From assembly GCF_013375555.1 (NCBI RefSeq), contig NZ_JABXWB010000003.1, positions 62,001 through 126,000 of the forward strand: a DNA stretch of 64,000 bases, given 5' to 3'. Every line of letters begins with the position of its first letter. The stretch's first letter is position 1. The notes under the pieces are model-generated. The model was not told the DNA's origin and ran no database searches. It saw only the letters and a list, made by a program, of their open reading frames with translations. The position numbers were made by a program, and so were the translations under genes. Shown piece after piece: positions 1-64,000 of the stretch. The stretch is from Sphingobium sp. EM0848. Its GTDB lineage: Bacteria > Pseudomonadota > Alphaproteobacteria > Sphingomonadales > Sphingomonadaceae.

Positions 1-471
1 GAGGGGTTTGGGCTGGTTACGCCGCGTAAACTTCCTCCAGCCGAAGCAAGAGCGGAAGCTCAGGAATATTTCAATTACTGGTTTGAACAGGCTGAGAGTG
101 CACGGTTAGGTGCCGAATTTTACCGTGGTGTGCGAAAGGTTCGCGACGCGGCATTCTTGATGCATCAGGCTGCTGAGCGCCTATATCATTGCACCATGCT
201 GGTGCTGACATTGTATTCCCCGAAGTCTCACAAGCTCACCTTTATGCGCGGTCAGGCAGAGGAAATTGCCCCCGAACTGATTGAAGCATGGCCGCGTGAT
301 GACAAATTCGGCCGCCGCTGTTTTGAGCTGTTGCGCCAGGCCTATGTCAACGCCCGCTATTCGCCCCATTATAAGGTGACGGACGAGGAGTTGAACTGGC
401 TCGGGGAGCGCGTCGGTCGCCTTCACGAACTGGTGAAATTGGTCTGCGAGCGGCGACTAGCCGAAAGCTGA
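1..471 (+). CDS. Nucleotidyltransferase-HEPN protein, 3' part (5' end outside window)
   Basis: The frame is open from base 1 to the stop at 469-471, so only the C-terminal 156 residues are visible; the GTG at 130 is internal. The visible part is a HEPN domain and matches, residue for residue over most of its length, the C-terminal half of the complete gene at 60541-61437 (shared AAERLYHC-like helix, SHKL, RCFELLR and YVNARYS segments). That gene has an N-terminal nucleotidyltransferase domain, so this one probably does too. HEPN domains are often RNases or their relatives, and MNT/HEPN pairs act as toxin-antitoxin or defence modules; that role here is inferred. The conserved NARYS-x-HY patch near residue 120 is the likely HEPN motif. 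Confidence 0.75.
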   Translation, partial: EGFGLVTPRKLPPAEARAEAQEYFNYWFEQAESARLGAEFYRGVRKVRDAAFLMHQAAERLYHCTMLVLTLYSPKSHKLTFMRGQAEEIAPELIEAWPRDDKFGRRCFELLRQAYVNARYSPHYKVTDEELNWLGERVGRLHELVKLVCERRLAES

Positions 472-638
472 GCCAGATTTTCCCCAATCTCACGCGATAT
501 GATTTAACCAGTCCATCGTTGCTTGAATGTCATAAAATATTGAATTTGCAACATATTAATTCGATGTGGCGCGGGCGTTAGCTCGCAGCCGTGCCGTCCG
601 GCCCGGTAAATCACATCAGAAAATGGATATGATCTGCA

Positions 639-2603
639 ATGCCCATTGAGTCACGCCGCGCTTGCCGCGACGCGAACGAACCCCTCCCGTCCACGCGCGG
701 ACGGAAGCCCGCCCCGGTCGTGGAACAGCCAGTCCCGAATTCAGCCGAATGGATTGACCCGCCGGGGTTTCGGGATGCACTGCTCCTGCATCTGTCTCGC
801 TTTTCGGAAAGCTACTATACGCTTCACAAGGCGATTATTCGGCCAGGCGAAACGTTCAACAGCGCGACCTTCAAGGCATGGCTCAGTGGCCGCCGCACGC
901 CACAAGGCGTTGCCAGCCTCCAAATCCTCGCCCGCATTGAAACCCGTTACGGCCTCCCGGCCGGATATTTCAAAGCCAAGCTCCCGCATCCGGCCCGCGC
1001 TGCGTCCGGTATCGAAGTCAAAGGCGTGGCACGGGCTGAGCAGCGGCGGCTGGCCTGGCACCTCCCCGACGATTTCAACACGCGATCCCTAAAGGCGCAA
1101 CAGGAGATACTGGAGTGGGTCCAGAACGTGGTGATCTCTGGCGCAACGGAGTACCGCCGCTTTCAGGCGCAGGCGATGAAAAGCCGCTATGCTATCCGGT
1201 TTCCCGAGCTGATCGGCAGGAAGGCGAAGGCCCCGCCGATCGAGATGGATGACGGGAGGGTCGAGGGTGACGAGGAACAGGCCGATGCACTCGCGGATGC
1301 ACCGCCCCGGTTGGCGGCGGAAATGGCCGATCTCATTCGCTTCAAGTCATCCGCCCTGACCGAGATCGGGTTCCAGCGGATCGGCGTGTGGAATGAAGAA
1401 ACTGCGTTTCAGAGGGTCGAGCATTTTGGCCTCATGTTCGGCGCTTTAGCGGCTTCACCTAGCGGATCGGTTCAGGGGCTTGGCGTTCCGCTTCGCGACC
1501 TCAGCTTTGCGATGTTGATCTTTCCGCGAGTGTGGGACTGGTATGTGCAATGGCGCGAAAGGCGGCGGGGCTTTTTCACTCGCTGGGAGTGCGACATGCT
1601 CCAGAACGGCATGGCTCTCGTCCGAGCCGAGACGGGTTGGCTTCGCCAGCACCCCGAGTTGGCCAAGCGGCTGACGCCTATCAAGGAACTGGTGACAGAC
1701 GAGGATGTCGCCTCGATCCAATCGGACTGGAATCAGGCCTGCGATACCATGCACGCGCATGCGGCCGCGCGGGTCAAGCAGATCGCGCGCGTGGCCCGGA
1801 TCCATCGCGATCCATTCGAGCCGATATTGCCCATTCTGGAAGCGCCGAGTCCGGTAGCCGAATATCTGAAGATTGCCGAGGAGGTCCTGAAATACCGGCC
1901 CGACGCGCGGCGTTATCCCCGCGCTGCGGCCGAAACCGTGCGGTCCTATCTGCTCCTTCGCCTGGGTCTTCATCTGGGCCTCAGACAGAAAAATCTGCGC
2001 CAGCTCATGGTATGCCCACGCGGGGAGGTTCCCCGACCGGAGCGGCAGCTTGAGGCGTGGAAGCGCGGTGAAATCCGATGGAGCAACCGGGATCAGGGAT
2101 GGGAGGTCTTCGTGCCCTCAGTCGCGTTCAAGAACGCGCACTCCTCCTTCTTCGCCGGGCAACCTTTCCGGCTGCTCCTGCCCGACCTCGGCGGGCTGTA
2201 CGGCTACATCGATACCTATATCGAACGGGATCGGGCGGTCTTGCTGAACGGCGCCGCTGATCCAGGCACATTTTTCGTGAAGACCATGAAGAGCAACAGC
2301 CGGGAAGCCTCCTATGACCAGAACACCTTCTACGAAGCATGGCGGCTGGTGATCCAACGCTATGGCGTGTTCAACCCCTACACGGGGCGCGGGGCGATCA
2401 AGGGCTTGCTGCCTCATGGGCCGCACAACGTGCGGGACGTGTTGGCGACCCATATTTTGAAGCAGACCGGCTCCTACGAACAGGCAAGCTACGCCATCCA
2501 GGACACGCCGGAAATGGTTGCCAACCATTACGGGCGCTTTCTCCCGCAGGACAAGGCGGCGATGGCCGCCCAGATACTCAACCGGGTTTGGGAAGCGGCA
2601 TAA
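639..2603 (+). CDS. Tyrosine-type site-specific recombinase (integrase family)
   Basis: A 654-residue protein whose last 220 residues have the tyrosine-recombinase catalytic layout: an Arg in GLRQKNLRQL near residue 447, HNVRD (HxxR) near 595, and a His-Tyr pair in ANHYGRF near 629 where the Tyr is the expected nucleophile. The long N-terminal half is not a usual SAM-like arm-binding domain that I recognise. Such large recombinases are found on plasmids and integrative elements, where they cut and rejoin att sites or resolve dimers. It sits alone, convergent with the next gene. The ATG at 639 has no clear Shine-Dalgarno, so the start is uncertain. The 167 bases upstream are AT-rich and could hold its promoter or an attachment site. 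Confidence 0.8.
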   Translation: MPIESRRACRDANEPLPSTRGRKPAPVVEQPVPNSAEWIDPPGFRDALLLHLSRFSESYYTLHKAIIRPGETFNSATFKAWLSGRRTPQGVASLQILARIETRYGLPAGYFKAKLPHPARAASGIEVKGVARAEQRRLAWHLPDDFNTRSLKAQQEILEWVQNVVISGATEYRRFQAQAMKSRYAIRFPELIGRKAKAPPIEMDDGRVEGDEEQADALADAPPRLAAEMADLIRFKSSALTEIGFQRIGVWNEETAFQRVEHFGLMFGALAASPSGSVQGLGVPLRDLSFAMLIFPRVWDWYVQWRERRRGFFTRWECDMLQNGMALVRAETGWLRQHPELAKRLTPIKELVTDEDVASIQSDWNQACDTMHAHAAARVKQIARVARIHRDPFEPILPILEAPSPVAEYLKIAEEVLKYRPDARRYPRAAAETVRSYLLLRLGLHLGLRQKNLRQLMVCPRGEVPRPERQLEAWKRGEIRWSNRDQGWEVFVPSVAFKNAHSSFFAGQPFRLLLPDLGGLYGYIDTYIERDRAVLLNGAADPGTFFVKTMKSNSREASYDQNTFYEAWRLVIQRYGVFNPYTGRGAIKGLLPHGPHNVRDVLATHILKQTGSYEQASYAIQDTPEMVANHYGRFLPQDKAAMAAQILNRVWEAA

Positions 2604-2610
2604 GATGAGC

Positions 2611-2645
2611 GGCAGGCGCGGCGTTTTCGTGTCGTCGTGCCTGCC
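2611..2645. terminator. Imperfect hairpin between convergent genes
   Basis: GGCAGGC at 2611-2617 pairs with GCCTGCC at 2639-2645, with further imperfect pairs inside and a TTTT in the loop region. It lies in the 55-base gap between the convergent recombinase and hypothetical genes, where a bidirectional terminator is expected. There is no good U-tract. Confidence 0.3.
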
Positions 2646-2658
2646 CACATAGCGACGA

Positions 2659-3849
2659 TTAGCCAAGCGACGTCGTGGCAATTTCCAGCAATGTTTCGGA
2701 GAGCTGGCCGTTGCTTATCGGGTCCAGATCAGCCGCGACCGAGAGCGCCCAGGCTGCCCAATTTTCCAGTTGCGGGGAAGGGGAAAGAGTGTCCGCCGCG
2801 CTGTGGACGAAGGCGCGAATGGTTTGTGCCCGCTGATGGTCGGCCGACACTCCCATGAGATGATCGATCCGCGCCTTGCGTAACATTTCTTCCCGTTCGA
2901 CCCTCTCCTTTTCTGCCTTCTCCTTGGCCTTTGCGACCCATTCAAGATGGGCGGCTTTGCGGTAGGCGCGATGGCTGTTTTCCGAGATGCGGAATGCGCG
3001 ATAGGCGGCCTCCGCCTGGACGAAAAATTCCGCGACGATCGCGCCGATTTTAACCTCCATCGGTCCGCCCTTATCGTCCGACCAGCAGGCATCGGGGGTG
3101 CGCTGGTCCCAGCTCCGTTGAAGGTCGAGTTGCAGAATCCCCGTCATTTTCGGCTCGCCTGAATAACGTCGCTCCTGACGCTTCTCACACACCGCCGCAT
3201 CGTCGAGATACAGGTAGATGGTTATGTCGTGGATATGGAGCATGGTCGACCGGGCATAATGGTCCCAAATCTTGATCAACCCGCCCGCCTTGGCGACCGC
3301 CATCATGAGCGCGTTAAGGATACGCAGGCGGCGCTGCTCGAAGGCGGTTTCAAAGCGTGGGGCGTCGGAACCGTAGGCGTAGCCGCGTTCGATTTGAAGG
3401 TTCTTGCGCTCCGCGTCTTCGGCCAGCAGCGCGCGGATTTTATGGTGTGGCCCGGAGAGGTCACGCGACACTTCAGGAGTGCCCACCTCGGCCAGATAGC
3501 GTTGCCGGATATCGTCCAGCGGTTCGGCAAATTCGGGCGGGTCGGGCACCGGCCCCAGCAACTCTTCCTCCGTCAAATATATGGGCACCGGGCGTTGCGG
3601 ATTTGGCTCGATGCTGACGAGTTCGTCCATCCCGGGGCCGCGCGGCGGGAGGCGAGGGATAGGAGGTTGGTTTCCCTTGCCTCGCTGCGTCCAATAGCGG
3701 ACATTGGGCAGGGGAATATCCTTCTCGCTACAGCGCTTCTTGATCGTCGGTTCCGATAGCCCGAAGGGCCTCACCAGATCGCGGATGCGGGTCCGCCAGA
3801 CAAGGTCGTACAGTTCCTCGCGGGAGAGGATCACAGCCATGAAATTCAT
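2659..3849 (-). CDS. Hypothetical protein with N-terminal HTH-like segment
   Basis: A 396-residue soluble protein. The first 60 residues (SREELYDLVW, then DLVRPFGLSEPTIKKRC and a YW pair) resemble a short DNA-binding segment repeatedly found at the start of uncharacterised proteins in proteobacterial mobile elements, often beside recombinases. The rest is mixed alpha/beta with a charged helical stretch (residues about 300-340, rich in Lys, Glu and Arg) that may form a coiled coil. No enzyme motif was recognised. The ATG at 3849 is followed by a second at codon 4, so the start could be either. It is convergent with the recombinase and may travel with it; a regulatory or accessory role is inference. 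Confidence 0.65.
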   Translation of the reverse strand: MNFMAVILSREELYDLVWRTRIRDLVRPFGLSEPTIKKRCSEKDIPLPNVRYWTQRGKGNQPPIPRLPPRGPGMDELVSIEPNPQRPVPIYLTEEELLGPVPDPPEFAEPLDDIRQRYLAEVGTPEVSRDLSGPHHKIRALLAEDAERKNLQIERGYAYGSDAPRFETAFEQRRLRILNALMMAVAKAGGLIKIWDHYARSTMLHIHDITIYLYLDDAAVCEKRQERRYSGEPKMTGILQLDLQRSWDQRTPDACWSDDKGGPMEVKIGAIVAEFFVQAEAAYRAFRISENSHRAYRKAAHLEWVAKAKEKAEKERVEREEMLRKARIDHLMGVSADHQRAQTIRAFVHSAADTLSPSPQLENWAAWALSVAADLDPISNGQLSETLLEIATTSLG

Positions 3850-4142
3850 CCTTTGTTTTAGTCGAAATCGGCGCGATGAGGGATGCCATCGGGCGGCAAG
3901 GAGTTTCGCCCCAGATGATGGCCATTTGCTGACGGATTGCCGATTGTGGGCCGGAACGGGCTTGCTTCTTAGGCGCCGGATGGACTATGGAATTCCCGCC
4001 GGAAGCACGGTTTCCGGCCGGTTTTTGGCGATGGCAGGTCTCTCGCCGCACTCCAGCAACAGGGGCATTTTGCATGCACACCCCACGCACCAAGGGGTGC
4101 AGTTAAGCTATTGAAATAGCGTAATTCATATCGCCATAATTT

Positions 4143-4276
4143 GCGGTGCGCATAGCACCTTCCCATTGGGGACTTCGAGATTGCCGGATTTCAGCGATTT
4201 CGAGCGGTGCTCGCAGCACCGCGCAAGTTGGCGCGCGCGCTTTCCTTGTTGTGTCGTCATGCCCATGCTATAGCCG
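4143..4276 (+). other. Candidate origin of transfer (oriT) region
   Basis: This non-coding stretch (the gene-free gap is 3850-4324) has two hairpins with the same half-sites: GGTGC/GCACC at 4145-4159 and a longer GCGGTGC/GCACCGC at 4204-4222. A CTATAGCC octamer follows at 4268-4275. Plasmid R388 has, from memory, a GGTGCG-type hairpin next to a nic site reading TGT/CTATAGCC, and its oriT lies immediately upstream of trwA. Here the region lies immediately upstream of a trwA-like, trwB-like, trwC-like series. The hairpin-to-octamer spacing (about 45 bases) is longer than in R388, so the exact nic position is uncertain. It may also carry the operon promoter and operators for the ribbon-helix-helix protein. 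Confidence 0.45.
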
Positions 4277-4324
4277 ACGTGCTTTCCGCATTTCCCACCA
4301 GTCTCCATCAAGGAGGCTTGGGCT

Positions 4325-4615
4325 TTGAGCAGAGATTATCACCCGGCAACGATCCGGCTGAACCACGCGCAATGGGCAGCAATTCGTGCCCTTGCCGGCA
4401 CCAGCAATATGACGCCCGCCGAAGTCCTGCGGAGCGCGGTCGAGGCCTATCTCGCCAGTCATAAACAGGGCAGTCTTTCGCAGCGGCGGCTGGCCCGCAT
4501 CGCCGAGTTTCAGCACCTCGCCCTGGACGTCATTGTCCGCGAACAATATCCCCAGTTGCGGGACCGCATCATCGCGGAAACCGACAAGCGCCTGGTGCAA
4601 TATCATGGCGCGTAA
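4325..4615 (+). CDS. Ribbon-helix-helix relaxosome accessory protein (TrwA-like)
   Basis: A 96-residue protein beginning with a short beta strand (ATIRLN) and two helices (HAQWAAIRALAG, TPAEVLRSAVEAYLA), the layout of a ribbon-helix-helix DNA-binding domain. The TTG start at 4325 is chosen because a perfect AGGAGG at 4311-4316 lies 8 bases before it and no other start fits the frame. It overlaps the coupling-protein gene, whose ATG at 4605 lies inside its last codons. In R388 the equivalent TrwA binds oriT, helps the relaxase and represses its own operon; the same role is inferred from position. Confidence 0.7.
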   Translation: MSRDYHPATIRLNHAQWAAIRALAGTSNMTPAEVLRSAVEAYLASHKQGSLSQRRLARIAEFQHLALDVIVREQYPQLRDRIIAETDKRLVQYHGA

Positions 4616-6920
4616 GGACATCCGCTCCAACGGCCAGGCCGTGCCCCTGACCCATCATTCGGCACGCGGGAAAGTGCAGCGCAACTCGGGTAATTTTACC
4701 CGCGGCAGCCAGCTCGTCACCCATGAGATGCTGATGTGGTTTTCGGGCGTCAAATTGCCCATCATCCTGTGGTTCCTGCTGTTCGTCGGGTCGTGGTTCG
4801 CCATCATGTCGATCAAGCTCGACGAGCATGGTTTTCAGATGATCTGCATGAAGCTCTATGCCGAGCTTTGGAACTGGGTGGGTCTGAGCCCCATCAAGCG
4901 GGTCAATGTGACCCTGCCCAGCGGTCAGATCCTGCGCACGATCATGGTGGTCGTGCCCGCGATCCCGGAGGTGAAGCAGGCCTGGGCCGAGGCGATGCGC
5001 GGGCTGTTCGGCTCGGTCCTCATCTCTCTGTTCCTTGCCGTGCCAATCGCCATCTGGTTCGTCGATATGTCGCGCCGGCGCGGCAAGACCATATTGGAGG
5101 AGCGCCATGAGCGCGGCGCCATGCTGGTCGATGTCGAACTGCTGCGTTCGGAGGTCGACCAGCATAACCATGCCGCATTCGAAGAGGATGTCGCCGAGCT
5201 TTGTCCCGGCATGACGCCGGAGCAGGTTTTGAACCTTCCCTTTGGGGAGCGGAAGGCGAGGGGAATTCATCATCCCTATTCGCTCGCCGGTATCTCCTAT
5301 CCGCATCGGATGGAGCAATCCCACGCCATGCTGCTTGGCACCACCGGCGCGGGTAAAACCACGCAGTTGCGCAGCCTCATCACGCAGATGCGCCAGCGCC
5401 ACGATACGGCGGTCGTTTTCGACCTGACCGGCGCCTATGTCGAGGCCTTCTACGATCCCGACCGCGACACGATCCTCAATCCGATGGACGTGCGCTGCCC
5501 GGCCTGGTCGATCTTCAACGACTGCTCGACCTACAGCCATTTCACCTCGGCCGCCGTCGCCCTGATCCCCTCCGACGGGGGCTCGTCCGAGCCCTTCTGG
5601 GCGCTCGCTGCTCGTACCCTGTTCATAGAAATGTGCATGCGGCTCATCGAGCGCGGCCAGACCAGCAATCTGGCTCTGGCGGAGAACCTGATGACCGCGG
5701 ACCTGAAGCGCGTCCACCGCACCCTTGCGAACACCATCGCCGATCCGCTGACCGCGCCCGAAGCCGCCCGCATGGCCGAGTCCATTCGCGCGGTGTTCAA
5801 CACCAATGCGCAGGTGCTGCGCTTCCTGCCGGACGAGGGCGAGCCCTTCTCGATCCGGCAGTGGATGACCGCAGACAAGGCGCCCGGATCGATCCTGTTC
5901 GTCACCTCCGATTATGACGATCTGGAGATGAACAAGCCGCTGCTGACGCTCTGGATGAACATCGCCATCAACAGCCTGATGACCCTGCCGCGCACGCGCT
6001 CGCTGCGCACCTGGTTCCTGTTCGACGAGGTCGGCGCGCTGCATCGCTTGCCCGCGATCGAAAAGGGGCTGCAGACGGCCCGCAATTTCGGCGGGGCGAT
6101 GATCCTGGGGCTCCACAGTTTCCAGAAGCTGGTCGAGGTCTATGGTGAGGAAGGCGCGCGCAACCTGTCGTCGTTGGCGCGCACCAAGCTGATCCTCGCG
6201 ACCGGCGATATCAAGACCGCCGAGGAATGTTCGCACTATATCGGCAGCCGCGAAGTCCGGCAGATGGATGAGGCGTACAGCTATGGCTACAACCAGACCC
6301 GCGACGCCTCGACGCTCACCGCGCGCAAGCAGGTCGAGCCCCTCGTTCTCCCCGACGACATCACCAACCTGCCTGCCCTCCACGGCTTCGTGAAATTCCC
6401 CGAGGGCTTTCCGGCGGCGCGGGTTCTTCTCCAGTGGAAAGCCTATCCCAAGGTTGCCGAAGGCTTCGTGCGCCGCGCCCATATTGAACCGGTGCAAAAT
6501 AGGCGGCCGGAGGATTATTTCGCGGAGGATGAAGGGGAGGCGGGCGGCCGGGACGGGGCCGCGCAGGTTGCGGAGGATGTGCTCGACCCGGCCTATAATC
6601 TCGCAAAAGAACTGGCTGCCCGCATCCTCACCGACGGCGTGGAAGATGAGCATGCTGATGCAGCCGGTAGGGCAGGGGAGGGGCATGGTGATCGGGTCAG
6701 CCCGGCCGCACCGTCTGCGCTGGTGGGCGACGGAAAGGAGGGTGGTTCGCAGGCGCAGCGGGGTGGCATGCAGCAGACCGATCTCCAGCATCGCGACCGT
6801 ACCGCGGACCGCGCCGAACCCAACGCTCCGCAGGCAGCTCCAGTCGAGGATCAGTCGCTCGTCGAGCTGCGCCAGGATTTCTCCGGCGGCATCGACGATA
6901 ACCTGGACATGGGGATCTGA
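4605..6920 (+). CDS. traD: Type IV coupling protein, TraD/TrwB family
   Basis: A 771-residue membrane ATPase that would link the relaxosome to the secretion channel. Two N-terminal membrane helices are visible (about residues 45-65 and 130-150). They are followed by Walker A GTTGAGKTTQ near residue 245, VVFDLTGAY shortly after, and Walker B WFLFDEVGAL near 472. The C-terminal 150 residues are acidic, Gln- and Ala-rich and low in complexity, as in many TraD proteins, where the tail contacts relaxase or TraM-like proteins. The start at 4605 overlaps the preceding gene by 11 bases, which implies translational coupling; an in-frame ATG at 4533 lies deep inside that gene and is less likely. The relaxase follows after three bases. 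Confidence 0.9.
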   Translation: MARKDIRSNGQAVPLTHHSARGKVQRNSGNFTRGSQLVTHEMLMWFSGVKLPIILWFLLFVGSWFAIMSIKLDEHGFQMICMKLYAELWNWVGLSPIKRVNVTLPSGQILRTIMVVVPAIPEVKQAWAEAMRGLFGSVLISLFLAVPIAIWFVDMSRRRGKTILEERHERGAMLVDVELLRSEVDQHNHAAFEEDVAELCPGMTPEQVLNLPFGERKARGIHHPYSLAGISYPHRMEQSHAMLLGTTGAGKTTQLRSLITQMRQRHDTAVVFDLTGAYVEAFYDPDRDTILNPMDVRCPAWSIFNDCSTYSHFTSAAVALIPSDGGSSEPFWALAARTLFIEMCMRLIERGQTSNLALAENLMTADLKRVHRTLANTIADPLTAPEAARMAESIRAVFNTNAQVLRFLPDEGEPFSIRQWMTADKAPGSILFVTSDYDDLEMNKPLLTLWMNIAINSLMTLPRTRSLRTWFLFDEVGALHRLPAIEKGLQTARNFGGAMILGLHSFQKLVEVYGEEGARNLSSLARTKLILATGDIKTAEECSHYIGSREVRQMDEAYSYGYNQTRDASTLTARKQVEPLVLPDDITNLPALHGFVKFPEGFPAARVLLQWKAYPKVAEGFVRRAHIEPVQNRRPEDYFAEDEGEAGGRDGAAQVAEDVLDPAYNLAKELAARILTDGVEDEHADAAGRAGEGHGDRVSPAAPSALVGDGKEGGSQAQRGGMQQTDLQHRDRTADRAEPNAPQAAPVEDQSLVELRQDFSGGIDDNLDMGI

Positions 6921-6923
6921 TCG

Positions 6924-8345
6924 ATGCTTTCGGTCGCTCCCGTCCGCTCCGCGTCAGGCGCCGCCAGCTATTTCGCGCAGGACAATTATTACACGGTTGA
7001 GGGTTCGTCCGAGGCCAGCCTCTGGGCCGGGGAGGGGGCGCGGGACCTTGGTCTTTCCGGCGAGGTCGGCAAAGAGAGTTTCGAGGCCATCCTCAACGGG
7101 GAATTGCCCACTGGCGAGAAGGTGGCGCAAGTCGAGAATCGGCGAGCCGGTATCGACCTCACCTTCTCCATGCCCAAGTCCGCCTCGGTCATGGCCTATG
7201 TGGCAGGCGACCGCCGCATCCTCACCGCCAATATGACAGCGGTGCAGGCGACCATGGTGTGGGTGGAGAAGAATCTTGCCGAGGGCCGCAAGGATGTGGA
7301 GGGAAGGAAGGTGCCGGTTGCGACGGGCAATCTGGTCTATGCCCTGTTCGAACATGATACGAGCCGCGCGCTCGATCCCCAGGGCCATGTTCATGCCGTC
7401 ATCGCCAATTTGACGAAGATGCTGGACGGCCAATGGCAGGCGCTCCATGCGGACAAGATCTGGAGCAACAACAGCGTGATCGGCGCCATCTACCACGCCT
7501 TTCTGCGCGCCGAAATTGAGAAGCTTGGCTATATACTCGACCTGAAGGGCAAGCATGGCACATTCGAGATAGCGGGTGTGCCGAAGGCGGTGCTGGAGGC
7601 GTTCAGTCAGCGCCGCGCGACCATATTGGAGAAGGTCGCGGGACTGGACCTCACTTCGCACAAGGCGCGGGACCAGATCACCATCAACAGCCGCGCCCCC
7701 AAGCTCAATGTCAGTGACAGGCCGGCGCTTGTGCAGGGCTGGAAGGACAAGGCTGAGGGCCTTGGCTTTACCGGCAAGGAACTGGCCGATGCCGCCCTTG
7801 CGCGGGCCGGCGTCATTCAGGCGGAGGGTCCGCTGGAGCGGGGCTATCGGGCGGTCAAAGACGCCGTCGAGACCGCCATGGCCAAGCTCGGGTCACTCCT
7901 GGGCCATGATGACCCGCTCGTCGATCACCGGCTCGCGCGCATCGTTCAAACCCCGGCCGCCGGTCGCGCTCAGCTTGTGGTCGCCTCGGCCGTGCGCATC
8001 CATTCCGAGCGCGAGGCGGCGTTCGAACAGCATAAGATCGCCAAGACCGCGCTCGATCTGGGGCTGAAGGGTGTCACCATCGAGCATGTCGAGCGGCGGA
8101 TCGAGCAATTGGTCGACAAGGGTCTGCTCCTGCGCGGCGTGGGCCGTGCCTCCGACATGGTGACCACCCGTGATGCGCTCCAGACAGAGGAAAAGATCCT
8201 CGCCCTCATGGAAGCGGGCAATGGCAAGGCGATCCCGATGCTCGATTCCGCCGCCGCGCCGGCCCGGCTCCAGGAAGTCAGCGAGAAGCCACTCAATCCC
8301 GGCCAGCTGGCATCGGCCACGCTGATCATCGCCTCCTCGGGGTGA
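6924..8345 (+). CDS. traI: MobF relaxase TraI/TrwC, N-terminal part, cut by Tn3 insertion
   Basis: The first 471 residues of a TrwC/TraI-type relaxase. Catalytic tyrosines are visible at Y16 and Y22/Y23 (ASYF, DNYY), and the metal-binding histidines at H144 (EHDTSR), H155 and H157 (GHVHAVI), with spacing like F TraI. These make the single-strand nick at oriT and hold the covalent 5' end. The helicase half is missing: at 8339 a Tn3-family element begins and its GGGGTGA end supplies the stop codon after two foreign-derived residues. The rest of the gene resumes at 12125. A relaxase-only product could still nick DNA, but unwinding would need the other half supplied in trans. Nicking competence is inferred from motifs only. 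Confidence 0.9.
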   Translation: MLSVAPVRSASGAASYFAQDNYYTVEGSSEASLWAGEGARDLGLSGEVGKESFEAILNGELPTGEKVAQVENRRAGIDLTFSMPKSASVMAYVAGDRRILTANMTAVQATMVWVEKNLAEGRKDVEGRKVPVATGNLVYALFEHDTSRALDPQGHVHAVIANLTKMLDGQWQALHADKIWSNNSVIGAIYHAFLRAEIEKLGYILDLKGKHGTFEIAGVPKAVLEAFSQRRATILEKVAGLDLTSHKARDQITINSRAPKLNVSDRPALVQGWKDKAEGLGFTGKELADAALARAGVIQAEGPLERGYRAVKDAVETAMAKLGSLLGHDDPLVDHRLARIVQTPAAGRAQLVVASAVRIHSEREAAFEQHKIAKTALDLGLKGVTIEHVERRIEQLVDKGLLLRGVGRASDMVTTRDALQTEEKILALMEAGNGKAIPMLDSAAAPARLQEVSEKPLNPGQLASATLIIASSG

Positions 8346-8384
8346 CTGCACGAAAGTGACTTATCTGCACGCTAAGAGCGAACG
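8339..8384 (+). repeat. Left terminal inverted repeat of the Tn3-family element
   Basis: A 46-base end beginning GGGGTGACTGCACGAAAG, preceded by TCCTC. It differs from the right end at 5 positions. The resolvase gene stops inside this repeat, at 8372. Confidence 0.93.
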
Positions 8385-8965
8385 GACCGGGAACGCTGGG
8401 ACTTTGTGTTCTTCTCCGTGGCTTCGAGGGCTTTGTAGAGGGCGGTTTTGCCGATCTTGAGGCGCGCGGCGGCCTCGCGAACTGTGAGGCCGGAAGCGAT
8501 ATGTTCGCGCGCCTTGCGGAGCTTGTCAGGTGTGACCACTGGCCGCCGCCCACCGGGGCGACCTCGCTCGCGAGCGGCCTTGAGGCCTGCATGGGTGCGC
8601 TCCCGGATCAGATCGCGCTCAAACTGGGCAAGCGAGCCGAAGATGTTGAACACCAGCATCCCGCCCGAAGTGGTGGTGTCGATGTTCTCGGTGAGCGAGC
8701 GGAACCCGATACCTCGCGTCGCTAGCTCGCCGACCTTCTCAATCAGATGGCTCATCGAGCGCCCAAGACGGTCGAGTTTCCAAACCACCAGCGTGTCGCC
8801 GCTGCGCAGATAGGCGAGCGCCTCGGCCAGGCCGGGCCGATCGGCTTTTGCACCAGATGCGTGATCGTCGAATATCCGGTCGCACCCGGCCGCGTTCAGC
8901 GCGTCGAGCTGGAGTGAGAGCTTCTGGTCTGCCGTCGAGACGCGCGCATAGCCGATCAACGCCAC
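8372..8965 (-). CDS. tnpR: Serine resolvase/recombinase (TnpR)
   Basis: A small serine recombinase with the N-terminal GYARVST motif containing the nucleophilic Ser, a [13 protein letters not shown] segment, [11 protein letters not shown], and [13 protein letters not shown]-terminal helix-turn-helix follows ([20 protein letters not shown]). It resolves the cointegrates made by replicative transposition. The frame is open upstream to an ATG at 9046, but family members begin just before GYARVS, so the GTG at 8963-8965 is preferred; the longer start would read through the probable res region. It is divergent from the transposase. Confidence 0.88.
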
Positions 8966-9104
8966 ATGCAGCCCAATCCTGTCCGTTTTCCCATCATTAT
9001 CTGATCTTGTCCGAATCGCCGTTATAGGTCCAGAGTTAACGGACATATTCCTGCTGGCCGCCAGAGGACCGTCTGACGGACAAGGACGCGGAAGGAGATA
9101 GTGC
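8966..9104. promoter_or_regulatory. Probable res site and divergent promoters of the Tn3 element
   Basis: This is the stretch between the divergent resolvase and transposase starts. It holds several GTCCG/CGGAC half-sites (around 8991, 9009, 9044 and 9076), the sort of spaced inverted sites that resolvase dimers bind. Position is the main evidence; subsites were not delimited. Confidence 0.4.
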
Positions 9105-12062
9105 TTGGCGAGACGGCGACTGGTGAGCGCGGAAATCTGGGCAGGGCATTATGGCGCGCCGCTCGATGAGCGCGAGATTGCGCGGCACTATACGCTGACC
9201 GGTGACGACCTGGAAATTGTCGGCCGCCGTCGCGGCGATGCCACCCGGCTCGGCTACGCGATGCTCCTACTCTATATGAGATGGCCTGGCCGTGCGCTGG
9301 AAGCGGGTGAAGTCCCGCCCGCTCCTGTGCTCGCCTATGTGGCGCAGCAACTCGGCGTCGCGCCCGAAGCCTTCGCGGACTATGCCCATCGGGACCAGAC
9401 CCGTCGCGAACATCTCGTTGAAATCCGACGATCGCACGGGTTCAGGATTTTCGACCGCAAGGCTTTCCACGAAGTTGTCGCATTCTCGATCCCGATCGCA
9501 CAGACCATCGTCCACCCCGGCCAGATGGCGGGGGTCATCGTTGACGAACTTCGGCGCCGGCAGATCCTCCTGCCTTCTTCATCGGTTCTCGAAGCGGTAC
9601 TCCGGCGTGCTCGCCAGCAGGCCGAACAGCTTACCTATGAAGTGCTCACGAACGGCCTGCGGCCCGATACGCTGCAGGGGCTGGACGATCTGCTGGCCCG
9701 ACGAACAGGGCAAGCCGCGACATGGCTATCCTGGCTGCGCAATGCACCACAGTCGCCGGCAGCGCGCAACATCCTACGCCTGATCGAACGGCTCACTCAT
9801 ATCCGCGCGCTGGATCTCGATCGCGCCCGTGCCGACATGATCCCGGCTTTGACTTTTGACAGGCTGGCGGACGAAGGCAGCCGGATCACACCCCAGCACC
9901 TTGGCGAACTCAATGCCCTGCGCCGCCATGCGACGCTGGCGGCGCAGGGCATCCGTCTTGAGGAAAGCCTGACCGATGCCACCCTGACGATGTTCGACAA
10001 GCTGTTGGGCAGCATGTCGCGTCGCGCCGAGAACCGGACCCGTGACAAAGCCCTCAAGACGGTGCGCGAGTTGCAAGGCCATCTCCGGACGCTCACAGGG
10101 TCTTGCCGCATTCTCATCGAAGCGCGCACCAACGGTGTGGACTCTCTGGCGCAGATCGAGGCGCTGGATTGGCAGCGCTTCGCCGTGGCGGTCGCGCGGG
10201 CCGAAGTACTCGGGCGACCGGAAACCGTCGATCGCACCGCTGAATTGATCGAGCGGCATCGCACGGTGAAGCTCTTTGCCGGTGCCTTTCTCAACACCTT
10301 CGAATTTCGCGGCGCCGGTGCGGTGCAGGGACTCCTGTCGGCGCTTACCATCATCGCGGAGCTATACCGGACCGGCAAACGGCGCTTGCCTGATCGCGTG
10401 CCGCTGCGCTTTGTGCCCTCCGCATGGCGGCCGTTCGTCCTGCGGGACGGCATCGTCGATCGCGCCGCCTATGAACTATGCGCCTTGTCCCAGCTACGGG
10501 AGCGGTTGCGAGCGGGAGACATATGGGTCTCGGGAAGCCGCCAGTTCCGCGATTTCGATAGCTACCTCATCCCGCCGGCCACCTTCGACGCGCTTCGCGA
10601 GAAGGGGCCGTTGCCGCTCGCCATCGAAACGGACTTCGATCGTCATATCGAGGAAAGGCGCGCCAGGCTCGACACGGCGATCGAACAGGTGACGGTCCTC
10701 GCCCGACAGGGCGAGCTGCCCCAGGTCAGGCTTGACGAAAGCGGCCTTATCATCTCGCCGCTGAAAGCGGCAACGCCACCCGCCACCGAGATTGCCCGTC
10801 GCGCTGCCTATGACCGACTGCCGCGCGTGAAGATCACCGATCTCCTGCTTGAGGTCGATGCCTGGACCGGGTTCAGCGAATGCTTCATCCATCGGCGTTC
10901 GGGCCGGGAGGCCGACGACCGCAATGCGCTGCTCACCGTCATCCTTGCCGATGGCATCAATCTCGGCCTCACACGCATGGCGGAAACCTGCCGAGGCGCA
11001 AGCCTGCGCCAGCTCGCCCATCTCCACGACTGGCACATCAGCGAGGCCGCCTATGGTGAAGCGCTGGGAAGGCTGATCGACGCCCATCGCGCCATGCCGC
11101 TCGCCGCGCTGTGGGGAGACGGCACCACCTCGTCGAGCGACGGACAGCAATTCCATGCCGGGGGCCGTGGCGCCGCAATCGGCGACATCAACGCGCGCAG
11201 CGGCAACGAACCGGGCGTTGCCTTCTACACCCATGTCTCGGATCGATATGACCCCTTCGCGACCCGGGTAATCGCGGCGACCGCCGGCGAAGCTCCCTAT
11301 GTGCTGGATGGCTTGCTGTATCAGCAGACCGGCCTGACAATCGAGGAGCACTACACCGATACAGGCGGTGCATCGGACCATGTGTTCGGCCTTATGCCCT
11401 TCTTCGGCTACCGCTTCGCGCCGCGCCTGCGCGACATCAAGCAGCGTCGTTTGCACCTCCTTCCCGGCCAGGAAGCCGGCCCCTTGCTTGCCGGCATGAC
11501 GGCCGAACCGATCGCATTGGGTCATGTCGCGGCGCATTGGGATGAACTGCTGCGGTTCGCCACATCGATACGCACCGGCACCGCCACCGCTTCGGCGATG
11601 CTTCGCCGCCTGTCCGCCTATCCGCGACAGAACGGACTGGCCCTCGCGATGCGCGAGCTGGGCCGCCTCGAACGCTCGATCTTCATGCTCGACTGGCTGC
11701 GCGACATTGATCTGCGCCGGCGTACCCAGGCGGGCCTCAACAAGGGCGAGGCCCGCAACGCGCTCGCACGCGCGCTCTTCTTCAACCAGCTCGGCGAATT
11801 GCGTGATCGGCGGTTCGAGAACCAGACCTATCGCGCCTCCGGCCTCAACCTGCTCGTCGCCGCCATCATCCTGTGGAACACCCGCTATCTCGAAGTGGCG
11901 CTGGCTGATATCGGCACGCCCGACGAAATCGCACGTCACGTCGCGCCATTGGGCTGGGAACATATCTCGCTCACCGGCGACTATAGCTGGAATGTTGAAG
12001 ATCGGCCCGATCCGGATGTCCTGCGGCCACTGCGCGCCATCAGTTCGTTGCTCGCCGCGTAA
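9105..12062 (+). CDS. tnpA: Tn3-family transposase (TnpA)
   Basis: A 985-residue Tn3-type DDE transposase, the family's usual length (about 960-1010). The N-terminal part matches the DNA-binding DUF4158-like region ([14 protein letters not shown]). The C-terminal half holds the catalytic region, with a [14 protein letters not shown] segment carrying the first Asp, HVSDRYDPF, and an [16 protein letters not shown] segment. A TTG start at 9105 is supported by GGAAGGAG 7-10 bases upstream. It binds the 46-bp ends and moves the element by replicative transposition. The stop is 12 bases before the right inverted repeat. Confidence 0.93.
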
Positions 12063-12073
12063 CGTTCACCATA

Positions 12074-12119
12074 CGTTCGCGCTTAGCGTGCGGATGCGTC
12101 ACTTTCGTGTAGTCACCCC
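12074..12119 (-). repeat. Right terminal inverted repeat of the Tn3-family element
   Basis: Read on the minus strand this begins GGGGTGACTACACGAAAG and matches the left end at 41 of 46 positions. It is followed by TCCTC at 12120-12124, the second copy of the target duplication. Confidence 0.93.
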
Positions 12120-12134
12120 TCCTCCGATCGCACG

Positions 12135-13772
12135 GTGTCCGTGCAGGGCGATGCCGGTGCGGGCAAGTCGACGATGCTGTCCGCTGTGGCACGGGTGGCA
12201 GAAGCCGAGGGCCGGACGATCCTGGGCCTCGCCTTCCAGAACAAGATGGTTGCCGACATGAAGGCGGGTGCCGGCATCGAGGCGCAGACCATCGCCTCCT
12301 TCGTCCTTGCCAACCACCGGTTCGTGACCTGGCGGGAGGGCCCTGCCTATGAGGAGGCACGCGCCAGGCTCGCCGGTGCGACCCTGTTGGTCGATGAATC
12401 CTCCATGGTGTCGTCGAACGATATGCTGAAGGTCCACCAGATCGTTGACGCGCTCGGCATCGACAAGTTGGCGCTGGTTGGCGATCGCCAGCAGCTATCG
12501 TCCATCGATGCCGGCAAGGCTTTTGCCATGATCCAGGCGGGAGGCGGCACCATGGCGCGTATGGACCAGAATGTCCGCATCGGTAAACCGGGCCAGCCGC
12601 TCACATCCCAGGAGGAAAAATTGCTGATCGTCGCCAAGCTTGCCAGCCGGGGCAAGTCCAGCGAGGCGATGCGGGTGCTGGGCGACAAGGTCATCGAGTC
12701 CGATGGGCCGGCTTTGGATGCAGCGGATCGTTGGCTTGCCCTGCCGCCGGAGGAGCGCGCGGTAACCGCCGTGTTCGCTTCGGGCCGCGAGGCGCGGGCG
12801 ATCATCAATGAGCGCATCCAGGCGGGACTGGCGAGCGAAGGGACGCTCAAAGGAGAGGCCATTCGTCTCCTCGTCTATGAGCGCGTCAACATGACGCGGG
12901 AGGAATTGCGCTATGCCGCCAATTATCAGCGGGGTCAGACGCTGGAGGTCTGGCGCGGCGGCGCCCGCGATGTTGGTCTTGAGGGCGGACGCTACCAGGT
13001 GACCAAGGTCCATGCCAACGGCCGGATCGACCTGTTGCGGGGCCGGGAGAAGATCCGTTTTTATCCACAGCAATTGTCGCCCACCGAGACGCGCGATCGG
13101 CTCCAGCTCTCGGAGACGAAAATCCTCACCCTGCGCGAGGGCGACATGATCCGCTGGACCGCCAACGACAAGCCGCGGGAATTGCTCAACGCTGCCACCG
13201 CGCGCGTGGCCGGTGTCGATACCAATGGCGTGACCGTCGATCTGGGCGGCGACAAGCGGCTGACGCTGCCGGTCGGCGATGCCATGCTGTCCCGGCTGGA
13301 CTTGGCCTACAGCCTCAACATGCACATGGCGCAGGGTATCACCACCGACAAGGCGATCACGGTCATGTCCAGCCAGGAGCGCAATCTCTCCAACCAGCGG
13401 CTGTTCAATGTCGGCGTCACCCGTGTGCGGGAGGACCTCACCATGATCGTGGACGACAAGGAGAAGCTGGCGCGCCAGCTCGATCACAATCCCGGCAACA
13501 AGACCTCTTCGCTGGAAACCGTGGGGCGGCTCGATATCGATGGGAAAAAGGCGGGCGCGCCGCGCGAACCGTTCAATCCCGGTCCGATCGATGGCGACAC
13601 TTTGCCGAGCGGGGGCGATCCGGCCGGCCTGCCGCCCGATTTGCCGCCGCTGTCTGACAGCAATTCGGCCGCCGCTGGCCAGCCCAGCGATCCGGGCCAG
13701 GCGCCCGATAAGCTGGATCGTGCGGACATCTTGCAGCCCTTGCCAGAGCGCAGCCTGGGTTTGGACTTGTGA
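12135..13772 (+). CDS. traI: MobF relaxase TraI/TrwC, C-terminal helicase part
   Basis: The continuation of the gene broken at 8338. It opens with the helicase Walker A (GDAGAGKST) and Walker B region (ATLLVDESSMV), then VGDRQQLSSIDAGKAF and the C-terminal SF1 helicase motifs (LDLAYSLNMHMAQGIT). A Pro/Asp-rich tail follows. Family context: 5'-3' unwinding of the transferred strand. With the transposon removed, the gene would span 6924-13772 as 1020 residues, close to R388 TrwC (966). The GTG at 12135 is the first possible start after the insertion and has no obvious ribosome site, so expression as a separate protein is uncertain. Reading from 12125 continues the interrupted frame. Confidence 0.88.
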   Translation: MSVQGDAGAGKSTMLSAVARVAEAEGRTILGLAFQNKMVADMKAGAGIEAQTIASFVLANHRFVTWREGPAYEEARARLAGATLLVDESSMVSSNDMLKVHQIVDALGIDKLALVGDRQQLSSIDAGKAFAMIQAGGGTMARMDQNVRIGKPGQPLTSQEEKLLIVAKLASRGKSSEAMRVLGDKVIESDGPALDAADRWLALPPEERAVTAVFASGREARAIINERIQAGLASEGTLKGEAIRLLVYERVNMTREELRYAANYQRGQTLEVWRGGARDVGLEGGRYQVTKVHANGRIDLLRGREKIRFYPQQLSPTETRDRLQLSETKILTLREGDMIRWTANDKPRELLNAATARVAGVDTNGVTVDLGGDKRLTLPVGDAMLSRLDLAYSLNMHMAQGITTDKAITVMSSQERNLSNQRLFNVGVTRVREDLTMIVDDKEKLARQLDHNPGNKTSSLETVGRLDIDGKKAGAPREPFNPGPIDGDTLPSGGDPAGLPPDLPPLSDSNSAAAGQPSDPGQAPDKLDRADILQPLPERSLGLDL

Positions 13773-13787
13773 TAGGTGAGTGGCACG

Positions 13788-13832
13788 TGTGACATTTTAC
13801 CGACTTTGCGCTGCTGCGCGCTAAAGTGTCAT
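13788..13832. repeat. Inverted pair of a GTAAAGTGTCAT-like motif
   Basis: TGTGACATTTTAC at 13788-13800 and TAAAGTGTCAT at 13822-13832 face each other across a GC-rich spacer. A further copy, GTAAAGTGTCAT, lies at 14256-14267 on the other side of the HU gene. These look like binding sites for one protein, but could also form a hairpin after the relaxase gene. Confidence 0.45.
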
Positions 13833-13889
13833 GGGTGAATCTTTACAAGGGAAGGAGCGCCACCGACCGAGATCGGCGGCGCCTATAAC

Positions 13890-14165
13890 TCAGCCGTTGA
13901 GCTGGTCCTTCACCGCCTTGCCGGGCGTGAAGGTCAGCTTCTTCGAAGCAGCGATCTGGATGGTCGCGCCGGTCGAGGGGTTGCGGCCTTCCCGGGCCGG
14001 GCTGTCCTTGACCTTGAACTTGCCGAAGCCGTTCAGCGACACCTCGTCGCCCTTGACAGCGGCGGAGGCGATCGACGTGAAGACCGAGTCAACATATTTG
14101 CGGGCATCAGCCTTGGTGAGGCCATGATCGGCGGCCAGGGCTTCAGCGAGATCCGTGTTGTTCAT
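13890..14165 (-). CDS. hup: HU family DNA-binding protein
   Basis: A 91-residue histone-like protein, the normal HU length. It starts MNNTDLAEALAADHGLTKADA. The HU signature GFGKFKVKDSPAREGRNP is visible, with the conserved Pro-tipped arm (GRNPSTG) and C-terminal FTPGKAVKD. HU dimers bend DNA without strong sequence preference. The ATG at 14165 is chosen because GAGGGAG lies upstream and the family starts there; a longer frame to 14267 adds an unrelated leader. It is divergent from the 14337 gene, and a GTAAAGTGTCAT motif lies between them. Plasmid HU/IHF-like proteins often aid transfer initiation or help silence new DNA; which applies here is unknown. Confidence 0.92.
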   Translation of the reverse strand: MNNTDLAEALAADHGLTKADARKYVDSVFTSIASAAVKGDEVSLNGFGKFKVKDSPAREGRNPSTGATIQIAASKKLTFTPGKAVKDQLNG

Positions 14166-14255
14166 GTGCAGGCTCCCTCTGGTGGAGTTGCGTGCATAGG
14201 ATGGAAAATCTCCGGCCGGAAGAGGGATTTGCCCGAAAACAGGGGGTCTGGGCCG

Positions 14256-14267
14256 GTAAAGTGTCAT
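14256..14267 (+). promoter_or_regulatory. Single GTAAAGTGTCAT motif upstream of HU
   Basis: A third copy of the motif seen twice at 13788-13832. It lies in the divergent gap between HU and the 14337 gene, a natural operator position for either. Confidence 0.4.
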
Positions 14268-14336
14268 CCATGCTTTTTGTTCGGTGAGATTGCAAAGGGG
14301 GATTCACACCGACTCAGCATGTGCTAGATTCCTGAT

Positions 14337-14888
14337 ATGTTCTATCAACCCGATCTCTTCGAGCCATCGCAGATCGCGCCGACGGCACCTCGGCCGGCGG
14401 TGCGGGTTGCGCTTCCGGACCTGGTGGAGCGGATATCAATCGTTTCCAAGCGCCCGCGCTATGCGCTGCTGGTCCTGAAACTCATCGCGCAGGAAGCCGG
14501 TAGCAATGGCAGCGTTGGGCCTTATGTACGAGGAGAGCAGGGTAGGGTTCCGGTGCGTGACTGGCTGTGCCAGGCGTTGGCGCCGCTGGCGCAGCGGGAT
14601 TGCCGACGGCGCGCGATGATCGAAACGGTTCGTTCCGGATTGGTGTCGAATGCCGGTAGCGCAGACGATCCCCAAGACATCGAACGGCGGCTCGAAGCGG
14701 AAGTCCAGTCGCGAATATTGCGGTCCGGCCGGAGCAATGTGAGCCGGGTTGTCTCGGATCTGGTCCGGGCGGGTCTCCTTCGTCGTCACTATCAGGGATA
14801 CCGGATCGACCATCCCAATCGCGGTGCGCAACGGGAGGCGGTTTATACGATCACGCCCGAGGTTAAGCGGGCGCTCCAACGCCATTGA
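14337..14888 (+). CDS. Hypothetical protein, probable winged-helix fold
   Basis: A 183-residue protein that I do not recognise. Residues about 130-180 (SNVSRVVSDLVRAGLLRRHY, a turn, then REAVYTITPEVKRAL) read like a winged helix with its wing, suggesting DNA binding. The N-terminal part is Pro-rich, then helical. It starts at the ATG at 14337, divergent from HU, with the shared motif at 14256 between them. It could be a regulator of the transfer or HU genes; that is inference. Confidence 0.6.
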   Translation: MFYQPDLFEPSQIAPTAPRPAVRVALPDLVERISIVSKRPRYALLVLKLIAQEAGSNGSVGPYVRGEQGRVPVRDWLCQALAPLAQRDCRRRAMIETVRSGLVSNAGSADDPQDIERRLEAEVQSRILRSGRSNVSRVVSDLVRAGLLRRHYQGYRIDHPNRGAQREAVYTITPEVKRALQRH

Positions 14889-14935
14889 TGGGTGTTGGAG
14901 TGTCCTGTTGCGAAGCGCCTCAGCAGACCGGCTGG

Positions 14936-15109
14936 TCAGTGGAAATTGGAGGGGGGACGCATGGTCGCCATGGCGCGTGCGCAACGGCGGATGACCAGAT
15001 CTCTTTGAATGGTGATGGACTCCGGGCCTTCCCGAACCAGGATGTCGATCGCGTTTCGCGTCTCGTGAGGTGGTGGTAGCAGATAGCCGGCGCCGTCGGA
15101 TGTCCTCAT
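14936..15109 (-). CDS. Small hypothetical protein, coupled to upstream small gene
   Basis: A 57-residue frame beginning MRTSDGAGYLLPPPHETRNA. Its ATG shares one base with the TAA of the upstream 84-residue frame (TAATG at 15107-15111), a classic coupling arrangement. No domain was recognised. The close coupling is the main argument that it is real; alternatively the two frames are pieces of one frameshifted gene. Confidence 0.4.
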   Translation of the reverse strand: MRTSDGAGYLLPPPHETRNAIDILVREGPESITIQRDLVIRRCARAMATMRPPSNFH

Positions 15110-15363
15110 TACGACCACTCCTTCGAGTCGTTGGACAGCGACCATATTCCTCCCCAAGCGTACTGGGAAGGGATAGGCATCGACCATTGGGAGGTCAGGA
15201 TGATATCGGAGTAAATGTCCGGGGTCTCGCAAGGCTGTTTGGTGGCCCGCGTGCCCATTTGGCAGAACAGGCTGAAGCGGTAGCCGAATTTCTCGAAGCG
15301 GTATGGAATGAGGACAGGCTGGTCGCGTAACGACTCGCGCTTGCGGGCCTGTTCGCCGACCAT
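15109..15363 (-). CDS. Small hypothetical protein, first of a coupled pair
   Basis: An 84-residue frame with balanced, protein-like composition (aromatic-rich LIPYRFEKFGYRF, then SQWSMPIPSQYAWGGIW). It ends in a TAA overlapping the start of the next frame. No family was recognised. The ribosome site before the ATG at 15363 is weak. Size, order and coupling resemble toxin-antitoxin pairs, but no toxin motif was seen, so function is unassigned. Confidence 0.4.
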   Translation of the reverse strand: MVGEQARKRESLRDQPVLIPYRFEKFGYRFSLFCQMGTRATKQPCETPDIYSDIILTSQWSMPIPSQYAWGGIWSLSNDSKEWS

Positions 15364-15468
15364 TTCTTTGAAGGGGTGTCCCTAGCCCGACGCGGCTCCA
15401 CGCATGGGACATGAATATAGGGATTTTAGTGAGTTTACAAGAAATCTATAAACTGACATAAGCTTGCT

Positions 15469-16644
15469 ATGGATGCTCGTAGAAACCCGTTCGCTCCGGG
15501 CGCAGGTACGCCCCCGCCAGAGCTCGCCGGCCGGAGTGCATTGCTCGAACGCAATGCCGTAGCGATCGACCGAATTAGGATGGGTCGAGCTGCGCGACCC
15601 AGTATTCTTTACGGGCTGCGCGGTGTGGGCAAAACCGTCCTTCTATCTACGATGCGGGATAGAGCAGAGGGGGAGGGGATGACGATTGTCGCCATCGAGG
15701 CTCCTGAAAACAGATCATTGCCTGGAATTCTTGTGCCCGCGTTGCGGGCAGCATTGCTGCGGTTGGATCGGCTTAAACAGGCGTCGGCAGGCGTAAAGCG
15801 CGCACTGCAAGCATTAGCGGGCTTTGCGAAACTGAAGGTCAAATATGACGATCTTGAAGTGGCGCTCGATTTCGAGCCAGAGCCAGGTCTTGCCGACAGC
15901 GGCGATCTCGAAGCTGATCTTGCGGACTTGATTGTGACCGTAGGCGAAGCGGCAAAAGAACGTAAAAGCGCTGTCGTGTTGGTGATCGACGAACTGCAAT
16001 ATGTTCCCGAAGAACAGCTTGCCGCGCTGATCAGCGCGCTTCACCGGGCCAGTCAAAAGCAGCTCCCGGTCACAATGCTGGCCGCAGGATTGCCGCAGCT
16101 GCTCGGGCAAATGGGTCGCGCGAAATCTTATGCGGAGCGATTGTTTGAATTTGTTGCGGTGGGTCCATTGGATGCTCCTGCTGCTCGCGACGCTATTCGC
16201 CTGCCGATAGAGCGTGAGGAAGAATCCATCGAAGATGCAGCACTGATCGCGATCCTTGAGCAGACACAGGGCTATCCCTATTTTCTGCAGGAGTGGGGGA
16301 AGCATAGCTGGGATTGTGCCGATGCGTCGCCAATAACCGCGGCGGACGTGGCGGCCGCAACCGAAAGTGCCTTGGCCGAGTTGGATGCCAGCTTTTTTCG
16401 CGTGCGGTTCGACCGCCTTACACCGGCTGAGAAGCGCTATTTGCGCGCGATGGCGAGCCTTGGACCCGGTCCACATCGGTCCGGTGATATTGCTCAAGCG
16501 ATGGGCGGAAAAGTCACTACCCTTGCGCCCACGCGCAACAGCCTCATAGCCAAAGGCATGCTGTACAGCCCCGCGCATGGAGATACGGCCTTCACGGTGC
16601 CGCTCTTTGACGCTTACATGAAGAGGGTGATGCCAGCCGCTTGA
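15469..16644 (+). CDS. AAA/STAND-like ATPase with C-terminal winged helix
   Basis: A 391-residue ATPase. Walker A is GLRGVGKT at residues 48-55 and Walker B is VLVIDELQY near 171, followed by a sensor-like TMLAAGLPQL segment. The last 90 residues (RYLRAMASLG, GDIAQAMGGKVTTLAPTRNSL, FTVPLFDAYMKR) look like a winged helix. The build matches the COG1672-type archaeal/bacterial ATPase family, often encoded on mobile elements beside regulators or toxins. The substrate is unknown. It follows the coupled small genes, divergently transcribed, across about 105 AT-rich bases. Confidence 0.75.
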   Translation: MDARRNPFAPGAGTPPPELAGRSALLERNAVAIDRIRMGRAARPSILYGLRGVGKTVLLSTMRDRAEGEGMTIVAIEAPENRSLPGILVPALRAALLRLDRLKQASAGVKRALQALAGFAKLKVKYDDLEVALDFEPEPGLADSGDLEADLADLIVTVGEAAKERKSAVVLVIDELQYVPEEQLAALISALHRASQKQLPVTMLAAGLPQLLGQMGRAKSYAERLFEFVAVGPLDAPAARDAIRLPIEREEESIEDAALIAILEQTQGYPYFLQEWGKHSWDCADASPITAADVAAATESALAELDASFFRVRFDRLTPAEKRYLRAMASLGPGPHRSGDIAQAMGGKVTTLAPTRNSLIAKGMLYSPAHGDTAFTVPLFDAYMKRVMPAA

Positions 16645-16709
16645 CCGATTGGCGACCAAGCGCGAAACTTGCAATTTCGTAAGCCGTTGATAAAAAACGA
16701 TATGTTCCT

Positions 16710-18408
16710 GCCGGATAGAGAAGACACTTTCTGTCCCCGATAGAAATGACACCCTTTGAGGACAGCAGGGGCTGCGTGGAGCCATCGGCTTAGCGCAGCG
16801 CAGACCCTGCTGATGGCGTGACATGGAGGAGAAGGGCATGGACCCGCTGCGCAGGCAGCGGGCTCGGTCAAAACCGGTCGAACAGTCTCAGCGGACTTTC
16901 ACAAACTCCAGCGTGCCGCGCGCTTGCAGCTCGGCCCGGCTGAGCCGTGGACCGCGCTTGAGTTTTGGGCCGCCCAGGCGACGGCGATCACCCTTTACCG
17001 GCGCTTCGGGCTCGGGAAAGAGATGGGCGGGCTGATCACGGCGGGCAGGGGCATTATTGTTGCGCTGCCGGTGATGCGGCGCAATCGCCTGGATCTGCTT
17101 CGCCAGCAGCAGCGCTGCGTCCAGATGCTTGTTGTCGACAATGGCCGGTTGATTGATCCGGGGCATCTTGTCGAACAGGCGATAGGGAAGGACCTGCCCC
17201 TCATGACGGATCTCGATCTTGCCGTCAGGATATTCGCAGATGTGGACACGCTTACCTACCAGAGCCTTGCTGATCGCAGTAGGCTCCAGAATGAACAGAA
17301 CCTTGTTGTAATGCAGCGTCAGTGCCTTTGAAATCTTCCGCTTTTCGCGCCAGACCATGATCGCGCGTAGATCGTCCTGCGGTGCCAGAGGGCGATGCAG
17401 ATCACGACTGTCTGCCGCTGGGCGGGCAAAGCGCCGATTGTGCCGAACCATATAGCTTGGCAGAAAGACGTTCGCTTCTTCGATCGACGAGATGCCCTCC
17501 AGCCGCATCGCCTTGACCAGCCGGTCCTGCAATGTGCCGTTGGCTCGTTCGACCCGGCCTTTGGCCTGTGGCGAGTTGGCGCAGATGATCTCGATGTTCA
17601 GCGCATCCAGCGCGCGGCCGAAATGCGTCATGCCATCGCCCTTCGCCGTCGCCTTGGCGTTGCGGAAGACCGAGTGCTTGTCGGAATAAAAGGCCACCGG
17701 CTTGCCGTGCCGCTCGATATACTCGCGCGTCGCTTCCATATAGGAAAAGGTGCTTTCGCTCTCGACCATCTGGAGATGCAGCAGCTCGCTGGTCGCGTCG
17801 TCAATGTAGACGAGCAGCGTGCATTTCGGGCCACGCTCCTCGAACCAATCATGCTTCGAACCGTCAATCTGGACCAGCTCCCCACGACAGTCCCGCCGGT
17901 GACGCGGTTGATAGGGGCGAGAACGACGGGCGGCGCGATCCTGCCAGATTCCCGCCTCGATCATCATCTGCCGCAGCGTCTCACAGCCCACCGAAATGTC
18001 GTGACGTTCCGCCAGATATTCTCGGGCCAAGGTCGGTCCGAAATCCGCATAATGCGTGCGGACGATCGTAAGGACGCGCTCGCGAAAGGCATCGCTGTGA
18101 CGCCGGTTGCTCGGCCGACCACGCTTGCGCGACACCAGGCCTGAAGCGCCTTCGGTTCGCAGTCGGTCAAGCAACCGGAAAATCTGCCGGCGCTTCAAGC
18201 CCAGCAGTTGCGCAGCATCCTCGACCCGCAGTTCGCCGCGATCCACACGCGACAATGTATCAAACCGCGAAAGCTCGCCATGGCTCATCGCCACCACCGT
18301 CATAAGCGCGTCCTCCCGAACTGCCAGGAGGACCATGCCACCGAGCTCTGCTAAGGACGCCCAAGGGTGTCATTTCTATCTAGCAGAGGGGTGTCATTTC
18401 TATCCGGC
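16710..18408 (-). mobile_element. ISNCY-type insertion sequence, about 1.7 kb
   Basis: One transposase gene is bounded by related ends. The left end reads CCGGATAGAGAAGACAC from 16711; the right end, on the minus strand from 18407, reads CCGGATAGAAATGACACC. Both ends contain a second inner copy of GATAGAAATGACACCC (16739-16754 and 18365-18380), so each has two tandem transposase-site-like units. No clear target duplication was found, so the exact borders may be off by a few bases. Confidence 0.8.
16888..18303 (-). CDS. ISNCY family transposase
   Basis: A 471-residue transposase. The N-terminus is a helix-turn-helix (VEDAAQLLGLKRRQIFRLLDRL). The integrase-core catalytic region follows, with QIDGSKHDWFE (first Asp), LVYIDDATSE, FYSDKHSVF (second Asp) and a QAKGRVERANGTLQD segment carrying the catalytic Glu. 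The ATG at 18303 is preferred over one at 18336 because GGGAGGA lies 8 bases upstream of it. It lies within inverted ends at 16710 and 18408. The C-terminal tail is basic. Confidence 0.88.
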   Translation of the reverse strand: MTVVAMSHGELSRFDTLSRVDRGELRVEDAAQLLGLKRRQIFRLLDRLRTEGASGLVSRKRGRPSNRRHSDAFRERVLTIVRTHYADFGPTLAREYLAERHDISVGCETLRQMMIEAGIWQDRAARRSRPYQPRHRRDCRGELVQIDGSKHDWFEERGPKCTLLVYIDDATSELLHLQMVESESTFSYMEATREYIERHGKPVAFYSDKHSVFRNAKATAKGDGMTHFGRALDALNIEIICANSPQAKGRVERANGTLQDRLVKAMRLEGISSIEEANVFLPSYMVRHNRRFARPAADSRDLHRPLAPQDDLRAIMVWREKRKISKALTLHYNKVLFILEPTAISKALVGKRVHICEYPDGKIEIRHEGQVLPYRLFDKMPRINQPAIVDNKHLDAALLLAKQIQAIAPHHRQRNNNAPARRDQPAHLFPEPEAPVKGDRRRLGGPKLKRGPRLSRAELQARGTLEFVKVR

Positions 18409-18694
18409 GCTTACACGATAAAAGTTTGATAATCCGCATTATGTTAAAATTAATGCCTCAACTGTCCATGTAAACTGTAGTTTTCCGGAGATCGGCGGCG
18501 CGGGGCAGTGGCAACGACGGAACGAAAATGGCACTCGATGTCGGGGCTTGCGACGGCCAACGCGCGGATCTCCATCCTGCAAACGACCTCGCGTCGAAAG
18601 GCCGCATACGTTTTCGCAGACTGCTCAGAACATCAGACGCGATCCGCTTGCCGACGGGGCGGGCCAAACGTTTTATCCGCCTCGGCGGCCGCGC

Positions 18695-19917
18695 CTAAAC
18701 GGGTGCCATGTCCTTCAGCGCAATGGAACTGTCAGCCAGCCTTTGCGGCGCGATTTCTACACCCTCAATGACAAGTGCCCGCCCCTGAACATAATCTTTG
18801 ACCGAGTTGACGCAATCGAGTGCCACAACCTTGCCGGCTATCAGGTATACTACGGAGAAACTGCGAGTTGCCATATCGCCGCGCAAGACGGTTTGGTCGA
18901 ATCCGGTTGAAAGCCCAACGGTTTGAAGCTTGAGGTCATATTGGTTCGACCAAAACCAAGGCACTGCCTCATATGCCTCTTCCTTGCCCAATATGTGGGT
19001 TTGCTTGGTCGTTGGCGTTCTGCACGGATTCTAACCGAATCTGTGCGCCGCCCGCAAAGCTGTTCGCGTGCGTGGCGCAATCGCCCACAGCATAGATGTC
19101 CGACAGGCTGGTGCGGCAATATTGGTCAACATAAACGCCATTGCTGCCCGCGGCGCCCGCTGCAGTCAGCGGGGCAGTTTCAGGCACAATGCCGATCCCC
19201 ACGATCACCATGTCGGTTTCGATGCGCTCCCCGTCAGCCATGAGGATGGCCGTTGCCTTGCCATCGGTCACATCTATGCATTCCATCCGCGCGCCCGTGC
19301 GCACGTCGACCCCATGAGCGCGATGCACGGCTTCATAAAAACGGGAGAGTTCTTCGCCCGCGACACGCGCAAGCACCCGATCGAGCGCTTCGAGCAACAC
19401 GACGGTCTTGCCAAATTTGGAGAGGACTGCCGCCGCCTCCAGTCCGATATACCCGCCCCCAATTATAGTGACATGCTTGATCCTGTCGATCTTGGCCATC
19501 ATCGCGTCTACGTCGGCATGACGCTGTACCGCATGGACATTCTCTGCGTCCGCGCCTTTGCAGCTCAGTACCCGCGGCGATCCGCCCGTGCACCATATAA
19601 GCTTGCCATAGCCAATTTGCTCAGCACCCGCAGTGACGAACTTGCCCGCTGGATCGACGCTCTCGATCCGGCGACCGAGCAGAAAATCGATGTTACGGAC
19701 TGCCCAGAAGGCAGCAGGGCGAATCAGAATGCGTTCGAAGCTCTTGTCGCCTGCGAAATATTCTTTGGAGAGCGGTGGACGTTCATAAGGCGGATCCCTC
19801 TCGTCGCCGATTATCGCGACGGACCCTTCAAAGCCAAGCTGGCGCAGCGATATTGCTGCCTGCGCGCCTGCATGTCCGGCGCCTACAATCAGGACATCAT
19901 ATTTTTTACTCGATAAT
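18695..19917 (-). pseudogene. Decayed NAD(P)H:ferredoxin reductase
   Basis: The reading frame shows an N-terminal FAD-binding [22 protein letters not shown], an NAD-binding [34 protein letters not shown], and a C-terminal Reductase_C domain ([16 protein letters not shown]). These are hallmarks of the reductases that feed Rieske oxygenases and P450s. Two defects are visible. There is no start codon between an upstream in-frame TGA and the FAD motif, and a one-base shift near 18985-19000 breaks the frame between the NAD domain and Reductase_C. Transcription would be toward the ISNCY element. It is a relic of an oxygenase pathway whose other parts are not in the window. Confidence 0.8.
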
Positions 19918-20003
19918 CCAGTTCACATTTTTCTTCTATGTCAATTAGCTGTTCTGCGAGCGTCGGAGACAAAAGGCAACAGCCCTCGATTGCGTCGAGC
20001 TGG

Positions 20004-20092
20004 TCAAAACGGGGACACCGAAGGCCTGATCACCAACCTTAAACTCGTCAGACGGAAGATGTACGGCCGAGCCAAGCTCGACCTCTCACCGC
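20004..20092 (+). pseudogene. Remnant of an ISL3-like transposase, C-terminal fragment
   Basis: A short in-frame stretch reads TEGLITNLKLVRRKMYGRA followed by KLDL. This is close to the conserved C-terminal NRLKxxKRxMYGRA signature of ISL3-type transposases. No intact ends or full gene surround it. It marks an old insertion or deletion junction between the reductase relic and the TonB-receptor relic. Confidence 0.55.
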
Positions 20093-20250
20093 CTGACAGA
20101 ATTTGATCTGTCACCTGCGGACGCTGTTAGCGAAACTATAGTCTATCGACCTGCAAGGCAGTTTACGAGTCAGTCGAAACCATGCCCACACATGCGAACC
20201 GTCCCGTTGAGGCATGCAAAAAAATAATACAATTATTAAGGGGAGAACGC

Positions 20251-20945
20251 ATGATGACGATTTGTCCGCATAATTATCTGTCGGTGGGTGTGCTGATCAC
20301 CGGCTGTCTCGCCGCCACTCCGTCCCAAGCCCAGCAGGTACAGCAGCTAGACGCCGCCGGAAGGACCCGCCAGTCGGTCGGGGATATCGTCGTCACGGCA
20401 CGCCGGCGTGAAGAACGGTTGAACGACGTCCCCATCGCGGTCCAGGCGTTTAGTTCCGAGACGCTGGAAAGCAGCGGCGTACAGCGGGCTACCGATCTGG
20501 TCAATGTGGTGCCGACGCTCAAGATTTCCTCTTCGGCCCAGCGCCGCCAAGCGCCTTCCTTCGAGTTGCGATCCATCTCCTCCACAGAGTCGCCCATCGG
20601 CCAGGACAGTCCCGTCGCTCTTTATGCGGACGAGGTCTATGTTCCCCGCCCCATCGGTACGACTGGCGCATTCGTGGATCTGGAAAACGTGCAGGTGCTG
20701 CTCGGCCCGCAAGGCACGCTGTTCGGCCGGAATGCCACTGCCGGTGCCATCCTGGTTTCTTCCAAGAAGCCCGTGCTGGGTTCCGCCCTTGGAGAGGTCG
20801 AGGCGACTGTCGGCAATTACAATCAGCGGCGGTTGCAGGCGATTGTCAACTTGCCCGTGGGCGAGGACGTCGCCATCCGCCTGGTCGGCGCACGTAACCT
20901 GCGCGATGGCTACACGCACGACATCAGCAGCGGCCAGCGCCTCCA
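20251..20945 (+). pseudogene. TonB-dependent receptor, 5' part only (3' deleted)
   Basis: This begins at ATGATG (20251) after AAGGGGAG and a signal peptide ending in SQAQQ. It contains a TonB-box-like GDIVVTARRREE and most of the plug domain (GTLFGRNATAGAI, VGNYNQRRLQAIV), then the first barrel residues (RDGYTHD). Near 20930-20950 receptor-like sequence stops, and what follows on this strand is the antisense of an HxlR regulator. Full receptors of this class run to about 750 residues; only about 230 remain, so it cannot form a barrel. The frame happens to stay open to 21225. Confidence 0.8.
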
Positions 20946-21222
20946 TGGTCGGCCCCAGGCCACGCGCCTTGGCGGTCATTTCATATTCCACGCGCGGCGG
21001 CACTTCCGCATAGACTGTGCGGGAGATCAGACCGTCCACTTCCAGTTCTCTCAGCTGCGCGGTCAGCATGTGCTGGGTGATACCGGGGATCGCCTTGCGC
21101 AGCTCCCCGAAGCGGTGAACCCGCTGATTGAGCAGCCACATGATCTCCAGCTTCCACTTGCCCGAGAGCATCGAGAACGCGCGGCGCATCTCGTCCTGCA
21201 TGGTGAAATCGTCACCGGCCAT
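20935..21222 (-). CDS. HxlR-type regulator, 3' end replaced by antisense receptor DNA
   Basis: Residues 1-95 form a winged-helix HxlR regulator (RRAFSMLSGKWKLEIMWLL, FGELRKAIPGITQHMLTAQL, DGLISRTVYAEVPPRVEY, TAKARGLGPTMEAL). The family usually ends about 10-20 residues later. Here the frame instead runs on through antisense receptor sequence to 20347, giving a 291-residue chimera. The DNA-binding domain looks complete, so a product could still work. It starts at the ATG at 21222, divergent from the DoxX/SDR pair, which it probably regulated. HxlR members sense electrophiles or quinones in several bacteria; the ligand here is unknown. Confidence 0.75.
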
Positions 21223-21388
21223 TAGTCTTATTTTCCATACTTACTGTCAATTATTCATTCTACTTGCGCATATTAATGCTGCAACTAATATCTTATACAT
21301 GCTCTCGGCGGGAAAGCCAATGAGCAAGTGAATGAGGCGCAAGATCGGCCGGCTCGTCACGTTGGAAGTCGGCCGAGCGGGAAAGACT

Positions 21389-21781
21389 ATGACAGCAACA
21401 ACCATTTATTGGATCAGTACGGCATTGCTGTCTCTGCTCTATTTGGGTTCGGCATTTCTATACGCCACGAAAGCGGCCTGGGTTTGGCAGACCCTCGCCG
21501 AGCTCAACTATCCAGCGCCTTACCTCGTGCCGCTGATGATCGTTGTGAAAGTGGCAGGCATTGCCGCAATTCTGTCGCGGGTCAGCGTTCCGCTGAGCGA
21601 CTTGGCCTATGCCGGGATCTTCTTCCACCTCTTGCTGTCCGGATCGGCGCACATCGGCGTGCGCAAGCCCATGGGCGCTTTGCCGGCGCTGATCGGCCTT
21701 GTGCTGCTGGCCGCCTCGTTCACGACGCAGAACGCCGCTCGCGATGTGCCGTCGCCCTATGCCCATACCGCTTTGCGCTGA
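21389..21781 (+). CDS. DoxX-like small membrane protein
   Basis: A 130-residue protein with four predicted membrane helices (ALLSLLYLGSAFL, YLVPLMIVVKVAGIAAIL, LAYAGIFFHLLLSG, ALIGLVLLAASF), the size and layout of DoxX-like proteins. Family members are poorly defined; some associate with redox or thiol stress enzymes. The ATG at 21389 is chosen over an upstream in-frame start at 21332 because the extra residues are basic and non-hydrophobic. It is followed after 31 bases by an SDR gene and is divergent from HxlR, a common grouping for a small stress or degradation operon. Confidence 0.75.
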   Translation: MTATTIYWISTALLSLLYLGSAFLYATKAAWVWQTLAELNYPAPYLVPLMIVVKVAGIAAILSRVSVPLSDLAYAGIFFHLLLSGSAHIGVRKPMGALPALIGLVLLAASFTTQNAARDVPSPYAHTALR

Positions 21782-21812
21782 AACAGCACCCTCAACTGAA
21801 CAATAGGAGATA

Positions 21813-22559
21813 ATGATGGGAAGACTGAACGGAAAAATCGCGCTCGTCACCGGCGCCACGCGCGGCATCGGTCGCGCCACGGCCAAGCTCTTCGCCGCCG
21901 AAGGCGCCAAAGTGGCGGTGTTGTCCCGAACAGCGGCCAGCGTCGAGGCGGTCGTCGCGGAGATCGAGGCCGCCGGCGGTACGGCGCTCGCCGTGCCCGC
22001 CGACATCGGTGACGCCGACCAGGTCAAGGCCGCAGTGGAGAAAGTTGTCGCCGCCTACGGTGGTCTCGACATCCTTTTGAACAACGCTTTCGATCCCGCT
22101 ATTCCTTACGCGTCGATCCTGGAGCTCTCGACCGATCAGTTGCAGCGCAACTTCGACATGGGACCGATCGCCTATCTGCGCTTAATGCAAGCGGCCTATC
22201 CGCATCTCAAGGCAAGCGAGCAGGGGCGCGTCATCAACTTCGGCTCAATGGCCGGTGTGATCGGCATGGCCGGCATGGGTCCGTATAACATGGCCAAGGA
22301 AGCCGTGCGGGCGCTCACGAGAACTGCCGCGCGCGAATGGGGCGCAGACAAGATCACCGTCAACAATGTCCTGCCCGTGGCGGAGACTTGGGGTCCTGAA
22401 GCCGATGTGCCCGCACCGACCAACCCGCTCGTCCGCTACGGATCGCCGGAAGACGATATCGCACCTGTGGTGCTCTTCCTCGCGAGTAAGGACTCCCAGT
22501 TCATCACCGGGTCCAGTCTTACGCCCGATGGCGGCTCGATCATCGACAGCGCGCGCTAA
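21813..22559 (+). CDS. Short-chain dehydrogenase/reductase (SDR)
   Basis: A 248-residue classical SDR. The Rossmann motif TGATRGIGRA lies near the N-terminus, NNAFD sits where the family NNAG is expected, and the catalytic residues are Ser in NFGSMAG and Tyr-Lys in YNMAK. A C-terminal TPDGGS completes the fold. Family reaction: NAD(P)-dependent oxidation or reduction of an alcohol/ketone; the substrate cannot be read from sequence. AGGAG lies before the tandem ATGATG start. It is probably cotranscribed with the DoxX-like gene. Confidence 0.9.
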   Translation: MMGRLNGKIALVTGATRGIGRATAKLFAAEGAKVAVLSRTAASVEAVVAEIEAAGGTALAVPADIGDADQVKAAVEKVVAAYGGLDILLNNAFDPAIPYASILELSTDQLQRNFDMGPIAYLRLMQAAYPHLKASEQGRVINFGSMAGVIGMAGMGPYNMAKEAVRALTRTAAREWGADKITVNNVLPVAETWGPEADVPAPTNPLVRYGSPEDDIAPVVLFLASKDSQFITGSSLTPDGGSIIDSAR

Positions 22560-22916
22560 CACGTTTGAGCGACGGCCTTGCGCGTTGAGGCCGGCTTGGC
22601 CGCCCGAAAGACGTCGCGGGCCTGCTCTGTGAAGCGCCCCGGCTTTTCAGGAGGCATTTCCCATGGGGCTATGCAGCCATATCGAGGTTATCGAGGGCTG
22701 CATAGTAATTGTCTTCGCCCACCCGCGCACTGGTCTCATTATTCCCCGCAGAGGCCAGTGAAGGTTCACGTGTCTAGCCCGAACCCGCAACGAAACTGGC
22801 TAGGATGGAACGAGGAAGCGCAGACCGCGCGGCGTCGGCACTTTTCAGCTCAGATCAATTGTATCCAATTGAAAATAAACACTGAATGGCCTATTGATCG
22901 AAGCTCGGAGGCACCA
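22560..22916. other. Gap after the SDR gene, no gene recognised
   Basis: No convincing gene on either strand. A frame crosses it toward the 22917 gene but has no start context or protein-like composition in this part. It probably contains the promoter of the 22917 gene near its AT-rich end (22850-22890). Confidence 0.5.
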
Positions 22917-23120
22917 ATGCTTAAGATAGATATGGACATGTACGCCCTGACGAGGGATCGGCTCGGTGGCCCCATCATCCAATATGTCGATGATGGCATC
23001 GAGCCCATGTCGCCTCCAATTGACGAAAACGGGAATGTGACCCTCGCCGGCGCGATCAGCTACACTATCACCCTCGTCGCAATCGCGGGACTGTTCGCTT
23101 ACTTGATGCTCGCGATCTGA
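22917..23120 (+). CDS. Small single-span membrane protein, unknown
   Basis: A 67-residue protein starting at ATG 22917 with GGAG seven bases upstream. The first 42 residues are acidic and hydrophilic (IQYVDDGIEPMSPPIDENG). The rest is one strong membrane helix (ISYTITLVAIAGLFAYLMLAI) that ends the protein, as in tail-anchored peptides. No family was recognised. It lies 8 bases from the end of the convergent traG and may be unrelated to transfer. A role as a small membrane effector, immunity-like or regulatory peptide is speculation. Confidence 0.5.
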   Translation: MLKIDMDMYALTRDRLGGPIIQYVDDGIEPMSPPIDENGNVTLAGAISYTITLVAIAGLFAYLMLAI

Positions 23121-23127
23121 AGCGCGC

Positions 23128-25911
23128 CTACTTCCGCAAGTCCGGGTCGTGGAAAAATCCTTTGTCCATGCCAGCATTCACTGCGGATTGGACATCAACA
23201 GAACCTTGAACAGCAGCGCTTCGGTTTATCGCGGCACGTTTGCGATCCGCTTCGATCACCTCTTTGCCCTCATTTATGATCCGCCCGGCGGCACCGGGAT
23301 TGCCTAAGCCCGGCGCATTCGGCAGGGGCGCCGTTCCGTGCGGATGATAGGTCGAGCGCACTTCATCATAGCTACCGATTGACCGATGCGGCACATCGAC
23401 GAGGTCAGGACGGTCAATCAAATCCCGGACTTCACTGCCAATTTCCGCCTGCTTATGCTGCATCCAGGCATTGATCATCGCGCTTCTGGCATCGCGCTGC
23501 TGGGCTGTCATGGTCGTTGCCCACAATTCTGGCGCGCCCATGCCTGGATTGCGCGCTGCTTCCGCGCGATACCAATCTGCCAGGTCTTGTGAGAGGTTGG
23601 CGCTCAGCTGCATCCCATGGGTTTCCGAATAACTTGCGTCCCGGCTGAGCTGCTCCGACAGTTCATGCAGCTTTCGCGCCGTCTCCTGATAGGAGTGGGC
23701 ACCCGAAAGAGCTTCTTCGGTGCTCTGCGACGAGGAACTCGTTGCCGAGGCGCGTTCAAAGACACCGCTTTTGTCGTAAGTTCCATCAGTCTCATTAGCA
23801 TTCGCACCGTTAGAATGTTCATCGCGAATACCGTCCGAGGATGAGTTGGTAGCGTCTGACGAGCGCTGATCCGTCGTCCCAAAGCGGAGGCGCTCTTCCT
23901 GCTGCCCATTCCGTCCTACGGTGATCCCGAAATTGCCCGTACTAAAGCCGCGACCGCCCTTTCCACCGCCCACCGGAGCACCTGTGCCCACGCCTGCATT
24001 GCCGCTGATGCTGTCAATAATATTGGCGGACCGTTCCTGGCCCTGCGACAAGCTTTGCGACTGACCAGTCGATGATTTCTCCTCGATCCCCTGCGAACTG
24101 GAAGCAGAGGTGCGGTCGTACCGCTCAATCGAAGTTCCTGACGTTTGTCCCCGGCCGCTGTCCCAACCGGAACTGCGCTCGCTGGACGTACCGAACGCGC
24201 TGCGGTTGGTGTGCGTGCTCGTGAGTATATCCGACGCCGCCGCCTCAAACGCCTTCGCCTGCCTCTCCGCGACACTCGCCTGCTGGCGCAGTTCGGAAAC
24301 GAATCCCGTGTTCGCGCGAGGCTCCACATCCAGCCGGGAAATGGCCTGGTGCATGTCGATCACCTCGGCACCGTTGCCAAAACTTGAAACGGAAGCCCCA
24401 TTGTCATGCCGCCAGCCAAAGGATGCGCTGCCATGCTGATAGCTGGGTGCCATGCTCCATTGCCCAGTCTGCCGCATGTTGGATGTCTGGTTCGCCCAAC
24501 TCACATTGCCAAAGGCATAATTGCCGGTGGTCTGCTCCAACGCTGCGGCTTCCGCCGCATTTTGCGCCGGCGCCAGCATCGACATGGACTGCCCCGCGAT
24601 CGACATCGCGCCCTTCGCAAGCCCTGCCGCCAGGAACGGCACGCTCATCAGCATGAACCCGGCAATGGTCGCGGTTTCGGCATTCACCGCGCCGATCCCG
24701 GCATAGGTACCGAGCGACGTCCCGCCCCTGGCAACGCCGGTGGCGGCCACCTCTGCCCGCGTCATGCAGATCATATGCAGGATCACATAGAGCGGTCCCC
24801 ATGCGGCAAGGTAGAAGAATCCCGTCGCATAGCCCCTGAGCGCCGACACACCGGTCTGCGGCATCAGGAAGAGCGGAAAAATGACCGGGAACATCGCGAA
24901 GAACACGACCGTCAGCACGACATTGAGGATAGGCACCCAGGTCATGGCCTGTTGGGCAATGCTGTTATAGGTGTTGCGCGCCTGGATATCGGCGCGAGTC
25001 TGCGCGAACGCATCTATCGCGCTCCCGCTCATATTATTCCGGGCCTGCATGAAGGCATTGATGGCAGTATTCTGCCGCATCGTTTCGGCAAAGCCGTCGC
25101 TCGATTGGGTGAAGGCCTGATTGACGATAGGAACGTCGTGGCGGAGTTTGGCCTCTGCCAGTGTGTCGCTGAGCTTGGGATAGAGCTCCAGCCCCCACAG
25201 CTTCGCGTTGGCGTTGATCATCGTGGTCCACTGACTATCCAGCAGCGAATAGGCCTGCCTGCACGTCACGATATAGGGAGTGACCGTCCCGCCATTGCGC
25301 TCCAGATATTCCTGCGACCGGGATTCCGCGTCCGAGGCGATCGCCGCCCAAAGGTCCCTGGCTTCGGCGAGATCCGTCAGCGATTTCTGATAGAGCAAGA
25401 TATCACCGAAGACGCACTGCTTCATATATTGATCGAGATTGGCGGAAAACTCGGCGTCGCGGATGGTGAAATTGCGCGTCGAATCGAACAGTCGCGCGCC
25501 GTAGACCATCCCGTTGCTACTGTAATTGAGTTCGCTGGGCATCACGAAGACGGTTTCCGCCGTCCGCGTAAGATAGTCACCCATCTGCGTCGTGAAGCTG
25601 GCGAGAATGCCAAGCCCCAGCGGCACATTCGCGACCGTGGCCGGCGCCAGGCTGGGATTGATCCGGTCCGTCACCTTGATGCCGACGGTCGGCACCATCA
25701 GGCACATATAGATGAGCGTCGACTGAAGGAACCAGTTCAGCCAAGCCTTGTAATTCAAGGTGAAGGCGACCACGAACAGGGAGTAGATGAGCCCCATCAC
25801 CATGACCACGCGGATCATGGAGCGATAGCCCCCTCCCCCCGACCAGGCGGCCACGGCGTTGAAGCTGTTGACGAGATACTCGCCGCCGCCGACCGTAAAG
25901 ACCTCCAGCAT
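23128..25911 (-). CDS. traG: TraG-like mating-pair stabilisation/entry-exclusion protein
   Basis: A 927-residue protein (F TraG is about 940). The N-terminal half carries membrane helices (MIRVVMVMGLIYSLFVVAFTL, WFLQSTLIYMCLMV, TWVPILNVVLTVVFFAMFPVI, GFMLMSVPFLAAGLAKGAMS) and matches the TraG N domain, used for pilus assembly. The C-terminal half is periplasmic, rich in Ser, Gly and Gln and low in complexity (roughly residues 540-800), like the part of F TraG that meets TraS in entry exclusion. It is the last gene of the secretion operon, 15 bases after traH. No TraS/TraT-like exclusion partner was seen. Confidence 0.88.
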   Translation of the reverse strand: MLEVFTVGGGEYLVNSFNAVAAWSGGGGYRSMIRVVMVMGLIYSLFVVAFTLNYKAWLNWFLQSTLIYMCLMVPTVGIKVTDRINPSLAPATVANVPLGLGILASFTTQMGDYLTRTAETVFVMPSELNYSSNGMVYGARLFDSTRNFTIRDAEFSANLDQYMKQCVFGDILLYQKSLTDLAEARDLWAAIASDAESRSQEYLERNGGTVTPYIVTCRQAYSLLDSQWTTMINANAKLWGLELYPKLSDTLAEAKLRHDVPIVNQAFTQSSDGFAETMRQNTAINAFMQARNNMSGSAIDAFAQTRADIQARNTYNSIAQQAMTWVPILNVVLTVVFFAMFPVIFPLFLMPQTGVSALRGYATGFFYLAAWGPLYVILHMICMTRAEVAATGVARGGTSLGTYAGIGAVNAETATIAGFMLMSVPFLAAGLAKGAMSIAGQSMSMLAPAQNAAEAAALEQTTGNYAFGNVSWANQTSNMRQTGQWSMAPSYQHGSASFGWRHDNGASVSSFGNGAEVIDMHQAISRLDVEPRANTGFVSELRQQASVAERQAKAFEAAASDILTSTHTNRSAFGTSSERSSGWDSGRGQTSGTSIERYDRTSASSSQGIEEKSSTGQSQSLSQGQERSANIIDSISGNAGVGTGAPVGGGKGGRGFSTGNFGITVGRNGQQEERLRFGTTDQRSSDATNSSSDGIRDEHSNGANANETDGTYDKSGVFERASATSSSSQSTEEALSGAHSYQETARKLHELSEQLSRDASYSETHGMQLSANLSQDLADWYRAEAARNPGMGAPELWATTMTAQQRDARSAMINAWMQHKQAEIGSEVRDLIDRPDLVDVPHRSIGSYDEVRSTYHPHGTAPLPNAPGLGNPGAAGRIINEGKEVIEADRKRAAINRSAAVQGSVDVQSAVNAGMDKGFFHDPDLRK

Positions 25912-25926
25912 CGCCGGCGCCCTTTC

Positions 25927-27393
25927 CTAGTTCAGGCCCTGCGCGCCAAGGCCGCGCGAGAAGTTGAGGGCTGCCGCCATGCCCGGCGACATGGAGTTTT
26001 GCAGCGTCGATTCCAGGAATACGCTCCGGTTGATGACCTGATAGGTGAGTTGGAGCTTGTTGCTGAGCTTCACCTCGCGCTGGCCAAATTTTTGCCGTGT
26101 GGCGGCGATCTGCGCCTTCCACTGCTCGGCGGTGGCCTGGTCGGCAGTCTGATAATGGACCTTCGCCTGCTCGACCCGGTCGAGAATATTGTCGAGCATC
26201 GCGTTCAGGATATCGACCGCCACGATCTCGGAGAGCGCCTCGATCTCCCCTTGCGTCAGCGAATAATGGGCAAAGGCCTGGACGGTCAGGATCTTGTAGA
26301 GCGGGATGGTCGCCAGATTGAGCAACTGCTTCTCGGCCGCCGTCAGCGCGCTGTTGGTCCGGGCCTTCGCGCTCATGTCGCTGATCATGCCCTCGATGCG
26401 CGGGCGCAAAGCCGCGGACGCCGGGATGCTGAGCGTCGTTTCCCCGATATCATAGCAATTGCTGTCATTGCATTTGAGGACCTTCACCGGCGGCGCATCC
26501 GCCGTGCCATCCAGCAACGCGGTGATGACCGCCTCTTCTGCCGGCCCAACCATGACGACGCTCCCGCCATTGTTGGAGCCCGTGGGCGCGCGGGTGACGA
26601 TCGTTCCCACCAACGTCATGATATATTCCGAGAAATCCTGGTCGAACGCGCCAAATTTGGCGGATTTCTGGAGGGCCTCCCATGTATAATTATGGTCCTG
26701 GCCGACCAGCTGATCCTTCATCGCTGCGTCGCTATTGCCCGCAATCGTGCTGTCGCGGCTGCCGCCATTATTGCAGCCCTGGCGAGAGGCGGCCCAGTCG
26801 GAAAAAACGCCTTGGGAATTGCCGACCGCCTCGCAGATCGTCGCGCGCGCCGTGTCGATCGAAGGCCAGATGCCGCCGACCAGCGCCTGCGCCGTCTCGC
26901 AACTGGAGATGTTCATTTGGTTCAAGAGCTGCGCTTTCTGGCTGAACTCGTCCATCACCTTGCCGATCTCCGGCGAGACGGAATCGATCGCCAGCTTGAA
27001 GGCGAAGCCCAGCGCATTGTTGGCGGTCGCCTTCAACATAGCCACGATCTCCGAGGCATTGATGAAGGAGAAGGAGCCGGAGAAGAGGTCGATACCGCCG
27101 CAGCCCGCGCGGGCGCTGGGCAGTTGCAGGTTGAACGGCGAGACGCTTTTCTGCGGAAAGCGCGTCCAGACATTGCCCAGCGAATAATAGCCAGCGGACT
27201 GGCCCTGGAAAGCCGACGGGCCGGTCACATTCGCCGCGCCACCCGCCTCGCTGAAGAAATTGTTCATCTCCGAGGCGACATTGGCGTCGGCAACGCCGAT
27301 AAATGCGAAATGCGCGGCCGCGAGCATCGTCACCGTCGATGCGACACCGCGGAGAAGGCGGCGCACCGGGCCCCGCGTGCTATCCTGCTCCAT
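25927..27393 (-). CDS. traH: TraH-like F-pilus assembly protein
   Basis: A 488-residue exported protein. The hydrophobic leader is followed by the TraH pattern: EMNNFFSEAGGAANV, FQGQSAGYYSLGNVWTR, and CGGIDLFSGSFSFIN, with several periplasmic Cys pairs later (SNCYDIG). TraH is needed for pilus extension with TraF and TraW in F systems. The ATG at 27393 overlaps the TGA of traF (TGATG); a TTG one codon upstream is also open. It lies directly before traG, matching the F order traF-H-G. Confidence 0.9.
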   Translation of the reverse strand: MEQDSTRGPVRRLLRGVASTVTMLAAAHFAFIGVADANVASEMNNFFSEAGGAANVTGPSAFQGQSAGYYSLGNVWTRFPQKSVSPFNLQLPSARAGCGGIDLFSGSFSFINASEIVAMLKATANNALGFAFKLAIDSVSPEIGKVMDEFSQKAQLLNQMNISSCETAQALVGGIWPSIDTARATICEAVGNSQGVFSDWAASRQGCNNGGSRDSTIAGNSDAAMKDQLVGQDHNYTWEALQKSAKFGAFDQDFSEYIMTLVGTIVTRAPTGSNNGGSVVMVGPAEEAVITALLDGTADAPPVKVLKCNDSNCYDIGETTLSIPASAALRPRIEGMISDMSAKARTNSALTAAEKQLLNLATIPLYKILTVQAFAHYSLTQGEIEALSEIVAVDILNAMLDNILDRVEQAKVHYQTADQATAEQWKAQIAATRQKFGQREVKLSNKLQLTYQVINRSVFLESTLQNSMSPGMAAALNFSRGLGAQGLN

Positions 27394-28226
27394 CAATAAT
27401 CACTCCCGACCCTGGTGTTGGTAAGCGTGAAGATGCGATCCATGATCTCGTCGGCGCTCAGCATGCCGAACCCGACCGGGATCGTTCGCCGGGTTGCGGT
27501 ATCGAAGAGGACGAGCGCCGGCGTTTCGTTGCCGGGGACACCCATGCGCGCACGCTGCCCGGCATCGACCACATAATTGGGGAAATCACGATTGGGGCCT
27601 CCGTCCATGGATACGGCCATCACCGCCATGCCATGGCTGTCGGCGACCGACCGCAGGATCGGCCCGAAAATCTCACAGGCGCCGCAGCTCTGGGCGTAGA
27701 AATAGAAGAGGCCATATCTTTGGCTAAGGCTTTCGAGCACCGCGTCGCGATCGGCCTTGCGATTGTCGAGCCAGGCGCGCTTGCCCACCGTGCTGACCGG
27801 GCGCTGAAGCGTATAGTCGAGATCGGGGTTCTGCCAGAGCGCGCGCTGCCAGGTGTCGGAGAAGGTGGAGGCCCGATCGAGCTGCTCGCGCTGGAAGCGG
27901 ACATAGGCGATGATATTCTCTTCGCTCGGCTCCAGGATCGCCCTGGCCTTCAGCTCATTGAGCTGGCTGGTGATAGCCGCCATCTTCTCCGCGGCGCTGG
28001 GCTGGGGGACTTCAGCGTTCGGTCGCGGCGCGGGTTTGGGCCGGGTGCAATAGAACCACTGTCCGAGCTTGCGCTCGCCGCAATAGAAATCATCGCCTTG
28101 CGATTGTTCTTCTGCGCCATCGACACCCGCCGAGACGTCCTGCGCATAAACTGGCCCCCCCAGGACTGGCAGCGCCAAAGCTGCCAGCACGAGCATGGCG
28201 ATCGCGCGCTTCCTTCCCTTCTCCAT
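27393..28226 (-). CDS. traF: TraF-like pilus assembly protein, thioredoxin fold
   Basis: A 277-residue exported protein with a signal peptide (MEKGRKRAIAM... ending PVYAQ). The C-terminal half is thioredoxin-like with a CGAC pair in YAQSCGACEIFGPIL. F TraF lacks a CxxC, while several TraF relatives (TrbB-like) keep it, so this copy may be redox active. The cysteines around residues 50-60 (FYCGERKLGQWFYC) are also typical. AAGGAGGAG precedes the ATG. It forms TraF-H-G with the two genes after it. Confidence 0.9.
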   Translation of the reverse strand: MEKGRKRAIAMLVLAALALPVLGGPVYAQDVSAGVDGAEEQSQGDDFYCGERKLGQWFYCTRPKPAPRPNAEVPQPSAAEKMAAITSQLNELKARAILEPSEENIIAYVRFQREQLDRASTFSDTWQRALWQNPDLDYTLQRPVSTVGKRAWLDNRKADRDAVLESLSQRYGLFYFYAQSCGACEIFGPILRSVADSHGMAVMAVSMDGGPNRDFPNYVVDAGQRARMGVPGNETPALVLFDTATRRTIPVGFGMLSADEIMDRIFTLTNTRVGSDY

Positions 28227-28264
28227 CGAAACTCCTCCTTGCGCCCTGGGGGCACACCACGCGT

Positions 28265-28657
28265 TCAGTGCCCGCCGGGCGCGCTGTCCAATTCTCCCTT
28301 GGTGAGCTGCAGCAGCGACATCATCAGCGCGACATCCAGCAGCCGCGTGCCCTGGTCGAGCATGCGGATGATGCCGTTCATGAGCGGCCGGGCGACCTCA
28401 CGCCCCTGAACGCTGGCGCGGATCCGATCCTTGTTTTTGATGAGCCACCCCCGCCCGATCATGTGGCCGATGGTCTCGGCCATGATGTCGCGGGGGATCG
28501 ACCGTTCAAACCACCGGCCAACGGCGCGGCGGATCTCTTCGACCAGCATCGGCGAGCGGCTGCGAAAAACGCAGACGAAGATCGCCAGCTCGAACGCCGT
28601 CATGTCCCAGCCAAAAGGACCGCCGGGTCCCACCATCTCATTGGGCATGGAGATCAT
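28265..28657 (-). CDS. Hypothetical protein inserted between traN and traF
   Basis: A 130-residue soluble, mostly helical protein (FELAIFVCVFRSRS, VEEIRRAVGRWFERSIPRD, IGHMIGRGWLIKNKDRIRAS). The middle resembles a small winged-helix or PadR-like layout. It overlaps the end of traN by 20 bases; in-frame ATGs at 28657, 28648 and 28636 are all possible starts, the last just after the traN stop. It is not one of the canonical F genes. A regulatory or chaperone role is conceivable but unsupported. Confidence 0.6.
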   Translation of the reverse strand: MISMPNEMVGPGGPFGWDMTAFELAIFVCVFRSRSPMLVEEIRRAVGRWFERSIPRDIMAETIGHMIGRGWLIKNKDRIRASVQGREVARPLMNGIIRMLDQGTRLLDVALMMSLLQLTKGELDSAPGGH

Positions 28658-31448
28658 AATATCCCTGTATCTTCTGCTGGATGTCCGCCACGGTCTGCAC
28701 CTCGTCGGGCAGTTTCGCCGCGTCCATGAAGTCCGAATAGACGTCGGTGAAATCCATCACCGAAAGATCGAGGCGCGAAAACTCATCAACCGTGAAGCCT
28801 TCACATTGCTCATTCTTCGGCTTCCCGAACGGCTTGTTGATCTGCGGTCGGCCTTGCTCCTGAAGAATGCGCGAGAGCTTACTCTCAAAGCAGCAATAGG
28901 CCTTCCTCTTCGTCGTGCAGACGCCGAGCACGCTCGAAGAACAATAGCTGCCGATAAAGGTGCAGAAGCCCATGCGGTCCTTCACATCGAGCATCTTCTC
29001 TTCAGTCGAGCACAGAAAGGTGGTCAGAAATTGCGTCGCGACGCCGGCGAGCGCTGCCACATTGCCATTGAGCGCGCCAGTGAGGGCTGCACCGCCGATA
29101 CCAAGCGGGAGCAATCCTGACACCTTGCCCGCACAGCAATTGACCACGCCGAAGATCGGCTTGTGGCAGGTGTCGCGGGCCCCGGGGAACACATGCATGT
29201 CGTCGGGATCGAAATCCTTGCCAGCCGTGTCGATCGCGTGCAGGGCGGTCAGCGCATCCTTGAACTCGCTCGACGCCTCGCGGTGGATCGCCTCGCAATC
29301 GCCGTTGATGCAATAGACATCGTCGCCGCACACATATTTGGGAGGCTGTTCGACCGTTCCCCCCGGCACGGGGCAGCGATAGACCTTTTCCATCATCTTG
29401 CAGCCATCGCCCGACGGATTTTCGTCGAGGCAATTGTCATATTTCCAGCTGCACTGGGGATTGGCTTCGAGCGTGCCGCAATCGCTCTGCGGATCTTCGG
29501 TATAGCAAGTGCCGTCGGGATTGCTGTTCGAACCTGCCGGACACTGTTGATGCGCGGATGCAGGCTGGCTATGGGTTTGCGAGCAGGTCTGGCCGGAAAG
29601 GGTGAAATCGGCCGGGCAAAAATAGATGGGCTGCGCCGCGACGGTCGCCGTGCATTGCGTTCCTGAAAGAACGAAGCCCGTGGGGCAGCTATGGATCGGC
29701 GTTGCTGCCTGATCCTCGGTCGTCGTGCAGGTCGTGTCACTGAGCGCATAGCCGGTGGGGCAGGCGTAGATGGGTGTGCCGGGAACACTGTCGATTCGGG
29801 AGCAGGTCGTGCCGTTGAGGCTATAGCCGGCAGGACAGGCATAGCTGATCGACGCCGCGATCTGCTCGCTCACTGTGCATGTCGTGCCCGAGAGCGCACC
29901 ACCGCTGGGACAACTATATTGGATGTTAGCCAGCTTATATTCCGATTTGACGCATGTCTGCCCGGACAGGGCATAATCGGCGGGGCAGACATAGATGACG
30001 CTCGCGCCCATCACATTGGTGCGGTAGCAGGTCGTGCCCTGTAAATTGCCGCCGTCTGGACAGGTGTAGGTGACGACACCGTCCTGAATCACGTTCGACA
30101 CGCACTGATTATAGGTCGGATCAAAATTCCACGCGGCGCTGGGGCAGGTGTAGGTCGTCAGCGGTTTATAGAGGCAGTATGTTTCGCCGGAATATTTCTG
30201 CTCTCGGAGAAACTCGATGCTGTCGGGTTTGGTACCGGTGGGCGCACATTTCTTGCTGGCAAATTCCGCCCGGCGCATGACGCAATAGGGACCGCCGCCG
30301 CCAAACATGTCACCCGGATTGTAATAATAATAGGGGCAGGCGTAGGCGGGCGTGGCCGAAGTGGTGTTGGTCGTCACGCATTTGTCGCCCTGGACCGTGC
30401 CGCCGCTCGGGCAACTATAGGTGGCCGTCGCCTGATAATTGGCGCTTTGCGAGCAGGTGCCATTGTCGAGACTGTAGCCCGGCGGGCAGGCATAGCTTTC
30501 CGTCGCCGACTGCGACAGCTGCCGCGTGCAGGTCATGTCGCTCAGCGCCCAGCCTGGGTCGCACGAAGCGGTCGCCATCGCTGCATAGCTGAAATTGCGC
30601 ACGCAACTGGTTCCCGACAGGGCATAGTCGCTCGGGCAGGAATAAACTGGCGTCGCGCCTGTCGTGACCGTTGTCTGGCAAACCGAACCCGCCAGGCTAT
30701 AGCCGTTGGGGCAGGTGAAACCGGACTGAACGGCATCCTGGGTCAGGGTCCGGCTGCAACGGCTCCCATTCAATGTCCAACCCGCCGGACAGCTATAAGC
30801 GCTGATATTGGCCGGCTGGGTCTGCGCGCATTGCGACCCGTTCAAGGTCCAGCCCGCATCGCAGCTATAGCTGATGCTCGCCGGAACCGTCTCGGTCATC
30901 GAGCAGCTTGTGCCACCCAAAGTCCAGCCCGAGGGGCAGCTGTAGATGGTTTCCGACGGCACGGAATTGACGACAACGCCCGTGTCACAGGTCGCGTCAT
31001 AAGTGATCTGGGCCGGGTCCGATGGTAGCGGCTGACACTCGCCGCTACCGCCGGTGATCGATTCCCCGCCAAGCTGTGTCGAAGGATCATTCTCGACGGC
31101 CATCGCGCTGGCGGTCACCGCCTTGATTTCATCATTCGAAAAGGTCGGCCGTGTCTTGTTGGCGTCGGTCGTGATCTGATAGACTTCGCTGCTGGCTTTG
31201 AGCGCATTGCTGTCATCGGTCAGCTTGTCGGGATCGCTGAAATAGTCCGCCTGGGGCAACTCCGTGCCCTGATAGCCGGGCACGATCGCCGCCTGTGCGT
31301 CCTCCTTGGGCACCCCATTGCCGTCGCTCCGCATGGCATTTCCGAGCACTTTGCCTTCCTCGCGCGCCTGATTGGTGGTCATCTGTGCCGGCGTCGGAAT
31401 CGCAACGCCCAGCAGGACAAGGGGCAGGAGGAAGGTGAGCTGCTTCAC
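28638..31448 (-). CDS. traN: TraN-like mating-pair stabilisation adhesin with expanded Cys repeats
   Basis: A 936-residue outer-membrane-type protein with a signal peptide. In F, TraN contacts recipient surface receptors. The middle (about residues 165-620) is made of roughly 17 tandem units of 22-26 residues, each of the form YxCPxGYxLxGTxC followed by a short Thr/Ser linker; two units near residues 375-440 are longer and irregular. The C-terminal third is the conserved TraN part, with many further cysteines (CEAIHREASSEFKDALTAL, NCCAGKVSGLLPLGIG, CCFESKLSRILQEQGRPQ). The GTG start overlaps the trbC stop (GTGA). Longer than F TraN (about 600) because of the repeats. Confidence 0.9.
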   Translation of the reverse strand: MKQLTFLLPLVLLGVAIPTPAQMTTNQAREEGKVLGNAMRSDGNGVPKEDAQAAIVPGYQGTELPQADYFSDPDKLTDDSNALKASSEVYQITTDANKTRPTFSNDEIKAVTASAMAVENDPSTQLGGESITGGSGECQPLPSDPAQITYDATCDTGVVVNSVPSETIYSCPSGWTLGGTSCSMTETVPASISYSCDAGWTLNGSQCAQTQPANISAYSCPAGWTLNGSRCSRTLTQDAVQSGFTCPNGYSLAGSVCQTTVTTGATPVYSCPSDYALSGTSCVRNFSYAAMATASCDPGWALSDMTCTRQLSQSATESYACPPGYSLDNGTCSQSANYQATATYSCPSGGTVQGDKCVTTNTTSATPAYACPYYYYNPGDMFGGGGPYCVMRRAEFASKKCAPTGTKPDSIEFLREQKYSGETYCLYKPLTTYTCPSAAWNFDPTYNQCVSNVIQDGVVTYTCPDGGNLQGTTCYRTNVMGASVIYVCPADYALSGQTCVKSEYKLANIQYSCPSGGALSGTTCTVSEQIAASISYACPAGYSLNGTTCSRIDSVPGTPIYACPTGYALSDTTCTTTEDQAATPIHSCPTGFVLSGTQCTATVAAQPIYFCPADFTLSGQTCSQTHSQPASAHQQCPAGSNSNPDGTCYTEDPQSDCGTLEANPQCSWKYDNCLDENPSGDGCKMMEKVYRCPVPGGTVEQPPKYVCGDDVYCINGDCEAIHREASSEFKDALTALHAIDTAGKDFDPDDMHVFPGARDTCHKPIFGVVNCCAGKVSGLLPLGIGGAALTGALNGNVAALAGVATQFLTTFLCSTEEKMLDVKDRMGFCTFIGSYCSSSVLGVCTTKRKAYCCFESKLSRILQEQGRPQINKPFGKPKNEQCEGFTVDEFSRLDLSVMDFTDVYSDFMDAAKLPDEVQTVADIQQKIQGYYDLHAQ

Positions 31449-32188
31449 GGGTGGCGCCGATCGAGATTTGTCCGCGCTACTGCGGCGATGCGTGCGCCAG
31501 GCCCCTGGCCTTCGACGAAGCTGTCGAGCGCATAGCGCACCGTGACATTTCCGGTGAGACGATCATGCGGCGGCACGCGGGTCTGGCATTCAAAGCCGGC
31601 GCAAAGGTCAAAGTCCGATGACACCGCCACATAGGTCGGCACCGCCTGCACGCCGAAAGCGCGGAACAGGCGTGGATCGATTCCGATATTGGCAAAGTCC
31701 TGTTCCTCGACCAGCTTCCCAAGCCGGGCAGCAAAGGCCTTCATGCTGTTATCCGGGAATCCTCGAAACACGACGATGCCACCGGCCGCCGCGGTATCGC
31801 GGATCATCTGTTTCAGCGACGTGGGCGGCATGGAGAGGCTGGCAAAGGCGATGAACTGCGGTGCCTCGCCCGGCTTGGCATTGAGATTTTGCGCCGCGCC
31901 CTCGACGATCGCATCGAAATCGATCGGGCCGATGGAACCGGTAGGCAGAGCAGTCGCGGCAACCCGCCTCATATTCTCGGTCCCACCTTTGTGGGCCTCA
32001 ACTGCGTCAGCGCGGAAAGCATCGCCCCGATCCTTGACCTCGTCGACAAAGGCCTGGGCCTCGGCTTGGCTCGCGGCTGACCGCTGCTTGATCGCCTGGA
32101 TATTTAGACCCTCGACATTTTGCGCGAGCAGCGCAGAGATGCCCGTTGTGGCGAGGAGGAGGGCAAGCCCGAATGTGGAGAAGCGCAT
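31445..32188 (-). CDS. trbC: TrbC-like type-F conjugative transfer protein
   Basis: A 247-residue exported protein: signal peptide, helical N-terminal part, then the TrbC_Ftype domain (FIAFASLSMPPTSLKQMIRD, GGIVVFRGFPDNS, FRAFGVQAVPTYV), a thioredoxin-like fold without a CxxC. In F systems TrbC works with TraW in pilus assembly. Its start at 32188 follows GGGGA. It overlaps traN by four bases. TrbC here lies after traU, as in F. Confidence 0.88.
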   Translation of the reverse strand: MRFSTFGLALLLATTGISALLAQNVEGLNIQAIKQRSAASQAEAQAFVDEVKDRGDAFRADAVEAHKGGTENMRRVAATALPTGSIGPIDFDAIVEGAAQNLNAKPGEAPQFIAFASLSMPPTSLKQMIRDTAAAGGIVVFRGFPDNSMKAFAARLGKLVEEQDFANIGIDPRLFRAFGVQAVPTYVAVSSDFDLCAGFECQTRVPPHDRLTGNVTVRYALDSFVEGQGPGARIAAVARTNLDRRHP

Positions 32189-32201
32189 TTGGTCCCCTCC
32201 C

Positions 32202-33224
32202 CTAAAGAACGCAACAGTTGCGCTTGCGCCAGACCAGATAGCCCATATCCTCGCCGGCGGCGGGATAGGCACGGCCCGCGTCGGGCGGAAAGGTGGATGC
32301 GCCGATGGCGGAGCAGGCGAAGCGGCCCGAGACGGTCGGGATCGGGTTCACCATCTGGAAGCGATATTGCTGCTTGCGCATGATCGGCATCAGATATTTT
32401 GCGCACAGGCCCTTGGAACCCATGGTGCCCCAGGCAAGCCCCTGCCGGTGCATCTTGTAGGCAAAGCGCGACAGAGCGAGGCGCGAAGACTGCACATGGC
32501 CGATGGACGAAGGGATGTTGCCGTTCATGGGATACATCGACCCCTGGCAGCCCGCGCACCAGAAGAGCGGATCGAGCGGCAAACTCGCGGTCCCCGCGAT
32601 GCAGTCAGCAGCGCAAGCGGCCTGGGCGATCGGATTGGCAAAGACGATGGCTTCAGGATTGATGAGGCCCGAAAGCGCGTCATCCTGCCAAAGCGGATCG
32701 ACCTCGGTCATATAGGCGATGTCGAAACTGGCCTGCTCGAAGCAGACGAAATCGGTCAGCAGTTCCATCCAGTAGAGCAGCGGATAGACATACCAATGGA
32801 CATGCCATTTGGCAGTGCTTTGCGACCGGCCGCCAACCATCGAGGGCCCGGCCAGATAGCCTTGGCCGATATCGAAGCCGGGGGCGATCCGCACGCCGCC
32901 AAGATTGGGAAAGCACCATGGCTTCATCGTGACGTCGGCGAGGCGCGCCGGTTCCCAGAAGCCGACCGAGATACCGATGCGCGGCAAGGGATCGGTGCAG
33001 GCGCAGATCGGCGAGGCGGGGTTGCTCGGATCAGGCCGGTTGCCTGGCCAGATCTTCAATCCTCCCACCGACAGAGGGAACAGGCAGGACCAGCAGACGT
33101 CGGTGATCGGATTGACGAATTTGCCATGGCAGGCCGGGCCAGCGGCGGTGGCTCGCTCCGGCGAGAGAGCAAGCGCAAGGACGGCGCAGAAACAGGCCAG
33201 TGCCAGGGTGCGGATCAGGCGCAT
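32202..33224 (-). CDS. traU: TraU-like pilus assembly/DNA transfer protein
   Basis: A 340-residue exported, Cys-rich protein: signal peptide, then CHGKFVNPITDVCWSCLFPL, ICACTDP, MKPWCFPNLGG, WYVYPLLYWMELLTDFVC, CAADCIAGTA and FWCAGCQGSMYP. The conserved aromatic/Cys pattern is typical of TraU, which needs disulfide formation; two thiol-disulfide proteins are encoded in the same operon. It overlaps the 92-residue gene by 10 bases. Confidence 0.93.
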   Translation of the reverse strand: MRLIRTLALACFCAVLALALSPERATAAGPACHGKFVNPITDVCWSCLFPLSVGGLKIWPGNRPDPSNPASPICACTDPLPRIGISVGFWEPARLADVTMKPWCFPNLGGVRIAPGFDIGQGYLAGPSMVGGRSQSTAKWHVHWYVYPLLYWMELLTDFVCFEQASFDIAYMTEVDPLWQDDALSGLINPEAIVFANPIAQAACAADCIAGTASLPLDPLFWCAGCQGSMYPMNGNIPSSIGHVQSSRLALSRFAYKMHRQGLAWGTMGSKGLCAKYLMPIMRKQQYRFQMVNPIPTVSGRFACSAIGASTFPPDAGRAYPAAGEDMGYLVWRKRNCCVL

Positions 33225-33493
33225 TCCTCGCCCTCCCCCACCGCCTCAAGATGGGCATTGTCGGCGCGGCCTTTGACGCGGAAATAGATAAAAGTGTGAA
33301 CGGTGGTCAGGAGGAGAAGACCCGCGGCAAGCCCCGGCGCAACTGGCCCCACCAGCGCCCGCATGGGTGCGAAGAGCAGCGTCGCAGCAGCGAGCGCCAG
33401 GCACAGGCCCTGCCAGACATGGCGCATCCAGCCAAGGAACCGCGTTTCGGGCGCCGCCATGGGCGTGCGCAGCATATCGAGCCAAAGCGGCAT
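33215..33493 (-). CDS. Small two-span membrane protein between traW and traU
   Basis: A 92-residue protein with two membrane helices (VWQGLCLALAAATLLFAP and PGLAAGLLLLTTVHTFIYF) and a short acidic tail. Its ATG overlaps the traW stop (TGATG) and its end overlaps traU, so it is translated within the series. It matches no canonical F gene I know by sequence. A role in assembling or quality control of membrane subunits is guesswork. Confidence 0.65.
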   Translation of the reverse strand: MPLWLDMLRTPMAAPETRFLGWMRHVWQGLCLALAAATLLFAPMRALVGPVAPGLAAGLLLLTTVHTFIYFRVKGRADNAHLEAVGEGEECA

Positions 33494-34149
33494 CAGCCCG
33501 CCCTCCTGGCCAAGAGGACCAGCTCGCTCACCTGCATGACCTTGCCGGCAGGACTCACCACCGCCGGAACATGCTGGATACCGAATTTACCGGTGAGCCG
33601 CCCTTCCTGGTCGAAATAGAAGCGCCGTTTGCGGTTGGTCATCTCCTCGATGGGCGAGCCGCTGACCAGGATGATCTTGGCCTTCACCTCGCTGTAGCGC
33701 GTGGTCGCCCAGGCCATCTGCGCGGAATCGTCGCCATCGACGAAAACCAGATCCTGGCTGATGGTCACAAAATCGAGCGGATTGATCCTTTGCCCGGCCG
33801 CCGCGATCAACTGCCCCTTGGGATCGCGAATATCCTGCTCAACCGTGACAGTGGGATCGAACCGCCAGCTCCGCGCCACCTGGGCGGGAGTGATCCCCAC
33901 CACCGGATCGGGTCGCCGGACCTTGGCTTCGACGCGCTTGGCAAAGGCTGCATTCATGCCCGCCAGTTCCCCGCTCGCCTCCGCTTGGGTCAGTCGCGCC
34001 TCGATCGTTGCCAGCAGATCGGGTTCGATCACCGGAAAGGTCTGGCCCGCCTGGCCATAATCCTTCGCTTCGCCGCGCATCGCCCCGCCGATGAGCAGCA
34101 CGCCGCCGAGCCCCGCCAAACCGAGGATCCCACCCACCAGACGCTTCAT
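33493..34149 (-). CDS. traW: TraW-like pilus assembly protein
   Basis: A 218-residue exported protein with a hydrophobic leader. The conserved TraW features are GQTFPVIEPDLLATIEARL near the start, then RINPLDFVTISQDLVFVDGDD and ILVSGSPIE, and a C-terminal GRLTGKFGIQHVPAVV. TraW acts with TrbC in pilus extension. It overlaps the S26 peptidase stop by ATGA. Confidence 0.9.
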   Translation of the reverse strand: MKRLVGGILGLAGLGGVLLIGGAMRGEAKDYGQAGQTFPVIEPDLLATIEARLTQAEASGELAGMNAAFAKRVEAKVRRPDPVVGITPAQVARSWRFDPTVTVEQDIRDPKGQLIAAAGQRINPLDFVTISQDLVFVDGDDSAQMAWATTRYSEVKAKIILVSGSPIEEMTNRKRRFYFDQEGRLTGKFGIQHVPAVVSPAGKVMQVSELVLLARRAG

Positions 34150-34682
34150 AGCACAGGCTCCCCGGTGCCGATGATCTGTCGGGTGCAGATGAGGCCGATC
34201 TCCGCATAGCGGCTGTCGAACCCGTCCTTGTGCGGGGTGCCCACATAATAGCATCCGCGCGGGATGACGCCCGTGGGACCAGGGGTCAGTGTCTCCCCGC
34301 GCCGCGTGCGCAGCTTCATCCGCGCAACCGGCCTGCCATTGACGCGGACGAGCGCGCCCTCATGCGCGACGACATCGTCGGGCATGCCATAGACGCGCTT
34401 GCCGAACATCGGCGGCACAGCGCCGAAGTGCCGCTTGACCAGCGCATTGGCCGGCGCGTTGAAGAAAACATAATCGCCCCGCGCCGGCAATTGGGTACGG
34501 TGGATGAGGAAAGCCCAATTGGGCAGCGAGTCCGTCCGGTTGATGAGGAAGGCATGGCGATCCCGCCAATCGCGCAGCGCGCCGTAAGTCGCCCATCCTA
34601 GCAGCCCCAGCCCCAGCATCACCCAGAGCCGCTTGCGCGGGCGCCAGCGCGACACCGGCCCCTTACTGACCGCCTGCGCCAT
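34146..34682 (-). CDS. S26-family signal peptidase (TraF-type pilin peptidase)
   Basis: A 178-residue inner-membrane protein: one N-terminal helix (LWVMLGLGLLGWATYGAL) and an S26C fold. The Ser/Lys dyad candidates are the Ser in NRTDSLPNWAF and the Lys in FGKRVYGMPDD, followed by GCYYVGTPHKDGFDSRY. Plasmid S26C enzymes mature or cyclise conjugative pilins in P-type systems; in several F-like alphaproteobacterial operons one sits before traW. It could process the TraA-like pilin here. It overlaps trbI by 20 bases and traW by 4. Confidence 0.8.
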   Translation of the reverse strand: MAQAVSKGPVSRWRPRKRLWVMLGLGLLGWATYGALRDWRDRHAFLINRTDSLPNWAFLIHRTQLPARGDYVFFNAPANALVKRHFGAVPPMFGKRVYGMPDDVVAHEGALVRVNGRPVARMKLRTRRGETLTPGPTGVIPRGCYYVGTPHKDGFDSRYAEIGLICTRQIIGTGEPVL

Positions 34683-35328
34683 CGGGGCCTCCGAAGGTTG
34701 ATACGGACGCACCCTGATAGGCGCCCGGCAAGGCGGGTTCGGGCGTACCAGCAAAGGGCCGTGGACCTTCGACCGGCTGGGGCGGCGCCGATGCCATGGG
34801 GTCGATCGCCACATCAGGCAGCGCCAGTGGCACGGTCTGGAACGGCGCCATGGCCCGCCGCTGCAGAGATTGCATCTCCTCTGCGCTCGCCTGCCTGGGG
34901 CGCGCTATGCCCGAGGCGTACACCGCCTTCTTGATGCTCTCGGTAATGTCGGGGACATTCTTCGACAGAACCGCCTCGCCCACCATGACGATCTCGCCCT
35001 TTTGCGAGCGGCGCTGCAATTCCCTGTCGAGCGCAGCCATGAAGCGGCGCATGTCCGCTTCCACCTGGGGCTGCGGTGCCACGCTATGGGCCTGCGTCTG
35101 CACATAATCCCCGACGATCGCCGACAGGCGAGCCGAAACGATCCGATCCCGGGCCGGCATCACCAATGTCTTCGTAACCCACATGCCCCAGACAAGGCCC
35201 ACCACGATGGCCGCGCCCGCGACGAGTTGACCGCGGGTGAACCCCGCAAAGAGGCCGGCACGGCGGGGCGCGGCCGGAACAGTCGCGGAAGGGGGCGTGG
35301 GGAGATCGAATTCCTGCTGCTCAGCCAT
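34663..35328 (-). CDS. trbI: TrbI-like type-F transfer protein
   Basis: A 221-residue protein with one membrane helix (GQLVAGAAIVVGLVWGMWV) after a short Pro-rich cytoplasmic segment. A periplasmic part with VEADMRRFMAALDRELQRR and VMVGEAVLSKNVPDITE, as in TrbI_Ftype proteins, follows, then a Pro-rich tail longer than in F TrbI (about 128 aa). TrbI influences pilus retraction. The start at 35328 overlaps the preceding small gene by 8 bases. Position between traC and traW matches F. Confidence 0.75.
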   Translation of the reverse strand: MAEQQEFDLPTPPSATVPAAPRRAGLFAGFTRGQLVAGAAIVVGLVWGMWVTKTLVMPARDRIVSARLSAIVGDYVQTQAHSVAPQPQVEADMRRFMAALDRELQRRSQKGEIVMVGEAVLSKNVPDITESIKKAVYASGIARPRQASAEEMQSLQRRAMAPFQTVPLALPDVAIDPMASAPPQPVEGPRPFAGTPEPALPGAYQGASVSTFGGPDGAGGQ

Positions 35329-35686
35329 GACAGGGACTCCCCGGCTTGGCCATTGGGGTGAGGAAATGGTGCCGCCGGAAAAAGACGATGGTGAGGGTGA
35401 CAAGCATATGAACCGCGAGCAGCTGATGATCGAAGGACGCGGCGCGATCTGCGTTTGCCACCAGATAGCGACCCGTCAGATTGCCAAGCTGGTGCATCAG
35501 TCCTCCGATCGAAAAGCCACCGATCGCGAGAAAGAAGAGGACGAACATCCCCCAGCTCATCAGCACTGCGCCGACGCAAAATCTGGTGAGACGCAGACTG
35601 ACATAGGCAATCGTTGCCCAGTCAAGGCGCCGGCGTCTCCGCCGTATGCTGCTCAAATCGGGGAGCGCAATCGCTTCTGGATTCAT
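35321..35686 (-). CDS. Small two-span membrane protein after traC
   Basis: A 121-residue protein with a basic N-terminus (SIRRRRRRLDW) and two hydrophobic stretches (VSLRLTRFCVGAVLMSWGMFVLF-region and LLAVHMLVTLTIVFF). The ATG at 35686 is 5 bases after the traC stop; an upstream in-frame start lies inside traC. It has no assigned F homologue. It is placed among assembly genes and translated together with trbI. Confidence 0.6.
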   Translation of the reverse strand: MNPEAIALPDLSSIRRRRRRLDWATIAYVSLRLTRFCVGAVLMSWGMFVLFFLAIGGFSIGGLMHQLGNLTGRYLVANADRAASFDHQLLAVHMLVTLTIVFFRRHHFLTPMAKPGSPCHG

Positions 35687-35691
35687 GGCGC

Positions 35692-38280
35692 CTACTCCGC
35701 TGCCATTGGAAGACTGTTCGGGTCGGCCGACCATTTGTCCGCACGGTCGGGAAAGGCGATGCGCTCGATTGCCTGCTCCATTGGGACGCCTTGCGCGACC
35801 ATCTGTTCGATCGCGGCGAAGGTTCTGGGGCTCGAGGAGAAGAGCGTCGCTGAATAGGGATCGAGCACCAGGCGACCCACCGCCAATGTCTCCGGTCCCT
35901 TGATCAGGATGTCGGAATATTCAAAGCCGTTGCGCTTCAGGGAACGGAGCAGTGCATCGGTATAGTCGTCCATCTCGAAGCGATCATGCTTTTTGAAGTC
36001 GGCAATGGTCTCCGGTTTGTGCTGGAGGATCACGAACCAGTCACTATTCTCGAGCGCGGCGATCGAGCCCGCAGACTTATAATAATCGTTGAGCGACTGG
36101 GTCGCGGTCACCAGAGACGCGCCATATTTGCGGCAGGTACGCGCGTAGGTCTCGATGAAGTCGGCCATCGCCCCGCCGCGCAGCATCTGCCAGGCTTCGT
36201 CCAGCAGCAGGGCCTTGGGAATGGACCGGTCGAGCTTGCGCATCATCTGCTGCGCCATGAACATGATCGCGGTCAGCACGACGCTGCGCAATTCCTCCCG
36301 CGAGGAAAGGTCGGAAAGTTCAAACACGGTGAGGTTCGCCGACAGCTCGAACGATACCTCGCCCTGAAAGAAGCTTCCGAACGTACCCCGCGACGAGAAG
36401 GGCCGCATCGCAATGCCGAGCGCGGCAGCCTGCTCATGGCCGGTCCGGTCGAGCGCGGCGATCACATCGTCGATCGTGCCGGCATGGCCCTTCTCTTCCC
36501 ACACCTCATTGACCGCGCCATCGATCAGCCCGCGCTCGGTATCGTTGAGCGTATCGATATGCCGCGCCATCTGGTTCACGATGGCCTTGAGCATCGCCAG
36601 GCAATCGAGCCGATAATCCTGGTCGCGCGCCGCGAGATCCGGGTCGATCATGCTGAAGGGGTTGAGGCAGAAACCCGAGGACATGGTGAATTCGACAAAG
36701 GCGCCGCCCTGGAGCTTGGCCGAATGCTCGAACGAGCGGCCGTCGTCGATCACCACCACCCGCGCACCCGCGCCGCAGAGCGAGGCGCATAGTTCCTGGA
36801 GCGCCACGGACTTACCCGACCCTGATTTGCCGAACACCGCGACATTATGATTGCCGGCGCTATTTTCGAACGGACTCCAGAAGAAGGGCTGGCCGCGCCG
36901 GCCAACGAGCAGCATGTGCGGGATCGGGCCGCCCAGATATTCGCCCTGGAGCGGGGCGAGGTTGGCCGCCGTGGTGGTCAGCATGGTGCGCATCCGCTTC
37001 ATGCGTTCAAGATCCCGGGCCAGGCCGTTCGCCATGGTCATGGGCATGGCGCAGAGCAGGCCCATGACCTGGAGGTAGCGATCGTCGAGCAGGTCCCAGC
37101 CGGCGGCGCGATAGACGGATTTGAGAACCCGTTCATTTGTGTCGCCTTTCCCCTTGGGCGAGAAGGCGGTGACTGAATAGAAGAGCCGGACGAGCTTGCG
37201 CCCCTGCTTCATCTCGTCATTGACATAGCGCCATTCCTGGCTCTGTTCCTTGAGCTGCGGCAGGAAACGCGCCGACTTGCTGTCGGCAAGGCTGGTCGTG
37301 CGCATATATTTGAAGCCCGCCTTGCTGCTGGCTGCTTCCACGTCGGGAAAGTCGATGCAGAGATTGGTGGCGACCGGGCATGGCATGCGCAGCTTGTCGG
37401 TGAACATGTCGCCGATCAGCCGCGCCATATCCCAGGGCGCCCAGCGCTGGGGCAGGTTGCGAACCGAGAAGGAGCGCACATCGAAGACGTCCGGGTAGAT
37501 TTCGCCGATCTCGGGCGTGCCGTCGATCTCACGGCCCGTCGGACGAAAGCGTTCGGTCCGCAGCAAAATGCGATCGGCTTCGACCCGCATCTCGATATCG
37601 CGGCGGATCGCCTGGTCGGCTATGCTGTCGAGGGGGTTATAGCTGACGGCATCATCGCCGGGCGCGGTGGTCGGCGAGGTGATATCATCGATCCACGCAA
37701 TGAGTGCCTCCGGGTCCATTCGGCGCGCCGACACATTGATCGAGGCGAGCGCGGAAATGAGGCCGTCCATCACGCCTGTAATCTCGTCATTGGAGACGCG
37801 CGAGCTTTCGGGGGTGGAATAGGAGATGGCGACGCGATGATGGCGCAGGCAAAAGGACGCGTCGGCCGAGAGCGAGGTCCACACGCCTTCGGTCATGCAT
37901 TCGACCCGGTGCCTGGCCATGCGCTCATAGATGCCATGCGCCTGGTATCGCGGCACATACCATTTGGAGAGGAGTTCGCCGACGCGCGGGCTCATCCATT
38001 GGTGGAATTGCAGGCAACCCGGCGTCGGGATCGCTTCGGACAGGAACTGCGCCAATATCTCACCGCTGCGCTCGTCCGCGCCCACCATGGGCGCCACTTC
38101 CAGCACGAAGCCGCGCGAGGCGCTGTTGTAGAAAATCCCGGTCTTCGCGTCATAGCTGCGATAAGGGAGCCAGTGGGCGAGCATCGGCACGCCCAGAGCC
38201 GGCCGATCGGCGTCGGGCTGCTTGATGTCGCCCAGCAGGGCACCCATCAGGCGGTCGAGAAAGGCGGGCTTTGCCATCAT
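35692..38280 (-). CDS. traC: TraC/VirB4-type secretion ATPase
   Basis: An 862-residue cytoplasmic ATPase. Walker A GKSGSGKS is near residue 483, Walker B LLLDEAWQML near 690, and RGTFGSFF and RTCRKYGASLVTATQS motifs are typical of VirB4/TraC. It energises pilus assembly and substrate transfer at the inner membrane. The ATGATG start at 38280 overlaps the traV stop. Length matches F TraC (about 875). Confidence 0.93.
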   Translation of the reverse strand: MMAKPAFLDRLMGALLGDIKQPDADRPALGVPMLAHWLPYRSYDAKTGIFYNSASRGFVLEVAPMVGADERSGEILAQFLSEAIPTPGCLQFHQWMSPRVGELLSKWYVPRYQAHGIYERMARHRVECMTEGVWTSLSADASFCLRHHRVAISYSTPESSRVSNDEITGVMDGLISALASINVSARRMDPEALIAWIDDITSPTTAPGDDAVSYNPLDSIADQAIRRDIEMRVEADRILLRTERFRPTGREIDGTPEIGEIYPDVFDVRSFSVRNLPQRWAPWDMARLIGDMFTDKLRMPCPVATNLCIDFPDVEAASSKAGFKYMRTTSLADSKSARFLPQLKEQSQEWRYVNDEMKQGRKLVRLFYSVTAFSPKGKGDTNERVLKSVYRAAGWDLLDDRYLQVMGLLCAMPMTMANGLARDLERMKRMRTMLTTTAANLAPLQGEYLGGPIPHMLLVGRRGQPFFWSPFENSAGNHNVAVFGKSGSGKSVALQELCASLCGAGARVVVIDDGRSFEHSAKLQGGAFVEFTMSSGFCLNPFSMIDPDLAARDQDYRLDCLAMLKAIVNQMARHIDTLNDTERGLIDGAVNEVWEEKGHAGTIDDVIAALDRTGHEQAAALGIAMRPFSSRGTFGSFFQGEVSFELSANLTVFELSDLSSREELRSVVLTAIMFMAQQMMRKLDRSIPKALLLDEAWQMLRGGAMADFIETYARTCRKYGASLVTATQSLNDYYKSAGSIAALENSDWFVILQHKPETIADFKKHDRFEMDDYTDALLRSLKRNGFEYSDILIKGPETLAVGRLVLDPYSATLFSSSPRTFAAIEQMVAQGVPMEQAIERIAFPDRADKWSADPNSLPMAAE

Positions 38281-39086
38281 TGGTCCTCCGCTATGGCGCC
38301 TGGAAAGGCGGCGGCGCGCATGATGGCCGCCGGTGGCGGTGCGAGGGGCGGCTTTGCATCCGGGGCGGGTGTGCCCGCCCCATCCTGGGCTGGCGCTGGC
38401 GTCCCGGCGGCATGACTGCCTGGGTTCGCTTCCGTGGAGGCTCGCGCATCGCGCCGGGTGGCGGCAAGGCGGCGCGCCACGTCCGATTTGATGGTGGCGA
38501 CCGGATCGGCCTTGCGCGCTCGCGCCGCCTCCACCGCTGCGGGCGTTGGCAAGGTGGGATCGACCGCTTGGCGCCCTTCCGCTCGATCGACCGTTTCCGC
38601 GAGACTCGGCATTTGCGGCGCGGCCGCCAGCGCGTTGCGGGCCGGAGCCGGTTCCACTGCCTCCGCCCCGCTTTGCCACTCTCCTTGCGCGACGACGGCG
38701 TGGATGGCGCTCGCCTCGTGCAAGCGCCCGCGCTCGTCAATAAAGGCGGGGAAGACAATCCGCATCACGCGCTCGCGGGATCGGGTTCCGTCAGAGGTGA
38801 CCGGTGCGCCCGCGGGCGGGGCTTTGGCGGTGCGCGCTGGAGGCAGCTTTCCATTCTGCTCCTGATAGGGGCCAGCCGGCATCGGATCTGCCGAGGGGTC
38901 GGCGGTGATCATGGCCAGCGCGCGGTCGTCTATCACCGCGCTCGGCGCACAGATCCCGTCAGGCGCGGCGCAGGCGAAGCTGCCCTTGATATTGCCGCTG
39001 AGGCCCGCACAGCCGCCGAGCGCCGCAAGGCAAAGGATGACACAGGCGCATCGGCCCCACATCCGCGCTGCAACCGTCCGGCTCAC
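38277..39086 (-). CDS. traV: TraV-like outer-membrane lipoprotein
   Basis: A 269-residue lipoprotein. The GTG start overlaps the dsbC-like stop (GTGA) and has GGAGGT just upstream, so it is preferred over an earlier ATG. The leader ends in LAALGGC, a lipobox. NIKGSFACAAPDGICAPS follows, the conserved TraV segment with two cysteines. The rest is Ala/Pro-rich with MRIVFPAFIDERGRLHE. TraV forms the outer-membrane ring with TraB and TraK. It is longer than F TraV (about 170) because of the Ala/Pro tail. Confidence 0.88.
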   Translation of the reverse strand: MSRTVAARMWGRCACVILCLAALGGCAGLSGNIKGSFACAAPDGICAPSAVIDDRALAMITADPSADPMPAGPYQEQNGKLPPARTAKAPPAGAPVTSDGTRSRERVMRIVFPAFIDERGRLHEASAIHAVVAQGEWQSGAEAVEPAPARNALAAAPQMPSLAETVDRAEGRQAVDPTLPTPAAVEAARARKADPVATIKSDVARRLAATRRDARASTEANPGSHAAGTPAPAQDGAGTPAPDAKPPLAPPPAAIMRAAAFPGAIAEDQ

Positions 39087-39976
39087 GACCGGACCTCCTT
39101 CAGCCATTGTTCGAGAAATTCGCGCGGCCGATAGCCTTCGAGGACCGCGCCGTCGCTCCGCACGATCACCGGCGTGCCGTTGAGGCCATGGCTTCTGGCG
39201 AAGGCTTCGTTGGCGTCGAGACCGGCCGTATCGCAGTTCGCTGCCTGGGCCAGGGGTTCGCCGGCATAGGCGGCATGAACCGCCCGCTCCCGGTCCTTCG
39301 CGCAATAGACCCGATCGGCAAGGTCGCGGCTGCCCAGCACCGAGATCGGCCGCTCGATCACCTTCACATTCATGGCGCGCAGGACATTGGAGAGCGCGCG
39401 ACAATAGCCACAGCGAAAATCCGTGAAGACCGTGACGCTCTGGCCTTGCGGATTGCCCCAGACGATCGCGCCCTCCGTGCCAAGCCCGTCGAGCGAGAGT
39501 TTGCGCGGGGTGGCCGCGACGGGTGATCGAGCTGGACCAGCCTTGTTGCCGGCCGTCGTTGCGATGGCCCTCTGGGCATCCTGGCCGGTGATGTTTGCCG
39601 CCGCATTGGCCGAAGCCGCCGCGCCCACCAGCATGTCCGGGTTCATCTCGAGCAGCCGCGCCGCGGTCAGATCCTGACGCGTCTGCATGTCATAGACCCG
39701 GCCGATGATGAGATAGCGCGCGGCGGGATCGACATAGAAGAGGTTGGCGCCGGCAGTGATTTCGCACAGGCCCCGGACCTTCTTGCAGTCGATCGCGCTC
39801 ACCGCAGTCCTGGGAAGACGGGTCTTCAGCGCTGAGCGCACCGCGTTTTCCGGCGTCAGAATGTCGGCAGCGTAGCAGACAGCCCCCACTCCCAGGCTGG
39901 CGAAGGCGGCCGCCAGCAGATAGAAGGGATCCAGGACGACGGTATGGCACAGACGCTCCAACTTAGTTGCGAACAT
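39083..39976 (-). CDS. DsbC-like thiol-disulfide isomerase
   Basis: A 297-residue protein with an N-terminal signal/anchor (LLAAAFASLGVGAVCYA), a dimerisation-like domain (FYVDPAARYLIIGRVYDMQT), and a thioredoxin domain with FTDFRCGYCRAL (near residue 187). NGTPVIVRSDG supplies the cis-Pro. It is the DsbC/TrbB type, which helps fold the Cys-rich TraU, TraN and TraH. The start at 39976 overlaps the end of traB by 14 bases. An extended Ala/Thr linker between the two domains is unusual. Confidence 0.88.
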   Translation of the reverse strand: MFATKLERLCHTVVLDPFYLLAAAFASLGVGAVCYAADILTPENAVRSALKTRLPRTAVSAIDCKKVRGLCEITAGANLFYVDPAARYLIIGRVYDMQTRQDLTAARLLEMNPDMLVGAAASANAAANITGQDAQRAIATTAGNKAGPARSPVAATPRKLSLDGLGTEGAIVWGNPQGQSVTVFTDFRCGYCRALSNVLRAMNVKVIERPISVLGSRDLADRVYCAKDRERAVHAAYAGEPLAQAANCDTAGLDANEAFARSHGLNGTPVIVRSDGAVLEGYRPREFLEQWLKEVRS

Positions 39977-41303
39977 AGACACCCTCCAGGAAGACGATTT
40001 CGACATCGATGCCGGTCGGCATCTCGATCACCGGCTGATATTGCTCGGCGCGTTCGATCAGATATTTGGACACCATGTCGCCGGTCTGCGCGACGCCTTC
40101 GCCAAGGCCCCCTTCAAGGATGTCCCCGGTCGAAAGCTTGTCACGCTTGCCGTTGGTGCTGATATTGGTGCCCTGGAAGACGCTGTTGGCATTGGCCGAA
40201 AAGCCCCTGCCGAACCCACCGACCAGGCCTGCCATGAAGGCCTGGGTGACCAGCGAGCCTTCGCGCGACACCACGCGGCCGCGCACCCCGGTCTTCCCGC
40301 CAAAGGCGATGAAGCCCTTCACCTCCGAGACCGCATAGCGGCCGCCAGGCTGCGGACAGGTCATCTTCTGGAGTTTCACGTAAACTTTTTCGCTCGAAAG
40401 ATCGCCGCGCGCCGCGCCGTTGATGAGGCAACCCTCGATCCGGGTGGTGAGAAGCCTGCCATTGGCGAAGACCGATCGGGCAGGACCGGTAATACGCAAC
40501 ACGACCGGCAGCGGATCGGTCTGGCTGTTGACCCCGGCGCTAGCGTCAACGCCGACGATCACCCGCGCCCGCGCAAAGCTGTTGGGCGGGAGATAATTGG
40601 GGCTGTCGGTATAAACAGTGCTGCCCTTGGCGATTTTCGAGGCGGTGCCCGTATCGCTGCTGGTGAAGCTCACCATCTTGACCTCGTTGCCGCGCGGGAG
40701 CGCTTCTGCGGTCCGCTGCATACCCGTCCCTGCCGGCCCGTCGGGGCGCTGATAGCTTTGCGGGCCATTGGTCCCGTAGAGGGCGGAAGGGCCTGGGGTG
40801 GGTGGTGGCGCTGTGCGCCGATCGGAGATCTGGCGCTTCAACTGCTCATTCTCGGCCTGATAGGCGGTGAGAACCCGCTGGCCATCGGACTGCATCGCCT
40901 GGTTCTGGGCTTTCAATGCCTCGACCTGCGCTGCCAGCTGGTCCATGCGCTGCTGCTGGCCGCCCACGGCTTTCAATTGATTTTCCTGCGCCTGGAACTG
41001 GTTTTCCGACATCGCCATCCACTCCTGCTGGGAGAGGTTGCGGTTCACCAGATCCTTGGTCGAGACATCGACCTGCTCGCCGCTGCCGGCCTCGACCTCC
41101 GGCTTCTTGTTGTCGCCGCTGATGATCCAGAAGGACGAGGCGACAAGGCCAATGCCCGCCGCGCAACCAAGGAGCAGCCGTTGCTTGCGGCGCACCACCT
41201 CGTTGCCGGCAAGGTCGGCACTGATCGGGGACACCTCCTCCCCCTCCGCCTCGATGCTATCGGTCGACTTGCGCTTGCGCGAAAATAGATCAGCCAGGGC
41301 CAT
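39963..41303 (-). CDS. traB: TraB-like inner-membrane/periplasmic scaffold protein
   Basis: A 446-residue VirB10-family protein with one membrane helix (LLLGCAAGIGLVASSFWII), a coiled-coil (residues 85-155, QQRMDQLAAQVEALKAQNQ), a Pro-rich linker, and the TraB C-terminal domain (FARARVIVGVDASAGVNSQT, GFIAFGGKTGVRGRVVSREG). It bridges inner and outer membranes with TraK and TraV. Its ATG shares one base with the traK stop (TAATG). Confidence 0.93.
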   Translation of the reverse strand: MALADLFSRKRKSTDSIEAEGEEVSPISADLAGNEVVRRKQRLLLGCAAGIGLVASSFWIISGDNKKPEVEAGSGEQVDVSTKDLVNRNLSQQEWMAMSENQFQAQENQLKAVGGQQQRMDQLAAQVEALKAQNQAMQSDGQRVLTAYQAENEQLKRQISDRRTAPPPTPGPSALYGTNGPQSYQRPDGPAGTGMQRTAEALPRGNEVKMVSFTSSDTGTASKIAKGSTVYTDSPNYLPPNSFARARVIVGVDASAGVNSQTDPLPVVLRITGPARSVFANGRLLTTRIEGCLINGAARGDLSSEKVYVKLQKMTCPQPGGRYAVSEVKGFIAFGGKTGVRGRVVSREGSLVTQAFMAGLVGGFGRGFSANANSVFQGTNISTNGKRDKLSTGDILEGGLGEGVAQTGDMVSKYLIERAEQYQPVIEMPTGIDVEIVFLEGVYVRN

Positions 41304-42118
41304 TAGGGCCTCCCATTTTGCGAGATGAGATAGGCCGTCGTGATCTTGCCCGGCTCCAGCCGAGGCTCCGAGATCGAGACAGCGATCGTGTTGCTGGGCG
41401 CGACCGTCACCTCATTGAGCTCGACGGGCTTGGTCCCCTTATTCTCGATACGCAGCACCTTGCCTGTGAGATCCGATCCGCGATATTCCGCGATCATCTG
41501 GACCTTGAGGTCACCTACCTGGACGGGGCGAAGCGAGCGCTGGCGCATCTCATAGCCGGGGGTCGTGCCATTGGCATACATGGCCTGCATGAGTTCAACG
41601 GCCGCTTCCTGCGGTCCCGGCTTTTGCTGCGGCGCGTCTTGCGCCGCCTTCTCCTCAGCGATGGCGGGGTTGGAGACGAAGATCTGTGACGCCTGATCGC
41701 CGCCAATGCGGCAGACGAACTTATAGACATAGCCGCGCTTGCTGGTGCCGAAGAAGGAGAGCGCAGGCTTGGCAAAGCCATCGGGCACCGAAAGATAGAT
41801 GTCCCCGCGGACCGGCTCGTTGACGACCGAGAAATCCTCCGCCGGATTGCCGGACGCGATTTTCGAGACGCTGGCAAATTCATCTTCGACGAGGCTGATA
41901 CGGGTCAGGTCCTTGGCCGATGCCTGGCAATCGACCTGCGCACTGTCCGCCGCCATGATGGTCTGGTCAGCCCAAGCCGGCGCGCTGAGCAGCAATATCG
42001 CAACCCCAATCAGTCCAAGGCCAATAAGGCGACTGGCCAGGCACAGCGGTCGGCTGGCGAAGGCAGCGCCGCCGGCGGCGCTGCCAATGATGGTGACGAT
42101 GATGGGGGCCGTCATCAT
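41303..42118 (-). CDS. traK: TraK-like secretin-related core protein
   Basis: A 271-residue exported protein. The long leader (LIGLGLIGVAILLLSAPAWA) is followed by a TraK N domain (LTRISLVEDEFASVSKI, GDIYLSVPDGFAKPALSFFG) and a C domain (LRIENKGTKPVELNEVTVAP, GKITTAYLI). TraK is the VirB9-like component of the outer-membrane core. The start at 42118 overlaps traE (ATGA). The leader may begin at the second or later Met. Confidence 0.88.
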   Translation of the reverse strand: MMTAPIIVTIIGSAAGGAAFASRPLCLASRLIGLGLIGVAILLLSAPAWADQTIMAADSAQVDCQASAKDLTRISLVEDEFASVSKIASGNPAEDFSVVNEPVRGDIYLSVPDGFAKPALSFFGTSKRGYVYKFVCRIGGDQASQIFVSNPAIAEEKAAQDAPQQKPGPQEAAVELMQAMYANGTTPGYEMRQRSLRPVQVGDLKVQMIAEYRGSDLTGKVLRIENKGTKPVELNEVTVAPSNTIAVSISEPRLEPGKITTAYLISQNGRP

Positions 42119-42681
42119 GGCTTCTTCCCCTTCTCTGCCTCGACCATGCCAAAGCCGATGAGCTTCAGGGTCAGGCCTGCATATTCCCAGCGGTAGCGGA
42201 AGGTCCGCAACTGCTTCGAGACAACCTTGCTGCCGACGATCGTGTGCAGCTCGCCCGTCACCTCCGAGGTCAGCCTGTCGGGATCGATCGTCATCGACTG
42301 GATCGTGAAGAACTGCGCGATCGACGATCCCCGCTGCTCCTCGACGATCTTCATGAGATCGGCCTTGAGCCGCCCCTGCGCTCGCGGCGCGGTGATGGCG
42401 AGGACACTCTCCATCCAATATTCGAGATTTTGCGGATTGCGATCAAGGGTCAGCAGCACGACGTCGCGCGTGATCATTTCCAGATAATCCCGGCTGACGC
42501 CTGCGCTCGATACGGTGAGCGGCGATCGCAACACCGGCTGCAACACCACTTCTCGGTCCCGCGAGAGCGTGACGCCCAGTAGCACGACGCTGGCAATCCC
42601 CAGCGCACCGGTCACGGCGAACAGGAGGTTGCGCTGCTTCAATATCCGCTGGTGCTGCGAATGTTGGTAGGAAAGATCCAT
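42115..42681 (-). CDS. traE: TraE-like inner-membrane protein
   Basis: A 188-residue VirB5/TraE-type protein: one N-terminal membrane helix (LLFAVTGALGIASVVLLGVTL) and a periplasmic domain (SAGVSRDYLEMITRDVVLLT, QFFTIQSMTIDPDRLTSEVTG, FRYRWEYAGLTLKLIGF). The length matches F TraE. It starts one base after the traL stop and overlaps traK. Confidence 0.9.
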   Translation of the reverse strand: MDLSYQHSQHQRILKQRNLLFAVTGALGIASVVLLGVTLSRDREVVLQPVLRSPLTVSSAGVSRDYLEMITRDVVLLTLDRNPQNLEYWMESVLAITAPRAQGRLKADLMKIVEEQRGSSIAQFFTIQSMTIDPDRLTSEVTGELHTIVGSKVVSKQLRTFRYRWEYAGLTLKLIGFGMVEAEKGKKP

Positions 42682-42682
42682 G

Positions 42683-42973
42683 TCAGCCTGCCATCAGTCG
42701 GAGGTAGGAAGGTGGCGTGGCCCTAAGGCCGGTAAAGCCGGCCGGAAGATGCCAATAGGCCAGGTGCAAAAGCCATGAGCCCGCGCGTCCTGCCTTTGCT
42801 TTCCGCAGACCCCACCAGCCCGCGCCCGCAAGCGCTATGCCAATGAGAATATGCTGAGACAGGATACCCCAGGCGAAGGGAATAACCATCGCCAGGAACT
42901 CATCCAGCGTCCAGAGCCCTATCAATTCAGGATCATCCAGATGAACCGGGACCACATATTTGTCCTGTGCCAT
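42683..42973 (-). CDS. traL: TraL-like small inner-membrane protein
   Basis: A 96-residue protein with the TraL pattern: HLDDPELIGLWTLDEFLAM, two membrane helices (FAWGILSQHILIGIALAGAGWW), then HLAYWHLP and a short tail. F TraL is 91 residues and is needed for pilus assembly. GGGTGG precedes the ATG. Confidence 0.88.
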   Translation of the reverse strand: MAQDKYVVPVHLDDPELIGLWTLDEFLAMVIPFAWGILSQHILIGIALAGAGWWGLRKAKAGRAGSWLLHLAYWHLPAGFTGLRATPPSYLRLMAG

Positions 42974-43026
42974 ACACCACCCTCTTGTCGGCCCGGTGGC
43001 TCAAAGCCCTTGGGCCACAAAAAGCT

Positions 43027-43347
43027 TCAGATCGTCGCCGTGACGGTGGAGGTGACGATCGGGATACCCGTACCCGCGCCCACGCCGACACCCACCGGAA
43101 TGGCGATCTGGCCCAGCGAGAAGCGGCCGGAGGCCAAGCCCACCACGCCGCCCACCAGCGAGAGGATGGTGATGATCCGCCCGCCCGAGCCTTCGAGGAA
43201 GGCGCTGAACGTATTTTCCGCCGTATCAAAGGTGGTGTCGGCGCCGGCAAAGGCGGGGCCAACCATCAGCAACAGAGCGAATGCGACTATGGCGAGCCCA
43301 AGCACCGCCAGTTCCACCCGCCCTGCCTGTTTCAGAACAGACTGCAT
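43027..43347 (-). CDS. traA: TraA-like conjugative pilin precursor
   Basis: A 106-residue protein at the head of the operon: a long hydrophobic leader ending MVGPAFAGA (probable cleavage after AFA), then a mature part of about 70 residues with two hydrophobic helices split by a Gly-rich turn (IITILSLVGGVVGLASGRFS, QIAIPVGVGVGAGTGIPIV). This is the F/TraA pilin build. AAGGAAA lies 6-8 bases before the ATG. No TraX/TraQ-like pilin helper was seen; the S26 peptidase downstream may process it. Confidence 0.82.
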   Translation of the reverse strand: MQSVLKQAGRVELAVLGLAIVAFALLLMVGPAFAGADTTFDTAENTFSAFLEGSGGRIITILSLVGGVVGLASGRFSLGQIAIPVGVGVGAGTGIPIVTSTVTATI

Positions 43348-43505
43348 GAGAGGTTTCCTTGTCTTTTTGAGCGCGGGATATCCGTGCTCCAGAGAAAGGC
43401 TGGGTGCGTTTGGGCGCTTTCACCAAGGAGGAAGAGCGAACAGGGCCATCAAACCCTAAAATAAATGGCGTTACGCGACATTGGCGACTGGCAAGGGCGC
43501 AAAAT

Positions 43506-43565
43506 TGTCCGTGTTCGCGGGCAACTGTCCCGTTTCGCGGATTACTGTCCGTGATCGCGGACAGG
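43506..43565. promoter_or_regulatory. Three operator-like repeats, 20-bp period, upstream of the transfer operon
   Basis: In the gene-free gap 43348-43943, three copies of TGTCC[CG]TxxTCGCGG start at 43506, 43526 and 43546. The last is a near-perfect palindrome (TGTCCG, 6 bases, CGGACA). The 20-bp period places them on one face of the helix, as expected for cooperative protein binding. They lie about 160-220 bases upstream of traA and before the HTH gene at 43944. No iteron-linked replication gene is nearby. The rest of the gap is lower in GC and shows no convincing gene. Confidence 0.6.
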
Positions 43566-43943
43566 CGAATATTGCAACAGGGATGATTCGTGAAAGTCAT
43601 CACCCGATTCGTTCCATTCGGGATAGCGCCAAAATGACTGGAGTCTTGTAGCGGGGTGTAGTTGCACGATTATCGGGACATGCCAGGAATTTGACGACCA
43701 TTCGCCTCGCAAAAGCCCGTCACGACGGGAATATGAAGGGGTTCCCTCAATCACATGAAAATAGTTTGAATATCGAATCCGCGAGGCCGCATGTTGCGTT
43801 ACGGAAAGCCTGTGCGTCTCTCGAAAGCATGACAAACAGCTTCCCATAGGCAGGTGATGAAGTTGGGTCGGGCAACCCGCTTCAAAGCGCCAGTGACGCA
43901 CGCTCCGGGGGGAAAGGACCCAATTACCAACAGGGAGATTATC

Positions 43944-44462
43944 ATGGTGTGGCAATCGGATGGTGATGATCCAGGCAAGTCCAAACCTGGCCGGGCGGAT
44001 GTGCAGGCGGGCTTTCTCGCCGTCATCCTCGACGCCATGGTGCACAAGCGGCTGAGCGTCCGCGATCTCGCCGGCGCCAGTGGCATCGGCAAAAGTCGGC
44101 TCGGCGCCGTTCTACACAGCAACGAGGCCAAGCGGCCGCCGCTGACCGTTCCCGAACTTCAGATGTTGCTCGAAGCGCTCGATATCCATGTCCTCCACGC
44201 CTGGCTCAAAGGCGAGGCGCTCCATCATATGGGGTCGCACAGCGACGGCCGACTGAACCGGCTCTTTCCCCTGCTTTCCGAATTTTATCTCGACCTGCCG
44301 CGCAAGTTGCTCGCCGCCATGGCGGAGATCGACGGCGCCGATGGCACGGAACTGCGTCGCGAATGGTCGGGGCCGCTCGCCAACGCCGTTGCCAGGCGCA
44401 TGGCCCATGAGATCATGCGGGTCATAGAGCGGCGCAACGCGCTGACCGATCTGCGCTTTTGA
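43944..44462 (+). CDS. HTH (XRE-like) regulator upstream of the transfer operon
   Basis: A 172-residue protein. Residues about 35-60 (LSVRDLAGASGIGKSRLGAVLH) form a helix-turn-helix, with PPLTVPELQMLLEALDIH completing a Xre-type domain; the C-terminal part is helical. GGGAG precedes the ATG at 43944; an earlier in-frame ATG at 43854 is less likely. It is divergent from traA, with the three repeats between them, so it is the natural candidate to bind them. Repressor or activator cannot be told. Confidence 0.7.
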   Translation: MVWQSDGDDPGKSKPGRADVQAGFLAVILDAMVHKRLSVRDLAGASGIGKSRLGAVLHSNEAKRPPLTVPELQMLLEALDIHVLHAWLKGEALHHMGSHSDGRLNRLFPLLSEFYLDLPRKLLAAMAEIDGADGTELRREWSGPLANAVARRMAHEIMRVIERRNALTDLRF

Positions 44463-44469
44463 ACCGTTC

Positions 44470-45393
44470 CTAAAATGTCGAAACCTGTGCCAGGCGATAC
44501 GGGGCCATGGTCTGCCGATCGCCCGCACTTGCCTGTGTTTCCGGCCGGCCGCCCGGTATCGCAGGGCCGCTCAGCCGAGACCAGTTGCGCAATATGTCGT
44601 CGACATAGAGGCGGGTCTGCCGGATGAGGGGGACCATCGCTTTTCGTATCCGGCCCGGTCCCGCATTATAGGCGGCGAGTGCCAAATGGACCTGGCCGAA
44701 GCGATCGAGTTGCTGGCGCAGATAGCGGGCGCCGCCCCGCAAATTCTGGTCAACAGCATAGCGATCGACACCCAGTTCCGCAGCGGTGTCGGGCATGAGT
44801 TGGGTCAATCCATAAGCATTTTGGGACGAGAAGACATGATGGCGATAGCCGCTCTCCTGGATGATCATCGCGTCGAACAAACCGACCGGAATGGCAAATT
44901 CGCAGGCGATCTGGCTCATCAGGCCGTAATAACCCTGGCGCCGGTCCTCGACGTCTGCCCGCAGGAATCCGGTCGGACGGTAGGCAACGGACAAGCAACC
45001 CGGCACCCAGCGCGGGGACGGCAACCCATAGAGCGGACCGCCGGTCATCCAGGGCGGGATGGCGATCGCATCCGTAGAAGGCGAGAAGCGTCCAGGACCG
45101 ACGGGGTCGGCGATGCTCCGGGACTCCTGGCCCGATTCCTGCCCCTGCGCGAAACTGGTCGCCATCTGGATTTCGACCGACGGGCGAGTGGGGCCACCAG
45201 CGAATGCGTCTGTCTGGACCGCAAACGGGGGAGCCGCGGCATCTGCCGGTGCGGAAGGATCGGCCGGTCCGTCAGCGGACGGGACAGCGCCCATCCTGAT
45301 CAATTGCACCGTTCGCAAGGTCTGCGCCGCAGCGGCATGTGCCATGCATGTTCCGACGACCATTATCCCGGCGAGCAGAAAGGCCCTGCGCAT
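44470..45393 (-). CDS. Lytic transglycosylase (VirB1-like)
   Basis: A 307-residue exported protein with signal peptide (MRRAFLLAGIMVVGTCMAHA). A disordered linker is followed by a lysozyme-like SLT domain: catalytic Glu in IIQESGYRH (near residue 179), SSQNAYGLTQLMPDTA, NLRGGARYLRQQLDRFG, ALAAYNAGPGRI. It opens peptidoglycan for the secretion channel. AGGAG precedes the ATG at 45393. It is convergent with the HTH gene and divergent from the DUF1173-like gene. Confidence 0.92.
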   Translation of the reverse strand: MRRAFLLAGIMVVGTCMAHAAAAQTLRTVQLIRMGAVPSADGPADPSAPADAAAPPFAVQTDAFAGGPTRPSVEIQMATSFAQGQESGQESRSIADPVGPGRFSPSTDAIAIPPWMTGGPLYGLPSPRWVPGCLSVAYRPTGFLRADVEDRRQGYYGLMSQIACEFAIPVGLFDAMIIQESGYRHHVFSSQNAYGLTQLMPDTAAELGVDRYAVDQNLRGGARYLRQQLDRFGQVHLALAAYNAGPGRIRKAMVPLIRQTRLYVDDILRNWSRLSGPAIPGGRPETQASAGDRQTMAPYRLAQVSTF

Positions 45394-45500
45394 AGCATTC
45401 TCCTGAGCGTTAAGGCCCAAGTGGAGATCAGCGCGACGGAGGCTGTCAACCCTGCGGCGCGAGACTGTGCCTCCCCTCGTCCTTCTCCCGCGAGGCTCGC

Positions 45501-46796
45501 ATGTGGTTGATCGATCGGAATAGTGATGGGCTCCAGACCCGGCGCATCCCCCTCCCCCGGCCGGTGCGCGAGGCACTGGTTCGCTGGTATGAAGGAGATG
45601 GCGACCATCATGATGAGGAAGCAGGTATATTGCTCGTCCAGCAGGCGCGCATCGGCGAGAAATGGATTGCCTGCGACTGCCTGGAAGAGAGCGAGGCGCC
45701 GCCAATCCTGACGCCCGCTTACTTGAGCGAAGCGGAAACCTATTATCTGCGGCGGCTGACCAGCGCCAAGCGACCCGAACATCGCACCGACTGTCCCTTC
45801 TTCCGCGACCAGGCAACCAATCGCATCACCGAAGTGCGCAGTCCTCTCAATCCGGCGGAACCTCCGGCGGGCTTCTTCGAAGTGCTGCGGCCCGCGCCTG
45901 AAAATCTCGCGCAGCGGCCCGAAGAGGATTTGACCGACGACCGCACGCGCAACGCGTCGATCCCCCGGCTTGCCCGACTGCTCTGGCGCCTGATCGATGC
46001 CGCGGACCTGAACCGCCTCCCTCCCGTTCGCCACGCTTCCCTCTCCCCTTCCATCAGGCAAGAGTTCCAGGCTCTTGGACAGGCCGCCGCGAAGATTGAG
46101 ATCGCGCCCGGCATGGAATTGGCAAGCGCGCTCTGGACCCACGCCCAGCCTCTCCACAGCAAACAGATCTATGCGTCACTCCGGCGGCTTTCCGAGAAAT
46201 GGCCGCGCGGCCATGCACCCCAGGCTTTTCTCACGCTGTTCGCACCAGCCTTCCAGGGCACGACAATTGAGGTGCCGGGCGGCGAACCGGTGCAGGTCGC
46301 CAATCGCGTGCAGTCGCCATCGGTGCGGACCAATATCATCAAAGGTCCCTATCTCGTCCTTGTCGTTGTCGGTGAATATCCGGAGTCTCGTAGCTTCGCT
46401 CCGCTGCGTGCCTATGCGCAGCCCATCTATTCAGGGCGGAGATTTGTTCCGGTCGACAGTGAGTTTGAACGCCTGGTGTTGCGCCAGCTTCTCGAAGCCC
46501 AGAATAGCCTCGACCGTCTCAATATTGATCTTGCAATCGAAAAGCCGGTCTTCGATCGATTGACGGACCTGGGGCCCTGCAGACCAGACTTCCTCGTCGA
46601 AGCACGCTCAAGAGAGACCGGCGAAATCCGACTATTGATCATAGAGGCGATGGGGTTTGACGACGAAAGCTACCGCGCCGCAAAGGCCGTGACGCTGCCC
46701 CGGATGCGGCAAATCGCACCGGTCCTTGCCGTGACACCCCGGGACGCGGACAGCCGACGAATAGGTCCAATGGTGATCGAGACTATCCTGTCATGA
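45501..46796 (+). CDS. DUF1173-like protein
   Basis: A 431-residue protein of the kind annotated DUF1173 next to transfer genes in alphaproteobacteria. Cys/His residues that could bind zinc are visible: ACDCLE near residue 53, then PEHRTDCPFF near 95. The C-terminal part (CRPDFLVEARSR, then LLIIEAMG) is reminiscent of a PD-(D/E)xK nuclease strand pair, but a full motif is not certain. The start at 45501 has GAGG upstream. Function in transfer is unknown. Confidence 0.6.
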   Translation: MWLIDRNSDGLQTRRIPLPRPVREALVRWYEGDGDHHDEEAGILLVQQARIGEKWIACDCLEESEAPPILTPAYLSEAETYYLRRLTSAKRPEHRTDCPFFRDQATNRITEVRSPLNPAEPPAGFFEVLRPAPENLAQRPEEDLTDDRTRNASIPRLARLLWRLIDAADLNRLPPVRHASLSPSIRQEFQALGQAAAKIEIAPGMELASALWTHAQPLHSKQIYASLRRLSEKWPRGHAPQAFLTLFAPAFQGTTIEVPGGEPVQVANRVQSPSVRTNIIKGPYLVLVVVGEYPESRSFAPLRAYAQPIYSGRRFVPVDSEFERLVLRQLLEAQNSLDRLNIDLAIEKPVFDRLTDLGPCRPDFLVEARSRETGEIRLLIIEAMGFDDESYRAAKAVTLPRMRQIAPVLAVTPRDADSRRIGPMVIETILS

Positions 46797-46958
46797 CCTT
46801 GATCTGATTCATCAAAATTACAGGGCATGACCTCACGGAACCATGGTGTGATGAAAGTCTTTAACTCGTCTCGTCTTGGCTCGCGCAAATGGTGATTTAC
46901 ATTTTGCTCCATTGCGCGCATGAGGCGCAGAACGTTCCTCGAAGATGGGTCCGCGATC

Positions 46959-47843
46959 ATGGCCGACAACAATGCTCCCGACATCACCGTTCTGACCGTC
47001 CAGTTGGTGAGCGCTTTCGTTTCCAACAACACGGTGGCGAGTAACGACCTTGCCGGCCTGATCCAGTCGACGCGCGCCGCGCTGACCAACGAACTCAATC
47101 CCACGCCTGCCGCGCCCGAGGCGCCCACTTACACGCCTGCGGTTTCGGTCCGTAAGAGCCTGTCATCGCCGGACCATATCCTCAGCCTCATTGACGGCAA
47201 GCCCTACAAGACCTTGAAGCGTCACCTGGCTTCGCACGGCCTGAACCCCGAGGAATATCGTTCGCGCTACAATCTGCCCAAAAGCTATCCGCTGGTCGCG
47301 ACCAGCTATTCGGATGCGCGCCGCGCGGTCGCTTCAAAGATCGGTCTCGGCCGCAAGCCCATCACGCCTGCTGCTCCGGCTGCAGAAGCCAAGCCAGCCG
47401 CGGCGGCTGCGCCGAGCACGCCCGCTCCTGCAAAGGCAAAGGCGCCTGCCAAAGTCGCTGCGCCCAAGAAGGCGGTGAATGGCGACGCCAAGGCGAAATC
47501 GGTCAAGGCCGCAGCTCCTACCGCTCCCGCCAAGGCAGCTCCCAAGGCGCCTGCCGCAGCAAAGACGGCTCCAGTTGCCGATACAAAGGCTGCGCCGGCG
47601 AAGGCGAAGGCCGAACCCCGCAAGCGCCTGTCGATTGCCGCGCCGAAGGACGAAAAGCCCGCCGCGAAGGTCGAAGCTGCCGCCAAGCCGGAAGTGAAGG
47701 CCGCTGCTCCCAAGGCCAAGCCGGCAGCCGCGCCGAAGGCGGCGAAGCCCGCAGCGGCTGCAAAGAAGCCTAAAAAGGCGGCCAAGGCGGTTGTGAATGG
47801 CGACGCCAAGCCTAAGGCTGACACCGCGTCAGCCAGCGCCTGA
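46959..47843 (+). CDS. MucR/Ros-family regulator with long Ala/Pro/Lys tail
   Basis: A 294-residue protein. Residues 1-130 match MucR/Ros: DITVLTVQLVSAFVSNN, SLSSPDHILSLIDGKPYK, LKRHLASHGLNPEEYRSRY, SYPLVATSYSDARR. The usual zinc Cys (IVCLEDG in relatives) is Ser here, as in some Cys-less members. The remaining 165 residues are almost only Ala, Pro, Lys and Val, like histone H1 or MucR tails that bind DNA loosely. The ATG at 46959 is chosen because the family starts MADN-like there; an upstream start adds a basic stub. MucR proteins silence AT-rich horizontally acquired DNA in alphaproteobacteria; that role is inferred. A strong terminator follows. Confidence 0.8.
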   Translation: MADNNAPDITVLTVQLVSAFVSNNTVASNDLAGLIQSTRAALTNELNPTPAAPEAPTYTPAVSVRKSLSSPDHILSLIDGKPYKTLKRHLASHGLNPEEYRSRYNLPKSYPLVATSYSDARRAVASKIGLGRKPITPAAPAAEAKPAAAAAPSTPAPAKAKAPAKVAAPKKAVNGDAKAKSVKAAAPTAPAKAAPKAPAAAKTAPVADTKAAPAKAKAEPRKRLSIAAPKDEKPAAKVEAAAKPEVKAAAPKAKPAAAPKAAKPAAAAKKPKKAAKAVVNGDAKPKADTASASA

Positions 47844-47877
47844 GCGATCAGTCGGTTTTCAATGCCCTGATTTCAGG

Positions 47878-47906
47878 ACAGCCCCGCTCCGGCGGGGCTG
47901 TTTTTT
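47878..47906 (+). terminator. Intrinsic terminator after the MucR gene
   Basis: ACAGCCCCGC at 47878-47887 pairs perfectly with GCGGGGCTGT at 47892-47901 over a 4-base loop (TCCG). T's follow at 47901-47906. It lies 35 bases after the stop. Confidence 0.9.
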
Positions 47907-47985
47907 ATGATCATCGGCCCATTCAGTTGCTACTGGATCGGCCAATGCTTTTTCAGGCAATCACACAGGCAAACCGGGCTTTCGG

Positions 47986-48156
47986 TTAAACGAGGTCTGC
48001 TGATACTGCCAAAAGATACCGCCTTATGTCTTCAGCATCATGCTCTCCGCCAAGGGCGATCGACGCATTGATCGTCTTGCGCAAGTCCTCGAGCTGAGCC
48101 TGGCGCAATTCAGCAAGACGGAAATGTTCCCGGCGCTCGGCAACGGGTTCGTTCAT
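47986..48156 (-). CDS. Small hypothetical protein (56 aa)
   Basis: A 56-residue frame from the ATG at 48156 to TAA at 47986, beginning MNEPVAERREHFRLAELRQA and continuing with a charged helix and GGEHDAEDIRRYLLAVSAD. The helical, well-balanced composition suggests it is translated. It lies 101 bases after the XRE gene on the same strand and may be its partner. The Shine-Dalgarno is weak and no family was recognised. Confidence 0.4.
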   Translation of the reverse strand: MNEPVAERREHFRLAELRQAQLEDLRKTINASIALGGEHDAEDIRRYLLAVSADLV

Positions 48157-48257
48157 GGGACTCAACGGGCCTCGTCAGCCGACAATAGCAAATTTCGTAA
48201 ACCAGCACCTAAGGACATGCGCGAACATCGCTGCCCACCGGATGAAGTGCCGATCCT

Positions 48258-48773
48258 TCAACCTTTGGCAAGACGCGGTTTGCGCACATTCACAGGCACG
48301 GACGCCGACTTGCGCGATTGCGGCTGCCGTTCCTGGAGCCAGTTCTCGGCATAAGTGTCGCGGGTACGAACCCATCCAGTCAGGTCTTTATTGACCTTCT
48401 TCATCGCGCCGAGGATCACTCCCAGCTCAAGATATCCGATATCGTTGCCCAGCTCGTCGTTGAGCTCCCCCATATGGATCATCACGATCGTCATGAGCTT
48501 ATTGTCAGCGCAGCGCACGGCAAACTCCGGTGAACCAAGCTGCACGACTGCCGCGAGCGCATGAGGATCGGAATTGGTTGCTTCCGCGAAACGCGTTATC
48601 CGGTCATTACTGATGCGACCCTGGCCTGACTCCAGATAGTCGTAGGAGCGAGCCGACATGCCCATCGCCTTGGCTACTTCGGCAACGCTCATTCGACGCA
48701 TCTTACGGACCAGGCGCATGGCCTCTCCGATCAGAGCTCCATCGTTCGTTTCCTCAGGCGTCTTGCTGCTCAT
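48258..48773 (-). CDS. XRE-family transcriptional regulator
   Basis: A 171-residue protein with an HTH (MRRMSVAEVAKAMGMSARSYDYLESGQGRIS) in residues about 25-60. A helical C-terminal part with a MIHMGELNDELGNDIG segment follows. The ATG at 48773 is preferred over a GTG at 48836, which only adds an unconserved leader. It is divergent from the GntR-like gene that opens the lasso-peptide region; their 305-base shared gap holds palindromes. It may regulate the lasso locus, the small downstream gene, or itself. Confidence 0.78.
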   Translation of the reverse strand: MSSKTPEETNDGALIGEAMRLVRKMRRMSVAEVAKAMGMSARSYDYLESGQGRISNDRITRFAEATNSDPHALAAVVQLGSPEFAVRCADNKLMTIVMIHMGELNDELGNDIGYLELGVILGAMKKVNKDLTGWVRTRDTYAENWLQERQPQSRKSASVPVNVRKPRLAKG

Positions 48774-49078
48774 CTCCACATCATTCCGTCGGGTTTCCAG
48801 GCAGACCAACGCAGAACCTGGCAGCGTCAGTTTCACAATAAAACCAGAAAAACGTCTCCAGATAAACCTTTGATTTTGTTCGCGCAGAAAATTTGCGCCA
48901 ATTCGGCAGCTTTACCGCGCAATCGCGCAAAATTGCTGCGGCAAATGGGCGCTCTTTTGTGATTGTCGCACCGCAAATGTGGGAAAACACACCCTCCACC
49001 CCAGCTTGGATCAATTTTTACTCGCCAACGCCCAGCACCGCCGCGACCTCCATGATTCGGATCTGGAAGGGACACGGC
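48774..49078. promoter_or_regulatory. Divergent control region between XRE and GntR-like genes
   Basis: This AT-rich gap contains GCGCA/TGCGC inverted half-sites at 48882-48898, CGGCAGC near 48904 and AAAATTGCTGC near 48929. The AAAATTGCTGC word recurs at 60310-60320 in the other large control gap of this region, with CGGCAATT close by. These could be shared operators for a regulator of the lasso locus. Confidence 0.35.
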
Positions 49079-49720
49079 ATGTTCATGGGTACTTCTGACG
49101 ACAGGGCTTATCTGCAAGCGTATAAAGCAATCCGTCTGGCACTGCGCGAACGCCATTGGGCGGAAGGCCAGCATGTTTCCGCCAACCAGTGCGCCAAAAC
49201 CTATCAATTTAGCCCGACACCCGTGCGCGAGGCCATGGCGCGGCTAGCGGGCGAAGGCCTGCTCGAAGAGCGGCGCGGCATGGGCTATTTTGTTCCTCGC
49301 CTCGGTCCGGTGGAATTGAGCGAACTTTACACCGTGGCCCAAAGCACGGCGGCCATGCTGGTGAATGAGCCTGTCATGCTCCCCGCCAAGGTCACAGCCA
49401 ATCGCGCTGAGCAAACAAAATTCGACAGTGGCACGATCCTCGTGACACTGGCCGGACAGACCGCGAACTCGCTCCTTTGCCAGCTTGCGGCCAATCTCGA
49501 TGCGAGACTTGCTCCCGTGCAGGCGGCCGAAGCCCAGATGTTCGACCTGGCCGCCGAGTCTTCTGAATTTGTGGCGCTGCTTGGAGGGGGTGACCGACGG
49601 CTCCTACAACGCTTCACGAACGGCTATTACGGCAGACGGCGCAGGGCCGCCCTCGAGATTGCCCGCCGACATGACGGCAGCGCGAAAACCGGCAACAGAA
49701 TGAAAAGAGAGCGAAAATAA
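49079..49720 (+). CDS. GntR-like regulator next to the lasso-peptide genes
   Basis: A 213-residue protein with a winged-helix GntR N-terminus (AYKAIRLALRERHWAEGQHVSAN, FSPTPVREAMARLAGEGLLEE, GMGYFVPRL). The C-terminal region (residues 90-200) is shorter than a normal FCD ligand domain and is degraded or divergent, with an Arg-rich end. AAGGGA precedes the ATG at 49079. It lies 84 bases before the first precursor gene, in the same direction. GntR-type genes are found beside several sphingomonad lasso loci; a local control role is inferred. Confidence 0.75.
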   Translation: MFMGTSDDRAYLQAYKAIRLALRERHWAEGQHVSANQCAKTYQFSPTPVREAMARLAGEGLLEERRGMGYFVPRLGPVELSELYTVAQSTAAMLVNEPVMLPAKVTANRAEQTKFDSGTILVTLAGQTANSLLCQLAANLDARLAPVQAAEAQMFDLAAESSEFVALLGGGDRRLLQRFTNGYYGRRRRAALEIARRHDGSAKTGNRMKRERK

Positions 49721-49804
49721 GCGCAATATCATTTGAATAGCGAAGCGCGCCAGTGCCTCATGGGCATGCCGATGTTCGGCACATTCCAATGAAGGAGGTT
49801 CGTG

Positions 49805-49921
49805 ATGACCAAAGTGAAGACCGTTCGCCTGCGGCGCCTCGGCAGCGTCTCCCGCGACACCAAGGCGATCGTCCAGACGGGCGAGCAGGAGGAATTCATT
49901 CCCGTCCTGTCTTACGCCTGA
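49805..49921 (+). CDS. Lasso peptide precursor 1
   Basis: A 38-residue precursor, too short for usual gene finders. A strong AAGGAGG lies 6 bases before the ATG. The leader ends in LGSVSRDTK, with the Thr at position -2 that B-type proteases require, giving the predicted core AIVQTGEQEEFIPVLSYA (18 residues). Glu9 is the expected acceptor for a ring to the N-terminal Ala (9-membered). The first residue is Ala, not the usual Gly, as reported for some caulonodins. It is followed by a hairpin, a second precursor, then B and C genes. The mature structure is inferred. Confidence 0.88.
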   Translation: MTKVKTVRLRRLGSVSRDTKAIVQTGEQEEFIPVLSYA

Positions 49922-49929
49922 CCCCACCC

Positions 49930-49957
49930 GGGAGCGGCCTTCAAGGAGGTCGCTCCC
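49930..49957 (+). terminator. Stem-loop between the two precursor genes
   Basis: GGGAGCGGCC (49930-49939) pairs with GGTCGCTCCC (49948-49957) apart from one G-T wobble, over an 8-base loop that contains AAGGAG. There is no U-tract, so it is more an mRNA-stabilising or attenuating hairpin than a full terminator. Such hairpins after the precursor let A be made in excess over B and C. Confidence 0.55.
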
Positions 49958-50074
49958 TCCCCTATCACCTTAAACCCCATCACCACCGCACCGGGAAAAT
50001 CGAGCCCAAAGCATGTGCGACCCCCGCCACATGAGCTGGCCGACCCCGGTGCATCCAACGAACGAGGTTCATTC

Positions 50075-50191
50075 ATGAGCAAGAAGAAATGCGTTGGCCT
50101 GCGGCGCCTTGGTAGCGTCTCGCGCAATACCCATGCGATCACCCAGATGGGCGACAGCGAAGAATTCATGCCGGTTCTCTGCTGGCCCTGA
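50075..50191 (+). CDS. Lasso peptide precursor 2
   Basis: A second 38-residue precursor, equal in length to the first and aligned without gaps. The leader shares LRRLGSVSR and ends in NTH (Thr at -2); the predicted core is AITQMGDSEEFMPVLCWP. Glu9, the EEF, P and VL positions are kept, while the tail ends CWP rather than SYA and a Cys appears at core position 16. GAGG lies about 10 bases before the ATG at 50075, weaker than for precursor 1. It is 153 bases after precursor 1 and 58 before the B gene. It was found by translating between features. Confidence 0.88.
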   Translation: MSKKKCVGLRRLGSVSRNTHAITQMGDSEEFMPVLCWP

Positions 50192-50198
50192 CGCCTAT

Positions 50199-50232
50199 GG
50201 GAGCGGTTCCAGCCGGACACTGCTCCCCTTTT
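50199..50232 (+). terminator. Attenuator-like stem-loop between precursor 2 and B gene
   Basis: GGGAGC (50199-50204) pairs with GCTCCC (50222-50227), followed by CTTTT (50228-50232). The stem matches the one after precursor 1 (same GGGAGCG start), as expected from a precursor-gene duplication. It probably limits read-through into B and C. Confidence 0.55.
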
Positions 50233-50249
50233 CCCATGGGAACCGTTTC

Positions 50250-50882
50250 ATGCCGCTCACTCCCTCCCCGCATGTCCGTGTCGCTGATGTCGACAACGAC
50301 CTCATCCTCCTCGATCTGTCCGACGACAGTTATTTCTGTCTCTCAGGCGAAGAGGCAGATGAAGTCATCCTGGCTCTCCGAGGGGACGAACAGAATCCCG
50401 AGAGTCCGGTGATCGCTGAATTGCTCGATGCGGGTCTCCTGCGCGCAGTCGACGACCTCATCCCGGCCTTCCTCGAGCGGCCGATGCCCGAGAATGGGAT
50501 GCCCCCTCGCGCCAGCACGTTGGCAAGCCTGACGCTCCTCCCCGCCATCCTGGCGGGACTCATCCACTATCAGCTCCACCGCAAGACCCTGCTTCGCCGC
50601 CCCGTCCGCACGGCAACAAGAAAGACGCTGGATGACGCAGAGGTTATCCGCCTGGTCCGGCGCTTCCGGCAATTGCGCATCCTCATGCCGCGCAGCGGCC
50701 GTTGCTTCGTCCAGTCCTGGCTGCTGCTCAGACTCCTGCGCAAACGCGGCGTGGCCGCGGAATGGATTTTCGGCGTGCGGACCTATCCGTTCGAAGCCCA
50801 TTGCTGGGTGGAGTGGCGGGGCCGCGTCCTCAATGATTGGGCCGATCATGTCCGCTGGTACGAACCCATTGCCCAGTTCTGA
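50250..50882 (+). CDS. Lasso peptide B protein: RRE fused to leader peptidase
   Basis: A 210-residue fused B protein, as in Proteobacteria. Residues 1-80 are the PqqD-like leader-binding RRE (DVDNDLILLDLSDDSYFCLSG). Residues 110-210 are the transglutaminase-like cysteine protease with C152 (RSGRCFVQSW), H184 (EAHCWVEW) and D196 (VLNDW) as catalytic triad. It removes the leader after ATP-dependent delivery of the core to the cyclase. The ATG at 50250 has GGGAA upstream. Its last 35 bases overlap the C gene. Confidence 0.92.
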   Translation: MPLTPSPHVRVADVDNDLILLDLSDDSYFCLSGEEADEVILALRGDEQNPESPVIAELLDAGLLRAVDDLIPAFLERPMPENGMPPRASTLASLTLLPAILAGLIHYQLHRKTLLRRPVRTATRKTLDDAEVIRLVRRFRQLRILMPRSGRCFVQSWLLLRLLRKRGVAAEWIFGVRTYPFEAHCWVEWRGRVLNDWADHVRWYEPIAQF

Positions 50883-52638
50883 TTCCTTATCCTTCTGCGC
50901 CTTGATCGCGCCATCCGGTTCATCGGCCGAGGCCCGCGCCCGGACCGTCGCCGGCGCCCTGAGCGCGCGGCTGCCCGGCCTCATCGCCCAGGCGGACCAT
51001 CCCGGCTTCCTCTTGCTTGCTGAGCCTCAGCGTCAGGGTTGGCAACAGCATGGTGCGCGGAAGAATGTTACCCATGTCCTCGGCGAACTGCTGCCGGGCA
51101 CGCTGCCGGCCGCCTCCCTTCCCGCAGCTCTGGAGACATCCACCGATCCCATCGAGGCGATGACCGCCCTTACCCGCCTGTGCTGGGGCCGTTATGTCAC
51201 CTTCGTTCATGACGCGGAGCGCCAGCAAACCAGCTTCCTGCGCGATCCGTCCGGGGCGCTCCGCGCCTATATCTGGAAGGTCGATGGCCTCACCCTGGTC
51301 GTCAGCGGCTTACCGGACGCGCTCCTCGAAAGTGTCGGCGTTCGACCCACCATCGATTGGTCCGCGCTCGGGACGCTCACGGCGCTTCCCGAACGGGTCG
51401 GAAGCCTGAGCGCCCTTACCGACGTGACAATTCCGCTGCCCGGCACGATCTATCATATTGGTAATGGCGGCATCACCACCCAGTCCATCTGGTCGCCGGC
51501 CGCGTTCGCCAGGCAAAGCCCGACGTCCCTCTCCGATCTCCCCCGCACTCTTGCCAATTGCATTTCCGGATGGGCACATGGATGCGACCAGGTCGCCATT
51601 GAACTATCCGGAGGCCTCGATTCCTCGCTCGTGTTGGGTGGGCTCGCCCGGCGGAAGCAGCGGCCGGCGCTCCAGGCGCTCAATCTCATTCCGCGTTCGG
51701 CAGGCGGCGGAGAAAGCCGCTTTGCCCGCGCGGTAACTGATCATTGGCGCGTTCCCCTGGTCGAAGTGGGCATTGAACCCGAAGAGATCGACTATCTCGC
51801 GCACGCTGAGCGATCCCGCCCGGAACAGCCCTTGGTCTATGGCCTGGACCTCACCGCCGATCGAATATCTGCGAACATTGCGGACAGTATTGGCGCGGCG
51901 CGGATATTGAGTGGCCAGGGCGGCGACGCGGTGCTGTTCCAGCCGCGTGGCCCTCATGTCGCTGCCGACCGGCTGCGCGCCAAGGGGCCCGGCCCGACCT
52001 ATTGGCGGTTGCTTGGGTCGGCCGCCGCGTCCACCGACAGGTCGATCTGGTCTGCTCTCTGGCGATCCCTGCGGCCAGCGCCAATCCGCGTCGCGCCCAA
52101 TTTCCAGCGGGCTCTCGCCGGGCCAAGGCTGAGCGCGCAGCTTGAAGCTGGGCCGCCGCTTCATCCCTGGATGGAGGAAGCGCGGCGCCTGCCACCAGGC
52201 AAGCGGCTTCAGATCGCCATGCTCTCCAACTGCCAGATCTTTCACGCCCCAACCCTGACGGCCGCTGGCCATCGGCTCGCCCATCCCATGCTGTCGCAGC
52301 CGGTGGTCGAGCATTGCCTGCGCGTGCCGGTCTGGGAATTGGTGCCCGACGAGCGCGACCGGGGCGGTGCGCGCGATGTGTTGGCTCAATGGCTGCCGCA
52401 GGCCGTGCGTGAGCGTCGCACCAAGGGAGAGGCGACCGGCTTCTATAGCCGTGCTATCGCGCTCCAACTCGATCGGTTGGGACCGCTGCTGCGCGAAGGT
52501 CATCTGGTTCGGCAAGGCATCATCGACCGCGCGGCGCTGGAACCGATGCTGGACGCGGAAGCGCTGCTCTGGCGTGGCGACCATTCGCTGCTGGCAACGC
52601 TTGTGGCAATGGAATTATGGGCGCAGCGATGGGTGTAG
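50848..52638 (+). CDS. Lasso peptide C protein: macrolactam synthetase (Asn-synthetase-like)
   Basis: A 596-residue ATP-dependent cyclase that adenylates the Glu9 side chain and joins it to the N-terminal amine. An N-terminal glutamine-amidotransferase-like half (no catalytic Cys needed) is followed by the PP-loop ELSGGLDSSLV near residue 251, LNLIPRSAGGGESRFARAV, and RILSGQGGDAVLFQ; a C-terminal RTKGEATGFYS segment is kept. The start is taken as the ATG at 50848 (MSAGTNP), overlapping the B gene by 35 bases; an earlier in-frame start would overlap far more. Its 3' end overlaps the opposing isopeptidase gene by 119 bases. Confidence 0.9.
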   Translation: MSAGTNPLPSSDSLSFCALIAPSGSSAEARARTVAGALSARLPGLIAQADHPGFLLLAEPQRQGWQQHGARKNVTHVLGELLPGTLPAASLPAALETSTDPIEAMTALTRLCWGRYVTFVHDAERQQTSFLRDPSGALRAYIWKVDGLTLVVSGLPDALLESVGVRPTIDWSALGTLTALPERVGSLSALTDVTIPLPGTIYHIGNGGITTQSIWSPAAFARQSPTSLSDLPRTLANCISGWAHGCDQVAIELSGGLDSSLVLGGLARRKQRPALQALNLIPRSAGGGESRFARAVTDHWRVPLVEVGIEPEEIDYLAHAERSRPEQPLVYGLDLTADRISANIADSIGAARILSGQGGDAVLFQPRGPHVAADRLRAKGPGPTYWRLLGSAAASTDRSIWSALWRSLRPAPIRVAPNFQRALAGPRLSAQLEAGPPLHPWMEEARRLPPGKRLQIAMLSNCQIFHAPTLTAAGHRLAHPMLSQPVVEHCLRVPVWELVPDERDRGGARDVLAQWLPQAVRERRTKGEATGFYSRAIALQLDRLGPLLREGHLVRQGIIDRAALEPMLDAEALLWRGDHSLLATLVAMELWAQRWV

Positions 52639-55048
52639 CAATCCGGTCAACCGATAGCCGATCGGTGAGCCAGGCAGATATGCGCTGCCACATGTCGCGG
52701 ATATTGCCGGGGCTGCGCACGCTATGCGCCTCGCCCCAATAGCGCAGCAAGGTGACGTCCCGCCCGGCGCGGTGCAGCAGCGCAAACATGCGCTCGGCAT
52801 TGATCGCAAGCACCGCGTCGATGTCGCCATGGATCAGCAGCACGGGATCGCGGATGCCCTCGGCCTGATAATAGGGGCTGCTCCGCCAATAGCGTTCGGG
52901 CGCCGCCTGCGGCCCCGTCAGCATGTGCCCCTGCCCGCCCTCGGCCCATCCGAAACCCGACGTCAGTGGAAATCCTTCCTTCATGGCCACGCGGTCGGGC
53001 GGCGGCAGCGCGCCATGCTGGATCGCAAGGTCCGCGGGCGCGGCGCTGGCAATATAGGCGCGGAAGCGGTGGCTTTGGGATGCGATCTTGAGGCTCGTGT
53101 AGCCGCCGAAACTGTGGCCATAGACCGCCATGCGCTTGCTATCGACCAGGCCCGTGGCGAGGACCCGGTCGACCGCCTGCTCGACCTGCGCGGTCAAGCC
53201 GGCGCCGCGGTCCATGCCATCGTGCGCGTCAACGAGGCTGGGCATGAGCACCGCATAGCCCATGCTGGTAAGGAGGAGCGGATTGACCGGTGAGGCAACA
53301 ACGTCCGGTGCGAGCACGGGAGGACGAGTGTTGGTGAAGGTCGTCCCCGGATAGGGGATCACGACCAGAGGGTGCGGCGTGGGGCTATGTCCCGTTGGCA
53401 GGATCAGCCAATCGGTCAGCCCGGAGGCAGGATTTATCAGGGGACGCATAGTCGGCAGGTCAATGTCGGCCAGATGGCCATTGATCCGGTCGATCTCGCG
53501 AATGCCGACCGGCCCTGAGACCATGAGCCGGCCGACACCCCTTATATCGCGCGCGACCCAAAGCGCGATGCCGTGCCGCCCGTTGCCTGCGAGCAGACGG
53601 GTAATGGGAGAGTCTCCTGTCTCGATTGCCCGAGACGGCGTGCCGGGCCAATCCAGCTGCGCTACCCTCCCCTGCAAGAGGGCAACGGGGGTGTTGTCGT
53701 TGATCGGCGTGATCGAGCGATGGTTAGCACGAATGCCGACGTCGAAACTCTCGCTGGCCGGGCGAGTTATCAGTAGCGGTCCGCCCGCTATGATCCGCTC
53801 GACGTTGCCCGCCCGATCGATCGACCAAAGCCCATCCGGGCAGGCGAGGAGCAGTCGGGTGCTCCCCGCCTGCAGCGCCGGCGGCTGGCAGGGCAGCCGG
53901 GCCAGCGCCTTATCGATAGTTTGTGCCGCGCGCGGAGCCGTCCAGCGATCTTGCCCCGCCCCGCGTCGGCCATAGAGAAGCGGAACTTCACCCCACCACC
54001 CCGCGCGCGCCAGACGGACGCCGCTGTCATCGGGCGGCAGATACGGCGTGACCTGCTCGAACGCAGCGCTGCTTTGCCCGCTCCCTGTATTGAAGACCCG
54101 AAGCGCGCCCATCGCCCAATCGTCGCCGGGCTTGCGCGCGAAGAATAAGAGCTTGCTCCCTTTGGGCGCCCATTCGAGGAACCCGGGCTGGATGTCGCAG
54201 TTCGAACAGGCCTGATGCTCCAGTCCACCATTAATCGGCAAGACCGACAGCCGATATTGCCGGTTCTGGTCACTCGACCGCACGGGCACATTCTGGGGGA
54301 TGACCGTTTCCGGCCCCTCGCGCAGCAGGGCAAGCCAGGCCCGATCCGCCGAGATCGCAACATCGACGATCGGCCCAGTCGCAATCTGCCGCGTGTCCTT
54401 CGTATCAGCGTTCACCAGCAGGAGTTTGCGTTGCGGGTCCGGCGCCGCCTCGCCCTTTCCGCCGATGACCGAAACACCCGGCTGCGCCCCAAGCGCCGTT
54501 CGCGCCCAGAGCGGCGCGACCTCCGCCTGGAAGCGGCTGCCGGCAGCGAGCGGCCAGGGCAGAGCTGGGCTGTCCGCTTCGACCAGCAGCAGGTGACGAT
54601 CGTCCAGCCAGTCGGGCGCCGGATGCAGAACCGAGGTCGCGGGATGCTGCGGAAGCCACTTCACTTCCCGCGCCGCCATGTCGACGATCCCCAATGACAG
54701 GGTTTCATCCTTCAGCCGGAACACCGCGAGGCGCTTACCCGAGGGCGAGAGGCTGGCGATCCAGTAGCCCGCGCCATCATCCTGTGGGAACAGCGGCTCG
54801 AGACGGCGGCCATGCTGAAGATCGAGGCGCATCACGACGCCCAAGCCACGGCGGTTGAAGCCATCATAGCGGTAGCTCGTGCCGCCGTCATAGCGGCGGT
54901 AGCGATCAATCACCGCCCACCGGGCATCAGGATCGACTAGCGCCTGCCCGTAGCTTTCAACGCGCAGCATATCGTCCACGCCATAAGGGCGTGCCTCGGC
55001 GATGCCGGCCGCGGCCAGGCATAGCGCCGCCAGCCATGGGAAACGCAT
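52520..55048 (-). CDS. Lasso peptide isopeptidase (AtxE-like, S9 family)
   Basis: An 842-residue exported serine hydrolase: signal peptide (MRFPWLAALCLAAAGIAEA), a beta-propeller-like region with many repeated strands (residues 30-560), and an alpha/beta-hydrolase domain with the nucleophile in YGHSFGGYTS (near 645), Asp in HGDIDAVL (near 745) and His in WGEAHSV (near 773). AtxE-type isopeptidases open the macrolactam of their cognate lasso peptide and are encoded next to it. It is convergent with the C gene. The last 40 residues, Pro/Ala-rich, are coded antisense to the cyclase C-terminus and are probably unstructured. Confidence 0.9.
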   Translation of the reverse strand: MRFPWLAALCLAAAGIAEARPYGVDDMLRVESYGQALVDPDARWAVIDRYRRYDGGTSYRYDGFNRRGLGVVMRLDLQHGRRLEPLFPQDDGAGYWIASLSPSGKRLAVFRLKDETLSLGIVDMAAREVKWLPQHPATSVLHPAPDWLDDRHLLLVEADSPALPWPLAAGSRFQAEVAPLWARTALGAQPGVSVIGGKGEAAPDPQRKLLLVNADTKDTRQIATGPIVDVAISADRAWLALLREGPETVIPQNVPVRSSDQNRQYRLSVLPINGGLEHQACSNCDIQPGFLEWAPKGSKLLFFARKPGDDWAMGALRVFNTGSGQSSAAFEQVTPYLPPDDSGVRLARAGWWGEVPLLYGRRGAGQDRWTAPRAAQTIDKALARLPCQPPALQAGSTRLLLACPDGLWSIDRAGNVERIIAGGPLLITRPASESFDVGIRANHRSITPINDNTPVALLQGRVAQLDWPGTPSRAIETGDSPITRLLAGNGRHGIALWVARDIRGVGRLMVSGPVGIREIDRINGHLADIDLPTMRPLINPASGLTDWLILPTGHSPTPHPLVVIPYPGTTFTNTRPPVLAPDVVASPVNPLLLTSMGYAVLMPSLVDAHDGMDRGAGLTAQVEQAVDRVLATGLVDSKRMAVYGHSFGGYTSLKIASQSHRFRAYIASAAPADLAIQHGALPPPDRVAMKEGFPLTSGFGWAEGGQGHMLTGPQAAPERYWRSSPYYQAEGIRDPVLLIHGDIDAVLAINAERMFALLHRAGRDVTLLRYWGEAHSVRSPGNIRDMWQRISAWLTDRLSVDRIATPIAAPIIPLPQALPAANGRHARAALPRPASVPAPRGR

Positions 55049-55102
55049 GGGTAAGAGTCCTGATCTTGGAAGGGGTGCGAAAGGCGGCTCAGCCGCGCCG
55101 CG

Positions 55103-58100
55103 CTACCATCGCTTTTTTATCTGCATCGACAGGAAGCGGCCAAGCACGTCGGCGTTGGCCGGATCATAGGCAAAGCCAAGATTGCGATCGACAAAGGGCG
55201 GGTCGCGGTCGAAGAGATTCTGCGCGGTGAGCGCGAGGCTGAGGCCCTTGCGCCAACCCTCTGTCGCTCGCGGCTCGTAGCGCAATTGCAGGTCGATCCC
55301 CGTCCATGAGGAGATTGGCCGCGCCGGCACGCTGATATTGTCGGTATAGGACCCGACATGGTTGACCGAGAGCGTGGCGCCGACATCGCCGCGCGCCCAG
55401 TCCAGGGTGCCTCGCGCACGGAAGTCGACCGGATTGCCGAGCGTGCCCACCCGTTCGATCATGGGCGAGGCAGGCGTCAATTGATCCTTATAGTCGATGA
55501 GGATCGTGCTGTTGATCGACAGGTTCAGCCGGTTCGAACCAAGGGTGAGACTTTGGCGCACCAGCAGATCGACGCCCCGCACATCGACCCGCGCGGAATT
55601 GACATAACGCCCATCGATGATCGCACGGAAGGATTCAGGCGCGAATGTCGTCGGCACGCTCGACCCCGGCACGGCCAGCAGCGCCCGGACGCGCGCCAGA
55701 TCGGCGGCATTATGTGCAGGATCAATTAGCGTCACATAGGGCGCGTAGATCGGATTGGTGAGCGCTTGCAGGATATTCTCGGTGACCGGCTGGCCAATCC
55801 GGTTGGAAAAGCGGGTCTGGAAATAATTGGCCTCAAAGCCAAAGCCTGGCGCAGCCTTGGGTTGAACCTTGAAGCCCAGGGACAGCGACTTCGCCTTTTC
55901 CGGTTCCAGATCGCGATTACCGCCCCGAAGCGAAAGGACGGGCAGATTGCCGCCGCCAGTCGTCGGGAGCTGGGTATAGGAGACGCGGAAGGGATCGAAG
56001 ATTTCCGGAAGAGCGGGAGCGCGGAAGGAGGTGCCCCAGCTTCCCCGCAATTGCAGGCCGTCGGCCGGCTCCCACACCAGCCCGATCTTGGGATTGGTGG
56101 TCGAGCCGAAATCGGAATAGCGCTCATGGCGAACCGCCAGCAACAGGTCGAGGCGCTGAACGCCGGGGCGCGCATTCTCTGGACCGACCAGCGGCACGGC
56201 CAGTTCGCCGAAGACCGCCACGATCGTCCGGTTGGCCTTGGCCGCGACCGGCGCAGGCGGGGTCACGCCAGAGGCAAAGGTCTGGATCGAGCGGCTGAAA
56301 TCCTCCTCCCGTGCCTGCGTCCCGAAGGCGAGCTTCACCGGGCCGCCTGGCAGATCGAAGATCGTGCCGTCAGCGATCAAACTCCCGTTCAGCAATTCGC
56401 TGCGGTAGTGCTGGCGAATGAAGCCGCTGCCGATGAAGTCCGTGATGACGGAGCTATTGCTGCTGCCGTCGCCAAAGGGATTGAAATAGCCATCCCGTGC
56501 CGCACTGAAAGGCGTTGCCGGATTATCAGCGGTGAGGCCCAGCGCTTCGTTGAGCGCGGTGCTGTTGAGCAGATGGTCGCTCAACTGGCGGTCGACCTGC
56601 CGGGCATGAGACAGATAGGCGTCGACTTGCCAGTCACCGCCCAGCTCCGCTCGGACCCCGGCGGTCACCGAGTGGCTGCGCACCCGTCCGCTGCTGACGA
56701 TCGGGCCAATGTCCCGACCGAAATCATAAGCAATCGCAACCGACGAACCGCCAGTGGGCGAGACAAACCACGGATTGGAGCGGGTCACGCTCATGATCGT
56801 GAGCGAAGGCTGCGATTTCGCATCGAACTTGCGATCCGAATAGCGGCCCTCGACATAGAAGGTCAGGCCATCGGTCAGCTCCTGCTCACCACTCACGAAC
56901 AGGCTGTGTCGGTCCTGCTTCGAGAGCAGATCGACATGGGCCCGCGGGCTGGAGAGGCTTGCTCCGGGGATGAAGTCGCCGGGAGCAAGGTCCGTCCCGT
57001 CCTGCCCATCGGGAATCGCATAGGCCGGGACATAGGTGCGGGTGACCGGGTCCAGCACGACGATCGTGCCCGGCACCGAGAAATATTGGCGATAATCATG
57101 CCCGCCCAGCGGCCGCAGGTCCGCCGAGCGCGTATATTTGCGCGCGGAGCCGGGCAAGCGGCCGCGATGCTGATATTCATAAGCAGCGAGGATATGGCCG
57201 GTCGACCAGCGCGCGCCCACGACCTGGCCTGCAATAATGTCCTCGCTGCCGCCACGCGTCACCGTTCCCAGCCGCATCCGGCTTTCCGCTCCTTCGAAGT
57301 CCTTGCGGAGCAGGATGTTCACCACGCCGCCGATCGCATCCGAACCGTAGAGCGCGGAGGCGCCGTCAGCCAGCACCTCGACCCGCTCGACCGCGACCGC
57401 CGGGATGCTTGAGAGATCAGTGAAGTCCCCTTTGCCGCCCGCGCCCGCCGCGCGGCGGCCGTTGACGAGCGTCAGTGTGGCGTCGGAGCCGAGGCCGCGC
57501 AGATTGATGCTGGAGCCCAGGCCCGGATTGATACTCACCCGGTCCGAGCCGGTGAGACTGGTGTCCTCATTGGCCATGCCCCCGAAATTCTGCGGTAGCA
57601 GCGCCAAAGCCTCAGCGACCGTGCCGGCCCCCGATCGCGCGATGTCTGTCGCCGTCATGTTGATCACCGGAGAGGATGGCGGGGCTGCCGAGCGGATATT
57701 GGTGCCGGTGACGGTGACGGTGACCTCCGACGCCGCCATGTCCGGTGCCCGGACCGGCTTTGGTCGCGGTGCGACCAACTGCGGCGCGCGCTGGGTGCGA
57801 GCCGGGGTTTGCGTCGAGGCACGGGGTGGCGGCGAAGCCTGCGGCGAGAGTATATAGACATTGCGCCCCTGATGGCTGACCGCAATGGGATAGCCGCCAA
57901 TCAGCTTGCGCAGTGCCTTGTCAGCATCCATCGATCCCATGACCGCATGCGCGCGGCGCCCTTCGACCAACTGGCTGCGATAAAGCAGCTGCCGTCCCGT
58001 CAGCGCCATATAACGCTGCAGAGCCTGGTCGAGCGATCCGGCCGCGATGTCGAAATTTTGCCGGGCTTCCTGCGCGCGCACGATAGGCGCAGCGACGGGA

Positions 58101-58204
58101 ACGGTTGCCAGCGCCCAGGCCGCGCAGGTCAGCAGTCCACTGCGGCAGAATCCGACCGCGCTACGCTTCCCTCGCTTATCTCGATGGACGATCTTGACTT
58201 TCAT
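55103..58204 (-). CDS. TonB-dependent receptor with STN signalling domain
   Basis: A 1033-residue outer-membrane receptor. Signal peptide; STN domain (residues about 50-125, FDIAAGSLDQALQRYMALTGR); a Pro-rich linker; plug domain (NLRGLGSDATLTLVNGRR, DGASALYGSDAIGGVVNILL); and a 22-strand-type barrel with many TonB-receptor motifs (WEPADGLQLRGSWGTSFRAPA) to a final aromatic-terminated RFLSMQIKKRW. The STN domain marks a FecA-type transducer that signals to the FecR next to it. GGGGAA precedes the ATG at 58204. In sphingomonad lasso loci such receptors are thought to import the lasso peptide or its cargo; the ligand here is not shown. Confidence 0.93.
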   Translation of the reverse strand: MKVKIVHRDKRGKRSAVGFCRSGLLTCAAWALATVPVAAPIVRAQEARQNFDIAAGSLDQALQRYMALTGRQLLYRSQLVEGRRAHAVMGSMDADKALRKLIGGYPIAVSHQGRNVYILSPQASPPPRASTQTPARTQRAPQLVAPRPKPVRAPDMAASEVTVTVTGTNIRSAAPPSSPVINMTATDIARSGAGTVAEALALLPQNFGGMANEDTSLTGSDRVSINPGLGSSINLRGLGSDATLTLVNGRRAAGAGGKGDFTDLSSIPAVAVERVEVLADGASALYGSDAIGGVVNILLRKDFEGAESRMRLGTVTRGGSEDIIAGQVVGARWSTGHILAAYEYQHRGRLPGSARKYTRSADLRPLGGHDYRQYFSVPGTIVVLDPVTRTYVPAYAIPDGQDGTDLAPGDFIPGASLSSPRAHVDLLSKQDRHSLFVSGEQELTDGLTFYVEGRYSDRKFDAKSQPSLTIMSVTRSNPWFVSPTGGSSVAIAYDFGRDIGPIVSSGRVRSHSVTAGVRAELGGDWQVDAYLSHARQVDRQLSDHLLNSTALNEALGLTADNPATPFSAARDGYFNPFGDGSSNSSVITDFIGSGFIRQHYRSELLNGSLIADGTIFDLPGGPVKLAFGTQAREEDFSRSIQTFASGVTPPAPVAAKANRTIVAVFGELAVPLVGPENARPGVQRLDLLLAVRHERYSDFGSTTNPKIGLVWEPADGLQLRGSWGTSFRAPALPEIFDPFRVSYTQLPTTGGGNLPVLSLRGGNRDLEPEKAKSLSLGFKVQPKAAPGFGFEANYFQTRFSNRIGQPVTENILQALTNPIYAPYVTLIDPAHNAADLARVRALLAVPGSSVPTTFAPESFRAIIDGRYVNSARVDVRGVDLLVRQSLTLGSNRLNLSINSTILIDYKDQLTPASPMIERVGTLGNPVDFRARGTLDWARGDVGATLSVNHVGSYTDNISVPARPISSWTGIDLQLRYEPRATEGWRKGLSLALTAQNLFDRDPPFVDRNLGFAYDPANADVLGRFLSMQIKKRW

Positions 58205-58323
58205 GGTTCCCCTTCCCCTGCTGGTCCGGCGGACTGAGGGGCGGGCTCGCACCTTCCCCTGTCGCCTATCCCTGCAACGCAAGGGATTGGGGGTAACCCT
58301 GGCAGACATGTTAAATTTTTATG

Positions 58324-59307
58324 TCAGGAGCGCGCGGGGTCAAGCACCAGACGGATCGCACCATTGGGTTCAGGCTGGGCGCGCAGGGGATAAAGCGCGA
58401 TCACCGCACGGATGAAGGCATCGCGATCGCCCACCGCAAATCCACCATTCACATGCTCTTCAGCAAATTCCGGCGCTTCCAGGATGATCGGCGCCTCACA
58501 ATAGCGATTGACCTCGTCCACAGCGTCGGCGAGCGCACGGCCTTCAAAGAGAAGCCGACCGCTTGTCCAGGATGTGACCGCCTGGATGTTCCCGCGCTCC
58601 TTGGGACCAAGCCCGCCCTGTCCCGCCATCATCATGTCACCGGGCAGCAAATGGTCGCTGCATGCGTCCGTGGAGCAATCGGTGGAATCCACCCGCACCT
58701 TGCCTTCAATCAGCAGAATCCTGGCGTCGAACTGTTGGCGATCGATTTCGAAGCGTGTGCCGAGCGCGCGCACCGTTGCCGCGCCCGCATCGACATCGAA
58801 CGGGCGGCTCTTGTCATGCGCGACATCGAACAGCGCGCGGCCACTGATCAGGGTCAGCCGACGGTGGCCATCAGTAAAACGGACGTCGACGGCGCTCGCG
58901 CTATCGAGATGAAGGGTCGACCCATCTTCCAGCCGCACAAGCCGCTGCTCACCGATGCCGGTTTCATAATGGACTGAAAGTGGCCAGAGGAAGAAGGCGC
59001 CCAGCGCGAGTGCCCCGGCAATGACCCCGCCTGCCAACCACAATAGCGGCCGCCTGCTACGTGTACGCGAGGCCGATTGCTCCAGGGTTTCCCCGACAAG
59101 TGTGGCGATATCGGGATCTTTTCCCAGCGCCTGCGCTGAGCGCCAATGCTGGTCGATCCGCTCATACGCGGCCGCATGGCGCGGGTCTTTCTTCCAGGCG
59201 AAGAACTCGTGGATCTCGCTCGTGTCCGCTACGGGCGAATTGAAGCGCGCAACCCAATGGGCCGCCTCCGCCTCTATCTTTTCTTCCTCTTCCCTGCCCA
59301 TCGTCAT
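58324..59307 (-). CDS. fecR: FecR-type anti-sigma/sigma regulator
   Basis: A 327-residue single-span protein. The cytoplasmic part (residues 1-80) has EAAHWVARFNSP and FFAWKKDPRHAAAYERID, the DUF4880-type anti-sigma domain. A membrane helix (LLWLAGGVIAGALALGAFFLW) follows, then the periplasmic FecR domain (GEQRLVRLEDGSTLHLDSAS, GRALFDVAHDKSRPFDV, VRALGTRFEI, IEGKVRV) with a C-terminal STN-like part. It receives the signal from the receptor and controls FecI. It starts 8 bases after fecI. Confidence 0.93.
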   Translation of the reverse strand: MTMGREEEEKIEAEAAHWVARFNSPVADTSEIHEFFAWKKDPRHAAAYERIDQHWRSAQALGKDPDIATLVGETLEQSASRTRSRRPLLWLAGGVIAGALALGAFFLWPLSVHYETGIGEQRLVRLEDGSTLHLDSASAVDVRFTDGHRRLTLISGRALFDVAHDKSRPFDVDAGAATVRALGTRFEIDRQQFDARILLIEGKVRVDSTDCSTDACSDHLLPGDMMMAGQGGLGPKERGNIQAVTSWTSGRLLFEGRALADAVDEVNRYCEAPIILEAPEFAEEHVNGGFAVGDRDAFIRAVIALYPLRAQPEPNGAIRLVLDPARS

Positions 59308-59315
59308 CCTCGCCC

Positions 59316-59843
59316 TCAGTCAGAAAGCCATTGCGCACAATGTGCCAGTGCCTTGCACATCCGCCATTCCACGGTCTTGACCGAGATCCCGAGCCGTTTT
59401 GCAATATCCGCATTCGTCATGGGCGTGAACCGCGACAAAAGAAAGACGCTGCGCAGGTCCTGCGGCAAGGAGAGGATAGCCTGTTTGAGGTCCAGCAGAT
59501 ATTCTTGGTCGGCGCAGACCGGAATGTCCCAGGACGGATCGGGATCATTGGCCGCCACCGGCGCCGGGCGGATCTTGTTCCGTCGCATCTGGTCGCGGGC
59601 GAGATTGACGCCGATGCGCAAAAGCAGCGCGCGGGGATGGAGCTGCGTCGCTTCCTCGCTGTAGCGTGCGACCCGCATATAGGTGTCCTGCACCAGATCC
59701 TCCGCTTCCAGGCCCATGCCCGCAAACCGGCGTTGCAGTCTTCCCAGCAGCCAACCGGCATGACTGCGGTAAAGCCGCTCGATCATCCCATCTTGCCGCC
59801 TGTCCCCTGACAGCCACGGCCCTTTTCCTCGTTCGCCGGTCAT
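59316..59843 (-). CDS. fecI: FecI-like ECF sigma factor
   Basis: A 175-residue sigma-70 family ECF protein: region 2 (YRSHAGWLLGRLQRRFAGMG, AEDLVQDTYMRVA) and region 4 (LPQDLRSVFLLSRFTPMTN, IAKRLGISVKTVEWRMCKAL). It directs RNA polymerase to the receptor/lasso promoters when released by FecR. The start at 59843 has AGGAAAGG upstream; a later Met (59786) would shorten region 2. Confidence 0.92.
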   Translation of the reverse strand: MTGERGKGPWLSGDRRQDGMIERLYRSHAGWLLGRLQRRFAGMGLEAEDLVQDTYMRVARYSEEATQLHPRALLLRIGVNLARDQMRRNKIRPAPVAANDPDPSWDIPVCADQEYLLDLKQAILSLPQDLRSVFLLSRFTPMTNADIAKRLGISVKTVEWRMCKALAHCAQWLSD

Positions 59844-60540
59844 GACCCGCGCCTTTCCTCGACATATGGCGGGCGCGCCGTCCCAAAGGGACGGCGAAGG
59901 AAAGGCTCCATGCCGGCGCGTCACGCAAAGGCGCGCGCTAGTGATCAGACACGTCAGTCGTATCGACGGAGCGGCGCCCGATCTCGGTACAGGGGTTTCC
60001 ACGCCCCGCCACCGGCCTCCCGATGGCAGGCAGGAAAATCCCGCATCAGGACTCCGGCTGCAAGTGTTTGCAAAAAGGGGTCGGGTGTTGGAAATCCCTG
60101 TTGAGACCCGCTATTTGAACATCGCGCCGCTGCCGACCGACCAGGCCAAAAGCCCGCCGATCCCCCGGCCCATGGGACGCGCGTCCTGTTTCACGGCACC
60201 CGACATTGTCTCCATAGCGCAGCGGTCGCTGCTGTCTAACTTCGGTTCCCCAAAGGCGAAAAAAATATCCGCTTTCCGGTGGTTACGAAGAAAATTGCGC
60301 GTTTTACGAAAAATTGCTGCCGAGATTCGGCAATTTCTTTCGCAAATCGCGCAGCGAATCTTCGGACGCGAGAAGAGCGCCGCATTTTACGGTTGAGCAT
60401 GATTCGCGAAGAGAACGGGGGCGAATGCTCGTGTTGGCGGGGCTGGCGACGCGCAGAGCCATGCCAATCCCCGTCCCGGCCTCATCGCGAGGTGCATATT
60501 TTTCTTGGCTTTTCCGCGCCGAGGAACGACTCTGGGCGCT
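59844..60540. promoter_or_regulatory. Control gap between fecI and the nucleotidyltransferase-HEPN gene
   Basis: No gene is convincing here. Its centre (60255-60360) is AT-rich and contains GAAAATTGCGCG, AAAAATTGCTGC and an imperfect palindrome AATTGCTGCCGA-GA-TTCGGCAATT. It should hold the outward promoters of fecI (minus) and the HEPN gene (plus). The AAAATTGCTGC word also occurs in the XRE/GntR gap at 48929. In-frame stretches across it have no start signals. Confidence 0.4.
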
Positions 60541-61437
60541 ATGAAGACCTCTCTTGATCATCTGCCTCCCCGCAAGCGTGCCGAACTGGAAGAGGTAGTC
60601 CGCATTCTCTTTGAGGAGTTCGAGGACGCACTGGCCGGGCGCAATGCGCCGCACCGAAAAGCGGGTAAGATATTGAAGGTGATCCTATTTGGCTCATACG
60701 CGCGCGGCGACTGGGTCGAGGATCCGGTTGGCGGCTATTTCTCGGACTATGACATCCTGGTGGTCGTGAACCACGAGGAACTGACCGATGCTGTGGAATA
60801 TTGGACGCAGGCCGAAGATCATCTGATGCGGGCGCAGACGATCGTCAAAACGATCGACACCCCCGTCAACCCCATCTACCACAGCCTCACCGACATCAAT
60901 GCGCAGCTCAAGAAGGGCCGGCCATTCTTCGTCGACATCGTTCGCGAGGGCATTGCGCTCTACGAAGCGCCAGATAATCCCTTCAAACAACCAATCAAGC
61001 TCCCGCCAGAAGAGGCACGAGAGGAAGCGCAAAAATCCTTCGACAAATGGTTTCCAGCCGCAGAGAGCCGGTTTGATGGCGCAAAATATCATATTTCGAA
61101 AGGCCATCTGAACGATGCTGCGTTCGACCTTCATCAAACTGCAGAACGGCTATATCATTGCGTTCTGTTAGTTCTAACACTGTATTCCCAAAAATCTCAT
61201 AAGCTAAATTTCTTACGTTCTCAGTGTGAGGGACAGGACGCGCGGCTGATTGCCGCCTGGCCGCGCGATACCCGCTTCGCTCAGCGCTGTTTCGAACTGC
61301 TCCGCAGCGCCTATGTCAATGCGCGTTATTCCGATCATTACAAGATCAGCGTGGAAGAACTGGATTGGCTCTGCGAGCGCGTTAGCCATCTCCAGTCACT
61401 GGTGAAGGAAATCTGCGAGGAACGGCTCGCAGACTGA
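60541..61437 (+). CDS. Nucleotidyltransferase (MNT)-HEPN fusion protein
   Basis: A 298-residue two-domain protein. The N-terminal nucleotidyltransferase has KVILFGSYARGDW and SDYDILVVV (Gly-Ser and two Asp of the polymerase-beta motif). The C-terminal HEPN domain (residues 160-298) shares most positions with the fragment at 1-471, including RCFELLRSAYVNARYS and HYKIS. In pairs of separate MNT and HEPN proteins, the MNT partner modifies and silences the HEPN RNase; here they are fused. The ATG at 60541 fits the family start better than one at 60505. The shift in codon use in the HEPN part (AT-richer around 61130-61230) hints at a mosaic origin. Confidence 0.85.
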   Translation: MKTSLDHLPPRKRAELEEVVRILFEEFEDALAGRNAPHRKAGKILKVILFGSYARGDWVEDPVGGYFSDYDILVVVNHEELTDAVEYWTQAEDHLMRAQTIVKTIDTPVNPIYHSLTDINAQLKKGRPFFVDIVREGIALYEAPDNPFKQPIKLPPEEAREEAQKSFDKWFPAAESRFDGAKYHISKGHLNDAAFDLHQTAERLYHCVLLVLTLYSQKSHKLNFLRSQCEGQDARLIAAWPRDTRFAQRCFELLRSAYVNARYSDHYKISVEELDWLCERVSHLQSLVKEICEERLAD

Positions 61438-61453
61438 TTGCGGCAACGCATCT

Positions 61454-61492
61454 GATCGGGCGGGGCTGGGTTTAGCCCAGCCCCGCCCGATC
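61454..61492. terminator. Bidirectional intrinsic terminator
   Basis: A perfect 17-bp stem: GATCGGGCGGGGCTGGG (61454-61470) with its complement at 61476-61492, over TTTAG. It sits between the convergent HEPN and M13 genes and can serve both. No long U-tract follows on either side. Confidence 0.8.
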
Positions 61493-61493
61493 G

Positions 61494-63527
61494 TCACCAA
61501 ATCCTGACGCGGTCTTCCGGCGGCAGGTACAGCCTGTCCGTCGGCTTCGCCTGAAACGCTGCGTACCATGCATCGAAGTTGCGCACCGTGGCGGCGCGAT
61601 ATTGCGCGGGAGAATGCGGGTCCGTGACGAGCCGCTGACGAGCAATCGCTTCCCGATATTTCATCCGCCAGACCTGCGCCCAGCCCAGGAAAAAACGCTG
61701 ATCGCCCGTCGTGCCATTGATGACCGGGGCCGGCTTTCCGCCAAGCGAGGTGTGATAGGCGTCGAGCGCGACGGCCAAGCCAGCGAGATCGCCGATATTC
61801 TCGCCAAGAGTGAGGGCGCCTTTGACATGGCTGCCTGGGAAAGGCTCATAGTCATCGTACTGCCGGACCAACTGCTGGCTCAATTTCCTGAAAGCCGCGA
61901 CGTCCGCTTCGGTCCACCATTGGGCTAGCTTGCCGGATTCGTCATATTTGGCGCCCTGATCATCGAAATGGTGACTGAGCTCATGACCGATGACCGCGCC
62001 AATGCCGCCATAGTTGATCGCCGGGTCGGCATGGGGATCGAAAAAAGGCGGTTGCAGTATCGCCGCGGGGAACACGATCTCGACCTTGCTGAAGCTGGCA
62101 TAGGCGTTGATCTCCATGGGGGTCATGCCCCATTCCCACCGATAGATCGGCTTGCCGAGCTTTCCGACATTATAGTCGAATGCGAACTGATTGGCCCGGA
62201 CTGCATTGCCGAACAGATCGTCGGGCTTGATCAATAGGCCGGTATAATCGCGCCATCTGTCAGGGTAGCCGATTTTCGCGGTGAACGCGGTGAGCTTTGC
62301 TTGCGCCCGGAGCTTGGCCGGCTCGCTCATCCACTTCAGACGATCAATGCGCCGGCCCATGGCGGCGATCACATTCTTCACCAACTGGTCCATCGCGGAC
62401 TTGGTCTGCGGCGGGAAATATTGGGCGACATAGGTCTTGCCAACCTCCTCGCCAAGCGCACCCTTCATAAAATCGAAGCCCCGTTTCCAGCGCTCTGGCC
62501 GGGTCGGAGCACCGGTCAGCACCGTCCCGTAAAATGCGAAATCCTCCGCGCCGATTCGGTCGGGCAGAACATCAGCAAGGGCGTGAAGGCTGCGCACCAA
62601 CAGTGCATCCTTGAGGACATCGAGCTGCGCATTGCCGATCACCGCTGCCTCGCCAACAATTACGCTAGGCTGGGCAACGATGAGGGCCGTGGCGTCGATC
62701 TTGTTCGCCGCGAAGAAGGCGCGAAAGTTGAAACCCGGTGCGGTCTTTATCAGTTCGACCAGGGTCATCTTATTGTAGATTTTCTCGACGTCCCGGCTGT
62801 CGACGCGCGACCAATGGGTTCTGGCGATCTCGGTTTCCAATCCCAGCAGAGCCTCTGCCCTGCCCCTCGCGTGGGTCTGCCCGGCCAGCGTCAGCATTTT
62901 CTCCAGGTACCTGACATAGGCCGTCCTGATCGCAGCCATCTTCTCGGACGGGTCCAGATAATAGTCACGATCCGGGAGCCCCAGACCGCCCTGGCTTAAT
63001 TTCAGGATATAGCGATCGGGGTCCTTGTCATCCTGGCTGATGTAGATGCGGAAAGGTCCGGCAACTCCGGCGCGGCTTGCCTGAGCGGCGACCCTAGCAT
63101 AGCTCTCCCTGTTTTTGATCGCCGCGATTTCCATGAGCCAGGGCTGGATCGGCGTCATCCCCTTTTCTTCGACGGCAGAGCTGGCCATGAAACTTGCGTA
63201 CGCAGCGCCGATCTTGGTTGATGAATCTTTCGCGGCGGCTTCCAGAATGGCGCGGGTTCGCTCCCGCGACAGATCTTCCAGTATCGCGAACGCCCCGTAG
63301 CTGGATCGATCGGCAGGAACGTCTGTGGTCGCCGCCCAATGTCCGTTCGCATAGAGGTAGAAATCATCTCCCGGCCGTGCTTGTGGGTCCATGCCCTCGC
63401 CGTCGAAGCCGAACGCACCATAGGCCGGTCTGTTTGAAACTCCCTGTGCCTGCATCGGCCCAGGCGCCGCTGCCGAAAGTGCAAATGGAAGCGCGACCAT
63501 CGTCACGCGACGTTTGTTCAGTACCAT
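61494..63527 (-). CDS. M13-family zinc metallopeptidase (neprilysin/PepO-like)
   Basis: A 677-residue exported peptidase: signal peptide, then RPGDDFYLYANGHW typical of M13, GLGLPDRDYYL, NAYASFSKVEIVFPAAILQPP, zinc site GHELSHHFDDQG (residues about 516-527) and GENIGDLAG (near 577). Terminal RFLL/RIW-like end is as in family. These peptidases cleave short peptides; near a lasso-peptide locus it could trim linearised peptide after isopeptidase action, but that is speculation. The ATG at 63527 has GGGGAA upstream. Confidence 0.92.
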   Translation of the reverse strand: MVLNKRRVTMVALPFALSAAAPGPMQAQGVSNRPAYGAFGFDGEGMDPQARPGDDFYLYANGHWAATTDVPADRSSYGAFAILEDLSRERTRAILEAAAKDSSTKIGAAYASFMASSAVEEKGMTPIQPWLMEIAAIKNRESYARVAAQASRAGVAGPFRIYISQDDKDPDRYILKLSQGGLGLPDRDYYLDPSEKMAAIRTAYVRYLEKMLTLAGQTHARGRAEALLGLETEIARTHWSRVDSRDVEKIYNKMTLVELIKTAPGFNFRAFFAANKIDATALIVAQPSVIVGEAAVIGNAQLDVLKDALLVRSLHALADVLPDRIGAEDFAFYGTVLTGAPTRPERWKRGFDFMKGALGEEVGKTYVAQYFPPQTKSAMDQLVKNVIAAMGRRIDRLKWMSEPAKLRAQAKLTAFTAKIGYPDRWRDYTGLLIKPDDLFGNAVRANQFAFDYNVGKLGKPIYRWEWGMTPMEINAYASFSKVEIVFPAAILQPPFFDPHADPAINYGGIGAVIGHELSHHFDDQGAKYDESGKLAQWWTEADVAAFRKLSQQLVRQYDDYEPFPGSHVKGALTLGENIGDLAGLAVALDAYHTSLGGKPAPVINGTTGDQRFFLGWAQVWRMKYREAIARQRLVTDPHSPAQYRAATVRNFDAWYAAFQAKPTDRLYLPPEDRVRIW

Positions 63528-63730
63528 ACGAGAATTCCCCTCTGCGAATGTGAGAGGACATTCCACGCGTTATATCGTGATGGCTCTCAGGGGCGAGCCG
63601 CCAGTCAAAAATTAGCCCGCTCGATCACACAACGCGGCATGCCTCAGCGATATGAACGAATTTATGGCACTCCCACCCTGGCGACCGCCGGCAAGCCATC
63701 AGATGATTGGCGCTTGAATGGTTCGAACGG

Positions 63731-64000
63731 TCAATTTTGCGCCCAGGCTGCTTGCCACCGTGCGAATTCAGACGGGCGCACCTGATAACGGGCAAAATTG
63801 CCTTCATGCAGGCCCAACAACTCCGTTTCCGCCACCTCGACAAACTGTTCCTGGTCTTCGGTCGGTATCTGATTGCTCACGAAGGACGTGAGATGCGTGC
63901 GCGCCGCCGGTCTGCCGCTCGCCTCACGAATGATATTCCGGATGATCTGGCGCAAAGTGTCGCGGTAGCGTAATCGGAATGGGTCAGGGTCGCCAAGGGA
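63731..64000 (-). CDS. Partial hypothetical protein running off the right edge
   Basis: The minus-strand frame stays open from the stop at 63731 to the last base, giving 89 residues with no required start inside. It includes DPFRLRYRDTLRQIIRNIIRE, then SFVSNQIPTEDQEQFVEVAE and ELLGLHEGNFARYQVRPSEF. The balanced helix-rich composition supports a real gene whose 5' part is outside the window. I do not recognise the family. Confidence 0.6.
   Translation of the reverse strand, partial: SLGDPDPFRLRYRDTLRQIIRNIIREASGRPAARTHLTSFVSNQIPTEDQEQFVEVAETELLGLHEGNFARYQVRPSEFARWQAAWAQN

Follow-up and report, generated by a model that had tools for sequence, protein, structure and literature searches.

A predicted two-precursor lasso peptide cluster of Sphingobium sp. 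EM0848 and the Glu9 cluster lineage to which it belongs

Gene content of the locus

The window, a stretch of 64,000 nucleotides from the soil bacterium Sphingobium sp. EM0848, contains the genes and RNA hairpins listed in Table 1. Two short genes lie between a GntR gene and a B gene. The initial annotation had read them as two 38-residue lasso precursors, new and in duplicate; their positions proved exact, and domain models identified the neighbouring GntR, B and C genes as it had named them (PF00392, NF033537 and PF00733, respectively). The pair is real, as the search of the genus described below showed.

Table 1. Features of the cluster, with coordinates in the window
Feature	Position	Strand	Remarks
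XRE/HTH regulator	48258..48836	-	PF13560/PF01381; divergent from GntR
GntR-family regulator (start codon uncertain)	49052..49720	+	PF00392, 45.6 bits
Lasso precursor 1	49805..49921	+	ATG 49805, stop 49921; 38 codons
Hairpin after precursor 1 stop	49930..49957	+	-23.6 kcal/mol, z -3.8
Lasso precursor 2	50075..50191	+	ATG 50075, stop 50191; 38 codons
Hairpin after precursor 2 stop	50199..50227	+	GGAGCGG stem as after precursor 1
B protein	50250..50882	+	PF13471; NF033537 lasso_biosyn_B2, 73.1 bits, cut-off 33
C protein, asparagine-synthetase-like lasso cyclase (TTG start inferred)	50869..52638	+	PF00733, 87.7 bits, cut-off 21
S9 peptidase in isopeptidase position, 842 aa, not AtxE2-type	52520..55048	-	PF00326; NF033523, 49.8 bits, cut-off 400
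TonB-dependent receptor with STN domain	55103..58309	-	PF00593, PF07715, PF07660 (STN below gathering score)
FecR-type anti-sigma factor	58324..59307	-	PF04773
ECF sigma factor, FecI-type (ORF; true start probably internal)	59316..60002	-	PF04542, PF08281

The lasso reading is supported by the enzymes. A structure model and fold matches divide the B protein into an RRE (about residues 1-68) and a transglutaminase-like leader peptidase, whose C152, H184 and D196 are invariant in 54 sequences. The C protein has the cyclase PP-loop SGGLDSS, invariant in four aligned orthologues including its own, and scores far below the cut-offs of the specific macrolactam and lasso cyclase models. The GntR protein is 72-97% identical in four Sphingobium relatives. 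The locus has the parts by which a class II lasso cluster is recognised: precursors with a leader, Thr at -2 and an acidic residue at core positions 7-9, a B protein with an RRE and a B2 cysteine protease, and an asparagine-synthetase-like cyclase.

The 3' ends of the C and S9 peptidase genes overlap antisense by 119 bases (window 52520-52638), and overlaps of roughly 110 bases are found in four Sphingobium relatives as judged by tblastn ends. Beyond the ECF sigma gene lies an M13 metallopeptidase gene (window 61494-63566, minus strand). A partial homologue (83% over 218 residues) stands at the end of locus L036, and none was found in the other stretches searched, most of which end shortly after the sigma gene.

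The two precursor genes and their predicted cores

Precursor 1 translates as the 20-residue leader MTKVKTVRLRRLGSVSRDTK followed by the predicted core AIVQTGEQEEFIPVLSYA, and precursor 2 as the 20-residue leader MSKKKCVGLRRLGSVSRNTH followed by the predicted core AITQMGDSEEFMPVLCWP. The translations bear out the gapless alignment, the LRRLGSVSR leaders with Thr at -2, the Ala1 and Glu9 of both cores, and the SYA and CWP tails described in the initial annotation. The two proteins share 24 of 38 residues (63%) and the genes 85 of 117 bases, stop codons counted. Both cores are 18 residues long and start with Ala-Ile. Each gene is preceded by a purine-rich, ribosome-binding-like stretch.

A motif pattern designed after the sequences had been seen matched exactly precursors 1 and 2 in the window and nothing in 200 order-1 Markov surrogates. 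Stronger evidence against chance is orthology: a precursor profile found both genes in 5 of 94 Sphingobium genomes (our own, Sphingobium sp. 15-1, S. chungbukense DJ77, S. estronivorans AXB and Sphingobium sp. Sx8-8) and, at E 0.001, neither gene in the other 89. dN was lower than dS in all 20 pairwise comparisons over 37 codons (10 pairs for each of the two genes), the values being rough because the genes are short. For the cores, with 18 codons each and equally rough values, dN and dS were 0.04 and 0.79 for precursor 1 against S. chungbukense, and 0.02 and 0.38 for precursor 2 against S. estronivorans. A single comparison of leaders alone, between S. chungbukense and S. estronivorans, went the opposite way, and the leader of precursor 2 is more variable than that of precursor 1. 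The Cys that the initial annotation had pointed out in the second core is unchanged in all five Sphingobium loci. These substitution patterns indicate that the cores of both precursors are under purifying selection. Chance open reading frames were rejected as an explanation on dN < dS and on the surrogate result.

In all five loci a GC-rich hairpin with a GGAGCGG stem follows each precursor stop. When refolded with more flank, the hairpin at 50199..50227 gave a longer helix with z -2.6.

Sphingobium sp. Sx8-8 carries a HipA-like gene (PF07804, PF13657) and an HTH gene between the two precursors (L035:9906-12533), and both precursors are still open and the hairpins retained despite this insert. 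Its precursor 2 leader is closer to its own precursor 1 leader than most precursor 2 leaders are (L035:9789-9905 versus 12534-12650), and its precursor 2 core remains of type 2; gene conversion of the leader is possible.

The calculated [M+H]+ and [M+2H]2+ values, for the linear core minus water, are 1976.0011 and 988.5042 for precursor 1 and 2035.8962 and 1018.4517 for precursor 2. If the second product dimerised through its Cys, the disulfide-linked form would have a mass near 4067.76 Da. Neither precursor matched any NCBIfam model. The core and leader strings were not found in the literature searched, which also held no paper combining a lasso peptide with Sphingobium chungbukense.

Precursor, peptidase and regulator in related loci

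Precursor searches of 94 genus genomes and 397 family genomes, and then of the loci from their matches, gave 25 precursors in 19 loci adjoining B genes, our two included. All 25 have Thr at -2 and Glu9. Core position 1 is Ala in 22, Ser in one and Gly in two; an acidic residue occurs at position 7 in 10, at position 8 in three and at position 10 in 14. In a class-wide sample of 385 genomes, matches beside lasso genes came from our own genome only. A 26th precursor, from a second cluster of Sphingobium sp. 15-1, also has Ala1, Glu9 and Thr-2, which makes 26 precursors from 20 loci altogether. Glu9 is the sole acidic position kept in 26/26 and is therefore the likely ring residue, with the reservation that the profile which detected the five weakest precursors already contained Glu9 and that the pattern for the 26th required an acidic residue at core 8 or 9, so that Glu9 is not fully independent in these. 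Against Glu7 as the ring residue, Gln occupies position 7 in the cores, for example AIVTAGQQEEFLPILSYN, of four relatives that belong to another genus, probably Blastomonas.

The count leaves out L106, L108 and L109, where about 3 kb was examined and contained no B gene, L076-L079, which lack B, C, peptidase, receptor and GntR, and L063, a short contig; L102 was retained after its frame had been read. The pattern gave no precursor upstream of B in L012, L026, L029 and L037, the last of which has a Gly1 precursor downstream of C, and in L033 no B gene was found. L070, probably from Allosphingosinicella vermicomposti, carries two different Ala1/Glu9 precursors, one on each side of the GntR gene and not in tandem.

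The XRE gene accompanies the Glu9 precursors. A homologue was present in 18 of 18 relatives of the lineage, opposite to B and 1.1-1.6 kb upstream of it, or 3.9 kb from B where the HipBA-like insert splits the precursors. None was found in 22 Gly1 loci, of which 8 were examined over at least 5 kb upstream and 14 over only 1.2-2.3 kb. The gene is single copy in our own genome by genome-wide search. At the level of whole genomes it was present in 7/7 with Glu9 clusters and in 0/13 Sphingobium genomes with a cluster typed as Gly1, any further lasso B genes in these 13 being untyped. Sphingobium sp. 15-1 has a second XRE copy, 34% identical, and beside it a diverged cluster with B, C, a long S9 peptidase (34% identical) and a TonB receptor. 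This cluster, the source of the 26th precursor (leader ending in SLVKLGKARHQTR, core ASMNEIAPELVGDKTQRFGG), was located by XRE alone; the ORF pattern with which the place was then read required core position 1 to be Ala, Gly or Ser and position 8 or 9 to be acidic. The XRE gene is a new handle for finding such clusters, and one new cluster was obtained with it.

The S9 peptidase is the third mark. Its fold is an S9 propeller plus hydrolase, and S646, D744 and H775, invariant in 16 sequences, form the putative catalytic triad. With the AtxE2 isopeptidase model NF033523 (cut-off 400), seven lineage peptidases fail at 41-71 bits (the six relatives at 40.8-70.5), whereas peptidases of Gly1 clusters pass: L037 (782 bits) and L038 (802), both in our own genome, and L080 of Caulobacter (556). 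The protein has 842 residues against 669-725 in three AtxE2-type proteins scanned, and its profile-profile match with the AtxE2 type is confined to the hydrolase domain at 22% identity. In fold and profile comparisons the enzyme comes closest to the S9 carboxypeptidase 8wt1, to further S9 peptidases and to DPP IV rather than to AtxE2. The two solved isopeptidases, AtxE2 and SpI-IsoP (PDB 5txc, 5jrl), share the propeller and hydrolase fold, with Ser-Asp-His here assigned from conservation; the peptidase is no closer to them than to other S9 peptidases, and Foldseek ranks them 44 and 24, respectively. They are not among the best 50 matches of the VIA list, which excludes nothing.

Two local peptidase-type profiles were applied to 20 further loci. 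The long S9 type was found in 5/5 held-out Glu9 loci, one copy being a fragment cut off at the contig end. Among the 14 further Gly1 loci that have a peptidase, 13 showed the AtxE2 type, the exception being L120 (Gly1/Glu8); L116 showed no peptidase within the stretch examined. L132 and L133, both Gly1, have the AtxE2 type. Taken together, all 20 Glu9 loci contain the long S9 peptidase, and 16 of them have its gene downstream of B and C, encoded on the opposite strand. The four Blastomonas-like loci (L065-L068) carry it beyond, that is upstream of, the XRE gene, on the B strand and not convergent with C.

Several loci showed other arrangements. In L066 the TonB receptor is also upstream of the XRE gene on the B strand. 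L120, with the long S9 type at L120:4118-6805, is a possible intermediate, as is L121, where a Gly1/Glu8 precursor is accompanied by the AtxE2 type and also by a 412-residue ORF resembling the long type (L121:3657-4892). The Gly1 locus L131, on a plasmid of Asticcacaulis excentricus M6, has a 656-residue S9 peptidase that scored 13 and 54 bits with the local profiles and is perhaps a third type.

Annotation models separate the same groups. The benenodin model NF033522 (cut-off 33 bits) gave no hit for nine lineage precursors, our two included, and was passed by three Caulobacter Gly1 precursors at 41-56 bits. With the leader model NF033521 (cut-off 19), three of seven further lineage precursors gave sub-threshold scores of 12.6-14.7 bits. 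Judged by these scores, the Glu9 lineage falls outside the NCBIfam models tested for precursors and isopeptidases. Since the nine scanned precursors fall below every NCBIfam cut-off, such peptides are probably under-counted, and the cluster type is only partly recognised by standard annotation.

A first tree of B proteins from 44 loci separated Ala/Ser1 from Gly1 once (95/68). When five loci were added, two Gly1 precursors fell in the Glu9 group, and Ala1 as a clean lineage trait was rejected. In this larger tree the first residue needs three changes, and for this reason we define the lineage by Glu9, peptidase and XRE rather than by Ala1; the Glu9 group forms one side of a weakly supported branch (76/52). 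The marks held in loci outside their definition, with the S9 type in the five held-out loci and with the XRE probe leading to the further Ala1/Glu9 cluster. The precursors belong to a lineage of Sphingomonadaceae lasso clusters in which the Glu9 precursor, the long S9 type and XRE co-occur, and this lineage, marked by precursor type, peptidase type and regulator, is more interesting than the precursor pair itself.

Proposed pathway and comparison with known systems

We consider it very probable that the locus is a two-precursor class II lasso peptide cluster with the following processing and uptake scheme. The RRE of B would bind the LRRLGSVSR leader, and its Cys-His-Asp domain would cut after residue 20, two residues past the conserved Thr. 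C, with ATP, would activate the Glu9 side chain and join it to the Ala1 amine, so that a nine-residue ring closes round a tail that Tyr17 or Trp17 holds in place. The TonB-dependent receptor would bind the products, probably outside the cytoplasm, and import them, and it would signal through FecR and the ECF sigma factor. The S9 peptidase may then open the ring or degrade the imported peptides, and XRE and GntR may regulate the cluster. We infer the cleavage and ring positions from conservation and the Thr-2 rule; threading and function are likewise predicted. Directly established are the genes with their domain and fold assignments, together with their orthology, the selection acting on them and their co-occurrence.

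Other explanations bear on the precursors. They might be decayed or unused copies beside B and C, and the more variable leader of precursor 2 would fit this. It is extremely improbable, as both are open in all five orthologous loci, core dN is below dS wherever the cores differ, and a conserved hairpin follows both. The same precursors might instead be closed on Glu7, giving a seven-residue ring, or on Glu10. Both positions are acidic in all ten Sphingobium precursors, and seven-residue rings have a precedent in huascopeptin, an entry of PMC12427821. We rejected these residues because positions 7 and 10 vary across the lineage: the four relatives of the other genus have Gln at position 7, other precursors have Val, Leu, Gly, Ile, Phe or Pro at position 10, and Glu is constant at position 9 only. 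Ring closure at Glu7 or Glu10 is thus very unlikely, and closure at Glu9 is likely.

The peptidase and the cluster as a whole also allow other readings. In a lasso-like cluster the S9 enzyme could be an exo- or oligopeptidase for imported linear peptide or for leader clean-up rather than a ring opener. Its closest matches, its failure with the AtxE2 model and its non-convergent position in the four Blastomonas-like loci agree with this. Against it stand its presence in every Glu9 locus, in 16 at the site of the AtxE2-type isopeptidase, and the AtxE2 type that takes its place in 18 of the 20 Gly1 loci assigned a type by model or profile (L120 and L131 excepted); moreover SpI-IsoP, a proven isopeptidase, is itself distant in sequence from an AtxE2-type protein. 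On balance we regard this role as rather unlikely. It is more doubtful still that the locus is an ordinary benenodin/AtxE2-type cluster with unremarkable sequence drift. The order A-B-C, peptidase, TonB receptor, FecR and ECF sigma is the usual one in the account of PMC9266682, the 76/52 support of the Glu9 branch is modest, L120 has the lineage S9 type, and two Glu9 precursors begin with Gly. Nevertheless, the lineage peptidases fail NF033523 while both other clusters of our own genome pass, NF033522 splits lineage from Caulobacter Gly1 precursors, and XRE is confined to the Glu9 relatives in the loci (most Gly1 loci having short flanks) and genomes compared. These data favor a distinct lineage.

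We tentatively suggest that sphingomonads have a parallel second lasso lineage, with Glu9 and mostly Ala1, a second kind of S9 isopeptidase that is AtxE2-like only in its hydrolase domain, and dedicated XRE control, and that five Sphingobium species keep a fixed two-peptide system with an invariant Cys. A lineage with nearly the same genes and a different precursor, S9 type and extra regulator would be a natural second test of what isopeptidase clusters are for. Should rings be opened by both peptidase types, that step would be a selected one and not an accident of one enzyme family.

The caulonodins IV-VII of Caulobacter sp. K31, for which Zimmermann et al. 2014 is reportedly the primary paper, are the nearest precedent. 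Ala1 with Glu9 is not new, as the table of PMC12427821 gives both residues for caulonodin VI. Within that table caulonodins IV-VII have Ser or Ala at position 1, Glu9 and 17-19 residues, a combination of Ala/Ser1 and Glu9 that both precursors here share. Caulonodins IV (SFDVGTIKEGLVSQYYFA) and V (SIGDSGLRESMSSQTYWP) are 18-residue Ser1/Glu9 peptides ending in FA and WP, which resemble SYA and CWP here, and the caulonodin clusters have two precursors each according to PMC7549694. Beyond residue 1, Glu9, length, tail ends and paired precursors, no common sequence is evident.

The arrangement of GntR, TonB receptor, sigma/anti-sigma and isopeptidase is standard for isopeptidase lasso clusters in the account of PMC9266682, where their purpose is called an open question. 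PMC11006600 reports that a transposon in a lasso B gene of Sphingomonas BPH was accompanied by the loss of phenanthrene utilisation; the precursor printed in that paper assigns the cluster to the Gly1 type. The benenodin/sphingonodin-type clusters with AtxE2, two of which occur elsewhere in our own genome, share with the present cluster the gene order, the B and C families, the TonB receptor, FecR and ECF sigma. They have Gly1, mostly Asp8, LIDLG..ETK leaders, mostly acidic tail ends and an AtxE2-type peptidase, and XRE was not found in them, whereas the present cluster has Ala1, Glu9, the leader L.RLGS..R.T, the other S9 type and XRE.
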